Assembly (NCBI RefSeq): GCF_000026105.1
Contig: NC_008027.1
Coordinates: 1,112,501-1,176,500, forward strand
DNA length: 64,000 nucleotides
Reading direction: 5' to 3'
DNA from: Pseudomonas entomophila L48
GTDB lineage: Bacteria > Pseudomonadota > Gammaproteobacteria > Pseudomonadales > Pseudomonadaceae
Position numbers and translations under genes: made by a program. The notes beneath the pieces are model-generated. The model was given only the letters and a program-made list of their open reading frames with translations. It did not search any database and was not told the origin of the DNA. Shown here piece by piece: positions 1-64,000 of this stretch (the first letter of the stretch is position 1; the number at the start of each line of letters is the position of its first letter).

Positions 1-1332
1 ACCGTTGTCGCCGCTCCAGCCGATCAGCATGGCGCCTTGCTCGCCACCTTTGGAGCGCTTGATGTACTCGCCCCACTCGTAGCTGACGATCTTGGCCTTG
101 ATGCCGACCTTGGCCCAGTCCGATTGCAGCATCTCGGCCATCAGCTTGGCGTTGGGGTTGTAGGGGCGCTGCACCGGCATGGCCCACAGGGTGATCTCGG
201 TGCCTTCCTTGATGCCGGCTTCCTTGAGCAGCTGCTTGGCTTTCTCAGGGTCGTACTTGGCGTCCTTGATCGTGGTGTCGTAGGACCATTGCGTCGGTGG
301 CATGGCGTTGACCGCCAGCTGGCCGGCGCCCTGGTACACCGACTCGATGATCTGCGGCTTGTTCACCGCCATGTCCAGCGCTTCGCGCACCTTGAGTTGC
401 GACAGCGGGTTGGGCTCGTTGCTGCCCTTGACCTTGTCCATCACGTTGTAGGCGATGTAGCCGAGGTTGAAGCCGGCCTGGTCAGGCATCTTCAGCTTCG
501 GATCCTGCTTGAGCGGCGCGATGTCGGCCGGGCGCGGGAACAGGGTGACCTGGCACTCGTTCTTCTTGAGTTTCTGCATGCGCACCGAGGCGTCGGTGCT
601 GATGGCGAAGATCAGGTTGTCGATCTTCACGTCCTCGGGCTTCCAGTAGTCCTTGTTGCCCTTGTAGCGGATCTGCGCGTCCTTCTGGTACTTGCTGAAC
701 ACGAACGGGCCGGTGCCGATGGGTTTCTGGTTGATATCGGCGGCCTTGCCTTCCTTGAGCAACTGGTCGGCGTATTCGGCGGACTGGATGGAGGCGAAGC
801 TCATGGCGAGGTTCTGGATGAACGCGGCGTCCACTTCGTTGAGGGCGAAACGCACGGTGTGGTCATCGACCTTCTCGACCTTGGCGATGTTCTTGTCCAT
901 GCCCATGTCGGTGAAGTAAGGGAACTCGGTGGGGTAGGCCTTGCGGAAGGGGTGGTTCTTGTCGAGCATGCGGTTGAAGGTGAACAGCACGTCGTCGGCG
1001 TTGAACTCACGGGTGGGCTTGAAGTACTCGGTGGTGTGGAACTTCACGCCGTCACGCAGGTGGAAGGTGTACGTCTTGCCGTCGTCGGACACTTCCCACT
1101 TGGTGGCCAGGCCCGGGATCACCGCGGTGCCGCCGCGCTCGAACTGCGTCAGGCGGTTGAAAATGGTTTCGGCGGAGGCGTCAAAGTCGGTCCCGGTGGT
1201 GTACTGGCCAGGGTCGAAACCGGCTGGGCTGCCTTCTGAGCAGAACACCAGGTTGGTCGCGGCGAGGGCGGACGGAGCGCCGGCTAGCAAGCCTGCACTG
1301 ACCAGGAACGGGAGGACTGCGTGTTTGAGCAT
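1..1332 (-). CDS. dppA: Dipeptide/oligopeptide ABC transporter substrate-binding protein, partial (3' end outside window)
   Basis: The reverse strand is open for 444 codons from an ATG at 1332 to the window edge, so the C-terminus is missing. The N-terminus is a Sec signal peptide (MLKHAVLPFLVSAGLLAG, then APSALA before the mature protein). The mature part starts NLVFCSEGSPAGFDPGQYTT and continues with family 5 solute-binding features (FNRLTQFERGG, WEVSDDGKTYTFHLRDGVKF, IGTGPFVFSKYQKD). Such proteins bind peptides in the periplasm for a Dpp/Opp permease, whose genes would lie beyond the left edge. It lies in the same direction as the SIMPL gene, separated by a strong hairpin. An A/C-rich Crc/Hfq-like motif sits just upstream of the start. 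DppA is the best guess; another family 5 peptide-binding paralogue is possible. Confidence 0.85.
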   Translation of the reverse strand, partial: MLKHAVLPFLVSAGLLAGAPSALAATNLVFCSEGSPAGFDPGQYTTGTDFDASAETIFNRLTQFERGGTAVIPGLATKWEVSDDGKTYTFHLRDGVKFHTTEYFKPTREFNADDVLFTFNRMLDKNHPFRKAYPTEFPYFTDMGMDKNIAKVEKVDDHTVRFALNEVDAAFIQNLAMSFASIQSAEYADQLLKEGKAADINQKPIGTGPFVFSKYQKDAQIRYKGNKDYWKPEDVKIDNLIFAISTDASVRMQKLKKNECQVTLFPRPADIAPLKQDPKLKMPDQAGFNLGYIAYNVMDKVKGSNEPNPLSQLKVREALDMAVNKPQIIESVYQGAGQLAVNAMPPTQWSYDTTIKDAKYDPEKAKQLLKEAGIKEGTEITLWAMPVQRPYNPNAKLMAEMLQSDWAKVGIKAKIVSYEWGEYIKRSKGGEQGAMLIGWSGDNG

Positions 1333-1342
1333 GGTGGCCTCA

Positions 1343-1350
1343 TTGTTGTC
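1343..1350 (-). promoter_or_regulatory. Possible Hfq/Crc (catabolite repression) target in the dppA leader
   Basis: On the transcript strand the sequence GACAACAA lies about 11-18 nt before the dppA ATG and overlaps the region just upstream of the ribosome-binding site. It matches the pseudomonad A-rich motif AAnAAnAA at 7 of 8 positions. Amino-acid and peptide uptake genes are common Crc targets in P. putida. The match is short and imperfect, so the call is tentative. Confidence 0.3.
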
Positions 1351-1600
1351 ATTTTTCGAATTGAGGCGGCCTCGTGAGCCGACCTGCGGATACTTATGCA
1401 GGGGCCATTCCCAATGCAACACTCAGCAGGATGGTTGACGGCAAAAATGTGGGACGGACGTACATGGATGTCGCATCCATATAACTTTGGCGAATGTTGA
1501 TCGTTTGCGCAGTCGTTTGGCCCGTTAATTTCTAGATGTTTCGCGCCAAAAGTGACAAGCAGATGCACCCGATTGGGGCGTAGGAAAGGGCTGAAACTAC

Positions 1601-1630
1601 TGTCCGAGACGGTCTTGGCCGTCCCGGACA
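1601..1630 (-). terminator. Hairpin downstream of the SIMPL gene
   Basis: A 12-bp stem (TGTCCGGGACGG with CCGTCTCGGACA, one G-U pair) and a 6-nt loop lie 14 bases past the SIMPL stop codon. The U-tract after it is poor, so it may be a weak or factor-assisted terminator separating this gene from dppA. Confidence 0.5.
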
Positions 1631-1644
1631 TCCAACTGGATGGG

Positions 1645-2364
1645 TCAGGGCACCTGGACTTCGATCAGGCCATCGGCGCTCATGCTGACCTCACTGGTGC
1701 CGGCTTCGATATCGGGTGCCGGCGCGGCCTCATCGGCGGCGCCCTTGGCCATCATCGCCATCGGTGCGTTGCGCAGGTACGGGCGCGGGTAGCCGCTGCT
1801 GTTCAGGTTCAGGCTGACCACCTTGTAGCCTTTGCCACCCAGTGCTTCGGTGGCCAGCTGGGCGCGGGCCTTGAAGGCCGTGACGGCATCCTTGAGCAGC
1901 TCGTCTTCATTGCTCTTGCGGGTGGCGGGGGCGATGGAGAAATCCATGCCGCCCATCTTCAGGTCCTGCAGCAGTTCGCCGGTCAGCTTGGACAGGGCCG
2001 GGAAGTCGGCGCTCTCCAGGCGCAACTCGGCGCGCTCGCGCCAGCCGGTGATCTTCTGGCCCTTGGTGTCGTAGATCGGGTAGCTGTTGCGGCTGCCCTG
2101 GCTGATCTTCACCTCTTTGACCTGGCGTGCCTGCTGCACCGCCTTGTTCATGGTCTCGGTGATCTCCTTGGCCAGCTTGCCCGGATCACTGTTTTGCGAT
2201 TCGCTGTACAGCGTCACGACCATCAAGTCGCGTGCCACTTCCTTGCTGACTTCGGCGCGCAGCGAGACCTGGTTGTAGCGTGGCTCGTCGGCCGCCAGGG
2301 CGGGCAGGCTGGCAAGCATGCCGCAGGACAGGGCGAAGGCTTTGCTGCGACGGGAAATGTGCAT
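1645..2364 (-). CDS. SIMPL (DUF541) domain periplasmic protein
   Basis: 239 residues. An N-terminal Sec signal peptide (FALSCGMLASLPALAADEPR) precedes a SIMPL/DUF541 domain, the family of E. coli YggE and mammalian SIMPL. Family features include the early motif ARDLMVVTLYSESQNSDPGK and the late repeat around residue 180 (GYKVVSLNLNSSG). E. coli YggE is linked to lowered oxidative stress, but the molecular activity of the family is not settled. The ribosome-binding site AAGGAG precedes the ATG. The gene is monocistronic by layout, divergent from roxS and followed by a hairpin. The family call is firm; the function is unknown. Confidence 0.85.
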   Translation of the reverse strand: MHISRRSKAFALSCGMLASLPALAADEPRYNQVSLRAEVSKEVARDLMVVTLYSESQNSDPGKLAKEITETMNKAVQQARQVKEVKISQGSRNSYPIYDTKGQKITGWRERAELRLESADFPALSKLTGELLQDLKMGGMDFSIAPATRKSNEDELLKDAVTAFKARAQLATEALGGKGYKVVSLNLNSSGYPRPYLRNAPMAMMAKGAADEAAPAPDIEAGTSEVSMSADGLIEVQVP

Positions 2365-2522
2365 GTGGAACTCCTTGGCAATATATAAAGCGCGGAACGC
2401 TATTCATCCCACGCATGGCCGATCAGACCGGAGTGAGTGTAGTGGGTTCAAAAGTGCCATCATGATTCTGTGACAAAGTGTGGCGCTTTGCCGCATTGCT
2501 GCAGCGAGGCGCCTGGCTTCGG

Positions 2523-2528
2523 TATACT
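2523..2528 (+). promoter_or_regulatory. Candidate -10 element of roxSR
   Basis: TATACT lies 38 bases before the preferred roxS ATG at 2566. No good -35 is seen at 17 bp spacing, so an activator may be needed. If this is the -10, transcription begins near 2535, after the alternative upstream ATG at 2470. That supports the downstream start. Confidence 0.35.
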
Positions 2529-2565
2529 CCAGCCGATTTTCCTGGAGCACTCATCGGGAGAGCTC

Positions 2566-3822
2566 ATGCTCGCCGCCGCACATCCGCTGTCCGCTACACG
2601 CCAGAACCTCTGGCGCCTGACCTTCATCCGCATCCTCGTCCTGGCGGCCCAGGCCGGCTCGGTGGGCGTGGCCTACTGGACCGAACTGCTGCCACTGCCG
2701 TGGTTCTCGCTGGCAGTGACCCTGGCCCTGTCGTCGTTGCTGTGTGCCTTCACCGCCCTGCGCCTGCGCCTGTCGTTGCCGGTCACCGAACTCGAGTACG
2801 CCCTGCAGCTGGCCTGTGACCTGCTGATCCACAGTGCCCTGCTGTATTACTCGGGGGGCTCGACCAACCCCTTCGTCTCCTATTACCTGGTGCCGCTGGC
2901 GATTGCCGCGGTCACGCTGCCGTGGATCTACTCGCTGGTGCTGTCGGGGATCGCGCTCGTTGCCTACAGCCTGTTGCTGGTGCAGTACTACCCGCTGGAA
3001 ACCCTGCCACTGGCGCGCGACACCATGCAGGTCTACGGCATGTGGCTGAGCATCGCCCTGGCCGCAGGGGTGATCACCTTCTTTGCCGCGCGCATGGCCG
3101 AGGAACTGCGCCAGCAGGAAAACCTGCGCGCCGAGCGACGTGAAGAAAGCCTGCGCGACGAGCAACTGTTGGCCGTGGCCACCCAGGCCGCCGGCGCCGC
3201 CCATGAACTGGGCACCCCGCTGGCGACCATGAGCGTGCTGCTCAACGAGATGCGCCAGGATCACGCCGACCCCCTGTTGCAGGAAGACCTGCAGATCCTT
3301 CAGGACCAGGTCAAGCTGTGCAAGGAAACCCTGCAGCAACTGGTGCGCGCCGCCGAGGCCAACCGGCGCCTGGCCATCGTCGAGCAGGACGTTACCGCCT
3401 GGCTCGACGAAGCGCTCAACCGCTGGCACCTGATGCGCCCTGAGGCCAGCTACCGCTTCCAGCGCCTGCGCGACGGTGTGGTGCCGCGCCTGACGCCGCC
3501 ACCAGACCTGACCCAGGCCCTGCTGAACCTGCTGAACAATGCCGCCGATGCTTGCCCCGACGATCTGGAGGTGCGCCTGGACTGGGACGCCCACGACATC
3601 GTCATCAGCATCCGCGATCACGGCCCGGGCGTGCCCCCGGCCATCGCCGAGGCCATCGGCAAACCCTTCATTACCACCAAGGGCAAAGGCTTCGGCCTGG
3701 GCCTGTTCTTGAGCAAGGCCAGCGTGACGCGTGCGGGCGGTTCGGTGAAACTCTATAGTCATGAGCAGGGTGGCACCCTGACCGAATTGCGCCTGCCCCA
3801 TGGCAAGCGAGGAGATGCATGA
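2566..3822 (+). CDS. roxS: Redox-sensing membrane histidine kinase RoxS (RegB/PrrB/ActS family)
   Basis: 418 residues from the ATG at 2566, chosen because GGGAG precedes it and because the 32-codon extension from 2470 has no family character. Six hydrophobic segments fill residues 15-180. The loop motif GGSTNPF (97-103) matches the quinone-binding motif of RegB. The H-box GAAHELGTPLAT carries the phospho-accepting histidine (H213). C252 in LCKETL corresponds to the redox cysteine of RegB. The ATP-binding domain has NLLNNAADA, DHGPGVP and GKGFGLGLFL. The kinase reports the redox state of the quinone pool to RoxR and in P. putida tunes terminal oxidases. The stop overlaps the roxR start (ATGA), so the two are translationally coupled. 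Confidence 0.92.
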   Translation: MLAAAHPLSATRQNLWRLTFIRILVLAAQAGSVGVAYWTELLPLPWFSLAVTLALSSLLCAFTALRLRLSLPVTELEYALQLACDLLIHSALLYYSGGSTNPFVSYYLVPLAIAAVTLPWIYSLVLSGIALVAYSLLLVQYYPLETLPLARDTMQVYGMWLSIALAAGVITFFAARMAEELRQQENLRAERREESLRDEQLLAVATQAAGAAHELGTPLATMSVLLNEMRQDHADPLLQEDLQILQDQVKLCKETLQQLVRAAEANRRLAIVEQDVTAWLDEALNRWHLMRPEASYRFQRLRDGVVPRLTPPPDLTQALLNLLNNAADACPDDLEVRLDWDAHDIVISIRDHGPGVPPAIAEAIGKPFITTKGKGFGLGLFLSKASVTRAGGSVKLYSHEQGGTLTELRLPHGKRGDA

Positions 3823-4382
3823 TGAGCGAAGAAAACCAGGTTGAAGGCGAAGAGCTGCCGCACCTGTTGCTGGTGGACGACGACGCCACCTTTACCCGGG
3901 TGATGGCGCGGGCCATGGCCCGTCGCGGGTTTCGCGTGAGCACCGCGAGTTCCGCCGAAGAAGGTTTGAAGCTGGCCGAGCAGGACCTGCCGGACTACGC
4001 CACGCTGGACCTGAAGATGGAGGGGGACTCGGGCCTGGTGCTGCTGCCCAAGCTGCTGGAGCTTGACCCAGAGATGCGCGTGGTGATCCTGACCGGCTAC
4101 TCGAGCATCGCCACGGCGGTCGAGGCGGTCAAGCGCGGTGCCTGCAACTACCTGTGCAAACCGGCCGACGCCGACGACGTGTTGGCGGCGTTGCTCTCGG
4201 AGCACACCGACCTGGACACCCTGGTGCCGGAAAACCCAATGTCGGTGGATCGCCTGCAGTGGGAACACATCCAGCGCGTGCTGGGTGAGCACGAAGGCAA
4301 TATCTCCGCCACGGCGCGGGCACTGGGGATGCACCGGCGTACCTTGCAGCGCAAGCTGCAGAAGCGCCCGGTTCGTCGCTGA
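3819..4382 (+). CDS. roxR: Response regulator RoxR (RegA/PrrA/ActR family)
   Basis: 187 residues. The receiver domain has the acidic pocket VDDD (19-22), phospho-acceptor D64 in YATLDLKM and the switch region GYSSIATAVEAVKRGACNY. A Fis-type helix-turn-helix follows at the C-terminus (GNISATARALGMHRRTLQRK), which is the characteristic PrrA/RegA end. It is the partner of RoxS, a global redox regulator of respiratory genes. The start overlaps the roxS stop; a second ATG directly follows the first, so the true start may be 3822. A REP pair lies immediately downstream. Confidence 0.93.
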   Translation: MMSEENQVEGEELPHLLLVDDDATFTRVMARAMARRGFRVSTASSAEEGLKLAEQDLPDYATLDLKMEGDSGLVLLPKLLELDPEMRVVILTGYSSIATAVEAVKRGACNYLCKPADADDVLAALLSEHTDLDTLVPENPMSVDRLQWEHIQRVLGEHEGNISATARALGMHRRTLQRKLQKRPVRR

Positions 4383-4385
4383 CGG

Positions 4386-4459
4386 GTTCGCCGGCAAGCC
4401 GGCTCCTACGGGATTTGGCCGTTTGGACGATTACACGTAGGAGCCGGCTTGCCGGCGAA
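4386..4459. repeat. REP element pair (class GCCGGCAAGCCGGCTCCTAC)
   Basis: Two inverted copies of the P. putida REP core (left arm 4386-4410, right arm 4436-4459) flank a 25-nt spacer. They lie in the convergent gap between roxR and the 62-residue gene. The same class recurs in the window near 8876, 27523, 47214, 53058, 53581 and 62201. Confidence 0.9.
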
Positions 4460-4460
4460 A

Positions 4461-4479
4461 GGGCCGCCAAGCGGCCCCG
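4461..4479 (-). terminator. Weak hairpin terminator after the 62-residue gene
   Basis: On the minus strand GGGCCGC and GCGGCCC form a short stem followed by only three U residues. It lies a few bases past the stop codon at 4487 and may end the phospholipase-like operon together with the REP pair. Confidence 0.35.
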
Positions 4480-4486
4480 CCTTCTA

Positions 4487-4675
4487 TCAGGCTTTCACCC
4501 CCGACCGGTCAACCCGCACCGCCAATTGCCCGCTACCCGCAGGCGCCTCGAACGCCACCAGCCCTCCTGCCGGCACCTTGGCCCGGCCAATCACCTTGCC
4601 CGCCCGCAGCAGCTCCAGCGGCATGCCTTCCAACGACTGGCCCGAAGCCAGCTCCAGTTTGATCCTGATGTTCAT
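4487..4675 (-). CDS. Small conserved-looking protein co-transcribed with the phospholipase C-like gene
   Basis: 62 residues, starting MNIRIKLELASGQSLEGMPL and ending RVDRSGVKA. The ATG at 4675 is preceded by a strong AAGGAGGT ribosome-binding site placed in the 14-base gap after the phospholipase-like stop, which argues for a real gene in the same operon. There is no signal peptide, membrane segment or cysteine. Alternating hydrophobic residues suggest a small all-beta fold. I do not recognise the family. As the only partner in a LexA-boxed unit it could be an accessory or inhibitor of the enzyme, but that is inference. Confidence 0.7.
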   Translation of the reverse strand: MNIRIKLELASGQSLEGMPLELLRAGKVIGRAKVPAGGLVAFEAPAGSGQLAVRVDRSGVKA

Positions 4676-4689
4676 CTGTGACCTCCTTG

Positions 4690-6321
4690 TCACGCGTTGC
4701 GGTCGATGTAGGTGGTTGCCTTGCCGTCGAGGCTGGCGATCAGTTCCGGCGAGCCGCCGCGGAACTGGCGGAACAGGTTGCGCCCGCGCTGCTTGCCGTC
4801 CACCGGCACCTGCACAGTCGGGTGGAACTGGTCGGTCAGCTCGGCGTAGGTGCTCCAGGGGCCGATGTAGGACTCGTTGAGCTGCTCGGTCACGCTGAAG
4901 GCGTAGCGCACGGCATTGCCGCGCTGCCAGTTGAGGCCATCGGGCTCGCGGCGCTGCCAGCCATTGGCGACAATCGCCGGTGACCCGGTCGGCGCCTCGA
5001 TGTAGCCCGTGGGCTTGTTCGGCTTGTAGTCCTTGAGCAGCAGGTAGGTGCTCCAGCCCCACCAGTCGGCGGTGCGGTTGCGGTCGTTGAGGTCGTTGAC
5101 GTCCTTGCGCCGCAGCACGGTCTTGCCGTCATTGAAGTACAGCGGGGCGAAGTTACCGGGCACCAGGTCCTGCTCGGCGGCACGCAGGTCCGGCACCAGG
5201 CGCAGGGCGGCGTAGTCCTTGGCCAGCGGCACGCGGCCGTCGACGAAGGCCTGGAACACTTCGTCGGCCGAGCGCTGCACGGCGCGCCCGACCTGGCGGC
5301 GGTTGGCCACGTCGACCGTGTCGAAGTAGCGCTTGTCGCCATAGGCACGCCATTGCTCGCCCTCGGCGTTGCGCACGGCCAGGCCGTACTTGCTGTCTTC
5401 GTCGTGCATGAAGCGCGCGATCAGCGAGCCGACATCGCTGGGGGTGACGGTGTCGGCCAGCGCCTTGCGCGGCACCCGCAGGTGGCCGGCGGAGAACAGG
5501 TCGGTGAGGAAGTGGTCGGCGAAGGCGTTCATCGCATAGGCCAGTTGCAGGTCACGTTCGTTGCCGCTGGCACGCGCTTTCACGGCTTGCTGCAGGGCGC
5601 AGGTGTGGCCTGCCTGATAGGCCAGCAGGGCCCAGGGGCCGAAATGGTCCCAGTTGCTGGCGGCCAGTTTCAGGTAGCGGCCCAGGGGGAACAGGTCGGA
5701 GGCGAAGCTGCCGCCGCCGGTGATGCGGTTCCAGCGCGCCGACAGGGTGTCGCCCAGCGCGTCGTAGGCTTCGTGAGGCTGGCGGCCATCCTTGATGGCC
5801 TGGTTGGCGGCGCTGATTTCTTCCTGCATCACGGCCAGGATCGATTCGGCTTCGCTTTTCGCCGCTGGCAGGCGGGCGAGGGCGTCGAACGCCTGGGTGA
5901 AGCGCTCGAGGCGCTCGGCGTCGTTCGCGCCATCGGCGATCGGGCGCTCGGGCACACCGTAGAAGTCACCGCCCAAGGCGATCACCTGGCCGTAGGTCAG
6001 GCTCAGGCCGTTGGGCAGTGGCAGCGGCGATTGGTGGGCGGGGATACCGGCTTGCCCAGCCTCGAAGCGCAGCAGGGTGTTGTCACCGATGGCGGTATGT
6101 TCTGCGCCTTCAAAGAACAGCTCCGGGCCACGCTTGGGTGAAGCGGGCGGTACGGCAAAGCGGTGGTACTTGAGCGTGTGGTGCCCGTGCATCACCAGCA
6201 CCAGATGGCTGTCCGGGCCGGGAAGGGCGACGCCTTGCGTGTCGAATAGCTGGTCGAGGTCGGCGACCACCAAGCTGGCCTGGGCCTGAAGGGCCGCAGG
6301 CGGGGTTTGCATGCCTGACAT
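4690..6321 (-). CDS. Zinc-dependent phospholipase C-like protein, non-secreted
   Basis: 543 residues. The core carries metal-ligand motifs of the zinc-dependent phospholipase C / S1-P1 fold: D225 and H239 (14 apart), H270-x3-D274-x5-H280 in DHFLTDLFSAGH, then H306 followed by D/E residues. The 14, 4 and 6 residue spacings equal those of the Bacillus cereus PLC ligands D55/H69/H118/D122/H128. Unlike secreted PLCs there is no signal peptide (MSGMQTPPAALQAQASLVVA), and long N- and C-terminal extensions surround the core. The start is preceded by AAGGAG. A near-consensus LexA box lies 40-55 bases upstream, so expression is probably part of the SOS response. The exact substrate is unknown. Confidence 0.7.
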   Translation of the reverse strand: MSGMQTPPAALQAQASLVVADLDQLFDTQGVALPGPDSHLVLVMHGHHTLKYHRFAVPPASPKRGPELFFEGAEHTAIGDNTLLRFEAGQAGIPAHQSPLPLPNGLSLTYGQVIALGGDFYGVPERPIADGANDAERLERFTQAFDALARLPAAKSEAESILAVMQEEISAANQAIKDGRQPHEAYDALGDTLSARWNRITGGGSFASDLFPLGRYLKLAASNWDHFGPWALLAYQAGHTCALQQAVKARASGNERDLQLAYAMNAFADHFLTDLFSAGHLRVPRKALADTVTPSDVGSLIARFMHDEDSKYGLAVRNAEGEQWRAYGDKRYFDTVDVANRRQVGRAVQRSADEVFQAFVDGRVPLAKDYAALRLVPDLRAAEQDLVPGNFAPLYFNDGKTVLRRKDVNDLNDRNRTADWWGWSTYLLLKDYKPNKPTGYIEAPTGSPAIVANGWQRREPDGLNWQRGNAVRYAFSVTEQLNESYIGPWSTYAELTDQFHPTVQVPVDGKQRGRNLFRQFRGGSPELIASLDGKATTYIDRNA

Positions 6322-6360
6322 GATTTGCTCCTTGCAATCTCTGGATTGTCCATTTTTATA

Positions 6361-6376
6361 CTGTATGTATATACAG
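6361..6376 (-). promoter_or_regulatory. LexA (SOS) box upstream of the phospholipase C-like operon
   Basis: CTGTATGTATATACAG, extended TACTGTATGTATATACAGTG (6359-6378), matches the E. coli-type 20-bp LexA consensus at 18 positions. It sits 40-55 bases upstream of the minus-strand ATG at 6321, overlapping the AT-rich promoter (TATAAA just downstream on the minus strand). It is about 135 bases from the divergent AEC transporter gene and could touch that promoter too, but position favours the phospholipase-like gene. Confidence 0.8.
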
Positions 6377-6510
6377 TGAAATTCACTATATGCTGGATTT
6401 CTCCTACGTCAAGGTCTGTTTGTGCGGGTAACCGGCACCTGCGGCGGGCGCAAGCCCATGGCACTGACGTATGATTGCTCCCCTAACGAATACCCTCAGG
6501 ATCACGCTGC

Positions 6511-7452
6511 ATGCTCGCCCTTCTCATCCAGACACTGAACATCACGGCACCTGTGTTCGCCATGCTGTTCATGGGCGTGCTGCTCAAGCGCATCCGCTTG
6601 ATCGACGACAACTTCAACAAGGTCGCTTCGACGCTGGTGTTCAACGTGTGCATGCCGGCGCTGCTGTTCCTCGGCATCTACCACGCCGACCTGGCAACGG
6701 CGGTCAAGCCCGGGGTGATCCTCTACTTCATCGCTGCCACGCTGGTGTGCTTCGGCCTGGCCTGGTGCCTGGCGATCTGGCGCTGCCCGCCGGCAGACCG
6801 GGGCATCTACACCCAGGGCGCGTTTCGCGGCAACAATGGCGTGATCGGCCTGGCACTGGCGGCCAGCCTGTATGGCGACTACGGTATATCCCTCGGCGCG
6901 GTACTGGCCGGGCTGGTGATCCTCATGTACAACTCGCTGTCGGCCGTGGTGCTGGCGGTATACAGCCCGGACCTGAAGTCCGACCCGTGGAGCATCTGCA
7001 AGAGCATCCTCAGCAATCCGTTGATCATCAGTGTGCTGCTGGCCACGCCCATGGCTTATGGCCAGGTGCCGCTGCCCAACTGGCTGCTGACCTCGGGCGA
7101 CTACCTGGCGCAGATGACCCTGCCGCTGGCGCTGATCTGCATCGGCGGCACCTTGTCGATGGCGGCGCTGCGCGACAGTGGCCGGCTGGCGTTCGACGTC
7201 AGCCTGGTGAAAATGGTCTGGCTGCCACTGCTGGGGACGCTGGGCGCTTGGTTGTGCGGTTTTCGCGGCGCCGAGCTGGGCATCCTGTTCCTCTACATCG
7301 GCAGCCCTACCGCGGCGGCCAGTTATGTGATGGCGCGGGCGGCCAATGGCAACCACGAACTGGCGGCGTCGATCATCGTGATCACCACCTTGATGGCGGC
7401 GATTACCACGAACATCGGTATCTTCTTCTTGCAATGGGGTGGATGGATCTAG
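6511..7452 (+). CDS. AEC (auxin efflux carrier) family transporter
   Basis: 313 residues with about ten hydrophobic segments. Family marks are the N-terminal FAMLFMGVLLKRIRLID followed by VFNVCMPALLFLGI, the internal repeat half around residue 170 (LSNPLIISVLLATPMAYGQV), and the C-terminal FLYIGSPTAAASYVMA. AEC proteins are inner-membrane secondary transporters for organic acids such as malonate or malate; the substrate here cannot be read from sequence. The ribosome-binding site before the ATG is weak. It is divergent from the LexA-boxed operon and 50 bases ahead of aroP, with which it may share a transcript. Confidence 0.85.
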   Translation: MLALLIQTLNITAPVFAMLFMGVLLKRIRLIDDNFNKVASTLVFNVCMPALLFLGIYHADLATAVKPGVILYFIAATLVCFGLAWCLAIWRCPPADRGIYTQGAFRGNNGVIGLALAASLYGDYGISLGAVLAGLVILMYNSLSAVVLAVYSPDLKSDPWSICKSILSNPLIISVLLATPMAYGQVPLPNWLLTSGDYLAQMTLPLALICIGGTLSMAALRDSGRLAFDVSLVKMVWLPLLGTLGAWLCGFRGAELGILFLYIGSPTAAASYVMARAANGNHELAASIIVITTLMAAITTNIGIFFLQWGGWI

Positions 7453-7503
7453 CCCATGACAGCAAGCAACACTAACAATACGGCCTCATTGAAAGGACAC
7501 TTC

Positions 7504-8862
7504 ATGCAAGACCAGAGCACGCCCGAGCAGTTGCAGCGCGGGCTGAAGAATCGCCATATCCAGTTGATCGCGCTGGGTGGCGCCATCGGCACCGGATTGT
7601 TCCTGGGCATTGCCCAGACCATCCAGCTGGCCGGCCCCTCGGTGCTGCTGGGCTATGCCGTCGCCGGCCTGATGGCTTTCCTGATCATGCGCCAGCTGGG
7701 CGAGATGGTGGTCGAGGAGCCGGTCGCCGGCAGCTTCAGCCACTTCGCCCACCAGTACTGGAGCGAGTTCGCAGGCTTCGTTTCGGGCTGGAACTACTGG
7801 GTGGTGTACGTGCTGGTCGGCATGGCCGAGCTCACCGCGGTGGGTATCTACGTACAGTACTGGTGGCCTGACTTCCCTACCTGGGCCACGGCGGCGATCT
7901 TCTTCGTGGCCATCAACGCCATCAACCTGACCCAGGTGAAGGTGTATGGCGAAATGGAGTTCTGGTTCGCCCTGGTCAAGGTGGTGGCCATCGTCAGCAT
8001 GATCGGCTTCGGCGCCTGGCTGCTGACCAGCGGCCACGGCGGCCCGGATGCCAGCGTCGCCAACCTCTGGCAGTACGGCGGCTTCTTCCCCAATGGCGTG
8101 ACCGGCCTGGTCATGGCCCTGGCGGTGATCATGTTCTCGTTTGGCGGCCTGGAGCTGGTGGGTATCACCGCCGCCGAAGCCGCCAATCCGCGTGAAAGCA
8201 TCCCCAAAGCCACCAACCAGGTGGTCTACCGCATCCTGATCTTCTACATCGGCGCACTGGCGGTGCTGTTGTCGCTGTACCCGTGGCAGAAGGTGGTGCA
8301 GGGCGGCAGCCCGTTCGTCATGATCTTCCATGAGCTGGACAGCGACCTGGTCGCGACCATCCTCAACATCGTGGTGTTGACGGCGGCGCTGTCGGTCTAC
8401 AACAGTTGCGTCTACGCCAACAGCCGCATGCTGTTCGGCCTGGCCACCCAGGGTGATGCGCCGCGTCAGTTGCTCAAGGTCAGCCGCCGTGGCGTGCCGC
8501 TTACCGCACTGGGCGTTTCGGCGTTCGCCACCGGGCTCTGCGTGGTGATCAACTACCTCATGCCGGGCGAGGCCTTCGGGCTGCTGATGGCGTTGGCGGT
8601 GTCGGCGCTGGTGATCAACTGGGCGAGTATCAGCATCACCCACCTGAAGTTCCGCAAGGCCAAGCTGGCGGCAGGTATCACGCCGTTCTACCGCAGCTGG
8701 GGGCACCCGCTGACCAACTACCTGTGCCTGGCGTTCATCGTGCTGATCCTGGTGGTGATGTACCTGACGCCGCCAATCCGCATCTCGGTGATGCTGATTC
8801 CGGCGTGGATCCTGGTGTTGTGGGTGGCGTTCCGCATGAAGAAGGCTCGTCAGGCCCAATGA
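7504..8862 (+). CDS. aroP: Aromatic amino acid permease AroP
   Basis: 452 residues from the ATG at 7504, chosen for the GAAAGGA ribosome-binding site; an upstream in-frame ATG at 7456 would add 16 residues. About 12 membrane segments. The sequence closely follows E. coli AroP, for example LKRGLKNRHIQLIALGGAIGTGLF-type N-terminus, IMRQLGEMVVEEPVAGSFSH, VKVYGEMEFWFALVK and GGLELVGITAAEA. It imports phenylalanine, tyrosine and tryptophan across the inner membrane with proton co-transport. The leader contains AACAATAC, a near match to the Crc/Hfq motif. A REP pair follows the stop. Confidence 0.88.
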   Translation: MQDQSTPEQLQRGLKNRHIQLIALGGAIGTGLFLGIAQTIQLAGPSVLLGYAVAGLMAFLIMRQLGEMVVEEPVAGSFSHFAHQYWSEFAGFVSGWNYWVVYVLVGMAELTAVGIYVQYWWPDFPTWATAAIFFVAINAINLTQVKVYGEMEFWFALVKVVAIVSMIGFGAWLLTSGHGGPDASVANLWQYGGFFPNGVTGLVMALAVIMFSFGGLELVGITAAEAANPRESIPKATNQVVYRILIFYIGALAVLLSLYPWQKVVQGGSPFVMIFHELDSDLVATILNIVVLTAALSVYNSCVYANSRMLFGLATQGDAPRQLLKVSRRGVPLTALGVSAFATGLCVVINYLMPGEAFGLLMALAVSALVINWASISITHLKFRKAKLAAGITPFYRSWGHPLTNYLCLAFIVLILVVMYLTPPIRISVMLIPAWILVLWVAFRMKKARQAQ

Positions 8863-8875
8863 TGTAGTCAGTGCT

Positions 8876-8951
8876 GGCCCTTTCGCCGGCAAGCCGGCTC
8901 CTACAGGTATTGCACGCACCCTGTAGGAGCCGGCTTGCCGGCGAAAGGGCC
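8876..8951. repeat. REP element pair with 31-bp inverted arms
   Basis: GGCCCTTTCGCCGGCAAGCC and following bases to CCTACAG are repeated inverted around a 14-nt spacer, directly after aroP and before the convergent decarboxylase-like gene. The perfect arms could form a cruciform or long RNA hairpin and may double as a bidirectional terminator. Confidence 0.9.
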
Positions 8952-8960
8952 GGTGGCCAC

Positions 8961-9335
8961 TCAGCCTTCGTAGCTGTCGATCACTTCCTGCGCTGCACGG
9001 AAAGCATCAATTGCCGCGGGCACCCCGGCATACACCGCGCAATGCAACAGCGCCTCGCGAATCTCTTCCACCGTGCAGCCATTGTTCAGCGCCCCACGCA
9101 CATGCCCCTTGAGCTCCTGTGGGCACTTGAGCGCGGTCAGCGTGGCCAGGGTGATCAGGCTGCGGGTCTTCAGTGGCAGCCCCTCACGCGACCAGACGCT
9201 GCCCCAGGCATGCTCGTTGACGAAGTCCTGCAGCGGTTGGGTGAATTCGGTCGCGTTGCCCAGGGCGCGGTCGACGAAGGCATCGCCCATCACCTGGCGA
9301 CGGATCTTTTCCCCACTCTGTTGCGAATCAGCCAT
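8961..9335 (-). CDS. Carboxymuconolactone decarboxylase family protein (PcaC-like)
   Basis: 124 residues. Typical family stretches are LPLKTRSLITLATLTALKCP, the helix ELKGHVRGALNNGCTVEEIR and the C-terminal LLHCAVYAGVPAAIDAFRA. True PcaC (4-carboxymuconolactone decarboxylase) acts in the protocatechuate branch of the beta-ketoadipate pathway. Here there are no pca neighbours and a cysteine sits in LKCP, so this may be a PcaC paralogue of unassigned role. The antiporter gene lies just upstream in the same direction (10 bases), suggesting one operon. Confidence 0.82.
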   Translation of the reverse strand: MADSQQSGEKIRRQVMGDAFVDRALGNATEFTQPLQDFVNEHAWGSVWSREGLPLKTRSLITLATLTALKCPQELKGHVRGALNNGCTVEEIREALLHCAVYAGVPAAIDAFRAAQEVIDSYEG

Positions 9336-9345
9336 GTTGTTTTCC

Positions 9346-10374
9346 TTAGTGTTGGCGGCGCCAGGCGCGAAGCGTGGTGTACAGCAGCACGACCCCGAGC
9401 ACCGGCAGTGCGTAGAACAGCATCAGTCGTTCAAGGCGCCCGGCCAGTGGCATGCCGGTGGTGAACGCGACCACGTGCAGGCCGTAGGCCAGGTACAGAC
9501 ACAGGAATACCAGGCCTTCGGCACGGGTGACCCGGTAGCCGGAATAGAACACGGGTAGGCACAGGGCGGCCACGCCAAGCATCACCGGCAGGTCGAAGTC
9601 CAGCGCATTGGGCGAGATCGACAGCGGCTCGGGGGTGATCAGCGCTGTCAGCCCCAATACCGCCAGCAGGTTGAACAGGTTGCTGCCGATCACCGTGCCC
9701 ACCGCAATTTCCCGTTCACCGCGCAGGGCGGCGATCAAGGCAGCGGCCAGCTCCGGCAGCGAGGTGCACACGGCGACTACGGTCAGGCCGATGATCCGCT
9801 CGGACAACCCCAGGTCGGTCGCCACTTCCACGGCGGCCTCCAGCAGCAGGTGGCCGGCCAGGCTCAGAAGGCCGAGCCCAAGGGCGATCTGCATCAGCGC
9901 GCCGCTCCAGAAGCGTCCGGCGCTCGCATGGGCCGTACTGGGTGCCGGATAGGTGCGGGCATAGTGGCGCGATTGGTGCCAGAGCATGAGCAGGTAACCC
10001 AGCAGTGCGAGCAGCAGCACCAGCCCTTCGACACGCCCCAGCTGGCCGTTGCTGGCCAGCAAGTAGACCAGGCTACTGGCGACGATCATCAGGGGGATGT
10101 CCAGGCGTACCAGTTGGCGTGAAACGCGCAGCGGGATGATCAGCGCCGCCAGGCCGAGGATCACCAGCACATTGAAGATGTTGCTGCCGACCACGCTGCC
10201 CACCGCGACGTCCGGGGCGCCCTGGTAGGCGGCCTGCAGGCTCACGGTCAACTGTGGCGCGGTACTGCCGAAGGCCACCAGGCTCAGGCCGATGATCAGC
10301 GGGCGCACGTGCAGGCGGGTCGCCAGGCGCAGGGCCGCGCGCACCATCAGCTCGGCACCGATGATCAGCAGCAC
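9346..10374 (-). CDS. Sodium/calcium exchanger (CaCA) family antiporter, YrbG/CaxA-like
   Basis: At least 342 residues with two homologous halves, each with a CaCA alpha-repeat: GLSLVAFGSTAPQLTVS with GSVVGSNIFNVLVILG, and GLTVVAVCTSLPELAAALIA with GTVIGSNLFNLLAVLG. It exchanges Ca2+ (or another cation) for Na+/H+ at the inner membrane. The first standard start in frame is the GTG at 10374, inside the first membrane helix and without a ribosome-binding site. The frame is open 25 codons further up to a CTG at 10449 (L/M-TGALAIFDLATLPTFSLLQL), one base past the rlpA-like stop. That upstream region is probably coding, begun at a non-standard codon by translational coupling. Confidence 0.82.
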   Translation of the reverse strand: MLLIIGAELMVRAALRLATRLHVRPLIIGLSLVAFGSTAPQLTVSLQAAYQGAPDVAVGSVVGSNIFNVLVILGLAALIIPLRVSRQLVRLDIPLMIVASSLVYLLASNGQLGRVEGLVLLLALLGYLLMLWHQSRHYARTYPAPSTAHASAGRFWSGALMQIALGLGLLSLAGHLLLEAAVEVATDLGLSERIIGLTVVAVCTSLPELAAALIAALRGEREIAVGTVIGSNLFNLLAVLGLTALITPEPLSISPNALDFDLPVMLGVAALCLPVFYSGYRVTRAEGLVFLCLYLAYGLHVVAFTTGMPLAGRLERLMLFYALPVLGVVLLYTTLRAWRRQH

Positions 10375-10450
10375 CAGGCCCAGGCCCAGTTGCAGGAGGC
10401 TGAAGGTGGGGAGGGTGGCCAGGTCGAAAATGGCGAGGGCTCCAGTCAGG

Positions 10451-10825
10451 TCAATCGCTCAGACCTTGTACCCGTACTCGCGCTGTTCCGCTACGGAGCA
10501 TGCCGATTTTTTCTGCGGCGGCGCGTGAAAGGTCGATCAGCCGGCCACGGGTGTGGGGGCCTCGGTCGTTGATACGGACCACGACACTGCGTTGATTGTT
10601 GAGGTTGGTGACCAATACCCGGCTGCCGAAAGGCAGACTACGGTGGGCGGCGGTAAGGCCGTGCTGGTTGAAGGGTTCGCCGCTGGCGGTGCGTTTGCCA
10701 TGGTGGCGTGAGCCGTAGTAGGAGGCGGTGCCGGTTTCGTTGTAGCCACGGGGGTCGATGTCGTGGCTGGCGCAGCCGGCCAGGAGGGAGAAGAGGGTGA
10801 GGGTGGCGAGGGGGCGCTTCAGCAA
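10451..10825 (-). CDS. Short RlpA-like (double-psi beta-barrel) lipoprotein
   Basis: 124 residues. A lipoprotein signal ([13 protein letters not shown], cysteine 18) is followed by an RlpA double-psi beta-barrel: [20 protein letters not shown], then [17 protein letters not shown] and [18 protein letters not shown] with the conserved aspartate. RlpA cleaves naked glycan strands at the septum. This copy lacks the C-terminal SPOR domain of canonical RlpA, so it is an orphan barrel protein with possible but unproven lytic transglycosylase activity. Its stop is adjacent to the start region of the downstream antiporter. Confidence 0.85.
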
Positions 10826-10861
10826 TTCGGATGCTCCGCAAATGGGGCCGCTGGGCGGCCC

Positions 10862-10905
10862 ATCGCGGATGAATCCGCTCCTACAGGAGCGGATTCATCC
10901 GCGAT
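10862..10905. repeat. Perfect 44-bp palindrome, REP-like class GCGGATGAATCCGCTCCTAC
   Basis: ATCGCGGATGAATCCGCTCC and its exact reverse complement meet around TACA. It lies between gatB and the rlpA-like gene. The core GCTCCTAC is shared with the other REP classes but the stem differs. Confidence 0.85.
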
Positions 10906-10932
10906 CGAGGGCAAAGCCCTCGCCGCTTTTTT
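10906..10932 (+). terminator. Hairpin with T-run between gatB and the RlpA-like gene
   Basis: CGAGGGC-AAA-GCCCTCG is followed by CCGCTTTTTT, which reads as an intrinsic terminator on the plus strand. No plus-strand gene feeds into it. On the minus strand the same stem follows gatB but has an A-run before it rather than a U-run after, so it may end gatB transcription only weakly. Confidence 0.35.
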
Positions 10933-10936
10933 CAGA

Positions 10937-12382
10937 TCACCCTTCGAGCTTGGCCTTGAGCAATTGGTTCACTTGCCCCGGGTTGGCCTTGCCCTTCGAC
11001 GCCTTCATCGCCTGGCCGACGAAGAAGCCGAACATCTTGCCGCGCTTGGCTTCATCGGCGGCGCGGTACTGTTCGACTTGTTCGGCATTGGCGGCGAGCA
11101 TCTCGTCGAGCATCTTGTCGATCGCACCGGTGTCGGTAACCTGCTTGAGGCCCTTGCTCTCGATGATGCTGTCGGCGTCGCCCTCACCGGCGGCCATGGC
11201 TTCGAACACGGTCTTGGCGATCTTGCCGCTGATGGTGTTGTCGCGGATGCGCAGCAGCATGCCACCCAGTTGCTCCGCGCTGACCGGCGACTGGTCGATC
11301 TCGACGCCCAGCTTGTTCAGCAGGCTGCCCAGCTCCACCATCACCCAGTTGGCCGCAAGCTTCGCGTCGCCGCCGATGCTGACCACTTGTTCGAAGTAGT
11401 CAGCCTGTTCGCGGCTGGAGGCCAGCACGTTGGCGTCGTACGCAGAGAGACCGTACTGGCTCTGGAAGCGCTCGACCTTCTGCGTGGGCAACTCCGGCAG
11501 GGCAGCGCGCACGCTGTCGAGGAAGCTCTGCTCGATGACCACCGGCAGCAGGTCCGGGTCGGGGAAGTAACGGTAGTCGTTGGCTTCCTCCTTGCTGCGC
11601 ATGGAACGGGTCTCGTCCTTGTTCGGGTCGTACAGGCGGGTTTCCTGCACCACCTTGCCGCCGTCCTCGATCAGGTCGATCTGGCGCTGGATCTCGCTGT
11701 TGATCGCGCGCTCGATGAAGCGGAACGAGTTGACGTTCTTGATCTCGCAGCGGGTGCCGAACTCGACCTGGCCCTTCGGGCGCACCGAGACGTTGCAGTC
11801 GCAACGCAGCGAGCCTTCGGCCATGTTGCCGTCGCAGATACCCAGGTAGCGCACCAGGGCGTGGATCGCCTTGACGTAGGCCACGGCCTCTTTTGCGCTG
11901 CGCATGTCCGGTTCGGAGACGATTTCCAGCAGCGGGGTACCGGCGCGGTTCAGGTCGATGCCGGTGGCGCCGTTGAAGTCTTCGTGCAGGCTCTTGCCGG
12001 CATCTTCTTCAAGGTGCGCGCGGGTCACGCCGATGCGCTTGATCGTGCCGTCTTCCAGGGCGATGTCCAGGTGGCCCTTGCCGACGATCGGCAGGTCCAT
12101 CTGGCTGATCTGGTAGCCCTTGGGCAGGTCGGGGTAGAAGTAGTTCTTGCGCGCGAACACGTTGCGCGGCCCGATCTCGGCGTCGATCGCCAGGCCGAAC
12201 ATGCACGCCATGCGCACGGCTTCCTGGTTGAGCACCGGCAGTACGCCGGGCATCCCCAGGTCGACCAGGCTGGCCTGGGTGTTCGGCTCGGAGCCGAAGG
12301 TGGTGGCGCTGCCGGAGAAGATCTTCGACTGGGTGGCGAGCTGGGTGTGGATCTCCAGCCCGATAACAACTTCCCATTGCAT
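10937..12382 (-). CDS. gatB: Asp-tRNA(Asn)/Glu-tRNA(Gln) amidotransferase subunit B
   Basis: 481 residues, normal length for GatB. It begins [20 protein letters not shown] and contains [19 protein letters not shown] (here [20 protein letters not shown]) and [11 protein letters not shown] motifs of the kinase-like cradle. The YqeY-like tRNA-binding tail ends [20 protein letters not shown]. GatB phosphorylates the misacylated Glu or Asp on tRNA and receives ammonia from GatA through a tunnel, giving Gln-tRNA or Asn-tRNA in the cytoplasm. It is last in gatC-gatA-gatB, 11 bases after gatA. Confidence 0.96.
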
Positions 12383-12393
12383 GTGTGAATTCC

Positions 12394-13845
12394 TCAGAAG
12401 CCGTTAGGGGCGCGGGTGTGCCAGTCGGTGACTTGCTGGTAACGGTGCGCGATGTTGAGCAGGCGGCCTTCCTGGAAATACGGGGCCAGCAGCTGCACGC
12501 CCACCGGCAGGCCATCAACGAAACCGGCCGGCATCGACAGGCCCGGCAGGCCCGCCAGGTTGGCGGTGATGGTGTAGAGGTCTTCCAGGTACTCGGCGAT
12601 CGGGTCGCCGGCCTTGGCGCCGATCTTCCAGGCCGGGTTCGGCGTGGTCGGGCCGATGATCACGTCGACATCGTTGAACGCCGCGACGAAGTCGTTCTTG
12701 ATCAGGCGGCGGATCTGCTGCGCCTTGACGTAGTAGGCGTCGTAGTAGCCGGCCGACAGGGCGTAGGTGCCGACCATGATGCGGCGCTGCACTTCAACGC
12801 CGAAGCCTTCGCCACGGGAGCGCTTGTACAGGTCGGTCAGGTCCTTCGGGTCCGCGCAGCGGTGGCCGAAGCGCACGCCATCGAATCGCGACAGGTTGGA
12901 GGAGGCTTCGGCCGGGGCGATCACGTAGTAGGCCGCAATGGCGTGCTGCATGTTCGGCAGGCTGATTTCCTTGACCACCGCGCCGAGCTTTTCCAGCTCC
13001 TTGACGCTGGCCTGGACCCGTTCCGCGATGCGCGGGTCGAGGCCGGCGCCGAAGTACTCTTTCGGCAGGCCGATGCGCAGGCCTTGCAGCGAGGCGTTGA
13101 GGTCGGCGCTGAAGTTCGGTACCGGCTCCTCGACCGAGGTCGAGTCCTTGCTGTCGAAGCCGGCCATGCCTTGCAGCAGCAGGGCGCAGTCTTCGGCGGT
13201 GCGGGCCAGCGGGCCGCCCTGGTCGAGGCTCGAGGCGTAGGCGATCATGCCCCAGCGCGAAACGCGGCCGTAGGTCGGTTTCAGGCCGGTGAGGTTGGTC
13301 AGCGCGGCCGGCTGGCGGATCGAGCCGCCGGTGTCGGTGCCGGTGGTGGCCGGCAGCAGGCGCGCGGCCACTGCGGCGGCCGAGCCACCGGACGAGCCGC
13401 CCGGCACGTGCTCGAGGTTCCACGGGTTCTTCACCGCGCCGTAGTGGCTGGATTCGTTGGCCGAACCCATGGCGAATTCGTCCATGTTGGTTTTGCCCAG
13501 CGTGACCATGCCGGCTTCGGCCAGCTTGGCGACCACGGTGGCGTCGTACGGGGCGGTGAAGTTGTCGAGCATCTTCGAGCCGCAGCTGGTGCGCACGCCT
13601 TGGGTGCAGAACAGGTCCTTGTGGGCGATCGGCGCGCCGAGCAGCGCGCCGGTCTCGCCGGCGGCGCGACGGGCGTCGGCGGCGCGGGCCTGGTGCAGGG
13701 CCTGTTCTTCGGTGACGGTGATGAAGCTGTTGAGCTGCGGGTCGAGCTGCTTGATGCGCGACAGCAGTGCGCCGGTCAGTTCTTCCGAGGAGAACGACTT
13801 GTCGGCGAGTCCGCGGGCGATCTCGGCCAGGGTCAATTGATGCAT
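12394..13845 (-). CDS. gatA: Asp-tRNA(Asn)/Glu-tRNA(Gln) amidotransferase subunit A
   Basis: 483 residues. The amidase-signature catalytic triad is visible: Lys in [18 protein letters not shown], the cis-Ser in the glycine/serine-rich [14 protein letters not shown] and the nucleophile Ser in [14 protein letters not shown]. It hydrolyses glutamine to supply ammonia to GatB for transamidation of mischarged tRNA. It lies between gatC (15 bases upstream) and gatB (11 bases downstream) in one operon. Confidence 0.96.
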
Positions 13846-13860
13846 GGCAGGCGCTTTCCC

Positions 13861-14148
13861 TTAATCGATGACTTTCGGTACGAGATACAGGCCGTTCTCG
13901 GTCGACGGCGCGACGGCCTGGTAGCGGTCGCGCTGGTTGCTTTCGGTGACCTGGTCGGGACGCAGGCGCTGGGTGGTTTCCAGCGGGTGGGCCAGGGGCT
14001 CGATGCCGGTGGTGTCGACGGCTTGCATCTGGTCGACCAGCCCGAGAATACTGTTCAAGGCGTCGGTAATGCGTGGCAGTTCGCCTTCATTCAGGCCCAG
14101 GCGGGCCAGATGGGCGATCTTTTCCACGTCGGAGCGTTGAAGCGCCAT
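13861..14148 (-). CDS. gatC: Asp-tRNA(Asn)/Glu-tRNA(Gln) amidotransferase subunit C
   Basis: 95 residues from the ATG at 14148 ([20 protein letters not shown]), preceded by GGAGATC. A longer reading from 14199 adds 17 unrelated residues and is rejected because GatC proteins are about 95 residues and start with this helix. The protein is a stabilising belt around GatA/GatB. It is first in gatCAB and divergent from mreB with a 203-base shared regulatory gap. Confidence 0.94.
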
Positions 14149-14192
14149 GGGGATCTCCAGGGAAACGAAATGCGGATTGGGGCCGCAAATGA

Positions 14193-15389
<1,197 letters not shown>

Positions 15390-15557
15390 TCGCTGGCGCT
15401 GCATAAAGCATCCAGGTTTACAGGTAGCACGCACAGTGCTACCTGTATGCGCTGTGCTGGCGCCCATTCGGGTGTCGTTTCCGTCAACCCGCAAGCAGGC
15501 CGGTGCGTTGCCCCATGTCCCATGACCTCCTGAATCGTCGTCCACGAGGAACGGCCC

Positions 15558-16574
15558 ATTAAACCGCTTTTCTCCAAGGGCCCTTCGCTGGGCGTTCGCC
15601 TGCTTGTGCTGGTGGTGCTGTCGGTCGCGCTCATGGTGGTCGACTCGCGCTTCGACCTGCTCAAGCCTGTGCGCAGCCAGATGGGCCTGGTGTTGATGGA
15701 ATCCTACTGGATCACCGACCTGCCCCAGCGTGCGTGGCAGGGCGTGGCGGGCCAGTTCGGCAGCCGCACCGAGCTGATCGCCGAAAACGAGAAGCTCAAG
15801 ACCGAAGCCTTGCTGCTGCAAGGGCGGCTGCAGAAGCTGGCGGCCCTGACCGAGCAGAACGTGCGCCTGCGTGAGCTGCTCAACTCCTCGGCGCTGGTCA
15901 ACGAGAAGGTCGAGGTCGCCGAGCTGATCGGTGTCGACCCCAACCCGTTCACCCACCGCATCCTGATCAACAAGGGCGAGCGCGACGGCGTGTTCCTCGG
16001 CCAGCCGGTGCTCGATGCCCGTGGCCTGATGGGCCAGGTGGTCGAGCTGATGCCGTACACCTCGCGCGTGCTGCTGCTGACCGACACCACCCACAGCATT
16101 CCGGTGCAGGTCAACCGCAACGGCCTGCGCGCCATCGCCAGCGGTACCGGCAACCCGGAGCGCCTGGAGCTGCGCCATGTGGCCGACACCGCCGACGTCA
16201 AGGAAGGCGACCTGCTGGTGAGTTCCGGCATGGGCCAGCGCTTCCCGGCCGGTTACCCGGTGGCCACGGTCAACGAAGTGATCCATGACTCCGGCCAACC
16301 GTTCGCCATCGTCCGCGCCATCCCCACCGCCGCACTGAACCGCAGCCGCTACATGCTGCTGGTGTTCAGCGACCGGCGCACGCCGGAAGAGCGCGCCACC
16401 GAGGCGGCGATCGCCCAGGAAGAAGCCGACCGTCAAGGGGCCAACCATGGCCAGGCGCCCGCCACCCCGGCGACGCCTGCCCCGGCCGGCCAGGCCGTGC
16501 CTGCGGTACCTGCCACGACGACCACCGCACCGGCCCATCCGCCTGCCGCGCCCGCTCAACCCCGGAGACAATGA
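15558..16574 (+). CDS. mreC: Rod shape-determining protein MreC, probable ATT start
   Basis: 338 residues if begun at the ATT at 15558. The ATT gives I/M-KPLFSKGPSLGVRLLVLVV, whose basic start and membrane helix are what MreC needs. GAGGAA lies 7 bases upstream, and an in-frame TGA lies 9 codons upstream, so no ATG/GTG/TTG can serve full length. The next standard start (GTG 15606) begins inside the membrane helix. A coiled coil (about residues 75-110) is followed by the two beta-barrel domains (GVFLGQPVLDARGLMGQVVE; LVSSGMGQRFPAGYPVATV). The tail is Pro/Ala-rich. It is a periplasmic scaffold of the elongasome; mreD starts directly after its stop. Confidence 0.9.
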   Translation: MKPLFSKGPSLGVRLLVLVVLSVALMVVDSRFDLLKPVRSQMGLVLMESYWITDLPQRAWQGVAGQFGSRTELIAENEKLKTEALLLQGRLQKLAALTEQNVRLRELLNSSALVNEKVEVAELIGVDPNPFTHRILINKGERDGVFLGQPVLDARGLMGQVVELMPYTSRVLLLTDTTHSIPVQVNRNGLRAIASGTGNPERLELRHVADTADVKEGDLLVSSGMGQRFPAGYPVATVNEVIHDSGQPFAIVRAIPTAALNRSRYMLLVFSDRRTPEERATEAAIAQEEADRQGANHGQAPATPATPAPAGQAVPAVPATTTTAPAHPPAAPAQPRRQ

Positions 16575-17063
16575 ATGGCCAGCACCCGTAGCAGAAACGG
16601 CTGGGTCATCTGGGTAACCTTCGCCATAGGCCTGTTGCTCAGCGTCTCGCCCATGCCGCAGTTCATGGAAGTGTTCCGGCCCATGTGGCTGGCCTTGCTG
16701 CTCGCGTTCTGGACCTTGGCCGTGCCCAGCAAGGTCGGCATGACCACCGCCTTCGTGCTGGGCCTGGCCGAGGATGTGCTGTACGGCACCCTGCTGGGGC
16801 AGAACGCCCTGGTTCTCACGCTCATCACCTTCCTCGTGCTGTCGTTGCAGCAACGCTTGCGTATGTTCCCCATGTGGCAGCAGAGCCTGGTGATCCTGGT
16901 GATCTTCGGCATCGCCCAGCTGATCCAGCTGTGGCTGAGCGCCCTGACCGGCAATCGCCTGCCAACGCTGGCGCTGGTCTGGCCTGCGGTGATCAGCGCC
17001 TTGCTCTGGCCCTGGATCAGCTTTGCCTTGCGCGGCCTTCGCCTGCGCCTGCATATCCACTGA
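16575..17063 (+). CDS. mreD: Rod shape-determining protein MreD
   Basis: 162 residues, five to six hydrophobic segments. Typical are GWVIWVTFAIGLLLSVSPMP at the N-terminus and the conserved GLAEDVLYGTLLGQNAL loop. It is an inner-membrane component of the elongasome that bridges MreC and the RodA/PBP2 synthase. The ATG immediately follows the mreC stop, so translation is coupled. Confidence 0.95.
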   Translation: MASTRSRNGWVIWVTFAIGLLLSVSPMPQFMEVFRPMWLALLLAFWTLAVPSKVGMTTAFVLGLAEDVLYGTLLGQNALVLTLITFLVLSLQQRLRMFPMWQQSLVILVIFGIAQLIQLWLSALTGNRLPTLALVWPAVISALLWPWISFALRGLRLRLHIH

Positions 17064-17094
17064 CGGCCGCCGCCACTGACAAGGAGATGTCTAC

Positions 17095-17694
17095 ATGCCC
17101 CAGTTGTACCTGGCCTCCGGTTCGCCACGACGGCGTGAACTGCTGACCCAGATCGGCGTGCCGTTCGTTGTTGTCAGTGCGCCCATCGATGAAACCCCGT
17201 TACCCGACGAGGCGCCAGCTGCCTACGTCGAACGCCTGGCGCAAGCCAAGGCTGTGGCGGGCTTCGCCCGGACCGGCGGTACCGGCGTGGTGCTGGGTGC
17301 CGACACCACCGTGGTGCTCGATGGCAACATCCTCGGCAAGCCCGAAAACCGCGAGCAGGCACTGGCCATGCTCGGCGACCTGTCAAAACGCGAACACCAG
17401 GTACTGACCGCCGTGGCGGTGACTGATGGCCAGCGCAGCCTGAGCTGCTGCGTCACCACTACCGTGCGCTTTCGCACCATCTCCTTCGAAGAGGCGCTGC
17501 GTTACTGGGCCAGTGGCGAGCCTGTGGACAAGGCTGGGGGCTATGCCATCCAGGGCCTGGGCGCGGTGTTCGTCAGCGCCATCGAAGGCAGCTATTCATC
17601 CGTGGTCGGGTTGCCCCTGAGCGAAACGGCGGAACTGCTCGAGCAGTTCGCCATTCCCTGCTGGCAGCTGCATGAGGATTGCACCCAACGCTAG
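17095..17694 (+). CDS. maf: Maf/YhdE-type nucleoside triphosphate pyrophosphatase
   Basis: 199 residues. The Maf signature [12 protein letters not shown] lies at the N-terminus, followed by [51 protein letters not shown] and [13 protein letters not shown]. The pattern follows E. coli YhdE, a dTTP/UTP pyrophosphatase that removes non-canonical nucleotides, rather than YceF. AAGGAGAT precedes the ATG. It lies between mreD (31 bases) and rng. Confidence 0.93.
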
Positions 17695-17748
17695 CCAGCC
17701 ACCTTGCTGCGATCCATCATTACCCCAGACCTTTGACGAGAGCGTGCC

Positions 17749-19206
17749 ATGAGTGAAGAGATCCTGATCAACATCACCCCGATGGAATCACGCGTGGCGG
17801 TGGTGGAGAACGGCGTCCTGCAGGAAGTGCACGTCGAGCGGACCCAGCGCCGCGGCATCGTCGGCAATATCTACAAGGGCAAGGTGGTGCGGGTGTTGCC
17901 GGGCATGCAGGCGGCCTTCGTCGACATCGGCCTGGAACGCGCGGCGTTCATCCACGCCTCGGAGATCTCCCAGCGCGAGGGCTCGGCGGTGGAGACCATC
18001 ACCGCGCTGGTCCACGAGGGCCAGGCGCTGGTGGTGCAGGTGACCAAGGACCCGATCGGTACCAAGGGCGCGCGCCTGACCACCCAGCTGTCGATCCCCT
18101 CGCGTTACCTGGTGTACATGCCACGCAGCAGCCATGTCGGGATTTCGCTGAAGATCGAGGAAGAAGCCGAGCGCGAACGCCTCAAGCAAGTGGTCAACGA
18201 CTGCATGGCCCAGGAGGACATGAAGGATGCCGGTGGCTTCATCCTGCGCACCGCCGCCGAAGGCGCCCGCGCTGAAGACATTCTCCAGGACATCCGCTAC
18301 CTGCGCCGCCTGTGGGAACAGATTGGCGCGCAGATCAGCACCTGTGGCGCGCCCACCGTGATCTACGAGGACCTCGGCCTGGCGCTTCGCACGCTGCGCG
18401 ACCTGGTCAACCCGAAGATCGAGAAGATTCGCATCGATTCGCGGGAAACTTTCCAGAAGACCACGCAATTCGTCGCCGAACTGATGCCCGAGATCGCTGA
18501 CCGCCTTGAGCATTATCCCGGCGAGCGTCCGATCTTCGACCTTTACGGGGTCGAGGACGAGATCCAGCGGGCCCTGGAGCGCAAGGTGCCGCTCAAGTCC
18601 GGCGGCTACCTGGTGGTCGACCCGGCCGAGGCGATGACCACCATCGACGTCAACACCGGTGCGTTCGTCGGCCATCGCAATCTCGAAGAGACCATTTTCA
18701 AGACCAACCTCGAGGCGGCCACCGCGATCGCCCGTCAATTGCGCCTGCGCAACATCGGCGGGATCATCATCATCGACTTCATCGACATGGAGGACGAGGA
18801 GCACCAGCGCCAGGTCCTGCGTACTCTGGAGAAGCAACTCGAGCGCGACCACGCCAAGACCAACATCATCGGCATCACCGAGCTGGGCCTGGTGCAGATG
18901 ACCCGCAAGCGCACCCGCGAAAGCCTTGAGCAGGTTCTGTGCGAACCGTGTGCCGCCTGCCAGGGGCGGGGCAAGCTGAAGACCCCCGAGACAATCTGTT
19001 ACGAAATCTTCCGTGAGATCCTGCGCGAGGCCCGCGCCTACCAGGCCGAGGGCTACCGGGTACTGGCCAACCAGAAGGTGGTCGACCGTCTGCTCGACGA
19101 AGAGTCGGGCAATGTCGCCGAACTGGAAGCGTTCATCGGGCGGACCATTCGCTTCCAGGTCGAGTCGATGTACTCCCAGGAACAGTACGATGTGGTGCTG
19201 CTCTGA
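17749..19206 (+). CDS. rng: Ribonuclease G
   Basis: 485 residues, full length for RNase G. An N-terminal S1 domain spans about residues 35-120 (RGIVGNIYKGKVVRVLPGMQ). The RNase E/G catalytic core has DVNTGAFVGHRNLEETIFKT and GGIIIIDFIDM with the metal-binding aspartates. The CEPCAACQGRG zinc-link cysteines follow near residue 402. The long C-terminal scaffold of RNase E is absent. It processes the 5' end of 16S rRNA and decays selected mRNAs. Conserved mreBCD-maf-rng context. Confidence 0.96.
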   Translation: MSEEILINITPMESRVAVVENGVLQEVHVERTQRRGIVGNIYKGKVVRVLPGMQAAFVDIGLERAAFIHASEISQREGSAVETITALVHEGQALVVQVTKDPIGTKGARLTTQLSIPSRYLVYMPRSSHVGISLKIEEEAERERLKQVVNDCMAQEDMKDAGGFILRTAAEGARAEDILQDIRYLRRLWEQIGAQISTCGAPTVIYEDLGLALRTLRDLVNPKIEKIRIDSRETFQKTTQFVAELMPEIADRLEHYPGERPIFDLYGVEDEIQRALERKVPLKSGGYLVVDPAEAMTTIDVNTGAFVGHRNLEETIFKTNLEAATAIARQLRLRNIGGIIIIDFIDMEDEEHQRQVLRTLEKQLERDHAKTNIIGITELGLVQMTRKRTRESLEQVLCEPCAACQGRGKLKTPETICYEIFREILREARAYQAEGYRVLANQKVVDRLLDEESGNVAELEAFIGRTIRFQVESMYSQEQYDVVLL

Positions 19207-19294
19207 CCCGTTCTGAAGGCCGTCGCCCCGTACGAGGGCTGGCAAAGCCCGATTCCCCGGCCATAGTTAAGGGACGACTCGGAGGGCCTTGGCC

Positions 19295-22200
19295 ATGGAA
19301 CGTCTGACCCGCGTTCTGGGCGCCTTGACCCGCTGGGGGCTGGGCATCTGCGCCCTGCTGGCGGTGCTGGTGGCGCTGTATGTCAGCCTTGGGCGACAAC
19401 TGGTACCCCTGGTCGCCGAATACCGTGTGGACGCCGAGCTCAAGGCCGAACAGGCCTTGGGCATGCCTGTGCATGTCGGCGCGCTGGAAGGGCGCTGGAG
19501 TGGCCTGGCCCCGGTGTTGCGGGTGCGCGACCTGCAGTTGGGCGAGGGTGCCGCATCGCTGCGCCTGGATGACGTCAAGCTGGTGCCGGACCTGTGGGCC
19601 AGCCTCAAGGCGCGTGAAGTGCGCCTGGCGCGTATCCAACTCGCCGGCTTGCAGTTGATCCTGCGTGAGGATGGGCAAGGTAGTTGGGCGCTTGAAGGCC
19701 TGCCACACAAGGACGACGCGCCGTTCGATCCGGCCGACGCGCTCAAGCGCTTGCGCCAGTTGGGGCGCATCGACCTGTTCGACAGCCAGGTCACCCTGCA
19801 CCCGTGGCAGCGTGACCCACTGACCCTGACCTATGTCAGCCTGGGTTTGCAGGCCGGTGCCTCGCGCCAGCGCCTGGATCTGCGGGCGACTTTGCCCGAT
19901 GGCCAGCCGCTGGCTATGAGCCTGGACAGCCGGGCCAGCGCCAGGGCGTGGCGCGAGGGGCGCCTGCAAGCCTACCTGAGCCTGCCGCAAAGCGACTGGG
20001 CCCGCTGGTTGCCGCCGCGCCTGCTGGGGCAGTGGCAAGCCAGCACGCTGCGTGCAGGCGGCGAATTCTGGATCGATTGGAACAAAGGGCAACTGCAGCA
20101 GGCGATGGTTCGCCTCAATGCCCCGCAACTCAAGGGTGCCTACGCCGAACGCAAGGCTGCCACCCTGGACAACCTGGCCTTGTCGGCCTGGTTCCAGCGC
20201 AAGGACCAAGGTTTCGACGTGGCGGTCGACTCCCTGGCCATGAGCCTTGGCCAGACCCGCTGGGAATCCCACCTGCAACTGGCGCAGCGCCCGGGCCAGA
20301 ACCCTGCCGACGAAACCTGGCAGGTCCAGGCCGACCGCCTCGACCTGACGCCGCTGACCCCGTTGATCGATGCCCTGGCGCCTTTGCCCGACAAGCTCAT
20401 GACCGTGGTCGATGCCCTCAAGGTGACCGGCTCGTTGCGCAACGTGCGCCTGGACATTCGTCCGAAGGCCGAGGGTGACCAGCGCGTGCAGTTCGCCGCC
20501 AACCTGGAGAAGGTCGGCTTCGATGCTTATCACGGCGCGCCAGCTGCCGGTAATGTCACTGGGGCGATCAGCGGTGATCTCGGGCATGGCGAACTGCGCC
20601 TGGACACCCAAGCGTTCATGCTGCATCTGTACCCGATCTTCGGCAAACCCTGGCATTACCCCAAGGCCAACGCCCGGCTGACCTGGACGCTGGACAAGGA
20701 CGCCTTCACCCTGGTCGCCCCCTATATCAAGGTGTTGGGCGACGAAGGCAAGATCGCCGCCGACTTCCTGATCCGCATCCATCTGGAGCCAGGCCATGAG
20801 GACTACATGGACCTGCGCGTCGGACTCACCGAGGGCGATGGCCGCTACACCGCCAAGTACCTGCCCGAGGTGCTCAGCCCAGCCCTGGACGAGTGGCTGC
20901 GCAGCGCCATCGTCAAGGGCAATGTCGACGAAGGCTACTTCCAGTACCAGGGCTCGCTGAACCATGGCGCGCCGCCACATGCCCGCGATATCAGCCTGTT
21001 CTTCAAGGTGCACGACGCGGCCCTGGACTTCCAGCCGGGCTGGCCCCAGGTGCAGCAGGTCGAGGGCGACGTCTTCATCGAGGACACCGGGGTGCGGATC
21101 AAGGCCCGTAAGGGGCTGCTGCTCGACACCAAGGTCAGCGACGTGGATGTCAACATCCCCCATGTCGAGGGCGACCAGCACAGCCACCTGTATCTCGATG
21201 GCGACTTCGATGGCAGCCTCGGCGATGGCCTGAAGATTCTCAAGGAAGCGCCCATCGGCACGGGTGAGATTTTCGCCGGTTGGGAGGGCGAAGGCCCGCT
21301 GCGGGGCAAGGTCAAGCTCGACATTCCCCTGGCCCACGGGCAGCGCCCCAAGGTACTGGTGGACTTCTCGACCGCCGACGCAACGCTCAAGGTTGCCCCC
21401 CCGAGCCTGGAACTGAACCGCCTGAAGGGCGATTTCACCTTCGATTTCGACAAGGGGCTCAGCGGCAAGGGCATCACTCTCCAGGCCTTCGGCAAGCCGG
21501 TTACCGCGCAGATCGTCGCCGAAGGGCAGAACGGGCAGATCCAGACGCGAATCAGCGCCAGCGGCCAGGTCGGCCTAAAGCCCCTGACCGACTGGCTGAA
21601 CTTCCAGCAAGCGCTGCCGGCTTCGGGTGATCTGCCCTACCAGTTGCAGGTGATGCTCGGAAGCCACGACAACCGGATAACGGTCAACTCATCGCTCAAG
21701 GGCCTGGCCATCGATCTTCCAGCCCCCTTCGGCAAGGCCGCCGCGGACACCCGCGACAGCCGTTTCAGCCTCACCTTGCAAGGCCCCGAGCGGCGTATCG
21801 ATGCCGGCTATGCCGACCTGGCCCGTTTCGCCTACGCCGCGCCTGCCGACAAACTGGCCCAGGGGCGCGGCGAACTGCTGTTGGGTGCCGGAGAAGCCAG
21901 CGTGCCGAGTGGCCAGGGCCTGCGTGTACGCGGGCGCCTGGAGGCCCTGGACCTGGCGCCCTGGCAGCAGCAGATGGAGCGTTTCGCCGGGCAGGACCCA
22001 GGCGGTAGCGCCCGCCAGAACCTGCAGGGCGTCGACCTGAGCATCGGTCAGCTCAAGGCTTTCGGCATGGACCTCAACCAGGCGGTCGTGCGCCTGGCGC
22101 GTGGCGGCCAGGCCTGGGACCTGCGTCTGGACAGCAAGGAAGTCATCGGCAATGCACGCATTCCCGATGCCAAGGCCACGCCCATGACCATCCGCCTGCA

Positions 22201-23107
22201 GACCTTGCGCCTGCCGCCGGCCAACGCGACGACGGAAGAGCAGGCCGAGAATGCTCCAGATCCGCTGGCCGGCGTCGATCCGCGCAAGGTACCGCCGCTG
22301 GACCTGACCATCGACAAGATGTACCGCGGCGACGACCTGTTCGGCAGTGCGTCGGTGAAGTTGCGCCAGGCGTCGCGTGGCTTGTCGCTTGCGGACATCG
22401 ACCTGGACCTCAAGGGGCTGCATATCGATGGCAGCGGTGGCTGGGAAGGCGTGCCCGGCAGTACGTCGAGCTGGTACAAGGGCCGCCTGGATGGCAAGAA
22501 CCTGGCCGACGTGCTCAAGGCCTGGGGCTTTGCCCCCACCGTTACCAGCCGCGATTTCCGTATGGATGTCGACGGCCGCTGGCCGGGCTCGCCAGCCTGG
22601 GTCAGCCTCAACCGTTACTCCGGCAGCCTCGACGCCGCCTTGCGCACCGGCCAGTTCGTCGAGGTCGAGGGCAGCGCCCAGGCCTTGCGAGTGTTCGGCT
22701 TGCTCAACTTCAACTCCATCGGTCGCCGCCTGCGCCTGGACTTCTCCGACCTGTTCAGCAAGGGCCTGGCCTATGACCGGGTCAAGGGGCTGCTGGTGGC
22801 CAGCGAAGGCGTCTACGTCACCCGTGAACCCATCACCGTGACTGGCCCGTCAAGCAACTTCGAGCTCGACGGCACCCTGGACTTCGTTCGCGACCGGGTC
22901 GACGCCAATTTGCTGGTGACCCTGCCGGTGACCAACAACCTGCCGCTGGCGGCGCTGATCATCGGCGCGCCGGCCGTTGGCGGTGCGTTGTTCCTGGTCG
23001 ACCGTCTGATCGGCGACCGCGTGGCCCGCTTCGCCAGCGTGCACTATCGCGTAGAAGGGCCGGTGAAAGAGCCTAAAATCACGTTTGTGAAACCATTCGA
23101 CAAGTAA
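19295..23107 (+). CDS. yhdP: YhdP-family AsmA-like envelope protein
   Basis: 1270 residues from the ATG at 19295; a TTG two codons upstream is unlikely. One N-terminal membrane anchor (LGICALLAVLVALYVSLGRQ) precedes a huge periplasmic region of AsmA/TIGR02099 type. It is rich in repeating beta segments such as LSAWFQRKDQGFDVAVDSLA and DGSLGDGLKILKEAPIGTGE, and ends with a DUF3971-like RVEGPVKEPKITFVKPFDK. Relatives bridge the inner and outer membranes and move phospholipids to the outer membrane. The stop overlaps the first possible start of the following nitrilase gene. Confidence 0.93.
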   Translation: MERLTRVLGALTRWGLGICALLAVLVALYVSLGRQLVPLVAEYRVDAELKAEQALGMPVHVGALEGRWSGLAPVLRVRDLQLGEGAASLRLDDVKLVPDLWASLKAREVRLARIQLAGLQLILREDGQGSWALEGLPHKDDAPFDPADALKRLRQLGRIDLFDSQVTLHPWQRDPLTLTYVSLGLQAGASRQRLDLRATLPDGQPLAMSLDSRASARAWREGRLQAYLSLPQSDWARWLPPRLLGQWQASTLRAGGEFWIDWNKGQLQQAMVRLNAPQLKGAYAERKAATLDNLALSAWFQRKDQGFDVAVDSLAMSLGQTRWESHLQLAQRPGQNPADETWQVQADRLDLTPLTPLIDALAPLPDKLMTVVDALKVTGSLRNVRLDIRPKAEGDQRVQFAANLEKVGFDAYHGAPAAGNVTGAISGDLGHGELRLDTQAFMLHLYPIFGKPWHYPKANARLTWTLDKDAFTLVAPYIKVLGDEGKIAADFLIRIHLEPGHEDYMDLRVGLTEGDGRYTAKYLPEVLSPALDEWLRSAIVKGNVDEGYFQYQGSLNHGAPPHARDISLFFKVHDAALDFQPGWPQVQQVEGDVFIEDTGVRIKARKGLLLDTKVSDVDVNIPHVEGDQHSHLYLDGDFDGSLGDGLKILKEAPIGTGEIFAGWEGEGPLRGKVKLDIPLAHGQRPKVLVDFSTADATLKVAPPSLELNRLKGDFTFDFDKGLSGKGITLQAFGKPVTAQIVAEGQNGQIQTRISASGQVGLKPLTDWLNFQQALPASGDLPYQLQVMLGSHDNRITVNSSLKGLAIDLPAPFGKAAADTRDSRFSLTLQGPERRIDAGYADLARFAYAAPADKLAQGRGELLLGAGEASVPSGQGLRVRGRLEALDLAPWQQQMERFAGQDPGGSARQNLQGVDLSIGQLKAFGMDLNQAVVRLARGGQAWDLRLDSKEVIGNARIPDAKATPMTIRLQTLRLPPANATTEEQAENAPDPLAGVDPRKVPPLDLTIDKMYRGDDLFGSASVKLRQASRGLSLADIDLDLKGLHIDGSGGWEGVPGSTSSWYKGRLDGKNLADVLKAWGFAPTVTSRDFRMDVDGRWPGSPAWVSLNRYSGSLDAALRTGQFVEVEGSAQALRVFGLLNFNSIGRRLRLDFSDLFSKGLAYDRVKGLLVASEGVYVTREPITVTGPSSNFELDGTLDFVRDRVDANLLVTLPVTNNLPLAALIIGAPAVGGALFLVDRLIGDRVARFASVHYRVEGPVKEPKITFVKPFDK

Positions 23108-23121
23108 TGGCAGGGGGGGGC

Positions 23122-23973
23122 ATGACTTCAGCAGTGATCCAGATGGTCAGCCAGGACGATATCCTGGCCAACCTGCAACGCGCCCGGGCACTGCTCGAGC
23201 AGGCCGCGGCCGGTGGCGCGCGCCTGGCGGTATTGCCGGAAAACTTCGCCGCCATGGGCCGCCGTGACGCCGCCGCCATCGGCCGCGCCGAGGCGCTGGG
23301 CGAAGGGCCGATCCTGCCGTGGTTGAAACAGGCGGCCCGTGACCTCAGGTTATGGATTGTCGCCGGCACCTTGCCCTTGCCGCCGGTCGGTAGGCCGGAG
23401 CACAAGGCCCACGCCTGCTCGCTGCTGGTCGATGAGCAGGGCGAGATCGCCGCACGCTACGACAAGCTGCACCTGTTCGATGTGGACGTTGCCGACAACC
23501 GTGGTCGTTATCGCGAGTCCGACGACTACGCCCACGGCGACCAGGTGGTGGTGGTCGATACGCCGGTCGGGCGTCTCGGTTTGTCGGTGTGCTATGACCT
23601 GCGTTTCCCCGAGCTGTACAGCGCCTTGCGCGCCGCCGGGGCCGAGCTGATCAGCGCACCGGCGGCGTTCACTGCGGTGACTGGCGCGGCGCACTGGGAA
23701 GTGCTGATTCGCGCAAGGGCCATCGAAACCCAGTGCTATGTGCTGGCGGCCGCTCAGGGCGGTGTACATCCGGGGCCGAGGGAAACCCACGGCCAGGCGG
23801 CGATCGTCGACCCCTGGGGGCGGATCGTCGCGCAACAGGCGCGAGGTGAGGCAGTACTGCTGGCCACGCGCGACAGCGAAGAACAAGCGTCCATCCGGGC
23901 GCGCATGCCGGTGGTCAGCCACCGGCGCTTTTTCTCGCAGGACGCCTTGCGGCCTGCGCACACCTCGGAGTGA
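23122..23973 (+). CDS. Nitrilase-superfamily amidohydrolase (Nit/YbeM-like)
   Basis: 283 residues from the ATG at 23122, preceded by a G-rich ribosome-binding site; the ATG at 23107 overlaps the yhdP stop and is an alternative. The Glu-Lys-Cys triad is visible: E40 in LPENFAAM, K115 in YDKLHLFDV and C157 in [12 protein letters not shown]. The pattern fits the deaminated-glutathione amidase / omega-amidase branch, a cytoplasmic metabolite-repair enzyme. Exact substrate is inferred only from branch similarity. It sits between yhdP and tldD with overlaps at both ends. Confidence 0.88.
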
Positions 23974-23975
23974 CT

Positions 23976-25415
23976 ATGAGCCAGATGTTATCCACCGTCA
24001 GCGAGCAGCTCCTGGCCCCGGGCGGCTTGACCCTCGATAGCCTGCAGACGGTGCTGGGCGAGTTGGCCGGCCCCGGCATCGACGCCGCCGACCTGTATTT
24101 CCAGGGCCAGATCTCGGAAACCTGGGCGCTGGAAGACGGCATCGTCAAGGAAGGCAGCTTCAACCTCGACCAGGGCGTGGGCGTGCGTGCCCAGTCCGGC
24201 GAGAAGACCGGTTTCGCCTACAGCAACGCGATCAACCTCGAGGCACTCACCTCGGCGGCCCGTGCCGCCCGTTCGATTTCGCGCGCCGGGCAGAACGGCA
24301 AGGTGCAGGCTTTCCGCAGCCAGGACGTGACCGCGCTGTATGCCGCCGACAACCCCCTCGCGGTGCTCAGCCGGGCGGAAAAGGTCGAGCTGCTCAAGCG
24401 CGTCGACGCCGCCACCCGCGCCCTCGACCCGCGCATCCAGCAGGTCAGCGTGAGCATGGCCGGGGTTTGGGAACGTATCCTGGTGGCCGCCGCCGATGGC
24501 AGCCTGGCCGCCGATGTGCGCCCGTTGGTGCGCTTCAATGTCAGCGTGATCGTCGAGCAGAACGGTCGTCGCGAGCGCGGCGGGCAGGGCGGTGGCGGGC
24601 GTACCGATTACCGCTATTTCAGCGATGAGCGCGTGATGGGTTATGCCCGTGAGGCGCTGCGCCAGGCGCTGGTAAATCTTGAAGCGATTCCGGCACCGGC
24701 CGGTACGCTGCCGGTGGTGCTTGGCCCGGGCTGGTCCGGTGTGCTGCTGCATGAAGCAGTCGGTCACGGCCTGGAAGGCGACTTCAACCGCAAGGGCAGT
24801 TCGGCGTTCAGTGGTCGTATCGGCGAGCAAGTGGCCTCGAAGCTGTGCACCATCGTCGACGACGGAACCCTGGAAGGGCGTCGAGGCTCGCTCAGTGTCG
24901 ATGACGAAGGCACGCCGACCGAGTGCACCACGTTGATCGAGAACGGCGTGCTCAAGGGCTACATGCAGGACAAGCTCAATGCCCGTCTGATGGGCATGGC
25001 GGTCACCGGCAACGGTCGCCGCGAGTCCTACGCCCACCTGCCGATGCCGCGCATGACCAACACCTATATGCGTGCCGGCGAAAGCGACCCGGAGGAAATC
25101 ATCCGGTCGGTGAAGAAGGGGATCTACTGCGCCAACCTTGGCGGCGGCCAGGTGGACATCACCAGCGGCAAGTTCGTGTTCTCCACCAGCGAGGCCTATC
25201 TGATCGAGGACGGCAAGATCACCGCGCCGGTGAAGGGCGCGACGTTGATCGGCAATGGTCCGGAGGCGATGCGCGGCGTGTCGATGGTCGGTAACGACCT
25301 GGCGCTGGACAGCGGCGTGGGCACCTGTGGGAAGGATGGGCAGTCAGTGCCGGTGGGGGTTGGCCAGCCGACCCTGAAGCTGGATGCGATTACCGTGGGT
25401 GGTACAGGGGCTTGA
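23976..25415 (+). CDS. tldD: Metalloprotease TldD subunit
   Basis: 479 residues from the ATG at 23976; an in-frame GTG at 23970 overlaps the nit stop. The zinc motif HEAVGH (H259, E260, H264) lies in [20 protein letters not shown], and the conserved [20 protein letters not shown] lies near the end. With TldE/PmbA (26169-27515) it forms a heterodimeric protease whose active site is in TldD. The complex trims ribosomally made peptides such as microcins and acts in CcdA antitoxin turnover. The partner gene is separated by the opposite-strand darP. Confidence 0.95.
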
Positions 25416-25443
25416 GGGCCATGGGGACCGCTTTGCGGTCCTT

Positions 25444-25505
25444 TCGCGGCACAAGGCCGCTCCTACAGTCTTGCACGTTCCCTGCAGGAGTGGCCTTGTG
25501 CCGCG
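25444..25505. repeat. REP-like inverted pair, class CGCGGCACAAGGCCGCTCCTAC
   Basis: Arms 25444-25468 and 25491-25505 onward are near-inverted copies in the convergent gap between tldD and darP. The stem differs from the GCCGGCAAGCC class but the GCTCCTAC/GTAGGAGC-like core is kept (right arm GCAGGAGT). Confidence 0.8.
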
Positions 25506-25537
25506 ATGGGCTGCGTAGCAGCCCCCGAAACCAGGGC

Positions 25538-26059
25538 TCAACGCAGGCCGCGTTGGGTCTCGTCGAGGTCGCGGATGTACTTGAACACTTTGCGCGCGGC
25601 GGCAGGCGGCTTGTTCCGCGCTTTCTCGTGCTGGGCATGACGGATCAGCGAGCGCAGGTGCTGGCGGTCGGTGTCGGGGAACTCGTTGACGAAACGCTCG
25701 AGGTCTTCGTCGTTACCGTCGATCAGGCGGTCGCGCCAGCGCTCGAGGCCATGAAAGCGCTCGTTGTACTGGCGGCTGGAGCTGTCGATCTGCTCGAGCA
25801 CGGCGTGGATGGCGTCCAGATCCTGGACGCGCATCAGCTTGCCGACGAACGACATGTGGCGTTTGCGGGCGCCATGGGCGGTGTGCCGGGAGGCCTCGTC
25901 CAGCGCCTTGCGCAGCTCGTCGGTCAGCGGCAGGCGTGCCAGGGTGTCGGCCTTGAGGGTGGTGAGGCGCTCACCGAGTTCGACCAGCGCATGCAGCTCG
26001 CGCTTGATCTGGGTTTTGCTTTTTTCGCCATCGAAGGCGTCGTCGTAAGAATCAACCAT
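25538..26059 (-). CDS. darP: Ribosome biogenesis factor DarP / YjgA (DUF615)
   Basis: 173 residues, highly charged and helical. DUF615 family stretches include [40 protein letters not shown] and [20 protein letters not shown]. YjgA associates with late 50S ribosomal precursors. It lies on the minus strand between tldD and pmbA, and its promoter shares a 109-base gap with divergent pmbA. Confidence 0.92.
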
Positions 26060-26168
26060 GGGGGCAGTCCGCAGGAAATCGCCGCCATGATAACCAGTCG
26101 GGGGCCGCTTGTCCGGCCCGGTCGTAGAATGACCCTAGCCGTACGCAGAATTTTCAGTGGAGAGAACC

Positions 26169-27515
26169 ATGAGTGCAGTCCAGAGCGTAGGCCCCAAGGA
26201 CCTGCCGGCGTTGCAGGAACAGGTCGAAGCGATCGTCGCCGAGGCGCGCCGCCAGGGGGCCAGTGCCTGCGAAGTGGCGGTGTCGCTGGAGCAGGGCCTG
26301 TCCACCACGGTGCGCCAGCGCGAGGTCGAGACCGTCGAGTTCAACCGCGACCAGGGCTTTGGCATCACCCTCTATGTCGGCCAGCGCAAGGGCTCGGCCA
26401 GCACCTCGGCCAGCGGCGCCGACGCCATTCGTGAAACGGTCGCGGCGGCGCTGGCGATCGCCAAGCATACCTCCGAGGATGAGTGCTCGGGCCTCGCTGA
26501 CGCGGCGCTGATGGCGCGTGACATTCCGGATCTCGACCTCTATCACGACTGGGATATCGAGCCTGAAAAGGCCATCGAGATGGCGCTGGCGTGCGAGGCG
26601 GCTGCCTTCGACGCCGACAAACGCATCAAAAATGCCGACGGCACCACCCTCAATACCCACCAGGGCGTGCGGGTGTACGGCAACAGCCACGGTTTCATCG
26701 GCGGTTACGCCTCCACGCGCCACAGCCTGAGCTGCGTGATGATCGCCGAGAGCGACGGCCAGATGCAGCGTGACTACTGGTACGACGTCAATCGCCAGGG
26801 CCAGTTGCTGGCCGACCCGCGCAGCATCGGCCAGCGCGCCGCTCAGCGTGCGGCCAGCCGACTGGGCGCGCGTCCTGTGCCGACCTGCGAGGTGCCGGTA
26901 CTGTTCTCGGCGGAATTGGCTGGCGGCCTGTTCGGCAGCTTCCTCTCGGCGATTTCCGGTGGCAACCTGTACCGCAAGTCATCGTTCCTCGAAGGCACCA
27001 TTGGCCAGCGCCTGTTCCCCACCTGGCTGACCCTCGACGAACGCCCTCACCTTCCGCGTGCGCTGGGCAGCGCGGCATTCGACGGCGATGGCCTGGCCAC
27101 CTACGCCAAGCCGTTCGTCGACAAGGGCGAGCTGGTGTCGTACATCCTGGGCACCTATTCCGGGCGCAAGCTGAAGCTGCCAAGCACCGCGAACTCCGGT
27201 GGCGTGCACAACCTGTTCGTCACCCATGGGGTCGAGGACCAGGCCGCGTTGATTCGCCGCATGGGGCGTGGCCTGCTGGTCACCGAGCTGATGGGGCATG
27301 GCCTGAACATGGTCACGGGGGATTACTCCCGTGGCGCGGCGGGCTTCTGGGTCGAGCATGGCGAGATTCAGTTCCCGGTTCAGGAAGTGACCATCGCCGG
27401 CAATATGAAGGATATGTTCCAGCAGATTGTAGCGATCGGCAGCGATATTGAAACCCGTAGCAATATCCATAGTGGTTCGGTGTTGATCGAGCGGATGACT
27501 GTCGCGGGGAGTTGA
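26169..27515 (+). CDS. pmbA: Metalloprotease PmbA/TldE subunit
   Basis: 448 residues from the ATG at 26169 with AGAGA upstream; a start at 26157 is less likely. Family features are the N-terminal VEAIVAEARRQGASACEVAV, VRQREVETVEFNRDQGFGIT, and the C-terminal LVTELMGHGLNMVTGDYSRG and FWVEHGEIQFPVQEVTIAGN. It lacks the HExxxH zinc motif, as expected for TldE, and works as the non-catalytic partner of TldD. A REP pair and a strong terminator follow. Confidence 0.95.
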   Translation: MSAVQSVGPKDLPALQEQVEAIVAEARRQGASACEVAVSLEQGLSTTVRQREVETVEFNRDQGFGITLYVGQRKGSASTSASGADAIRETVAAALAIAKHTSEDECSGLADAALMARDIPDLDLYHDWDIEPEKAIEMALACEAAAFDADKRIKNADGTTLNTHQGVRVYGNSHGFIGGYASTRHSLSCVMIAESDGQMQRDYWYDVNRQGQLLADPRSIGQRAAQRAASRLGARPVPTCEVPVLFSAELAGGLFGSFLSAISGGNLYRKSSFLEGTIGQRLFPTWLTLDERPHLPRALGSAAFDGDGLATYAKPFVDKGELVSYILGTYSGRKLKLPSTANSGGVHNLFVTHGVEDQAALIRRMGRGLLVTELMGHGLNMVTGDYSRGAAGFWVEHGEIQFPVQEVTIAGNMKDMFQQIVAIGSDIETRSNIHSGSVLIERMTVAGS

Positions 27516-27522
27516 TGCGCAA

Positions 27523-27589
27523 GGCCTGTTCGCCGGCAAGCCAGCTCCTACGCTAACCCGGTAGGAGCTGGCTTGCCGGCGAACAGGCC
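27523..27589. repeat. REP pair with 29-bp perfect inverted arms
   Basis: GGCCTGTTCGCCGGCAAGCC with AGCTCCTAC is repeated exactly inverted around a 9-nt spacer (arms 27523-27551 and 27561-27589), just after pmbA. Confidence 0.9.
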
Positions 27590-27606
27590 CGAACTGCAGT
27601 TTCCGG

Positions 27607-27632
27607 AACCGGCCATCGTGCCGGTTTTTTTG
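27607..27632 (+). terminator. Rho-independent terminator after pmbA
   Basis: AACCGGC-CATCGT-GCCGGTT is followed by a T-run (GGTTTTTTTG). It insulates pmbA from the Fur-controlled fagA operon. Confidence 0.85.
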
Positions 27633-27671
27633 TTTGTCTCGGCAAGCTTGAAGTGATTCTAATTATCATCT

Positions 27672-27690
27672 AATAATGAATATCATTACC
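27672..27690 (+). promoter_or_regulatory. Fur box of the fagA-fumC-orfX-sodA operon
   Basis: AATAATGAATATCATTACC matches the 19-bp Fur consensus (GATAATGATAATCATTATC) at 15 positions. An overlapping half-site (CTAATTATCATC, 27660-27671) extends it leftwards, suggesting tandem Fur dimers. It lies only 14 bases before the first fagA ATG, so binding would cover the promoter or start region. Iron-replete Fur should repress the whole operon. Confidence 0.8.
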
Positions 27691-27703
27691 CGGTCACCTG
27701 GCG

Positions 27704-28097
27704 ATGACGTTCATGAAATCCGTTCTCCACGAACTGCCCTACCTGGAAAACTGGCGCTGGCTCAGCCGGCGCATCCGTTGTGCCCTCGAGCCCGACGAAC
27801 CGCGCCTGATCGAGCACTACCTGGCCGAAGGCCGCTACCTGGTGTGCTGCACTGAAACCTCGCCCTGGACCGTGGCGCTGACCTCCTTCCGCCTGCTGCT
27901 GGATACCGCCTGCGACCGCATGCTGCCCTGGCATTGGCGCTGCCTGTGCCTGGACCAGGCCTGGCGCCCACTGCTCGACCTGCGCAACCTCGATCGCCGC
28001 GAACACAACCAGCGTTGGCAACCCTACGCGATGCAGCTCGCCAATTGCGTGCTGCTGCCGTCGATCTCTCCCGAAGAACTGATGCAAGGACTTGAAG

Positions 28098-28105
<8 letters not shown>
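27704..28105 (+). CDS. fagA: FagA (Fur-associated gene A) small protein
   Basis: 133 residues, or 130 from the second ATG at 27713. It is rich in Trp and Leu with four cysteines (LVCCTETSPW, CDRMLPWHWRCLCL) and has no signal peptide. Its place directly after a Fur box and before fumC, orfX and sodA matches the Pseudomonas aeruginosa fagA operon. The biochemical role is not known. The Cys/His content might bind metal, which is speculation. It overlaps the fumC start by 8 bases, so fumC translation is probably coupled to it. Confidence 0.85.
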
Positions 28106-29474
<1,369 letters not shown>

Positions 29475-29490
29475 GCCCAGGAGGCACGTC

Positions 29491-29952
29491 ATGCAGCACT
29501 GGAGACGCACCACGCAAACCGCCAACCAATTGTTCGAACGGGGCGAGCTGGTCGATGCCCGGGAACACTACCTGCAAGCGCTGGCGTTGGCCCAGGTGCT
29601 ATTCGAGCGCTGGCATGACGTCGACGAGGCGGTGGCCGCGCTGGTCATCGCCCACCACAACCTGGCCGACCTGCACCTGCGTCTGAATCAGCCGCATGAA
29701 AGCGCCGACTACCTGTGTGCCGCCCATCAGCGGCTGCTCCAGGCCAGCCAGGAGCAACGCTTGCCCCAGGCGCTGCGCGATGCCGCGCTGCGCCACAGTG
29801 GGCGGACCTATACCGAACTGCTGAGTTTCATCGCCGAGTACGGGCAGTACCCGCGTACCGAACGCCTGCTCCATCGCCAGGCGCCGGTGGTCAGCGAACT
29901 GGTCGCGCAAGCGGAAACCACTCACAGCACAACAGCCTACGGAATTCACTGA
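29491..29952 (+). CDS. OrfX, TPR-like protein of the fagA-fumC-sodA operon
   Basis: 153 residues from the ATG at 29491, chosen for its CAGGAGG ribosome-binding site; a longer in-frame reading from 29428 runs back into fumC. It is helical with two TPR-like repeats ([40 protein letters not shown]). This is the position of orfX in the P. aeruginosa operon. No enzymatic motif is visible; a protein-binding role is a guess. sodA starts right after its stop. Confidence 0.82.
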
Positions 29953-29953
29953 A

Positions 29954-30565
29954 ATGCCCCATACCTTGCCTGCATTACCTTACGCCTACGATGCACTGGA
30001 ACCGCACATCGACACCCAGACCATGGAGATCCACCACAGCAAGCACCACCAGACCTACATCAACAACCTCAATGCCGCCCTTGAGGGCACCGAGTGGGCC
30101 GAATGGCCGGTGGAGCAGTTGGTCGGCGCGGTCAAGCAATTGCCCGAGAAGCTGCAGGGCGCGGTGATCAACCAGGGCGGTGGTCATGCCAACCACACCC
30201 TGTTCTGGACGGTCATGTCGCCCAAGGGCGGCGGGCAGCCACAAGGGCAGGTAGCAAAGGCCATCGATGATCAGCTCGGTGGCTTTGACGCGTTCAAGGA
30301 GGCGTTCACCAAGGCTGCGCTGACCCGTTTCGGCAGCGGTTGGGCCTGGCTCAGTGTCACACCGCAGAACACGTTGGTGGTGGAGAGCAGCGGCAACCAG
30401 GACAGCCCGCTGATGCACGGCAACACACCGATCCTCGGCTTGGATGTCTGGGAACACGCCTATTACCTGAAATACCAGAACCGTCGCCCGGAATACATCG
30501 GTGCCTTCTATAACGTGGTCGACTGGTCCGAAGTGGAACGTCGCTACCTTGAAGCCTTGAAGTGA
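29954..30565 (+). CDS. sodA: Manganese-type superoxide dismutase
   Basis: 203 residues. Metal ligands are in the usual places: H27-region ([17 protein letters not shown]), NHTLFW, and [20 protein letters not shown] with the last Asp and His. The C-terminal-half glutamine in GNQDSPL is the Mn-SOD mark, unlike sodB at 61401 which has the Fe-type [15 protein letters not shown]. It removes cytoplasmic superoxide without iron. It is fourth in the Fur-boxed operon and couples to the downstream ZIP gene by overlapping stop and start. Confidence 0.94.
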
Positions 30566-31470
30566 GTCAGGCCGGTATGCGCTCGCAGGTGTTGTCTGTC
30601 AGCAGTGTGCGCCTGTTCCGCCTGGCGCTGGGGACCTTGCTGTTGCTGGTCGGCGCGGCGTTGCTCGCGGCCCGTGGCATTGCCTGGTTGGAGCTGGAGC
30701 CACGCATGTTGCGCGCCCTGGAGGGGGGAGCACTGTGTGCATTGGGGACGGCGCTGGGTGCGGTACCGGTGTTGGTCATTCGCAACATGCCGGTGGCGTT
30801 GGCCGACACGCTGCTGGGCTTTGGTGCGGGGGTGATGCTGGCGGCCACGGCATTCTCCCTGATCATCCCAGGGCTGGACGCCGCCCAGGCGGTCGGTTTC
30901 AGCCCTTGGGGGGCGGGTGGTCTGATCAGCAGTGGCCTGCTGTTCGGGGCGCTGTGCCTGTTCCTGGTCGACCTGAAGGTCTCCGGTGCCTCGCCGGAGG
31001 CATTGGTCGGCACCGAGCAGCAGCCGGTGATTGCCGCACGGATCTGGCTGTTCGTCATCGCCATCATTGCCCACAACATTCCCGAGGGCATGGCCATCGG
31101 TGTTTCCGCTGGGGGCGGTATGCCCGATGCCGACAGCCTGGCCATGGGCATTGCTCTGCAGGATGTACCGGAAGGGTTGGTGATCGCCCTGGTGCTGGCG
31201 GGGGCGGGGATGCCGCGCTTCAAGGCCTTCCTGATCGGCGCCGCATCCGGGTTGGTCGAGCCGCTGGCGGCGGTGATCTGCGCCTGGCTGGTGAATGTCG
31301 CCGAGTTGCTGCTGCCGTTGGGGCTTGCTTGCGCGGCGGGGGCAATGCTGCTGGTAGTGACCCAGGAGATCATCCCGGAGTCACGCAGCAATGGCCATCA
31401 CCGGTTGGCGAGCCTGGGGCTGTGTGTCGGGTTCTGCCTGATGATGGTGATGGATACGGCGATGTCGTGA
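30562..31470 (+). CDS. ZIP-family metal (zinc/manganese/iron) permease
   Basis: 302 residues from the GTG at 30562, which overlaps the sodA stop; the ATG at 30577 is an alternative. Eight hydrophobic segments. The metal-binding motifs of ZIP helices IV and V are clear: [14 protein letters not shown] and [15 protein letters not shown]. This is the GufA/ZupT-like branch, importing divalent cations across the inner membrane. Following sodA so tightly, it might feed manganese or zinc to the Fe-starved cell. A class II REP pair follows. Confidence 0.85.
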
Positions 31471-31500
31471 AGCGTCCGCCCCTCGCTGATTTGGCACGAG

Positions 31501-31591
31501 CTCTGTAGGAGCCGCTTTAGCCGCGATCACCCGCGAAGCGGGTGGCCAGCACCGCGTTGCCTGCATCGCGGCTAAAGCCGCTCCTACAGAG
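31501..31591. repeat. REP-like pair, class GTAGGAGCCGCTTTAGCCGCGAT
   Basis: Arms 31501-31527 and 31565-31591 are perfect 27-bp inverted copies. The spacer itself holds a hairpin, CACCCGCGAAGCGGGTG. Almost the same element recurs at 57343-57429. It fills the convergent gap between the ZIP gene and ptsO and could work as a bidirectional terminator. Confidence 0.88.
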
Positions 31592-31601
31592 GGCAGGGTG
31601 A

Positions 31602-31874
31602 TCACTCACCTTCGTCGAAGAAGTTGTTGATCAGCGCCACCAGTGCATCCATGGCGTCGTTGTCCTGCTCGCCTTCGGTGGCCAGGTGCACCTGGGTGCC
31701 CTTGCCGGCTGCCAACATCATCACGGCCATGATGCTCTTGCCATCCACCAGTTTGTCCGGCGCGCGCCCGACGCGCACCTGGCAGGGGAAGCGCCCGGCC
31801 ACGCCGACGAACTTGGCGGCCGCCCGGGCGTGCAGGCCCAGCTTGTTGATGATGGTGATTTCGCGGGCGGGCAT
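31602..31874 (-). CDS. ptsO: HPr-like phosphocarrier NPr (PtsO) of the nitrogen PTS
   Basis: 90 residues from the ATG at 31874 (MPAREITIINKLGLHARAAA). H15 in GLHARAAAKF is the phosphorylated histidine, and DGKSIMAVMMLAAGKGTQV is the conserved second motif. It passes phosphate from EI-Ntr (PtsP) to EIIA-Ntr (PtsN, 32752-33216) in a regulatory rather than sugar-transporting PTS. It ends the rpoN-hpf-ptsN-rapZ-ptsO run, 20 bases after rapZ. A longer frame up to 32051 reads into rapZ and is not coding. Confidence 0.93.
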   Translation of the reverse strand: MPAREITIINKLGLHARAAAKFVGVAGRFPCQVRVGRAPDKLVDGKSIMAVMMLAAGKGTQVHLATEGEQDNDAMDALVALINNFFDEGE

Positions 31875-31894
31875 CGTGGTGCGGATCCTGTGGG

Positions 31895-32749
31895 CTAGAG
31901 GTCGCGGTGGCGGACCTGGACGTTTTTCAGGGATTGCTGGAGCAACTGGCCCAGCCGTTCGGTGATGTACACCGAGCGATGGTGGCCGCCAGTACAGCCG
32001 ATGGCGATGGTGACATAGGCGCGATTGCTGGCGGCGAAGCGCGGCAGCCATTTGAGCAGGTAGGTGGAGATGTCCTGGAACATTTCCTCGACATCCGGCT
32101 GTGCGGCCAGATAGTCGATTACTGGCTGTTCGAGCCCGGAATGCTCACGAAGTTCCGGTTTCCAGTAAGGGTTGGGCAGGCAGCGCACATCGAACACCAG
32201 GTCGGCGTCAACGGGCATGCCGCGCTTGAAACCGAACGACTCGACGAGGAATGCGGTGCCAGGTTCCGGCTGGTTGAGCAGGCGCAGCTTGATCGAGTCA
32301 CGCAGCTGGTAAAGATTCAAGCTGGTGGTGTCGATCTTGAGATCGGCGAGGTCTGCGATGGGCCCCAGCAGTTCGCTCTCCACCCGGATCGCCTCGGCCA
32401 GCGAACGATTGGCATTGGTCAGCGGGTGGCGACGGCGGGTTTCGGAAAAGCGCTTGAGCAGCGTGTCTTCGTCAGCGTCCAGATAAAGCACGTCGCACTG
32501 GATGTGCCGGGTACGCGCTTCCTCCAGTAGCTCTGGAAAGCGGGTCAGATGGCTCGGCAGGTTACGCGCATCGATCGAGACAGCCACCTTGGGTTGCTGC
32601 AGCTCAGTGTTGATCAATGCGTTTTCCGCCAACTGCGGCAGCAACCCGGCGGGCAGGTTGTCGATGCAGTAGTAACCGTTGTCTTCCAGTACGTCGAGGG
32701 CGGTGCTCTTGCCGGAGCCGGAGCGGCCGCTGACGATGATCAGGCGCAT
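31895..32749 (-). CDS. rapZ: RNase adapter / nucleotide-binding protein RapZ
   Basis: 284 residues. The Walker A loop GRSGSGKST (8-16) begins the protein, and the C-terminal domain carries [18 protein letters not shown], the RapZ (YvcJ) signature. In enterobacteria RapZ steers RNase E to the GlmZ small RNA to set GlmS levels. In pseudomonads the RNA partner is less clear. It lies between ptsN and ptsO. Confidence 0.93.
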
Positions 32750-32751
32750 GG

Positions 32752-33216
32752 TCAGGCCTCGTTCTGCACGTCCAGGACTACCTGGTACAGAGCCTCGTTG
32801 CTGGCCGCGCCGCGCAGGCGATCGCGAACCTCCTTGCGATCGAGCATGCTGGCGATCTGGCGCAGCAGTTCAAGGTGGGCATCGGTGGCGGCTTCCGGAA
32901 CCAGCAGGACGAACAGCAGGTCAACGGGGGCGCCGTCGATGGCGTCGTAATCGATGGGGGCATCCAGATGCAGCAGGGCGCTGACGGGCGCGGTGCAGCC
33001 TTCGAGCCGGCAGTGCGGGATGGCGATGCCATTGCCGAAGCCGGTGGAGCCCAGTTTTTCACGAGCGACGAGCTTTTCGAAGACGTCTTGCATCTCCAGC
33101 TCGGGTACTTGCTCGGCGATCAGGTTGGCGACCTTTTCCAGGGCGCGTTTCTTGCTGCCACCCGGCACGTTCACGAGGGAACGGCCGGGGGTCAGGATGG
33201 TTTCAAGTCGGATCAT
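32752..33216 (-). CDS. ptsN: Nitrogen-regulatory PTS component EIIA-Ntr
   Basis: 154 residues. The phosphorylated histidine is H68 in [15 protein letters not shown]. The flanking features [20 protein letters not shown] and [15 protein letters not shown] end are typical. It receives phosphate from NPr and regulates K+ transport, carbon storage and sigma-54-linked functions in P. putida. It lies in the rpoN cluster, 12 bases after hpf and 2 before rapZ. Confidence 0.95.
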
Positions 33217-33228
33217 GGATGAGGGGGA

Positions 33229-33537
33229 TCAGCGGGCGGCTGCACCTTGCAGCAGGCTTTGCTGTTTTTCCTTGTGTTTTTTCAGTTGGCGGTCGAGCTT
33301 GTCAGCCAGGGCGTCGATCGCTGCATACATGTCTTGGTGTTCGGCGTTGGCGACCACTTCGCCACCGGGTATCTGGAGTGTGGCTTCAACCTTCTGCTGT
33401 AGCTTCTCGACTTTCATGATCACCGTGGCATTGGTGATCTTGTCGAAATGACCCTCCACCCGGGCGAGCTTTTCAAGCACGTAATCGCGCAGTGGTTGGG
33501 TGACTTCTACATGCTGTCCACTGATGTTGACTTGCAT
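33229..33537 (-). CDS. hpf: Ribosome hibernation promoting factor, short form
   Basis: 102 residues from the ATG at 33537 (MQVNISGQHVEVTQPLRDYV), preceded by AAGGAGAAG. A longer frame from 33606 adds unrelated sequence. The length equals short HPF; the C-terminal dimerisation domain of long HPF is missing. It binds the 30S decoding region and with RMF drives 100S dimers in stationary phase. It directly follows rpoN, as in most proteobacteria. Confidence 0.93.
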   Translation of the reverse strand: MQVNISGQHVEVTQPLRDYVLEKLARVEGHFDKITNATVIMKVEKLQQKVEATLQIPGGEVVANAEHQDMYAAIDALADKLDRQLKKHKEKQQSLLQGAAAR

Positions 33538-33615
33538 ACAGCTTCTCCTTTGTTGCCCGTGCATAAAGAGGCAGGTATTGCACCTGCCACTGAAACGCTG
33601 TGGCACATCCGGGGG

Positions 33616-35112
33616 CTACATCAGTCGCTTGCGCTCGCTCGACGGGGCGATCCCCAACGACTCGCGGTACTTGGCGACGGTGCGACGGGCTACCTGGATG
33701 CCTTGTGCCTCCAGTAAACCAGCGATCTTGCTGTCACTCAATGGCTTTTTCTGATTTTCCGCCGCTACCAGTTTCTTGATGATCGCGCGGATCGCCGTGG
33801 ACGAGCATTCACCGCCTTCGGCAGTGCTCACGTGGCTGGAGAAAAAGTATTTCAGTTCGTAGATGCCACGCGGCGTGTGCATGTATTTCTGCGTGGTGAC
33901 CCTGGAAATGGTCGACTCGTGCATGCCCACGGCTTCGGCGATGTCATGCAACACCAAGGGTTTCATGGCTTCGTCGCCATGGTCGAGGAAGCCGCGCTGA
34001 TGCTCGACGATCTGCGTCGCCACCTTCATCAGCGTCTCGTTGCGGCTCTGCAGGCTCTTGATGAACCAGCGCGCTTCCTGCAACTGGTTGCGCATGAAGG
34101 TGTTGTCGGCGCTGGTGTCGGCGCGACGGACGAACCCGGCGTACTGCGGGTTGACGCGCAGGCGCGGGATGGCCTCCTGGTTGAGCTCGACCAGCCAGCG
34201 CTCGCTGTCCTTGCGCACGATGACGTCCGGGACCACGTACTCCGGCTCGCTGGACTCGATCTGCGAGCCGGGGCGCGGGTTGAGTGTCTGCACCAGTTCG
34301 ATCACCTGGCGCAATTCGTCTTCCTTGAGCTTCATGCGCCGCATCAGCTGGCTGTAGTCACGGCTGCCGAGCAGGTCGATGAAGTCGGTAACCAGGCGTT
34401 TTGCTTCGCTCATCCAGGGCGTCGATGCCGGCAGCTGGCGCAACTGCAGCAGTAGACACTCACCCAGCGAGCGGGCGCCGATGCCGGCGGGTTCGAATTG
34501 CTGGATGCGATGCAGTACCGCCTCGACCTCATCCAGCTCGATATCGAGCTCTGGGTCGAAGCCGGTGCAGATCTCGTCGAGCGAGTCTTCGAGATAGCCT
34601 TGCTCGTTGATGCTGTCGATCAGGGTGACGGCGATCAGGCGGTCGGTGTCGGACATCGGCGCCAGGTTCAGTTGCCACAGCAGGTGGCTCTGCAGGCTCT
34701 CGCCGACCGAGGTGCGGGTGGTGAAGTCCCACTCGTCGTCGTCATTGCTGGGAAGGCTGCTGGCGCTGGTCTGGTAGATGTCTTCCCAAGCCGTGTCGAC
34801 CGGCAGTTCGTTGGGGATCCGCTCGGCCCACTCGCCATCTTCCAGGGTTTCCGCGCTGCTGCTGGTGGTTTCCTGGAAGCTGTTGTCCTGGACTTCGGCG
34901 GCCGGCTTGTTCTCGGCGTTGTCCGCCATCGGGTCGCTGTTGTCGAAGTCGTCGCCGTCTTCCTGACGTTCGAGCATCGGGTTGGACTCCAGCGCTTCCT
35001 GGATTTCCTGCTGAAGGTCCAGGGTGGAGAGCTGAAGCAGACGAATGGCCTGTTGCAACTGCGGGGTCATCGTCAGTTGCTGGCCCATTTTTAGGACGAG
35101 CGATGGTTTCAT
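33616..35112 (-). CDS. rpoN: RNA polymerase sigma-54 factor
   Basis: 498 residues. Region I is the Gln/Leu-rich [20 protein letters not shown], followed by an acidic region II (about 50-120). The C-terminal RpoN box [10 protein letters not shown], which reads the -24 element, sits near residue 480. The preceding helix-turn-helix includes [20 protein letters not shown]. It directs activator-dependent transcription of nitrogen, flagellar and catabolic genes. It lies between lptB and hpf; the 172-base gap before it may hold its own promoter. Confidence 0.97.
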
Positions 35113-35284
35113 GGCAGGGGCTTAATACCTTGTTCGCCGGCGCACATGCGCCATCCACTACGTAGGGCGCTTGGGCGCCGATTTTAAGCAAGTTATATGC
35201 CTGAAATTGCAGCGTTTGCCTAGAGCACTGTTACACTTAAGCCCGTCCCGGGCGTGTTTGCCAGTGCTCTGGGCAGGCTCTGGA

Positions 35285-36010
<726 letters not shown>

Positions 36011-36535
36011 TTACTCGGCCTTTTTCTTCGGTTGAATGACCATGTCGATGCGCTGACGTGGTGCAGTCACGTTGCCACCGCGACCGGCGGTCGCCACCTG
36101 GGTCTTGGTGTTGTAGACGATCTTCTCGCCTTCGGTGGTGTTGCCTTCGTTCTCGACCTTGGCGCGGTCGGTGAGGATCACCATGTCTTTCTGCGCCTGG
36201 TACTGGATGGTCACGGCCCAGCCTTTCATCTTGTCGGGCTTGGCGGCGCTCTGCTGCTGCTCGAAGTAGGCCAGGTTGCCCACCGAGGTGACCACGTCGA
36301 TGTCGCCGGAAGCGGCGCGGGTCATGGTCACGGTGTTGCCTTTGATCATCATCGAGCCTTGAGTGATGATCACGTCGCCGGTGTAGGTGGCCACGCCTTG
36401 CTTGTCGTCCAGGTGGGCGTTGTCCGCCTGGATGCGGATCGGCTGGTCACGGTCGTTCGGCAGGGCGAAGGCGCTCGCGCTTCCCAGTGCTACGCCCAGG
36501 CTGAGCAGAAGGGGGATGGTTTTAACGAGCCTCAT
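36011..36535 (-). CDS. lptA: LPS transport periplasmic bridge protein LptA
   Basis: 174 residues. A Sec signal peptide (TIPLLLSLGVALGSASAFA) is followed by the OstA-like beta-jellyroll: RDQPIRIQADNAHLDDKQGV, ATYTGDVIITQGSMMIKGNT. LptA forms the oligomeric bridge carrying LPS across the periplasm. Its start overlaps the lptC end by 14 bases, and its tail is basic (IQPKKKAE). Confidence 0.95.
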   Translation of the reverse strand: MRLVKTIPLLLSLGVALGSASAFALPNDRDQPIRIQADNAHLDDKQGVATYTGDVIITQGSMMIKGNTVTMTRAASGDIDVVTSVGNLAYFEQQQSAAKPDKMKGWAVTIQYQAQKDMVILTDRAKVENEGNTTEGEKIVYNTKTQVATAGRGGNVTAPRQRIDMVIQPKKKAE

Positions 36536-37094
36536 ACTGTCCTCTTACGTTAGAGAGCAGGTCCATCCTGCCTTCTTTCAAATACGCTTTCATTCCTTTG
36601 CCCGTGGTTGTGCCACCGGCGCCGTCGATTCTAACGGCTTGCTCGGTCTGCGCATATTGCTTCTGCGGGAACACGGTCATGCGGGTGCTGGTAATGATGG
36701 TTTCACGTTGCTTTTCATCGGTGCGCGCCACGCGAACGTCATCGATCAGTTCGACCTCGGTGCCGTCCGGGTTGACCTCGGCACGTTTGCTCTGCACGTG
36801 CCACGGGTACTCGGTGCCGCGGTACATGTGCAGGTCAGGCGTGGTCACCAGGGTGACTTCGCTGGCCTTGAGGTGTTCGACCTTGTCGGCGGTCATCTCG
36901 TACTGCAGCTTGCCGTCGGGCAGGAACTGCACGCTGTGGGCATTGATCGCGTAGTAGTCGATGGCGCTTTCGTCGACCTGGGCGGTGGGCTGCTCGAGGA
37001 AGCTTTCCGGGCTGACGTTCCAGTAGCCGACGGCGGCCAGCAGGGCGGCAACCACGCCGAACAGCGCAAAATTACGAATCTTCTTGCTGAACAT
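36522..37094 (-). CDS. lptC: LPS export inner-membrane protein LptC
   Basis: 190 residues. A single N-terminal membrane helix (FALFGVVAALLAAVGYW) anchors an OstA-like periplasmic domain (YEMTADKVEHLKASEVTLVT; VELIDDVRVARTDEKQRETI). It accepts LPS from LptB2FG and passes it to LptA. It lies 8 bases after kdsC and overlaps lptA. Confidence 0.94.
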   Translation of the reverse strand: MFSKKIRNFALFGVVAALLAAVGYWNVSPESFLEQPTAQVDESAIDYYAINAHSVQFLPDGKLQYEMTADKVEHLKASEVTLVTTPDLHMYRGTEYPWHVQSKRAEVNPDGTEVELIDDVRVARTDEKQRETIITSTRMTVFPQKQYAQTEQAVRIDGAGGTTTGKGMKAYLKEGRMDLLSNVRGQYEAR

Positions 37095-37102
37095 GGGTGG
37101 CC

Positions 37103-37627
37103 TTACAGGTAATTTTCATTGGCAGCGTCCAGGGTGCCCTGGGCCTGCATGATCATTTCGCAGAACTCGCGGGCGGCACCTTCACCGCCGCGTGCCTGGG
37201 TCACGCCGTGGGCGTGCTGGCGAACGAACGGCGCGGCATTGGCCACCGCCATGCCCAGGCCCACGCGGCGGATCACCGGCAGGTCGGGCAGGTCGTCGCC
37301 CAGATAGGCGACCTGTTCATAGCTTAGGTTGAGTTCGGCGAGCAGGCCGTCGAGCACCACCAGTTTGTCCTCGCGGCCCTGGAACAGGTGCGGGATGCCC
37401 AGGTTCTTCGCCCGGCGCTCGACCACGGGGGTCTTGCGCCCGCTGATGATCGCGGTGCTCACGCCCGAGGCCATGAGCATCTTGATACCCTGGCCGTCGA
37501 GCGTATTGAAGGTCTTGAACTCGCTGCCGTCCTCGAGGAAGTACAGGCGGCCGTCGGTGAGCACGCCATCGACGTCGAACACCGCCAGCTTGATGGCCTT
37601 GCCGCGTTGCATGAGGTCCTGGTTCAT
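37103..37627 (-). CDS. kdsC: 3-deoxy-D-manno-octulosonate 8-phosphate phosphatase
   Basis: 174 residues. The HAD motif is FDVDGVLTDGRLYF with nucleophile and general-acid aspartates; motif III/IV is YLGDDLPDLPVIRRVGLGMA. It removes phosphate from Kdo8P to give Kdo for the LPS inner core. Its stop-start junction with kdsD is immediate, and lptC follows, giving an LPS precursor and transport operon. Confidence 0.95.
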   Translation of the reverse strand: MNQDLMQRGKAIKLAVFDVDGVLTDGRLYFLEDGSEFKTFNTLDGQGIKMLMASGVSTAIISGRKTPVVERRAKNLGIPHLFQGREDKLVVLDGLLAELNLSYEQVAYLGDDLPDLPVIRRVGLGMAVANAAPFVRQHAHGVTQARGGEGAAREFCEMIMQAQGTLDAANENYL

Positions 37628-38602
37628 TTACATCACTCCGGCACGCAGCAGGTCGTGCATGTTCAGGGCGCCGGTCGGGCGGTCGTCCCGATCGACCACC
37701 ACCAGTGCGCTGATCTTGTGGTCTTCCATGATCTTCAGGGCTTCTGCGGCGAGCATCTCGGCGCGGGCAGTCTTGCCGTGGACAGTCATGACCTCGTCGA
37801 TGAGGGTCTTGTGGATATCGATGCTGCGGTCGAGGCTGCGGCGCAGGTCGCCGTCGGTGAATACGCCGGCGAGCTTGCCGTCGCTTTCCAGGACCACAGT
37901 CATGCCCAGGCCCTTGCGGGACATCTCGAGCAGTGCATCCTTGAGCAGCGTGCCGCGTTGTACCTTTGGCAGCTCCTCACCCGAATGCATCACGTTCTCG
38001 ACTTTCAGCAGCAGGCGTCGGCCCAGTGCGCCGCCCGGGTGCGAGAAGGCGAAGTCCTCGGCGGTGAAGCCGCGGGCTTCCAGCAGGGCGATGGCCAGCG
38101 CGTCGCCCAATACCAGCGCGGCGGTGGTGGAAGAGGTGGGTGCCAGGTTGAGCGGGCAGGCTTCCTGGGCAACGCGGGCGTCGAGGTTGACCTCGGCCGC
38201 TTGCGCCAGGGGTGAGTCCGGGTTGCCAGTAAGGCTGATCATCTGGATCCCCAGGCGCTTGATCAGCGGCAGCAGGGTGACGATCTCGGCGGTGCTGCCG
38301 GAGTTGGACAGGGCAAGAATGACATCGTCACGGGTGATCATGCCCATGTCACCGTGGCTGGCCTCGGCCGGGTGCACGAAGAACGAAGGGGTGCCGGTGC
38401 TGGCGAGGGTGGCGGCGATCTTGTTGCCGATGTGCCCCGACTTGCCCATGCCGACCACCACGACGCGGCCCTTGCTGGCCAGGATCAGCTCACAAGCCTT
38501 GACGAAGTTGCCGTCGATACGGGCCAGCAGGCCCTCTACGGCCTCGAGTTCCAGGCGCAGGGTGCGCTGGGCGGAGTGGATCAGCTCGCTGGATTGGCTC
38601 AT
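37628..38602 (-). CDS. kdsD: Arabinose-5-phosphate isomerase
   Basis: 324 residues. An N-terminal SIS domain (VVVVGMGKSGHIGNKIAATL; SNSGSTAEIVTLLPLIKRLG) is followed by two CBS domains (from about residue 205; LLKVENVMHSGEELPKVQRG; MEDHKISALVVVDRDDRPTG). It converts ribulose 5-phosphate to arabinose 5-phosphate, the Kdo precursor. It is the first gene of the minus-strand kds-lpt-rpoN run, and divergent from mlaF with a 235-base promoter gap. Confidence 0.95.
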   Translation of the reverse strand: MSQSSELIHSAQRTLRLELEAVEGLLARIDGNFVKACELILASKGRVVVVGMGKSGHIGNKIAATLASTGTPSFFVHPAEASHGDMGMITRDDVILALSNSGSTAEIVTLLPLIKRLGIQMISLTGNPDSPLAQAAEVNLDARVAQEACPLNLAPTSSTTAALVLGDALAIALLEARGFTAEDFAFSHPGGALGRRLLLKVENVMHSGEELPKVQRGTLLKDALLEMSRKGLGMTVVLESDGKLAGVFTDGDLRRSLDRSIDIHKTLIDEVMTVHGKTARAEMLAAEALKIMEDHKISALVVVDRDDRPTGALNMHDLLRAGVM

Positions 38603-38717
38603 GTCGAAAACGCAATGCCTGATGAAAAGGCGGCGATTATAGCCGCAATGTGTGAAAGGCTCATCCTTCGAATGTCACATATAGCTGTCAGCGCCCTGAA
38701 CGGAACGTTTGACACCC

Positions 38718-38747
38718 TTGGGAAGGGCCTGCCAGCGGTGCTATAGT
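38718..38747 (+). promoter_or_regulatory. Candidate sigma-70 promoter of the mla operon
   Basis: TTGGGA and TATAGT are separated by 18 bp, about 90 bases before the mlaF ATG. Assigned by eye only. Confidence 0.4.
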
Positions 38748-38837
38748 TCGCCGCTATTCGGCCTGCCAGGAGGGCGTGTGCCTTCATGATGAAGGTGAAC
38801 GTCCATTAGTGCGAGGCTGCACTAGCAAGGAGTCTAG

Positions 38838-39647
38838 ATGAGTGTGGATAGCGCCTACGCGGTCGAGTTGAAGGGAGTCACCTTCAAGCGCGGTTCGCGC
38901 AGCATTTTCAGCAACGTGGACATACGTATTCCCCGCGGCAAGGTCACCGGCATCATGGGGCCTTCGGGGTGCGGCAAGACCACCTTGCTGCGCCTGATGG
39001 GCGCGCAGTTGCGCCCAACAGGCGGTGAGGTCTGGGTCAACGGGCAGAACCTGCCCGCGTTGTCGCGCAGCGACCTGTTCGACGCCCGCAAGCACATGGG
39101 CGTGCTGTTCCAGAGCGGCGCGTTGTTCACCGACCTCGACGTGTTCGAGAACGTCGCTTTTCCGCTGCGCGTGCACACGCAGCTGTCGGACGAGATGATC
39201 CGCGACATCGTCCTGATGAAACTGCAGGCGGTGGGGTTGCGTGGCGCCATCGACCTGATGCCCGACGAATTGTCCGGCGGCATGAAGCGCCGCGTGGCGC
39301 TGGCCCGTGCAATTGCCCTCGATCCGCAGATACTCATGTACGACGAACCGTTCGTCGGCCAGGATCCGATCGCCATGGGCGTGCTGGTGCGGCTCATCCG
39401 TCTGCTCAACGACGCCTTGGGGATCACCAGCATCGTGGTCTCCCACGACCTGGCGGAAACCGCCAGCATCGCCGACTACATCTATGTGGTGGGTGATGGC
39501 CAGGTGCTGGGGCAGGGCACGCCTGACGAGCTGATGGGCTCGGACAACCCGCGCATCCGCCAGTTCATGAAGGGCGACCCGGACGGTCCGGTACCCTTCC
39601 ACTTTCCCGCGCCTGATTACCGCGCCGATCTGCTGGGGGCGCGTTGA
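38838..39647 (+). CDS. mlaF: Phospholipid ABC transporter ATPase MlaF (Ttg2A)
   Basis: 269 residues with Walker [10 protein letters not shown], signature [15 protein letters not shown] and Walker [14 protein letters not shown]. It energises MlaFEDB, which keeps outer-membrane lipid asymmetry; in P. putida the operon is ttg2, linked to toluene tolerance. AAGGAG lies 9 bases before the ATG. First gene of mlaFEDCB; mlaE starts at its stop. Confidence 0.96.
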
Positions 39648-40444
39648 TGCGCAGAAAATCCTTACTCGAACGTATCCGTCTATTCGGCCGTTCGGCCATC
39701 GACGTGCTCGCGGTGCTGGGGCGTTCGTGCCTGTTCCTTGGGCATGCACTGAGCGGCCGTGGCGGCATCGGCGGTGGCTTCCAGTTGCTGGTCAAGCAGC
39801 TCTACTCGGTTGGTGTGCTGTCGCTGGCGATCATCGTCGTGTCCGGCGTATTCATTGGCATGGTGCTGGCGCTGCAGGGCTACAGCATCCTCACCAAGTA
39901 CGGCTCGGAACAGGCCGTGGGGCAGATGGTCGCCCTGACGCTGCTGCGTGAGCTGGGGCCGGTGGTGACCGCTTTGCTGTTCGCCGGGCGCGCAGGTTCC
40001 GCGCTGACTGCCGAGATCGGCAACATGAAGTCCACCGAGCAGTTGTCGAGCCTGGAAATGATTGGTGTCGACCCGCTCAAGTACATCGTCGCCCCAAGGC
40101 TGTGGGCCGGTTTCATTTCGTTGCCGTTGCTGGCGCTGATCTTCAGTGTGGTCGGCATCTGGGGCGGTTCGTGGGTCGCCGTCGACTGGCTGGGCGTCTA
40201 CGAGGGTTCGTTCTGGGGCAACATGCAGAACAGCGTTTCTTTCAGCGATGACGTGATCAACGGGCTGATCAAGAGCCTGGTGTTCGCCTTCGTCGTTACC
40301 TGGATCGCCGTATTCCAGGGGTATGACTGCGAGCCCACTTCAGAAGGGATCAGCCGTGCCACCACCAAGACCGTGGTTTATGCCTCATTGGCAGTCCTGG
40401 GTCTGGACTTTATTCTGACCGCCTTGATGTTTGGAGATTTCTGA
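39647..40444 (+). CDS. mlaE: Phospholipid ABC transporter permease MlaE (Ttg2B)
   Basis: 265 residues from the ATG overlapping the mlaF stop. Membrane segments surround the conserved MlaE stretch [40 protein letters not shown], then [16 protein letters not shown]. It is the membrane subunit of MlaFEDB. The stop overlaps the mlaD start (ATGA). Confidence 0.95.
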
Positions 40445-40929
40445 TGCAAAACCGCACCCTGGAAATCGGTGTCGGCCTGTTCCTCCTGGCCGGGATCCTG
40501 GCGCTGCTGCTGCTGGCACTGCGTGTCAGCGGGCTGTCGGCCAGCCCGAGCAGCGACACGTACAAAGTTTATGCGTATTTCGACAATATCGCCGGTTTGA
40601 CGGTCAGAGCCAAAGTGACCATGGCCGGCGTGACCATCGGCAAGGTCACGGCCATCGATCTGGACCGTGATTCGTATACCGGTCGGGTCACGTTGCAGTT
40701 GGACAAGCAGGTCGACAACCTGCCGACCGACTCCACGGCCTCGATCCTGACCGCCGGCCTGCTGGGCGAGAAATACATCGGCATCAGCGTGGGCGGCGAA
40801 GAAGCGGTTCTCAAGGATGGCAGCACCATTCACGACACGCAGTCGGCGCTGGTGCTGGAAGATCTGATCGGCAAGTTCCTGCTCAATTCCGTGGGCAAGG
40901 AACCGAAAGAAGCTCAACCGGCTAATTAA
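40444..40929 (+). CDS. mlaD: Phospholipid-binding MCE protein MlaD (Ttg2C)
   Basis: 161 residues. An N-terminal membrane anchor (IGVGLFLLAGILALLLLALR) is followed by one MCE domain (YKVYAYFDNIAGLTVRAKVT; LLGEKYIGISVGGEE). Six copies form a ring on MlaE through which lipids pass. It starts within the mlaE stop and is 9 bases ahead of mlaC. Confidence 0.95.
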   Translation: MQNRTLEIGVGLFLLAGILALLLLALRVSGLSASPSSDTYKVYAYFDNIAGLTVRAKVTMAGVTIGKVTAIDLDRDSYTGRVTLQLDKQVDNLPTDSTASILTAGLLGEKYIGISVGGEEAVLKDGSTIHDTQSALVLEDLIGKFLLNSVGKEPKEAQPAN

Positions 40930-40938
40930 GGAGTTCCC

Positions 40939-41592
40939 ATGATTTCGATCCTGCGACGTGGCCTGCTGGTGCTGTTGGCGGCCTTCCCCCTGCTGAGCAT
41001 GGCAGCGCCTGGGCAGTCTGCCCGCGACGTCATCCAGGGCACCACCACTCAACTGCTGAGTGACCTGAAAGCCAACAAAGAGCAGTACAAGGCCAACCCC
41101 GAGGCGTTCTACAAGGCGCTCAACGACAACCTCGGCCCGGTGGTCGATGCCGATGGCATCTCCAAGAGCATCATGACGGTCAAGTACTCGCGCAAGGCCA
41201 CGCCCGAGCAGATGCAGCGCTTCCAGGAGAACTTCAAGCGCAGCCTGATGCAGTTCTATGGCAACGCCCTGCTGGAGTACAACAACCAGGGCATCGTCGT
41301 AGACCCAGCCAAGGCTGAGGATGGCGAGCGCACCAGCGTCGGCATGAAGATCACCGGCACCAACGGCGCGGTCTATCCGGTGCAGTACACCATGGAAAAG
41401 ATCGCTGGCGAGTGGAAGGTGCGTAACGTCATCGTCAACGGTATCAACATCGGCAAGCTGTTCCGCGATCAGTTCCAGGACGCCATGCAGCGTAACGGCA
41501 ACAACCTCGACAAGACCATCGACGGCTGGGCCGGCGAAGTGGCCAAGGCCAAGCAGACCGCCGACAACTCGCCGGACAAGGAAGTCAAATGA
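40939..41592 (+). CDS. mlaC: Periplasmic phospholipid shuttle MlaC (Ttg2D)
   Basis: 217 residues with a signal peptide (LLVLLAAFPLLSMAAPGQ). The Ttg2 domain includes VDADGISKSIMTVKYSRKAT and VQYTMEKIAGEWKVRNVIVN. It carries phospholipid between the outer-membrane MlaA-porin complex and MlaFEDB. AAGGAG precedes the ATG; its stop overlaps the mlaB start. Confidence 0.94.
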   Translation: MISILRRGLLVLLAAFPLLSMAAPGQSARDVIQGTTTQLLSDLKANKEQYKANPEAFYKALNDNLGPVVDADGISKSIMTVKYSRKATPEQMQRFQENFKRSLMQFYGNALLEYNNQGIVVDPAKAEDGERTSVGMKITGTNGAVYPVQYTMEKIAGEWKVRNVIVNGINIGKLFRDQFQDAMQRNGNNLDKTIDGWAGEVAKAKQTADNSPDKEVK

Positions 41593-41891
41593 GCGATGCC
41601 GCAGTGAGCATGGCCGAGCCTGGCGTCCTGCGCCTGGCCGGCGTGCTGGACTACCGCAGCGGCCCGGCCCTGCGTAAGCAGGGCAAGGCGCTGATCGCCG
41701 CCAGCGGCGAGGCCCGCCTGGTGCTGGACTGCACCGCGGTGGTGAAGTCGAGCAGCGTCGGCCTGTCGCTGTTGCTGGCCTTCATGCGTGACGTCCAGGC
41801 GGCCGGCAAGGCCTGCGAACTGCGCGGCATGCCTGACGACATGCGGGAAATTGCCGAGGTCTACGACCTCGATGAGGTACTGGCGGGCTGA
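41589..41891 (+). CDS. mlaB: STAS-domain protein MlaB (Ttg2E)
   Basis: 100 residues, a single STAS domain (LRLAGVLDYRSGPALRKQGK; VLDCTAVVKSSSVGLSLLLA). It binds MlaF in the cytoplasm and is needed for assembly and activity of the transporter. It overlaps the mlaC stop and is followed by a terminator. Confidence 0.92.
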   Translation: MSDAAVSMAEPGVLRLAGVLDYRSGPALRKQGKALIAASGEARLVLDCTAVVKSSSVGLSLLLAFMRDVQAAGKACELRGMPDDMREIAEVYDLDEVLAG

Positions 41892-41910
41892 TGGCCTGCC
41901 GCAAGGTGAA

Positions 41911-41964
41911 AGCCCCTCGGTCAGTGCGCCCCGTCTTGGGCTTCGCAGGCGAGGGGCTTTTTTG
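41911..41964 (+). terminator. Terminator after mlaB
   Basis: AGCCCCTCG and CGAGGGGCT pair across a 30-nt loop and are followed by TTTTTT. It separates mlaFEDCB from ibaG-murA, though readthrough is possible. Confidence 0.7.
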
Positions 41965-42009
41965 TATGATGGCCGACCCGCGCGCGTTGGGCGCCGATCG
42001 AGGTTGAGC

Positions 42010-43538
<1,529 letters not shown>

Positions 43539-43577
43539 TCTGTGACCGGCGCAGGGACGCGCCAGCCGAATCGTATG

Positions 43578-43600
43578 CGGTCGGGCCCATGGCCCGACCG
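43578..43600 (+). other. GC-rich hairpin between murA and hisG
   Basis: CGGTCGGGCC-CAT-GGCCCGACCG, a perfect 10-bp stem, lies 30 bases before the hisG ATG and 40 after murA. There is no T-run after it, so a termination role is doubtful. It could be a transcription or processing punctuation between the two genes. Confidence 0.5.
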
Positions 43601-43630
43601 GCTATAGCTGCTTAAGGACCGACGTTTCCC

Positions 43631-44266
43631 ATGTTGACCATCGCGCTATCAAAAGGCCGCATTCTCGACGACACCCTGCCGTTGCTGGCCGAAGCCGGCA
43701 TCGTCCCCACCGAGAACCCGGACAAGAGCCGCAAGCTGATCATCCCCACCACGCAGGATGACGTACGCCTGCTTATCGTGCGTGCCACCGACGTACCGAC
43801 CTACGTCGAGCATGGCGCCGCCGACCTCGGTGTGGCCGGCAAGGACGTGCTGATGGAATACGGTGGTCAGGGGCTGTACGAGCCGCTGGACCTGCAGATC
43901 GCCCAGTGCAAGCTGATGACCGCTGGCGTGACCGGCGCGCCCGAGCCCAAGGGCCGTCTGCGCGTGGCCACCAAGTTCGTCAACGTAGCCAAGCGCTACT
44001 ACGCCGAGCAGGGCCGCCAGGTCGACATCATCAAGCTGTACGGCTCCATGGAGCTGGCACCGCTGATCAACCTTGCCGACAAGATCATCGACGTGGTCGA
44101 CACCGGCAACACCCTGCGTGCCAATGGCCTCGAGCCGCAAGAACTGATCGCCACGATCAGCTCGCGCCTGGTGGTCAACAAGGCCTCCATGAAGATGCAG
44201 CACGCCCGTATCCAGAGTCTGATCGACACCCTGCGCAACGCCGTCGAATCGCGACACCGCGGCTGA
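43631..44266 (+). CDS. hisG: ATP phosphoribosyltransferase, short form (HisG-S)
   Basis: 211 residues. [20 protein letters not shown] begins the catalytic region; the PRPP loop is DIVDTGNTL-like ([20 protein letters not shown]). The C-terminal ACT-like regulatory domain of long HisG is absent, so it should need HisZ, encoded elsewhere. It catalyses the first step of histidine synthesis. Confidence 0.95.
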
Positions 44267-44392
44267 CCTCTGCGCGCGACCTTCGCTGTCGCGCCCGTCT
44301 ATCCGCGTCATAGCCAATTTTCTCAGGTGCCCGCGCGGATGGACTGGTAGCTTAGGGCGCCTGAGCATCCGCTAATAATCGAGGCCCTCGCC

Positions 44393-45715
44393 ATGACCGT
44401 GTCCACTGCAATTGCCCGTCTCAACGCTGCTGACCAGGATTTCGCCCGACATCTGGATCATCTGCTGAGCTGGGAAAGTGTGTCCGATGACACGGTCAAC
44501 CAGCGCGTGCTCGACATCATCAAGGCCGTGCGCGAGCGCGGTGACGCGGCGCTGGTGGAGTTCACCCAGCGTTTTGACGGCGTCGATGCCAAATCCATCG
44601 ACGACCTGATCCTCGACCGCGCTCGCCTGGAGCTGGCCCTGACCCGCATCACCGCAGTTCAGCGCGAAGCCCTGGAAAAAGCCGCCAACCGTGTGCGCAT
44701 CTACCACGAGCGGCAGAAGCAGGATTCCTGGCAGTACACCGAAGCCGACGGCACCGTGCTGGGCCAGAAGGTCACGCCGCTGGACCGTGCCGGCCTGTAT
44801 GTGCCGGGCGGCAAGGCGTCGTACCCGTCGTCGGTGTTGATGAACGCCATTCCGGCAAAAGTGGCTGGCGTTTCCGAGGTGGTGATGGTGGTCCCGACGC
44901 CGCGTGGCGAGGTCAACGAGCTGGTGCTCGCTGCGGCCTGCATCGCCGGGGTTGATCGGGTCTTCACCGTCGGTGGCGCGCAGGCCGTTGCGGCCCTGGC
45001 CTATGGCACCGAGAGCGTGCCGCAGGTGGACAAGATCGTCGGCCCAGGCAACATTTACGTCGCCACTGCCAAGCGTCATGTGTTTGGCCAGGTCGGGATC
45101 GACATGATCGCCGGTCCGTCGGAGATTCTTGTGGTGTGTGATGGTCAGACCGATCCGGACTGGATCGCCATGGACCTGTTCTCCCAGGCCGAGCACGACG
45201 AGGACGCCCAGGCGATCCTGGTCAGCCCGGATGCCGCCTTCCTCGACCGGGTTGCCGCCAGCATCGAGAAGCTGCTCCCCACCATGGAGCGTGCCGAGAT
45301 CATCGAGAAGTCGATCAATGGCCGTGGCGCGCTGATCCAGGTGCGTGACATGCAGCAGGCGATCGAGGTGGCCAACCGCATCGCCCCCGAGCACCTGGAG
45401 CTGTCGGTGGCCGACCCGCAGGCCTGGCTGCCGCAGATCCGCCACGCCGGTGCGATCTTCATGGGCCGCCACACCAGCGAGGCGCTGGGCGACTACTGCG
45501 CCGGCCCCAACCACGTGCTGCCGACCTCCGGCACCGCGCGGTTCTCTTCGCCGCTGGGTGTGTATGACTTCCAGAAGCGTTCGTCGATCATCTTCTGCTC
45601 CGAGCAAGGGGCTTCCGAACTGGGCCACACCGCGTCGGTACTGGCCCGTGGCGAATCGCTGACCGCCCACGCGCGCAGCGCCGAATACCGCATCCTCAAC
45701 GAGAAGGGGAACTGA
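44393..45715 (+). CDS. hisD: Histidinol dehydrogenase
   Basis: 440 residues. Family landmarks: [40 protein letters not shown], and the catalytic/zinc region [17 protein letters not shown] and APEHLELSV. It performs the last two NAD+-dependent steps of histidine synthesis. It lies 126 bases after hisG and 2 before hisC. Confidence 0.97.
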
Positions 45716-45717
45716 GC

Positions 45718-46764
45718 ATGAGTCGTTTCTGGAGTCCCTTCGTCAAGGACCTCGTCCCTTACGTGCCTGGCGAGCAGCCCAAGCTGGCGCGGCTGGTCAA
45801 GCTCAACACCAACGAGAACCCTTATGGCCCGTCGCCCAAGGCGCTGGAGGCCATGCAGGGCGAGTTGAACGACAACCTGCGGCTGTACCCGGATCCGAAC
45901 AGTGACCGGCTCAAGCAAGCGGTTGCCGAGTACTACGGCGTGACACCCGCACAGGTGTTCGTCGGCAATGGCTCGGACGAAGTGCTGGCGCACATCTTCC
46001 ACGGCCTGTTCCAGCACGACCGTGGGCCGTTGCTGTTCCCGGACGTCAGCTACAGTTTCTATCCGGTGTATTGCGGCCTGTACGGCATTGCGTTCGAGCA
46101 GGTGGAGCTGGATGAGCAATTTCAGATCCAGGTTTCGGACTACAGCAAACCGAATGCCGGGATCATTTTCCCCAACCCCAACGCGCCGACGGGTTGCCTG
46201 CTGCCGCTGGAGGCGGTGGAGCAACTGCTGCAGGCGAACCGCGATTCGGTGGTGGTGGTTGATGAAGCCTACATCGATTTTGGCGGCGAGACGGCCATCA
46301 GCCTGGTGGATCGCTACGACAACCTGCTGGTGACCCAGACCCTGTCCAAGTCGCGTTCGCTCGCGGGGCTGCGGGTGGGGTTGGCGGTGGGGCATCCTGA
46401 CCTGATCGAGGCGCTGGAGCGGATCAAGAACAGCTTCAACTCCTACCCGCTGGACCGTATGGCGATCGTGGGCGCGGCGGTGGCGTTCGAGGACCGTGAG
46501 TATTTCGACGAGACCTGCCGCAAGGTGATCGATAGCCGTGAGGTGTTGGTCGAGGCGCTGACCGCGCGGGGGTTCGAGGTGCTGCCTTCGGCGGCGAACT
46601 TCATCTTTGCCCGCCATCCTTCGCAGGATGCGGCGGGGATTGCGGCGCGGCTACGGGAGCAGGGGGTGATCGTGCGGCACTTCAAGCAGGGGCGGATTGC
46701 GCAGTTCCTGCGGATTACGATTGGGACGCCGGAGATGAACCAGGCGTTGCTTGATGCGCTTTAA
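45718..46764 (+). CDS. hisC: Histidinol-phosphate aminotransferase
   Basis: 348 residues, a class I/II PLP aminotransferase. The PLP lysine is K211 in [35 protein letters not shown] and the Asn/Asp-Tyr motif [13 protein letters not shown] support HisC. It transaminates imidazole-acetol phosphate. It closes hisG-hisD-hisC and is followed by a repeat-rich gene-free patch. Confidence 0.95.
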
Positions 46765-46833
46765 GTTGAGGTTGATTTGAGCGTTTGACTGAAGGGCGGG
46801 TTGGGGCGTATCTGGTTACGTTTCAATTCGCCC

Positions 46834-46869
<36 letters not shown>

Positions 46870-46885
46870 GTTTTTCAAGTTGGGG

Positions 46886-47022
46886 GCATATCCATTTGCT
46901 ATATGGACGCTGACTCACCTTTCCGCCCTTACGGCGGGTTACTTTGGTCTTGGCCAAAGTAACCAAAGCCGCTCGCTCCATCATACGGCCCCTGCGCTGC
47001 GCTCCGGGGTCCCTTCGCTCCG
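46886..47022 (+). repeat. Left arm of a mosaic inverted repeat
   Basis: GCATATCCATTTGCTATATG onward, including ACTCACCTTTCCGCCCTTAC and the internal palindrome TTACTTTGG-TCTT-GGCCAAAGTAA, is repeated inverted with scattered changes at 47561-47696. A second, shorter inverted block follows: 47129-47164 against 47431-47459 (CTCCTGAAGTCGC). Confidence 0.85.
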
Positions 47023-47213
47023 GCGCCTTCCGGGCCCGCGCGGCCTACGACTTGCTGCGCAAGTCTACATCTCGCGCCTTCGGCTACGCCGAAGGGTGCT
47101 GCGCACCTGGCCCTTCAGACGCCTGCGCTCAGCCTCCTGAAGTCGCGAAGTTACGGGCGGCGCCTGCGCAGGCGCAGCTGTCGCTAGCTGCTTATTCGTG
47201 GCCTTGAGTACGC

Positions 47214-47285
47214 ATTCGCCGGCAAAGCCGGCTCCTACCGGACGGTGCACGCCGCACCATTGTAGGAGCCGGCTTTGCCAGCGAA
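47214..47285. repeat. REP element pair inside the inverted-repeat patch
   Basis: Arms 47214-47238 and 47262-47285 carry GCCGGCAAAGCCGGCTCCTAC and its inverse, class I with an extra A in the loop. Confidence 0.88.
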
Positions 47286-47338
47286 CCATTGGTACAAACG
47301 ACACGTCCATATCAGCATTACATAGCTATCAAACTTTC

Positions 47339-47373
47339 CGCTCTTCGCTCTTCGCTCTTCGCTCTTCGCTCTT
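47339..47373. repeat. 7-bp tandem repeat (CGCTCTT)5
   Basis: Five exact CGCTCTT units followed by a degenerate sixth (CGCTTCT). Non-coding. Confidence 0.9.
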
Positions 47374-47560
47374 CGCTTCTGCGAGCGCGCAGCGCCTCGC
47401 CCGGCTTTTGATCTTGGTGCGCAATAGTCCAGGCGCCGCCAATTGCGACTTCAGGAGGCCGAGCGGAGTTCTTGCGTAGTGGGGCGACGGCCATGGATGG
47501 CCGTCGAGCGCTGCGCCCCAGGATGGGGCGTTCAGCGCGGTACCCACGGGAGCAAGAACG

Positions 47561-47696
47561 GAGCGAGGGGACCCCGGAGCGAAGCGCAGGGGCCGTATGA
47601 TGGAGCAGGCGGTTTTGCCTACTTTTTCCAAGAAAAAAGTAGGCCGCCGTAAGGGCGGAAAGGTGAGTCAGCGTCTCTATCGCCAATGGATATGCT
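47561..47696 (-). repeat. Right arm of the mosaic inverted repeat
   Basis: Read on the minus strand it parallels 46886-47022, with the internal palindrome changed to CCTACTTTTTTC-TTGG-AAAAAGTAGG. It ends about 40 bases before the mexW stop codon. Confidence 0.85.
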
Positions 47697-47734
47697 CACA
47701 TAACTCCAAACCAACACTCTGAAAGCCGAAGCCA

Positions 47735-50700
47735 TCACGCCACCTCCCGCCCACCCCGATGCGCCAACACCGTATAAATACAAGGCAACACAAACAACGT
47801 GAACAACGTCCCAACCGACATCCCCGTGGCAATCACGGTGCCGATGTCGAACCGGCTCACCGCCCCCGCCCCGGTGGCCAGAATCAACGGCACCATGCCG
47901 AACACCATGGCCGCCGTGGTCATCAGCACCGGCCGCAACCGAATCGCCGCTGCCTCTTCGATTGCCTCGCGAACCCCAAGCCCCTTTTCCTCCCGCAGTT
48001 GGTTGGCAAACTCGACGATCAAGATCCCATGCTTGGTAATCAACCCGATCAAGGTCACCAACCCCACCTGCGTATAGATGTTCATGCTGGAAACCCCAAG
48101 GAACAGCGGCACCAGCGCCCCGCAGATGGACAGCGGCACGGTCACCAGGATCACCAGCGGATCCCGGAAGCTTTCGAATTGCGCCGCCAGCACCAGGAAG
48201 ATCATCGCCAGCGCCAAACCGAAGGTCACCCACAATGCGCTGCCCTCCTGGACGAACTGCCGCGCCGTACCTGCATAGTCCACCGCAAAGCCCTCCGGCG
48301 CCTCCTCATGGGCGATCGTGCGCACGGTGTCCAGCGCCTCGCCCATGCTCACCAGCGGCACACCCTGGATGATCGCCGAGTTCAATTGCTGGAACTGATT
48401 GAGCTGACGAGGCCGGGCACGGTCGCTGAGGGTAATGAGCGTAGACAGGGGCAGTAACTGACCCTGTTCGTTCTTCACGTAATAGTTGTTCAACCAACCC
48501 GGCGTGGCGCGATAGGCGCGTTCGACCTGGGCAATCACTTTGTAGCTACGGCCTTCCAGGGTGAAACGGTTGATCTCCGCCTCGCCCAGCAAGGTGGCCA
48601 GAGTCCCGCCGAGGGTGTCCATCGACACGCCCATCTGCGCGGCCTTGGCGCGGTCGATGTCGATCATCACTTCAGGCTTGTCGAACGCCAGGTCGATGTC
48701 GAGGAAGGCGAACTTGCCGGAGGCTTGCGCACGCTCCTTGACCCGCTGGGCCACCTCCAGCAACGCCGTGTAGTCCCCGGCGGTGTTGATCACGAACTGG
48801 AACGGCAACCCCTCTCCGGTGCCAGGCAGTGACGGCAGGTTGAAGCCGAAGATCTGCAGGCCGCCGACCTCCTCGAGCTTGGCCTGGACCAACGGCAGCA
48901 GTTCCATCTGGGTACGCTGCCGCTCGCTCCATGGCTTGAGCAGAAAGCCTCCGATGCCGCTCTGCACGCCATTGAAACCGTTGATCTGGAACGACGAGTA
49001 ATACTCGGGGAAGGTCTTGAACAGCGGTGTGAATTCGTCGGTGTAAGCGTTCAAGTAGTCCAGGTTGGCGGTCTGCGGCGAGTTGCTCATCATGAAGATC
49101 ACACCCTGGTCTTCATTGGGCGCCAGTTCGCTCTGGGTGAACTTGAGCAGTACCGGGATCAGGCCCAGGATGATCACCGCGAACACCAGGACTACCGGCC
49201 TGCTGTTCAAGGTGCCGTGCAACAGGCGCTGGTAGCGCACCTTCAGCTGTTCGAAGAGCACGTCCAGGCGGTGGGCCAGGCCGCTGGGGTTCTGCTCGTG
49301 GCGCAGCAGCAGGGCGCACATCATCGGCGACAGGGTCAGGGCCACGACGCCCGAGATGATCACCGCCCCCGCCAGTGTCAGCGCGAACTCCTTGAACAAC
49401 GCGCCGGTCAGCCCGGTGAGAAACCCGATGGGGGCGTACACCGCGGCCAGGGTGATGGTCATCGACACCACCGGCAGGGCAATCTCGCGGGCGCCTTCCA
49501 GTGCCGCGTCGCGGGGCGTCTTGCCTTCTTCGATATGGCGGTGGATGTTCTCCACCACGACGATGGCGTCGTCCACCACCAGGCCGATGGCCAGTACCAT
49601 GGCCAGCAAGGTCAGCAGGTTCAGCGAATAGCCCATCATCTGCATGAAGAACAGCACGCCGATCATCGACAGCGGGATGGTCACCACCGGGATCAGCACC
49701 GAGCGCAGGGCACCGAGGAACAGGAACACCACGACGATGACGATCAGCACCGCCTCGCCGAGGGTCTTGATCACTTCGTTGATGGAAGCCTGGATGAACA
49801 GGGTGGCGTCGTAGGCGATGGACACTTTGAGGCCCGACGGCAACTGCTCTTCGAGTTGCGGCATGATCCGCCGTACTTCCTTGATTACTTGCAGCGGGTT
49901 GGCGGCAGGCGTGGCCTTGATGCCGATGTACACCGAAGGCGTGCCGTCGAACGAGCTGACTGTGTCGTAGTTCTCCGCGCCCATTTCAATGCGCGCTACG
50001 TCCCCCAGCAGCACCCGGCTGTCGCCGGCGATCTTGACCGGCAGGGCGGCGAAGGCCTCGGCGGACTTGAGCTCGGTGGTGGCATTGACGCTGGTGACCA
50101 CGTACTCGCCTTTCACTTCACCGGCCGCGGCGAGGAAGTTGTAGTGGCGCACGGCGTTGGTCACGTCCACCGCCGACAGGCCGAAGCCGGCCAGTTTCAC
50201 CGGGTCGATCCAGATACGCATGGCGAACAACTGGTTGCCGAGGATCTGCGCCTCGGCCATGCCCGGCAGCGTCGCCAGCTTGGGCTGGATCACCCGCGAC
50301 AGGTAGTCAGTGATCTGCGGGTTGCTCATCTCGTTGCTGTAGAAGCTGATGTACATCAGCGCCGAAGCGTCGGCCGCCTCCTTGCTCAGCACCGGGTCCT
50401 CGGAATCCTGGGGCAGCTTGTTGCGCACCTCGTTGGCCTTGGCCAGCAGTTGGGTGAACAGGCGGTCGGTGTCGGAGCCGATACGTGCGTAGACCGAGAT
50501 CACCGAGAAATTCTGCCGGCTCACCGAGGTCATGTAGTCGATGCCATCGGCGCTGGCCAGGCTCTGCTGCAGCGGCTGGGTGATGTAGCCCTGGATGGTT
50601 TCGGCGTTGGCCCCGGGGTAGGCGGTGGTCACCGTGATCAGGGCGTTCTCCATCTGCGGGTACTGGCGAATCTGCAGCTTGCTCCAGGCCTGCGCGCCCA

Positions 50701-50770
50701 GCAGCAGGATCAGCAGGCTGACCACGCAGGCCAGCACCGGGCGGCGGATGAACGGGTCGGTGAACGCCAT
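47735..50770 (-). CDS. mexW: RND multidrug efflux permease, MexW-like
   Basis: 1011 residues, HAE1 RND type. It begins MAFTDPFIRRPVLACVVSLL. The TM4 proton-relay aspartates are in AIGLVVDDAIVVVENIHRHI, and porter repeats flank residues 40-330 and 550-860. The symbol rests on gene order: mexV-mexW beside a DUF1513/imelysin/di-haem/icmP/bifA/sodB block is what I recall from P. aeruginosa PA4366-PA4375. It exports drugs from the periplasm or inner membrane with the adaptor encoded upstream. No outer-membrane channel gene follows, so an outside OprM-type channel is expected. Confidence 0.88.
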   Translation of the reverse strand: MAFTDPFIRRPVLACVVSLLILLLGAQAWSKLQIRQYPQMENALITVTTAYPGANAETIQGYITQPLQQSLASADGIDYMTSVSRQNFSVISVYARIGSDTDRLFTQLLAKANEVRNKLPQDSEDPVLSKEAADASALMYISFYSNEMSNPQITDYLSRVIQPKLATLPGMAEAQILGNQLFAMRIWIDPVKLAGFGLSAVDVTNAVRHYNFLAAAGEVKGEYVVTSVNATTELKSAEAFAALPVKIAGDSRVLLGDVARIEMGAENYDTVSSFDGTPSVYIGIKATPAANPLQVIKEVRRIMPQLEEQLPSGLKVSIAYDATLFIQASINEVIKTLGEAVLIVIVVVFLFLGALRSVLIPVVTIPLSMIGVLFFMQMMGYSLNLLTLLAMVLAIGLVVDDAIVVVENIHRHIEEGKTPRDAALEGAREIALPVVSMTITLAAVYAPIGFLTGLTGALFKEFALTLAGAVIISGVVALTLSPMMCALLLRHEQNPSGLAHRLDVLFEQLKVRYQRLLHGTLNSRPVVLVFAVIILGLIPVLLKFTQSELAPNEDQGVIFMMSNSPQTANLDYLNAYTDEFTPLFKTFPEYYSSFQINGFNGVQSGIGGFLLKPWSERQRTQMELLPLVQAKLEEVGGLQIFGFNLPSLPGTGEGLPFQFVINTAGDYTALLEVAQRVKERAQASGKFAFLDIDLAFDKPEVMIDIDRAKAAQMGVSMDTLGGTLATLLGEAEINRFTLEGRSYKVIAQVERAYRATPGWLNNYYVKNEQGQLLPLSTLITLSDRARPRQLNQFQQLNSAIIQGVPLVSMGEALDTVRTIAHEEAPEGFAVDYAGTARQFVQEGSALWVTFGLALAMIFLVLAAQFESFRDPLVILVTVPLSICGALVPLFLGVSSMNIYTQVGLVTLIGLITKHGILIVEFANQLREEKGLGVREAIEEAAAIRLRPVLMTTAAMVFGMVPLILATGAGAVSRFDIGTVIATGMSVGTLFTLFVLPCIYTVLAHRGGREVA

Positions 50771-50781
50771 GCCTGCCTCCT

Positions 50782-51915
50782 TCAGTGGGTGCCCGGCTTG
50801 AGCGCCTGCTCGCTGCTGATGCGAATCGCCGCGCCGGGCGCCAGCTTGAGCTGACCGGCAGTGACCACCTGGTCACCGGCCTGCAACCCTTTGCTGATCA
50901 CCACCCAGCCGTCACGGCGCTCACCGGTCTGCACGGTGCGCTGCTCGGCGATCAGTTGCGGCTGGCCTTCGCTGTCGTCCAGCGGCTTGCCATCCTCGCC
51001 TTGCTTGCGGCTGACCAGGTACACCGAATTGCCATACAGGGTGTAGGTGATGGCGTTCTCCGGTACCACCACCTGCGGTTGCGGATCGGGCAGCAGCAGT
51101 TGGAGGCTGGCGAACATGCCGGGCAGTAGCTTGCCGTCTGGGTTGGCCAGGGTGGCGCGAACCAGCAGGTTGCGCGTGCTTTCCTCGACTTTCGGGTTGA
51201 TTGCGCTAAGGCTGGCGGGGAAGGTCTGGCCCGGGTAGGCGGCCACTTGCACCAGCACCTGCTGGCCGAGGCTCAGGTGGGGTAGGGCCTGTTCGGGCAC
51301 ATTGAAATCGACGTACAGGCTCGACAGGTCCTGCAAGGTGGCGATCACCGTGCCGCTAGCCAGATAGGCGCCGACGTCCACCTGGCGAATGCCGATGGTG
51401 CCGCTGAACGGGGCGCTGATGCTCTTCTTCGCCAGCGACGCCTTGAGCTGGTCGACCACCGCCTGGTTGCGCCGATATTGGGTGGTGAGCCGATCAAACT
51501 CACCCCGTGAGATGGCCGAGTCGCCGACCAGCTGGCTACCGCGACCGAAGTCCACCTTCGCCAGGTTAAGGTCGGCCTGGGCGGTGCCCAGCAGGGCCGT
51601 TTCCTGTTCGCTGTCCAGTTGCAGCAGCAGTTGCCCGGCCTTCACCTTCTGCCCGGATTCGAAGTGCAGGGACTTCACCGTGCCGGCCACTTCAAGGCTC
51701 AGTTCGACGCCCTGATAGGCCTTCAGGCTGCCGACCGCCGGCAGGCGTTCCTGCCATTGGCGCAGCTCGGCCTGGGCCGCGGCGACGCTGACCGGTGGCT
51801 TGGGTGCCGAGAACATCTGTACCTGCCTGTAGATGGAGAAGGCCTTGAAGCCCCCCAGAATCAGCACGATCAGCAGGACGACGGCCAACATGATCAGCAT
51901 GCGGCGGCGCAGCAT
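50782..51915 (-). CDS. mexV: RND efflux periplasmic adaptor, MexV-like
   Basis: 377 residues from the ATG at 51915 (MLRRRMLIMLAVVLLIVLIL); a GTG at 51963 would add 16 residues without membrane character. Membrane anchor, lipoyl/hairpin region (LKSLHFESGQKVKAGQLLLQ-type) and beta-barrel (LASGTVIATLQDLSSLYVDF, VNVPEQALPHLSLG-like) follow the adaptor pattern. It links MexW to an outer-membrane channel. The 5' end and upstream region of this gene are duplicated at 52821-53056. Confidence 0.88.
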   Translation of the reverse strand: MLRRRMLIMLAVVLLIVLILGGFKAFSIYRQVQMFSAPKPPVSVAAAQAELRQWQERLPAVGSLKAYQGVELSLEVAGTVKSLHFESGQKVKAGQLLLQLDSEQETALLGTAQADLNLAKVDFGRGSQLVGDSAISRGEFDRLTTQYRRNQAVVDQLKASLAKKSISAPFSGTIGIRQVDVGAYLASGTVIATLQDLSSLYVDFNVPEQALPHLSLGQQVLVQVAAYPGQTFPASLSAINPKVEESTRNLLVRATLANPDGKLLPGMFASLQLLLPDPQPQVVVPENAITYTLYGNSVYLVSRKQGEDGKPLDDSEGQPQLIAEQRTVQTGERRDGWVVISKGLQAGDQVVTAGQLKLAPGAAIRISSEQALKPGTH

Positions 51916-52028
51916 AGGTCCGGTTCCCTGGATGCGAGGTGGTTGTTCGTCGTGCACGACCACGGGCGATCCGGCCCACGTGCGATGGGGAGAGTATTGT
52001 CGGTTTTTGCGAAAAGGGGAGGTGTGAG
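51781..52028. repeat. Duplicated segment A, original copy (mexV 5' end and leader)
   Basis: Runs from GGCGACGCTG inside mexV to GGGGAGGTGTGAG upstream of it. About nine in ten bases match 52821-53056, counted by eye. Confidence 0.85.
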
Positions 52029-52143
52029 GGGGGCAACCAACCGTCTCCTATCGGCAATGACCTAGCAGTTTTACCAGTTACCAGTCATTGCGGGTTGTAT
52101 TAAGTTCTTCGAAAACCGTGCACTTGCACACAAGGAGAGCAAA

Positions 52144-52497
52144 ATGTCCAAAAGCGAAAAAATCAGTTCGATTCCCCCGGTTTGGGCTGACAACGTTGAT
52201 TTGGAGTTTGACGGTAAGCCTTTGATCGCACCTCGCCTGTTTCTGGAACGCGGGCGTGCATATACATTGTTCCTGAAGCCTAAAACGGGAAGCACACTTA
52301 TCGGTAAACCAGTCAGTTTGAAGTATGGTGATTCATCTGATTGGGTCGTCGTGAGTCCCCAAGGGGAGAGAGTATTGGCCGAGGAAGGCATGAAATGGGT
52401 CATCACTGGGAGTAATAATAGCGGGCAGTTTATTCTCCGTGTGGAGACACCGGCCTTGAATGATGAACCGTTGGTTTTGGTGGGGACGCTACAGTAG
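52144..52497 (+). CDS. Small AT-rich gene of unknown function (copy 1 of duplicated pair)
   Basis: 117 residues (MSKSEKISSIPPVWADNVDL at the start; LVLVGTLQ end) with no signal peptide, membrane segment or cysteine. The ATG is preceded by AAGGAGAG. Its base composition is clearly more AT-rich than the neighbours, suggesting transfer. The protein looks like one beta-sandwich module (KPKTGSTLIGKPVSLKYG; VILTG-like end KWVITGSNNSGQFILRVETP), reminiscent of single Ig-like repeats of large surface proteins, but that is a guess. A diverged, frameshifted paralogue lies at 53175-53532. Confidence 0.7.
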   Translation: MSKSEKISSIPPVWADNVDLEFDGKPLIAPRLFLERGRAYTLFLKPKTGSTLIGKPVSLKYGDSSDWVVVSPQGERVLAEEGMKWVITGSNNSGQFILRVETPALNDEPLVLVGTLQ

Positions 52498-52548
52498 GCC
52501 AATTTTGTGACACCTACTGGCAGGTTCAGCTCGTAGGTGTCGGCTGGT

Positions 52549-52830
52549 CGGCGAACAGGGTTCAGACCTGGTGCAAGTGGTTGTCCCAGAACCCCGGCGG
52601 CAGGTTCATCGGTTGCCCGATCAGTTCCTGCTTGCGGCAATCGTAGAACCGACAACGCCCCTGCCCGGAAGTGACGACGAATCCAGCCATCACCGAACCG
52701 ACCCCCTGCGCAATCGGACATCGTTGCATCGAGCTCCACCGCGCGGCTGTCCAGATCCCGGATGAACAGCCGACTGGCGCGTAGTGCAGTGAGCGCTACC
52801 AGGCGCAGCTCGCTGTGGATGGCGGCGCTG
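52549..52830. pseudogene. Duplicated fragment of the DUF1513 gene 3' end (segment C')
   Basis: On the minus strand this matches the last ~90 codons of the gene at 53612-54709 and its downstream flank (53597-53879), with many substitutions and several indels that break the frame. It has no start of its own. It joins the mexV fragment at GGCGGCGCTG (52821-52830). Confidence 0.8.
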
Positions 52831-53056
52831 ACCAGTGCTTGAGTGCCGAGAACATCTGAGCCTGCTTTTAGATGGAAAAGGCCTTGAAGCCCCCAGAATC
52901 AGCAGGACGATGGCCACATGATCAGCATGCGGCGGCGCAGCATAGGTCCGGTTCTCTGGATGTGAGGTGGTTGTTCGTCGCGCACGGGCACAGGCGATCC
53001 GGGCCACGTGCGATGGGGAGAGTATTGTCGGTTTTTGCGAAAAGGGGAGGTGTGAG
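52821..53056. pseudogene. Duplicated fragment of mexV 5' end and leader (segment A')
   Basis: A decayed copy of 51781-52028 with small deletions in the membrane-anchor codons, no longer encoding a useful product. It supplies the upstream flank of the second small gene. Confidence 0.8.
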
Positions 53057-53057
53057 A

Positions 53058-53083
53058 GTTCGCCGGCAAGCCGGCTCCTACAG
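53058..53083. repeat. Single REP element
   Basis: One class I copy (GTTCGCCGGCAAGCCGGCTC, then CTACAG) inserted exactly at the end of the duplicated mexV leader. The other copy of that leader (ending 52028) lacks it. Confidence 0.85.
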
Positions 53084-53174
53084 GTTTTGACCTGGCATTT
53101 TTTCAGTTTTGCGAAATTGCAGATTTGATTAAGTTCTTTGAACCATCGTGCAAGAGCACATATCGGAGAATGAC

Positions 53175-53532
53175 ATGTCCAGCAGCAAAATGAAAAAATC
53201 GATCCCTCCCGCTTGGGATGAAAACATTCAGTTAATTTTTTGATGAGGAGCTTTTGACGGAGCCAAGCCGGCAACTGAAGCGCAACATCGAGCACAGTTT
53301 GGTCTTTAAGCCCAAGGAGGGAAGCGAACTAATCGGCGAGCCGATCGAAGTGCTGTATGAAGGCCCACCTGATCTGGGCATTACACTCCGTCCCATTAAG
53401 CCGCAAACGATGGTCGAAGACGGCATCAAGTGGACCATCATTGGAGGAAACAAGAGCGGGCTGTTTACCCTGAATGTGACGACACCGACCATGGTAGATG
53501 CACCTTTGAGTCTGAAGGCGGAGCAACTTTAA
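53175..53532 (+). pseudogene. Frameshifted paralogue of the small AT-rich gene (copy 2)
   Basis: From the ATG at 53175 (GGAGAATGAC upstream) the frame reads MSSSKMKKSIPPAWDENIQL-IF and stops at a TGA after a run of six T (53236-53241). Dropping one T continues as FDEELLTEPSRQLKRNIEHS and runs on to LSLKAEQL at 53532, colinear with copy 1. The two proteins share the IPPxW start, KPKxGSxLIGxP and KWxIxGxNxSGxFxLxVxTP but are otherwise quite different. A sequencing error or slippage-based switch is possible instead of true decay. Confidence 0.75.
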
Positions 53533-53547
53533 GCCAACTTGGCTGAT

Positions 53548-53606
53548 GAGCCGACCAGCTCCTACGGACGGTGGCGCCACCCGTAGGAGCCGGCTTGCCG
53601 GCGAAC
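53548..53606. repeat. Imperfect REP pair
   Basis: Right arm 53581-53606 is a full class I copy; the left arm 53548-53567 is degenerate (GAGCCGACCAGCTCCTACGG). It lies between the frameshifted gene and the DUF1513 gene. Confidence 0.8.
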
Positions 53607-53611
53607 AGGGG

Positions 53612-54709
53612 TCAAGCCAGGTGCAGGTGGTTATCCCAGAACCCGGACGGCAGGTTCATCGGCTGCCCGATCAGTTCCTGCTTGCGGCAGTCGTAGAAGC
53701 GGCACCGCCCCTGCCCGGAAGTGACGACGAAACCGTCCTTCACCGCCCCGACCCCCGCGCAATCGGGCATCGGCGCATCGAGCTTCACCGCACCGCTGTC
53801 GAGGTCCCAGATAAACAGCCGGTTGGCCCGTGGTGCGGTGAGCGCCACCAAGCGCAGGTCGCTGTGGATGGCGACGCTGGCGGTGTACTGGGCCATCGAC
53901 TGCAATTGACGCTCGGGCACTGGAAACGCCTTGAACGGCTCGCCCGGGCGTTTGACCGCCAGCAATTCGGCGGTCTCGTCGGAGGCCCCCATGAACTGCT
54001 GGCAGGCGGCGATGGTGCCGTCGCTGCCTACTGCCAGGTGGCGCACGCTGTTCATCTGCTGTGCAAGCGTCTCCTTGCTCAGCAGGGTGCCGTCGCGCTG
54101 CATCAGCACCAGGCTCGGCTCCATGGCGTCGAGGTTCATCTCCACCCGGCTTTCGGCCTCGGTGCGGATGCCGCCGTTGGCCACCACCAGGGTTTCGCCG
54201 TCGGGCAGCCAGGCCAGTTCGTGGGGGCCGATGCCGTGGGTCGGGAGCTCGCCGCTGTGCACCAGGCGCTCGCCTTCGAAGCGATAGACACCGAGCACGC
54301 CACGACCGGGATCGGTGGTGTCGTTCTCGGTGGTGTACAGCCACTCGCCATCCTTGTGGATCACCGCATGGCCGTAGAAGTGGCGGTTGGGTTGCGAGGT
54401 GATGGTCTGCAGCAGGCGCCCGTCGCGCAGGTCGACCAGGTAGCTTTCGGTACCGGGGCGGCGAGCGACGAACAGGGCGATGGGCCGTTCAGGGTGGTTG
54501 ATGATCGCGTGGCAACGCTGGGCCACCTGGGTGCTGAACACCTCGGTGCCGTCCAGGCGAAAGCCGACGGCATAGTGCCTGCCGTCGCCATCGTCGCGCG
54601 CCGAGAGCAGCAGGGGTTCGCTGCCTTTGTTGCGAAACAGGCTCCAGCCGCCCAGGGTGAGGGCGCTGAGCACGATGCTACCGAGTTTCAGGGCCTGGCG
54701 TCGCAGCAT
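53612..54709 (-). CDS. DUF1513 beta-propeller-like protein with Tat-type leader
   Basis: 365 residues. The N-terminus MLRRQALKLGSIVLSALTLG resembles a Tat leader (twin arginine, hydrophobic core). The mature part is repetitive with propeller-like blades (HAVIHKDGEWLYTTENDTTD, GPHELAWLPDGETLVVANGG, FVVTSGQGRCRFYDCRKQEL). DUF1513 proteins are encoded with imelysins in iron-linked clusters; their activity is not established. It is last in the minus-strand cluster icmP, di-haem, imelysin-like, DUF1513, and abuts the imelysin-like gene. Its 3' end is duplicated at 52549-52830. Confidence 0.85.
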   Translation of the reverse strand: MLRRQALKLGSIVLSALTLGGWSLFRNKGSEPLLLSARDDGDGRHYAVGFRLDGTEVFSTQVAQRCHAIINHPERPIALFVARRPGTESYLVDLRDGRLLQTITSQPNRHFYGHAVIHKDGEWLYTTENDTTDPGRGVLGVYRFEGERLVHSGELPTHGIGPHELAWLPDGETLVVANGGIRTEAESRVEMNLDAMEPSLVLMQRDGTLLSKETLAQQMNSVRHLAVGSDGTIAACQQFMGASDETAELLAVKRPGEPFKAFPVPERQLQSMAQYTASVAIHSDLRLVALTAPRANRLFIWDLDSGAVKLDAPMPDCAGVGAVKDGFVVTSGQGRCRFYDCRKQELIGQPMNLPSGFWDNHLHLA

Positions 54710-54711
54710 GA

Positions 54712-55776
54712 TCAGTCACCGTCGTTGGCGTTGAAGCCCAGCTGGATGTTCAGCGCCTTGGCCAGGTCGCCTTCGTGCAGGCGGTGGACGGCGTTGAGGC
54801 TGTCGTAGATCTGGTTGAGGCTTTGCTGGCCGGCGTCGTCGGCCAACAGCTCGCCCAAGGTCTTTTGATTGCTGGCCAGCAGCTTGAGCGAGGCCGCGTA
54901 GGCGTCGTCGATCTTCTGTGCCAGCGGCGCCTGGTCCTTGCCCAGCAGGCCGCGCAAACCCTGATTGTCGACCCCGACCCAGACGGTCTGGGCGGCCTTG
55001 AGCGAGGCTTCCAGGCTCTTGAGTGACGAGTGGCTGCGCCAGGCTTCGGCCTGCAGCGGCTGCGGGATGCCCTTGCTCTGGCGGCCCATCGGGGCGCCGA
55101 GCTTCTTCTTCAGGGTGTCCAGGGCAGTGACCTGGGCGCGCAGCAGGTCGGCGATCGCCTCGTGGGAGTCGGCGTAGCGCTGGTTGGGGAACTTGGTCAT
55201 CTGCGACAGCATGCCGTCGGTGCTGTTCCAGCCCTTCAGAATCTCCTCGGCCAGGACCTTCTGGTGCTCGCCGATGGCGACCAGCAGCGGGCAGTAGCGG
55301 GCCTTCTGTTCAGCGCTGGCGACATCCGGCTTGCTGTCGAAGAGGATGTACTCGTAGGCCGACAGGCCGCGCACCACGACGCTGGCCTTGCCCAGCGACT
55401 CGGCATCGACCGGCTTGTCGCCATTGACCAGTTGCTCGACCTGGCGACCGACCAGGTTCTTCTTGTCCGGCCAGAACTGCACCTGCCAGGCGCGGTTGCC
55501 TTCGGCCAGCGGGCCGACCAGCAGCGGTTGCAGCTCGGCCCAGGCCTTCTGCGCGTTGAGGAAGTCGGCGCGGGCAGTCTCCAGCGAAGTCTTGCCTTCG
55601 CAGTAGGCCAGGGCGCTGGCGGCCAGGGCGCGGTCGGCTTCGACCCAGCGGCTGTAGGTCGGCAGGATCACCTGCTTGGCGATGGCGGCCGAGGTCACGG
55701 CCTGCGGGTCCTGGGGCGAGCAGGCACCCAGGGCGAGTGCGGCGAGGCTGGTGAACAACAGTTTGGGTCGGAACAT
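54712..55776 (-). CDS. Imelysin-like lipoprotein
   Basis: 354 residues. A lipoprotein signal (SLAALALGAC, Cys 19) precedes an imelysin-fold helical region (VVRGLSAYEYILFDSKPDVA; QKARYCPLLVAIGEHQKVLA). The usual imelysin GxHxxE motif is replaced by AYEYILF, so a metal-peptidase or iron-binding role through that motif is doubtful. It lies between the di-haem protein and the DUF1513 gene. Probably part of an envelope iron-handling system. Confidence 0.82.
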   Translation of the reverse strand: MFRPKLLFTSLAALALGACSPQDPQAVTSAAIAKQVILPTYSRWVEADRALAASALAYCEGKTSLETARADFLNAQKAWAELQPLLVGPLAEGNRAWQVQFWPDKKNLVGRQVEQLVNGDKPVDAESLGKASVVVRGLSAYEYILFDSKPDVASAEQKARYCPLLVAIGEHQKVLAEEILKGWNSTDGMLSQMTKFPNQRYADSHEAIADLLRAQVTALDTLKKKLGAPMGRQSKGIPQPLQAEAWRSHSSLKSLEASLKAAQTVWVGVDNQGLRGLLGKDQAPLAQKIDDAYAASLKLLASNQKTLGELLADDAGQQSLNQIYDSLNAVHRLHEGDLAKALNIQLGFNANDGD

Positions 55777-55794
55777 GCCCGGCTCCTTGCGCGT

Positions 55795-57222
55795 TTAAAG
55801 TGAGTTCAGGAAAGCTAGCAGCGCGGCGCGCTGCTCGGCGTTGAAGGTCAGTACCTGGTCGCGCGCCGCCTGGGCCTCGCCGCCATGCCAGAGCACGGCT
55901 TCGAGCAGGTTGCGGGCGCGGCCATCATGCAGGAACTGGGTGTGGCCGCTGACGGTCTCGGTCAGGCCGATGCCCCACAGCGGTGGGGTGCGCCAGTCCT
56001 GGCCATTGGCGGCGAATTCGGTGCGCTCGTCGGCCAGGCCAGGGCCCATGTCATGCAGCAGCAGGTCGCTGTACGGGCGGATCACCTGGTTGGCCAGCTC
56101 CGGCTCGTGGGCATTCGCGGCGGTAGTGAACTGTGGGGTGTGGCAGCCCTGGCAGCCGGCCTGGAAGAACAGGTTCTTGCCGGCCAGCACCTGGGGCGCG
56201 TCGACATCCCGTCGAGCTGGTACGCCGAGGTTACGGGTGTAGAAGGTGACCAGGCGCAGGATGTTGTCGCTGACTTCCTTCTCGCCATCAACGCCATCGC
56301 CATTGGGCGCGGCCAGGCAGTCGACCTGCGCCGGGGTGCAGTCGTCGTTTGGTGTGAGCGTGCTGGTCAGGCCCATGTCGCCAGCGAACGCGTGCACGTT
56401 CTGCTGGTTGACGTTGGGCTGCCCGGCCTTCCAGCCGAAACGACCGACCACGGTCTTGCCCAAGGCATCGTCCCAGACACGGTTGGCCCGGCCACGGATA
56501 CCGTCGCGATTGCGGTCGTCGGGGTCTTCGTTGGCCAGGAGATCGGCTTCGGGGATGGCCTCGAGCAGGCCGAGGCCGATCATCGGTGGTGCCACCCGGG
56601 CCGAGAAGCGGGTGTCAGGATGCATCGGGCCGTAGCCGAGCTGGGTGATCTGGAGCGTGGGGCGGCGCAGTTCGACCTGGTGGCCGTCCTTGAACGCCAC
56701 GGTGTGGTGCTCGTAGCTCACGCGTACCTTGCCCTCTGGCGCCACGCCGGGGATGGCCATGTCCTGCAGCTGTGTGCCGTAGACCGGCTCGGGGACCACG
56801 CCCAGGCGCTCGATCTCCCGGGCCAGGTACGGTTGGTCGGGAATCGACAGGCGCACCAGCATCGACACCGCGTTGCTGTCACCGGGCTCGGGCGGGTGGC
56901 CACGGCCGTCGCGCACGTGGCAGTTCTGGCAGGCGTTGGTGTTGAACAACGGGCCGAGGCCGTCGCGGGCCGTGGTGGTGGAAGGGGCGATCACCCAAGG
57001 GCTGCGGAAGAAGCTGTTGCCCACGGCGAAGTCCAGGCGCCGCTCGGGCGACAGGTTGGCCGAGGGCAGCGAGAAGGCGTTGCGGTCGTTGCGCTGCACC
57101 GTCGCCTTGCCGCCGGAGAGGGCTTCGCCGGGCTCGGCCTGGGTGAAACGCGGGGTGTCGTCACAGGCGGCGAGGGCGAAGGCCAGCAGCAGGGGGCTTA
57201 GGCGGAGCAAGGACATCGACAA
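55795..57222 (-). CDS. Di-haem c-type cytochrome / thiol oxidoreductase-like lipoprotein
   Basis: 475 residues. A lipoprotein signal (LLLAFALAAC) is followed by two CxxCH haem sites: CQNCHVRDGRG near residue 96 and CQGCHTPQF near residue 356. The arrangement matches the DUF1111 di-haem peroxidase-like family placed beside imelysins. It probably does redox chemistry on iron or a partner in the periplasm or outer membrane. The imelysin-like gene follows by 18 bases. Confidence 0.85.
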   Translation of the reverse strand: MSMSLLRLSPLLLAFALAACDDTPRFTQAEPGEALSGGKATVQRNDRNAFSLPSANLSPERRLDFAVGNSFFRSPWVIAPSTTTARDGLGPLFNTNACQNCHVRDGRGHPPEPGDSNAVSMLVRLSIPDQPYLAREIERLGVVPEPVYGTQLQDMAIPGVAPEGKVRVSYEHHTVAFKDGHQVELRRPTLQITQLGYGPMHPDTRFSARVAPPMIGLGLLEAIPEADLLANEDPDDRNRDGIRGRANRVWDDALGKTVVGRFGWKAGQPNVNQQNVHAFAGDMGLTSTLTPNDDCTPAQVDCLAAPNGDGVDGEKEVSDNILRLVTFYTRNLGVPARRDVDAPQVLAGKNLFFQAGCQGCHTPQFTTAANAHEPELANQVIRPYSDLLLHDMGPGLADERTEFAANGQDWRTPPLWGIGLTETVSGHTQFLHDGRARNLLEAVLWHGGEAQAARDQVLTFNAEQRAALLAFLNSL

Positions 57223-57342
57223 TCCTGGGCATGGGCGAAAAACCGGCGTGCAAGCTTATCAGGCCGGCCGTTATTGAATAAGAGCAATTTGCAATTACTC
57301 GGATGAAAAGAATGTGAAATGCATACCGCGGATGCGAACCAT

Positions 57343-57429
57343 CTGTAGGAGCGGCTTTAGCCGCGATGCGGGCAGCGCGGTGCCTGGCACCCGCTTCGCG
57401 GGTGATCGCGGCTGAAGCCGCTCCTACAG
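57343..57429. repeat. REP-like pair, class GTAGGAGCGGCTTTAGCCGCGAT
   Basis: Arms 57343-57367 and 57405-57429 are inverted copies of the element at 31501-31591, again with an inner hairpin (CACCCGCTTCGCGGGTG). It lies between the icmP-like gene and the di-haem gene. Confidence 0.88.
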
Positions 57430-57453
57430 AGGTCATGCCAGGTCAACGGGCAA

Positions 57454-57478
57454 TAAAAAGGCGGCCCGAAGGCCGCCT
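57454..57478 (-). terminator. Rho-independent terminator after the icmP-like gene
   Basis: On the minus strand GGCGGCC-TTCG-GGCCGCC is followed by TTTTTA. Together with the REP pair it separates the icmP-like gene from the di-haem gene, which likely has its own promoter. Confidence 0.85.
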
Positions 57479-57499
57479 CCTGTGAACCACCAGCGCCGA

Positions 57500-58837
57500 T
57501 CAGAACTCGTGATCAGCGGTGTCCGGGTTCAGGTTGTCGATCCCCAGCTTGCCCGCGGCCTGCTCGATCGCGCCGGTCTGCTTGACCAGCGAGGCGATGG
57601 CGTCACGCACGATCTGGTTGCCAGCGGCGTTGTCGGCGGCGATCAGCTGGTCGTAGTGTTCGCCCTTGAGCGCATGGTCGACCATCACCTGGATCTTCGC
57701 CTCGGTGGCTTCCAGGTCGGCCTTGAGCGTGGCGTCGGTGGCCGGGTCGACCTTGGCCACCAGCGAAGACAGGCTTGGGCCGGTCAGCTTGCTGCCGTCG
57801 ACTCGGGTGTACTCGCCCAGGTAGACGTTGCGGATGCCCTTGGCGTCGTAGAAGTGCGAGTAGTGGGTGTTGTCGCTGAAGCAGTCCTGCTCGTCTTCCG
57901 GCGAGTTGGCTTCCAGCGAGACCTTCATGCGCTCGCCCGCCAGTTCGCCCAGCGACAGGCTGCCCATGCCGAACAGCATCTTGCGCAGGCCATCGTTGAC
58001 CGGGCCGTTCTCCAGGGTGGCACGGTAGTTGTCGGCGACGTTCGGCGCCCAGTTGCCGACCATCTCCTCGAGGTCCTTGACCAGCAGCTCGGTGACTGCT
58101 TTCAGGTAGGCGCGGCGACGGTCGTTGTGCCCGCCGGTGGCGCCCTTGCCTTCGAGGTAGTCGGAGGCCGGGCGGTTGCCCGCGCCCGGGCCGGTGCCGT
58201 TGAGGTCCTGGCCCCAGAGCAGGAACTCGATGGCATGGTAGCCGGTGGCGACGTTGGCTTCGGAACCGCCCAGCTCGTTCAGGCTGGCCAGTTTCTCAGG
58301 GGTGATGTCCTTGACGTCGACCTTGTCTTCGCCGACCTGGATCTGGGTGTTGGCGATGATGTTGGCGCTGGCCGCCGGGTTGCCCAGGGCGTGCTCGTAG
58401 CTCTTGTCTACGTAGTCGATCAGGCCTTCGTCCAGGGGCCAGGCGTTCACTTGGCCTTCCCAGTCGTCGATGATGGTGTTACCGAAGCGGAACGCCTCGC
58501 TCTGCAGGTACGGAACGCGGGCGGCGGCCCAGGCCTCCTTGGCGGCTTTCAGGGTCTGGTCATTGGGGGTGGCCAGGAAGGCGTCGACTGCGGTTTGCAG
58601 TTGCTTGGCGGTGCTCAGCGAGTCGCTGTACACAGCGTGGACCATTTCGGCGTAATGCTTGACCACGGCCTTGCCGGCGGTTTCATCGACAGCACCCGGC
58701 GCTGCGGCGGTGGTGCTGGCGGCGGCAGGTGCCTGGGCTTGCGGAGCGGCGGCCTTGTCATCCTTGCCTTCGCCGCAACCGGCGAGGGCGATGGCGATGG
58801 CCAGCAGACTGGCGGAGGCCAGAGGCATTCGAATCAT
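57500..58837 (-). CDS. icmP: Imelysin-family lipoprotein, IcmP-like
   Basis: 445 residues from the ATG at 58837; upstream frame to 58948 lacks a signal. Lipoprotein signal LASASLLAIAIALAGC, an Ala/Pro/Thr linker, then an imelysin domain with the intact motif GYHAIEFLLWG (GxHxxE) and NRPASDYLEG. P. aeruginosa IcmP was described as an insulin-cleaving outer-membrane metalloprotease; relatives (IrpA) are iron-regulated. The symbol rests on gene order beside bifA and on the intact motif. Confidence 0.83.
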   Translation of the reverse strand: MIRMPLASASLLAIAIALAGCGEGKDDKAAAPQAQAPAAASTTAAAPGAVDETAGKAVVKHYAEMVHAVYSDSLSTAKQLQTAVDAFLATPNDQTLKAAKEAWAAARVPYLQSEAFRFGNTIIDDWEGQVNAWPLDEGLIDYVDKSYEHALGNPAASANIIANTQIQVGEDKVDVKDITPEKLASLNELGGSEANVATGYHAIEFLLWGQDLNGTGPGAGNRPASDYLEGKGATGGHNDRRRAYLKAVTELLVKDLEEMVGNWAPNVADNYRATLENGPVNDGLRKMLFGMGSLSLGELAGERMKVSLEANSPEDEQDCFSDNTHYSHFYDAKGIRNVYLGEYTRVDGSKLTGPSLSSLVAKVDPATDATLKADLEATEAKIQVMVDHALKGEHYDQLIAADNAAGNQIVRDAIASLVKQTGAIEQAAGKLGIDNLNPDTADHEF

Positions 58838-58985
58838 TGTTGGTATCCTGCGTCGTGTGGTTGGACCGTGCGCCGAGGCACGCGAAACCGTCACATCATG
58901 CGAAAGATTTGCATTTGCTGTAAAGGGGCGGGCGCGCATTTCATGCAAACGCCCGTTTGCGGTGCAGGGTCAATGTTGACGGGGG

Positions 58986-61037
58986 TTACAGCGCCGAGAC
59001 CTGATTGCGTTGCGCCTGTTTGAGGAAGGCGGTCAGCTCGCGCGCCGACAGCGGTTTGCTGTAGTGGTAGCCCTGACCTTCGTGGCAGCCCTGGGCGATG
59101 ATGTAGCTCTCTTGCTCCGCCGTTTCCACGCCCTCGGCGATGACCTGCATGCCCAGACTCTTGCCCAGCTGGATGATGGCGCGAACGATGGTGGCGTCGT
59201 CGTCATCATCGAGCAGGTCCTGGACGAAGCTCTTGTCGATCTTGATCTTGTCCAGTGGCAGCGACTTCAGGTAGCTGAGCGAGGAGTAGCCGGTACCGAA
59301 GTCGTCAATGGCGATCAAGGCGCCCGAGCGGCGCAAGCTCAGCAGGTGCTGGGCGGCGGTGCTGATGTCTTCCATCAGGCCGGTCTCGGTGACCTCCAGC
59401 TCCAGGCTGCGTGGCGGCAGGCGGTAGGCCTGCAGCAGGTTGTTGACCACCCGCGGCAGTTCGTTGTGGTGCAGCTGCACGGTGGACAGGTTGACCGCCA
59501 TGCGCAGCTCGCCGAAGCCCAGGTCGTGCCATTCGCGCAGTTGGCGGCAGGCCTGGTCGAGCACCCACTCGCCAATGCTGATGATATTGCCGTTCTGCTC
59601 GGCCAGCGGGATGAACTGGTCCGGCGGCACCATGCCCAGCTCCGGGTGCTGCCAGCGCAGCAGCGCCTCGACCCCGACCACGCGGTGGTCACGGTAGCTG
59701 ATCTGCGGCTGGTAGACGAGGTACAGCTGGTTGCGCGGAAGGGCTTCGCGCAGGTCCTTTTCCAGCTCGCGGCGGCGGCGCATCTCGCTGTCGACGCTGG
59801 CGATGTAGAACTGGTAGCGGTTGCGCGAGCGGGCCTTGGCCAGGGTCATGGTCTGCTCGGCCTTCTGCAACAGCTTTTCGGTGCTGTCGCCGTCTTCGGG
59901 GAACAGGGTGATGCCGATGGTGGCGCGCAGGCGGATCTGCTGGTGGTCGAGGTCGAAGGGCGCCTCGAGGTCGTCGAGGATGCTCTGGGCCAGCTCGGCG
60001 GCTTCGTAGGGCTGCTCGATATTGGCCTGCACCAGGGCGAACTGGTCGCCGCCCAGTCGGGCCAGGGCACCCAGGCGGCCGCTGTGGGCGCGCAGGCGAT
60101 CGGCCAGGGCCAGCAGCAACTGGTCACCGACCTGGTAGCTGAACTGCTCGTTGATGCCCTTGAAGTCGTCCAGCCCCACGCAGAGCACCGCCACCCGGCG
60201 TTGCAGGCGGCCACCGTCGACGAGGATCTTGTCCAGTTGTTGCTGTAGTTGCTGGCGGTTGGGCAGACCGGTGAGGAAGTCGTACTGGGCCATGCGCTGC
60301 AGGCTGTTTTCGGCCTCATGGCGCAGGTGGGTGTTGCGCTCGATCGAGGCCAGCAACTGGTTGGCGGTGTTGACCCACAAGCCCAGTTCGTTGCGTTCGT
60401 GGCCCTTGAGCTGCGGGATCTGGTGCTGGCTGGGGCGGTCGGGGTTAATTTGCGTCAGGTGGTCGATGATCTTCGACAGCGGCTTGGTCAGCAGCCAGTG
60501 GTAGACCAGGTACAGCACCAGGCCCATGGCCAGCGCCCTGAGCACGCCGGAGATGAAGATGATCACGGCGTTGATCAGGAAGTCCTCGCCGTATGAAGAG
60601 GTGTCGAGGGTGATGCTCAGGTCGCCGTAGTACTCACTGTAGGGACCACGGCCAACCAACTGAGTGGTGTAGGTGCGTTCCTGGCCGAGGATCAGGTCGG
60701 TCAGCCAGCGCATGGACATGTCCTGCAGCGGCCTGGATTTTTCCGCCAGCATGGTTTCGTTGGGGTGGCCGATGGCGGCCATGCGCACCGACTCGTCCTG
60801 GAACAGGCCTTCCATCACCTGCATGCCCATTTCCCGGTCGAGGCTGTACACCGCTTGCGTCGACGGGTCGCGGAACATGTCGAGGATGCGCTGGGCGTCG
60901 TTGTTCACGGCCTGGCGGGTCTTGTAGGCGTCATAGACGATCTGCGCGCAGCTGAGGACGACCCCGACCGCCAACGCCGAGAGCAGCACCACCCTGAGCA
61001 ACTTGACCGATAAGCTGTTCCGAAATTCCAGCTTCAA
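58986..61037 (-). CDS. bifA: Cyclic-di-GMP phosphodiesterase BifA (GGDEF-EAL)
   Basis: 683 residues from a TTG at 61037 with AAGGA seven bases upstream (protein M/L-KLEFRNSLSVKLLRVVLL); an ATG at 61067 adds ten residues but has no ribosome-binding site. Two membrane helices (about 12-32 and 165-190) bound a periplasmic sensor region. The GGDEF domain is degenerate (RLGGDQFALVQA). The EAL domain is intact (VVGVEALLRWQHP, DDFGTGYSSLSYLKSLPLDK). BifA lowers c-di-GMP and promotes biofilm dispersal. It lies between icmP and sodB. Confidence 0.92.
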   Translation of the reverse strand: MKLEFRNSLSVKLLRVVLLSALAVGVVLSCAQIVYDAYKTRQAVNNDAQRILDMFRDPSTQAVYSLDREMGMQVMEGLFQDESVRMAAIGHPNETMLAEKSRPLQDMSMRWLTDLILGQERTYTTQLVGRGPYSEYYGDLSITLDTSSYGEDFLINAVIIFISGVLRALAMGLVLYLVYHWLLTKPLSKIIDHLTQINPDRPSQHQIPQLKGHERNELGLWVNTANQLLASIERNTHLRHEAENSLQRMAQYDFLTGLPNRQQLQQQLDKILVDGGRLQRRVAVLCVGLDDFKGINEQFSYQVGDQLLLALADRLRAHSGRLGALARLGGDQFALVQANIEQPYEAAELAQSILDDLEAPFDLDHQQIRLRATIGITLFPEDGDSTEKLLQKAEQTMTLAKARSRNRYQFYIASVDSEMRRRRELEKDLREALPRNQLYLVYQPQISYRDHRVVGVEALLRWQHPELGMVPPDQFIPLAEQNGNIISIGEWVLDQACRQLREWHDLGFGELRMAVNLSTVQLHHNELPRVVNNLLQAYRLPPRSLELEVTETGLMEDISTAAQHLLSLRRSGALIAIDDFGTGYSSLSYLKSLPLDKIKIDKSFVQDLLDDDDDATIVRAIIQLGKSLGMQVIAEGVETAEQESYIIAQGCHEGQGYHYSKPLSARELTAFLKQAQRNQVSAL

Positions 61038-61265
61038 TGGGGTTTCCTTAATCCATGCGCATGCCATTATTTTGCCATTAGTCGTGGCAACAGACTATCG
61101 ACCGATTGCCAATCGCAGGCTGCGCGTCGGTGAACGGAGCTGCCCTTGGCTCTGTATCGGTTGAGGAGGCATGCGACTTGAGTGCGCTGCATCAACTTTC
61201 CAGACGTTTGATGTTAGCGCGCTCTGCGCCTTGAGCAAGAGCGCAGCGATTTCTGTCGCCTCACA

Positions 61266-61343
61266 TGTAGGAGCCAGCCTTGCTGGCGATGCAAGGCGCA
61301 GCCTTGCCCGTAGGGCTGTTCGCCAGCAAGGCTGGCTCCTACA
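61266..61343. repeat. REP-like pair, class GTAGGAGCCAGCCTTGCTGGCGA
   Basis: Arms 61266-61289 and 61320-61343 are perfect 24-bp inverted copies. Same GTAGGAGC core as the other classes with a distinct stem. Confidence 0.88.
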
Positions 61344-61353
61344 GGGGCGCAAT

Positions 61354-61384
61354 AAAAAACCCGGCGCGAGGCCGGGCTTTTTTA
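61354..61384 (-). terminator. Terminator after sodB
   Basis: CCCGGC-GCGAG-GCCGGG flanked by A- and T-runs. On the minus strand it follows the sodB stop by about 20 bases with a T6 tail; it could act in both directions. Confidence 0.85.
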
Positions 61385-61400
61385 TTCAAGGCTGATGCGA

Positions 61401-61997
61401 TCAGGCCTTGAAGGTCTTGCCTTCGAACTGCTCGGCAACGAACTTCCAGTTGACCAGGTTCCAGAACGCTTCGACGTACTTCGGACGCAGGTTGCGGTAG
61501 TCGATGTAGTAGGCGTGTTCCCAGACATCGCAGGTCAGCAGCGGGGTGTCGCCGCTGGTCAGCGGGCAGCCGGCGCCGATGGTGCTGGCCAGGGCCAGGG
61601 AGCCGTCGGCCTTCTTCACCAGCCAGCCCCAGCCGGAGCCGAAGGTGCCGACCGACGTCTTGGTGAACTCTTCCTTGAACTTGTCGAAGGAACCGAAGGC
61701 GGCGGTGATGGCGTCAGCCAGGGCGCCGGTTGGTTGGCCGCCAGCGTTCGGTGCCAGGCAGTTCCAGTAGAAGGTGTGGTTCCAGACTTGAGCGGCGTTG
61801 TTGAAGATGCCGCCCGAAGAGCTCTTGACGATCTCTTCCAGGGTCTTGCCTTCGAATTCGGTGCCTGGGACCAGGTTGTTCAGGTTCACGACATAGGTGT
61901 TGTGGTGCTTGTCGTGGTGATACTCCAGGGTTTCCTTGGAGATGTGCGGCTGCAGGGCATCGTGGGCGTACGGCAGCGGCGGCAATTCAAAAGCCAT
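61401..61997 (-). CDS. sodB: Iron superoxide dismutase
   Basis: 198 residues. The Fe-type motif [20 protein letters not shown] and the metal motif [20 protein letters not shown] are present. N-terminal [20 protein letters not shown] is typical FeSOD. It is the constitutive, iron-replete cytoplasmic SOD and complements the Fur-boxed MnSOD at 29954. GGAGATC precedes the ATG. Confidence 0.95.
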
Positions 61998-62200
61998 GGT
62001 GGATCTCCTGATTCAGGTCTGTTTGCGGTTTGCGCAAGGCCGATCACGGGCGGCCCGATGAGCGTCGGCGAGTTTGTACTCTTTGCGACGCAAGGGCTGG
62101 ATCATAGCACCGGCCCCGGTGCATAACCACGCAACATCTATAGGGAATAGAGGTTCCAGAGCGGTTGGCCGGTGCCGACCAGCGGCCGGCACGGATAATC

Positions 62201-62226
62201 GTAGGAGCCGGCTTGCCGGCGAAAGG
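62201..62226. repeat. Single REP element
   Basis: CGTAGGAGCCGGCTTGCCGG and following CGAAAG, class I, between argO and sodB. A short GGGCCGC/GCGGCCC hairpin next to it may help end argO. Confidence 0.85.
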
Positions 62227-62248
62227 GCCGCAAGGCGGCCCCGAGGTA

Positions 62249-62848
62249 TCAGTTGAAGATCAACTGCGCCGCCACCGCGAACATCATCACCGCCACCATC
62301 AGGTCGAGCATCCGCCAGGTGGCCGGGCGTGCCAGCCAGGGCGCCAGCCAGGCCGCGCCGATCGCCAGGGTCGAGAACCACACCAGCGAGGCGCTGGCGG
62401 CCCCCGCCACATAGGCGCCGGGCACGGTCTGCTGGGCGCCGAGCGAGCCGATCAGCAGCACGGTGTCCAGGTACACATGGGGGTTGAGCAGGGTTACCGC
62501 CAGGGCGCTGAGCAGCACCGCCCGGCGCGAACGTATGCCTTGGCCTTCCTGGTGGTGCAGGCTCTGCTTGGAAAAGGCGCTGCGCAGTGCCTTGGCGCCG
62601 TACCAGATCAGGAACACCGCGCCGCCCCAGCGGGCGATGGCCAGCAGCGTCGGGTTGTGCGCCAGCACCGTGGCCAGGCCGAACACGCCGGCGGCCACCA
62701 GGAGCGCGTCGCAGACGACGCACAGCGCCGCCACCGGCAGGTGATGCTCGCGGCGCAGGCTCTGCGCCAGCACGAAGGCGTTCTGCGCGCCGATGGCCAT
62801 GATCAGCCCGAAAGCCACCAGCATGCCGTTCACATAGCTTTGCCACAT
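62249..62848 (-). CDS. argO: LysE-family L-arginine/lysine exporter ArgO
   Basis: 199 residues, about six membrane helices. LysE/ArgO landmarks are VAFGLIMAIGAQNAFVLAQS near the start, CDALLVAAGVFGLATVLA, and TLLNPHVYLDTVLLIGSLGA. It exports arginine (and lysine or canavanine) to prevent overload. It is divergent from argP, its usual activator, across 124 bases. Confidence 0.9.
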   Translation of the reverse strand: MWQSYVNGMLVAFGLIMAIGAQNAFVLAQSLRREHHLPVAALCVVCDALLVAAGVFGLATVLAHNPTLLAIARWGGAVFLIWYGAKALRSAFSKQSLHHQEGQGIRSRRAVLLSALAVTLLNPHVYLDTVLLIGSLGAQQTVPGAYVAGAASASLVWFSTLAIGAAWLAPWLARPATWRMLDLMVAVMMFAVAAQLIFN

Positions 62849-62972
62849 AGCGGGAACACTCCACTGGCGCCGACGAAGCGCCGGCGCTGATTAACGAGAA
62901 AGATGTGGCTATTGTGGCGCGTGCGGCTGTATAAGAAAAACCAATAAAGCTCATCCATCATTAGGGAAATCG
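62849..62972. promoter_or_regulatory. argO-argP divergent promoter region
   Basis: 124-base gap holding both start regions. AT-rich tracts around 62930-62965 fit the argP promoter. The ArgP operator is expected here by analogy, but no exact site was fixed. Confidence 0.5.
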
Positions 62973-63863
62973 ATGTTCGACTACAAGCTGCTCGCCGCCC
63001 TGGCCGCGGTGATCGAACAAGGCGGCTTCGAGCGCGCCGCCCAGGTGCTGGGGTTGTCGCAGTCGGCCATCTCGCAGCGCATCAAACTGCTTGAGGCGCG
63101 GGTCGGCCAGCCGGTGCTGGTACGCGCGACGCCGCCCAGCCCCACTGAAGTTGGTCGCCAACTGCTCAACCATGTGCAGCAGGTGCGCCTGCTTGAGCGC
63201 GACCTGCAGCAGCAGGTACCAGCGCTGGACGAGGAGGGGATGCCCGAGCGGCTGCGCATAGCCCTTAACGCCGATAGCCTGGCGACCTGGTGGGCGGGCG
63301 CGGTGGGGGCTTTCTGCGCCGAGCAGCAGGTGCTGCTAGACCTGGTGGTCGAAGACCAGGATGTCGGTCTCAAGCGCATGCGCGCAGGCGAGGTGGCGGC
63401 CTGCCTGTGCGGTAGCGAGCGACCGGTGGCGGGTGCGCGTAGCCTGCCCTTGGGGGCGATGCGCTACCGTGCCCTGGCCAGCCCGACGTTCATGGCGCGC
63501 TATTTCCCCAACGGTTTTGCTGCCGAGCGCCTGGCCCGCACACCGGCGATCGTGTTCGGCCCGGATGATTTCCTGCAGCATCGTTACCTGGCGTCGCTGG
63601 GTATCCAGGACGGTTTCCTGCACCACCTGTGCCCGTCGTCCGAAGGCTTCCTGCGCATGACCGAGGCGGGCCTTGGCTGGGGCCTGGTGCCCGAACGCCA
63701 GGTGGCCGAGCAACTGACGCGGGGGGAACTGGTGGAAATTTGCAGCGATACCCCCATCGATGTGCCGCTGTACTGGCATCATTGGCGCAATGGCGGGCAA
63801 CTGCTCGCTCAACTGACCGAACACCTGCGCCAGTCGGCGCGGCATTGGCTGGTGCCCTTGTAG
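62973..63863 (+). CDS. argP: LysR-family regulator ArgP
   Basis: 296 residues. The winged helix-turn-helix is at 3-60 (LAALAAVIEQGGFERAAQVL, GLSQSAISQRIKLLEARVGQ), followed by the LysR effector domain. The sequence follows E. coli ArgP/IciA (LLNHVQQVRLLERDL). It senses arginine/lysine and activates argO transcribed the other way. Its binding site should be in 62849-62972. Confidence 0.92.
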   Translation: MFDYKLLAALAAVIEQGGFERAAQVLGLSQSAISQRIKLLEARVGQPVLVRATPPSPTEVGRQLLNHVQQVRLLERDLQQQVPALDEEGMPERLRIALNADSLATWWAGAVGAFCAEQQVLLDLVVEDQDVGLKRMRAGEVAACLCGSERPVAGARSLPLGAMRYRALASPTFMARYFPNGFAAERLARTPAIVFGPDDFLQHRYLASLGIQDGFLHHLCPSSEGFLRMTEAGLGWGLVPERQVAEQLTRGELVEICSDTPIDVPLYWHHWRNGGQLLAQLTEHLRQSARHWLVPL

Positions 63864-63912
63864 GCACATCTGGCGTCAACTGCATCTGAAATCTGGCAAG
63901 GCGGAGTCTTAC

Positions 63913-64000
63913 ATGCGAATTCTGGTCACCGGCGCGAGCGGCTTCATCGGCGGGCGCTTTGCGCGTTTCGCCCTGGAGCAGGGCCTGGAGGTACGGGTCA
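63913..64000 (+). CDS. NAD(P)-dependent sugar epimerase/dehydratase family, partial (5' end only)
   Basis: 29 codons from the ATG at 63913 reach the window end: MRILVTGASGFIGGRFARFA. The Rossmann dinucleotide loop TGASGFIG marks the extended short-chain dehydrogenase family (GalE/RmlB-like). GGAG lies upstream. Substrate cannot be told from this part. Confidence 0.8.
   Translation, partial: MRILVTGASGFIGGRFARFALEQGLEVRV

Follow-up and report, generated by a model that had tools for sequence, protein, structure and literature searches.

A putative LexA operator conserved in front of a phospholipase C-like hydrolase gene pair in Pseudomonas

Genes and signals at the locus

The locus lies in a window of 64,000 nt from Pseudomonas entomophila L48, by which we mean the whole stretch of DNA that was analysed. 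A LexA-like box sits there in the gap between two divergent genes: on one side the ORF 4690-6321, read leftward and trailed by a 62-aa ORF, and on the other a transporter gene read rightward. The features discussed below are as follows.

4487..4675, minus strand: 62-aa partner gene, starting 14 nt after the stop codon of the first gene
4681-4688, minus strand: Shine-Dalgarno-like AAGGAGGT of the partner gene, read from the sequence
4690..6321, minus strand: first gene, predicted metal-dependent hydrolase of 543 aa, its core phospholipase C / S1-P1 nuclease-like and its C-terminal beta domain latrotoxin-like
4696..4956, minus strand: beta domain, residues 456-542, latrotoxin-related; the matching part of alpha-latrotoxin is about residues 357-455
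5227..6114, minus strand: helical core, residues 70-365, aligning with alpha-toxin, B. cereus phospholipase C and S1-P1 nucleases in the fold comparison
5482..5514, minus strand: H-x3-D-x5-H, putative metal-site motif, residues 270-280, from the alignment of copies
6328..6333, minus strand: Shine-Dalgarno-like AAGGAG of the first gene, read from the sequence; AAGG is conserved in orthologues
6361..6376, no strand assigned: putative LexA operator, 16-bp core CTGTATGTATATACAG, from consensus match and orthologue conservation
6385..6390, minus strand: predicted -10 element TATAGT, 16-bp spacer, from promoter scan and orthologue conservation
6407..6412, minus strand: predicted -35 element TTGACG, from promoter scan, within a stretch conserved among orthologues
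6511-7452, rightward: transporter gene, Pfam Mem_trans match

The sequence-only reading had described positions 6359-6378 as a near-perfect LexA box, and the sequence is as it said: 18 of 20 positions match the 20-bp LexA consensus TACTGTATATATATACAGTA and 2 differ. The 16-bp core has one mismatch to the CTGT-N8-ACAG palindrome CTGTATATATATACAG and is the sole place in the window with at most 3 mismatches, for which shuffles give an expectation of 0.02. It lies 40-55 bases 5' of the hydrolase ATG at 6321, the distance originally given. Scanning positions 4300-6600 for promoters returned a single sigma-70-like site, TTGACG-16-TATAGT (6412-6385, minus strand; 0.2 expected), and transcription is predicted to start at about 6378. 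Because this sole predicted promoter is also conserved in the orthologues and the box comes right after its -10 element, we place the box over the predicted start. The earlier description of a box overlapping the likely promoter was correct in kind, the box being directly downstream of the -10 element. Paired inverted REP-like repeats (ctttcgccggcaagccggctcctac type, judged by eye) were also seen at about 4385-4465, behind a roxR-like gene, and a second such pair, likewise by eye, at about 8883-8950, behind an amino-acid permease gene.

Conservation of the box with the hydrolase gene

Conservation across orthologous loci, one of the refutation tests set beforehand by the sequence-only reading, was found in both genome sets that we used. 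A protein search of 199 genomes of the genus found the hydrolase ORF in 70, decayed copies included. We examined 70 loci, leaving out the remnants in genome G087, and in 68 of these the frame is open over 375 aa or more. The box is present in 67 of the 68 intact copies, starting at -53 to -57 from the ATG. In the GTDB named set, whose genomes overlap with the 199, 163 relatives were found and the best 80 loci taken; 79 of these 80 have the box, again at -53 to -57. The sole box-less intact copy of the genus set (L043) is a second paralogue within one genome, and the sole exception of the named set (L123, P. rubra) is the same paralogue. This paralogue (L043 1970-3619, and L123) is followed by a small partner gene and then by a von Willebrand A-domain gene, the latter matched at the cut-off. 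Decayed or truncated hydrolase copies were seen in genomes G087, G139 and G059, and a LexA-like box with 2 mismatches still stands upstream of the G059 remnant.

For base-by-base conservation we pooled 124 distinct upstream regions (non-redundant; L043, L123, L081 and L082 left out). Mismatches to the core number 0 in 6 regions, 1 in 65, 2 in 50 and 3 in 3. A base of the box carries 1.79 bits of information on average, compared with 0.63 for the 60 bases above and 0.58 for the 30 below. A conserved stretch above the box, from about -38 to -9 before it, contains TTGACG and TATGCT separated by 16 bases; in the window the second hexamer reads TATAGT. Below the box, conservation stands out at the Shine-Dalgarno region. 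Conservation among orthologues thus strongly supports the proposed LexA control of the hydrolase gene.

A different assignment makes the box a chance occurrence, or an element of the divergent transporter gene, which begins at 6511 and whose ATG lies 134 bases beyond the box in the intergenic region that the two genes share. All 119 of 119 genus genomes tested have the transporter gene, yet among its best 30 loci the box occurs solely where the hydrolase is present: upstream in 8 of 8 loci from genomes with the hydrolase, and in 0 of 22 from genomes without it (at most 4 mismatches, 400 bases). Many of the closest relatives of the window by transporter sequence thus carry no hydrolase gene (22 of these 30 best loci), a caveat for the comparison across the P. 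putida group that the sequence-only reading suggested. Seen from the hydrolase side, the flank sequence has a transporter match upstream in 40 of 150 loci and none in the other 110; in several of those 110 a different upstream ORF was seen by eye, and the box remains with the hydrolase. Chance is further opposed by the 0.02 such sites expected in the window and by the nearly fixed distance of the box from the hydrolase ATG. We rejected this assignment, which is refuted as far as sequence can refute it and which we regard as very improbable.

LexA-like boxes elsewhere in the genome

The genome (5,888,780 bases, single contig) has 12 places with at most 3 mismatches to the core, compared with 2 for the reversed control. 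None has 0 mismatches and two have one mismatch, CTGTATGTATATACAG among them. By NCBIfam names, the genes near the 12 places include lexA, dinG, a PA0069-type radical SAM gene and DNA polymerase IV; near another is a YebG-like gene that scores below the cut-off of its NCBIfam model, and one more place is on the grpE side of a gene that, judged by eye, is probably recN. Since textbook SOS genes are found near these places, the core pattern recovers SOS genes in this genome. Some of the other places, for example the site before hutF, look like chance. The host lexA is present (TIGR00498, 253 bits, cut-off 111) and its own box, CTGTATAAAAAGACAG, lies 11 bases 5' of the lexA ATG, which points to a host LexA with the same type of box.

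Two of the remaining sites are recorded here as separate observations. The other one-mismatch box (G000:C1:4040990-4041005, L002) lies 15 bases before a 102-aa ORF without an NCBIfam match. Outside the window, a PueAB-type polyurethane esterase is a second lipolytic gene with a LexA-like box, CTGTATGTATGTACAG (G000:C1:2306685-2306700; L005 1501-1516), which starts 164 bases before the esterase ATG. Among the best 30 esterase loci of 80 matching genomes, 7 of 7 with an MPVFDY-type start have the box (at most 3 mismatches), and the remaining 23 have no box within 4 mismatches.

The hydrolase and its small partner

The hydrolase matches no NCBIfam model and no Pfam family, the latter being true of all 77 aligned members (the hydrolase and 76 relatives). 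An AlphaFold2 model from the 77 sequences reached a pLDDT of 87.6 and replaces a 32-sequence model with 69.5. In the predicted structure the core has a likeness to zinc phospholipase C and to the S1/P1 nucleases. Solved structures searched with a profile of the 32-row alignment yielded no significant match (best E 0.45), probably because the columns of the C-terminal domain are mostly gaps there. Most matches in a search of viral folds were short, about 80-200 columns for those at the top; some had capsid, tail or stabilization names and many were unnamed, and they probably reflect the C-terminal beta domain. H270, D274 and H280 of the H-x3-D-x5-H motif are invariant in 148 of 148 copies, and further His and Asp residues of ligand-like character are invariant as well. 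No hydrophobic or signal-like segment was found at the N-terminus; the protein would be soluble and probably cytosolic. The closest named relative in the GTDB named set is a P. entomophila COR5 protein (97% identical). The earlier label "phospholipase C-like" has support at the level of fold and in the names that most named relatives carry in their sources, and none at the level of curated families, in Pfam and NCBIfam, none of which matches.

The same fold comparison raises the alternative that the S1/P1-like core degrades nucleic acid or nucleotides after damage, for clean-up, for nutrient recovery or as a suicide response to phage. The S1/P1-type enzymes SmNuc1 and TBN1 are among the fold matches of the model, there is the link to DNA damage, and a cytosolic location would give access to nucleic acid. 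The alpha-toxin-type phospholipases C nevertheless score about two Z units higher (8.6 vs 6.5), which is weak evidence, and the PADLOC defence models match 0 families in the hydrolase, in 60 aa of the partner and in two distant relatives. Membership in a defence system was rejected on that result, and we consider a nuclease role improbable.

Three size classes occur among 148 pooled copies: 62 of about 545 aa, 50 of about 435 aa and 36 of about 385 aa. The 435-aa class is without the latrotoxin-like domain, and the 385-aa class is without both this domain and the first 50-60 residues; both keep the LexA box. A pattern search for the small ORF found it after 60, 46 and 0 copies of the 545-, 435- and 385-aa classes, and inspection of the six misses brought this to 62/62, 49/50 (exception L149) and 0/36, respectively. 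Across 119 genus genomes the small gene is present in 30, always adjoining the hydrolase or hydrolase remnants. In a comparison of ten close relatives, of which some entered the pool twice, its mismatches are distributed 41:37:139 over codon positions 1, 2 and 3, and because they pile up at the third position we take the small ORF to be a real gene. The claim of a two-gene operon is supported by this linkage and the coding signal, and the two genes would be co-transcribed. The 385-aa class lacks the N-terminal segment and the small gene alike, which suggests an interaction between segment and small protein. Being absent from that class, the partner is not an obligatory immunity protein.

Distribution and neighbourhood

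Carriers of the box and the hydrolase include P. fluorescens, P. protegens, P. chlororaphis, P. mosselii and P. entomophila. The family is rare outside Pseudomonas: a phylum sample of 398 genomes gave 6 matches, 5 of them in Pseudomonas and 1 outside, and protein databases add Tistrella, Azospirillum, Burkholderia, one Rhizobium plasmid and metagenomes. At the non-Pseudomonas locus L170 no such box was seen by eye in the stretch inspected. A distant relative from a metagenome (P0166, 815 aa) has a C-terminal Tectonin domain. No hydrolase match was found in 50,697 phage records, and 72,556 plasmid records gave two distant ones; a mobile or phage origin was rejected on these counts. Downstream of the hydrolase, a GntR-type regulator and/or a roxR-like regulator is present in 144 of 150 loci, and the core of the protein is well conserved, not polymorphic.

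These observations bear on two further alternatives. The first is a released, colicin-like toxin. It would leave the cell once some of the population has been lysed in another way, and would hit the membranes of competitors or eukaryotes, with the latrotoxin-like domain used for binding or for contact with the membrane. Lysis-released bacteriocins combine SOS control with an N-terminus that is not signal-like, and the hydrolase, with its proposed SOS control, would have the same combination. Its predicted core fold is like that of secreted alpha-toxins, one distant relative has the Tectonin domain, and its C-terminal domain is related to latrotoxins, which, according to passages of PMC3482391, are released by disintegration of the producing cell. 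Against such a toxin, the 435- and 385-aa classes have no latrotoxin-like domain and still have the LexA box, the neighbourhood is steady, the core is not polymorphic, phage and plasmid records hold next to no relatives, and the partner is absent from the 385-aa class, with no obligatory immunity protein. We regard a released toxin as rather unlikely. The second alternative, maintenance of the membrane by phospholipid remodelling without killing, for example in post-SOS filamentation, would agree with the steady chromosomal neighbourhood and the well conserved core. For such a function one would expect neither so patchy a distribution (70 of 199 genomes, counting decayed copies) nor the latrotoxin-like module, and we give this no more credence than a nuclease.

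Proposed function and significance

We read the operon as an unrecognised member of the LexA regulon. Taking operator, operon and enzyme class jointly, a LexA-regulated two-gene operon for a hydrolase of the phospholipase C / S1-P1 fold has, in our estimate, a probability of about 0.85. In an undamaged cell LexA would lie over the transcription start, just below a good sigma-70 promoter, and the operon would be off. DNA damage would lead to RecA-stimulated self-cleavage of LexA and turn the operon on. The first gene would then provide a soluble metal-dependent hydrolase, which in this genome ends in a latrotoxin-related beta domain and presumably hydrolyses a phosphodiester or phospholipid, and the second a small dedicated partner.

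As for the role of the enzyme, we lean slightly and tentatively towards an attack on phospholipid in heavily damaged cells, their own membrane first, which would bring about or finish the lysis of the SOS-on subpopulation and release its contents. In this scheme the small protein would be a chaperone or a restraint. The protein seems to be cytosolic and is conserved, not polymorphic, its neighbourhood is steady and the latrotoxin-like domain can be dispensed with; for these reasons we prefer such self-directed lysis to a released toxin, a nuclease or membrane remodelling. A fuller and somewhat more doubtful version makes it a system for programmed lysis that environmental Pseudomonas keep stably on the chromosome, in which a LexA-controlled cytosolic phospholipase C-like enzyme would attack the cell's own membrane from inside after irreparable damage, with the 62-aa partner modulating it. 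If true, this would be an SOS death effector distinct from phage and tailocin lysis cassettes, TisB-like peptides and colicin lysis proteins.

SOS regulons are usually seen as comprising repair, mutagenesis and division control, together with prophage and bacteriocin genes. Here the operator is strictly kept before an unnamed hydrolase family, annotated "phospholipase" without a matching curated Pfam or NCBIfam model, and production of the enzyme after DNA damage would therefore be under selection. Damaged cells may thus have a programme for making a protein that attacks membranes or is toxin-like, and the operon is a candidate for the means by which pseudomonads, once damaged, undergo lysis, release vesicles or DNA, or arm themselves. 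The esterase box, if taken along, would make lipolysis a wider SOS theme in the clade. Judged by titles and abstract openings, none of the papers found in full-text literature searches connects LexA with this hydrolase family; a regulon database or a closed paper may already contain such a prediction.

Comparison with known systems

Compared with the Pseudomonas LexA (SOS) regulon, the locus is alike in having an E. coli-type palindrome near the gene start, as have lexA, dinG and DNA polymerase IV in this genome, and unlike in that its target is not a repair, polymerase or division gene.

The hydrolase resembles zinc phospholipase C (alpha-toxin, B. cereus phospholipase C) and S1/P1 in its predicted helical core, in H-x3-D-x5-H and in other invariant His and Asp residues. 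It differs in having no PF00882 or other Pfam match and in its extra N- and C-terminal parts. In zinc phospholipase C an N-terminal Trp becomes a zinc ligand after removal of the signal peptide, whereas the hydrolase has neither an N-terminal Trp ligand nor a signal-like N-terminus, and its alignment begins at internal residues 70-71. PlcN of P. protegens, known for insect killing and a member of another phospholipase C family, was considered and no link was found. PlcN is described in passages of PMC7784888.

The Het-C hydrolase domain (PF07217) has been proposed, in passages of PMC3482391, to share fold and active site with phospholipase C and S1/P1. Membership in Het-C was rejected: no Pfam match occurs in the hydrolase or its 76 aligned relatives, and the PF07217 match of the genome is a separate gene outside the window (G000:C1:4678956-4679636). 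The HET-C passages of PMC12881547 concern fungi. Latrotoxins are like the hydrolase in the related beta domain of its C-terminus and unlike it in that the hydrolase has no ankyrin repeats or any Pfam domain and that the beta domain is missing in two of its three architectures. Latrotoxin C-terminal domains in bacterial toxins are treated in passages of PMC3482391, which concern another part of latrotoxin than the one matched here.

SOS-controlled colicins and phage or tailocin lysis genes have potentially lytic products that are switched on by DNA damage. The hydrolase gene is unlike them in being chromosomal with steady neighbours, in having no obligatory immunity gene and in the different fold of its product, and is like them in that this product is potentially lytic and that DNA damage would switch it on.
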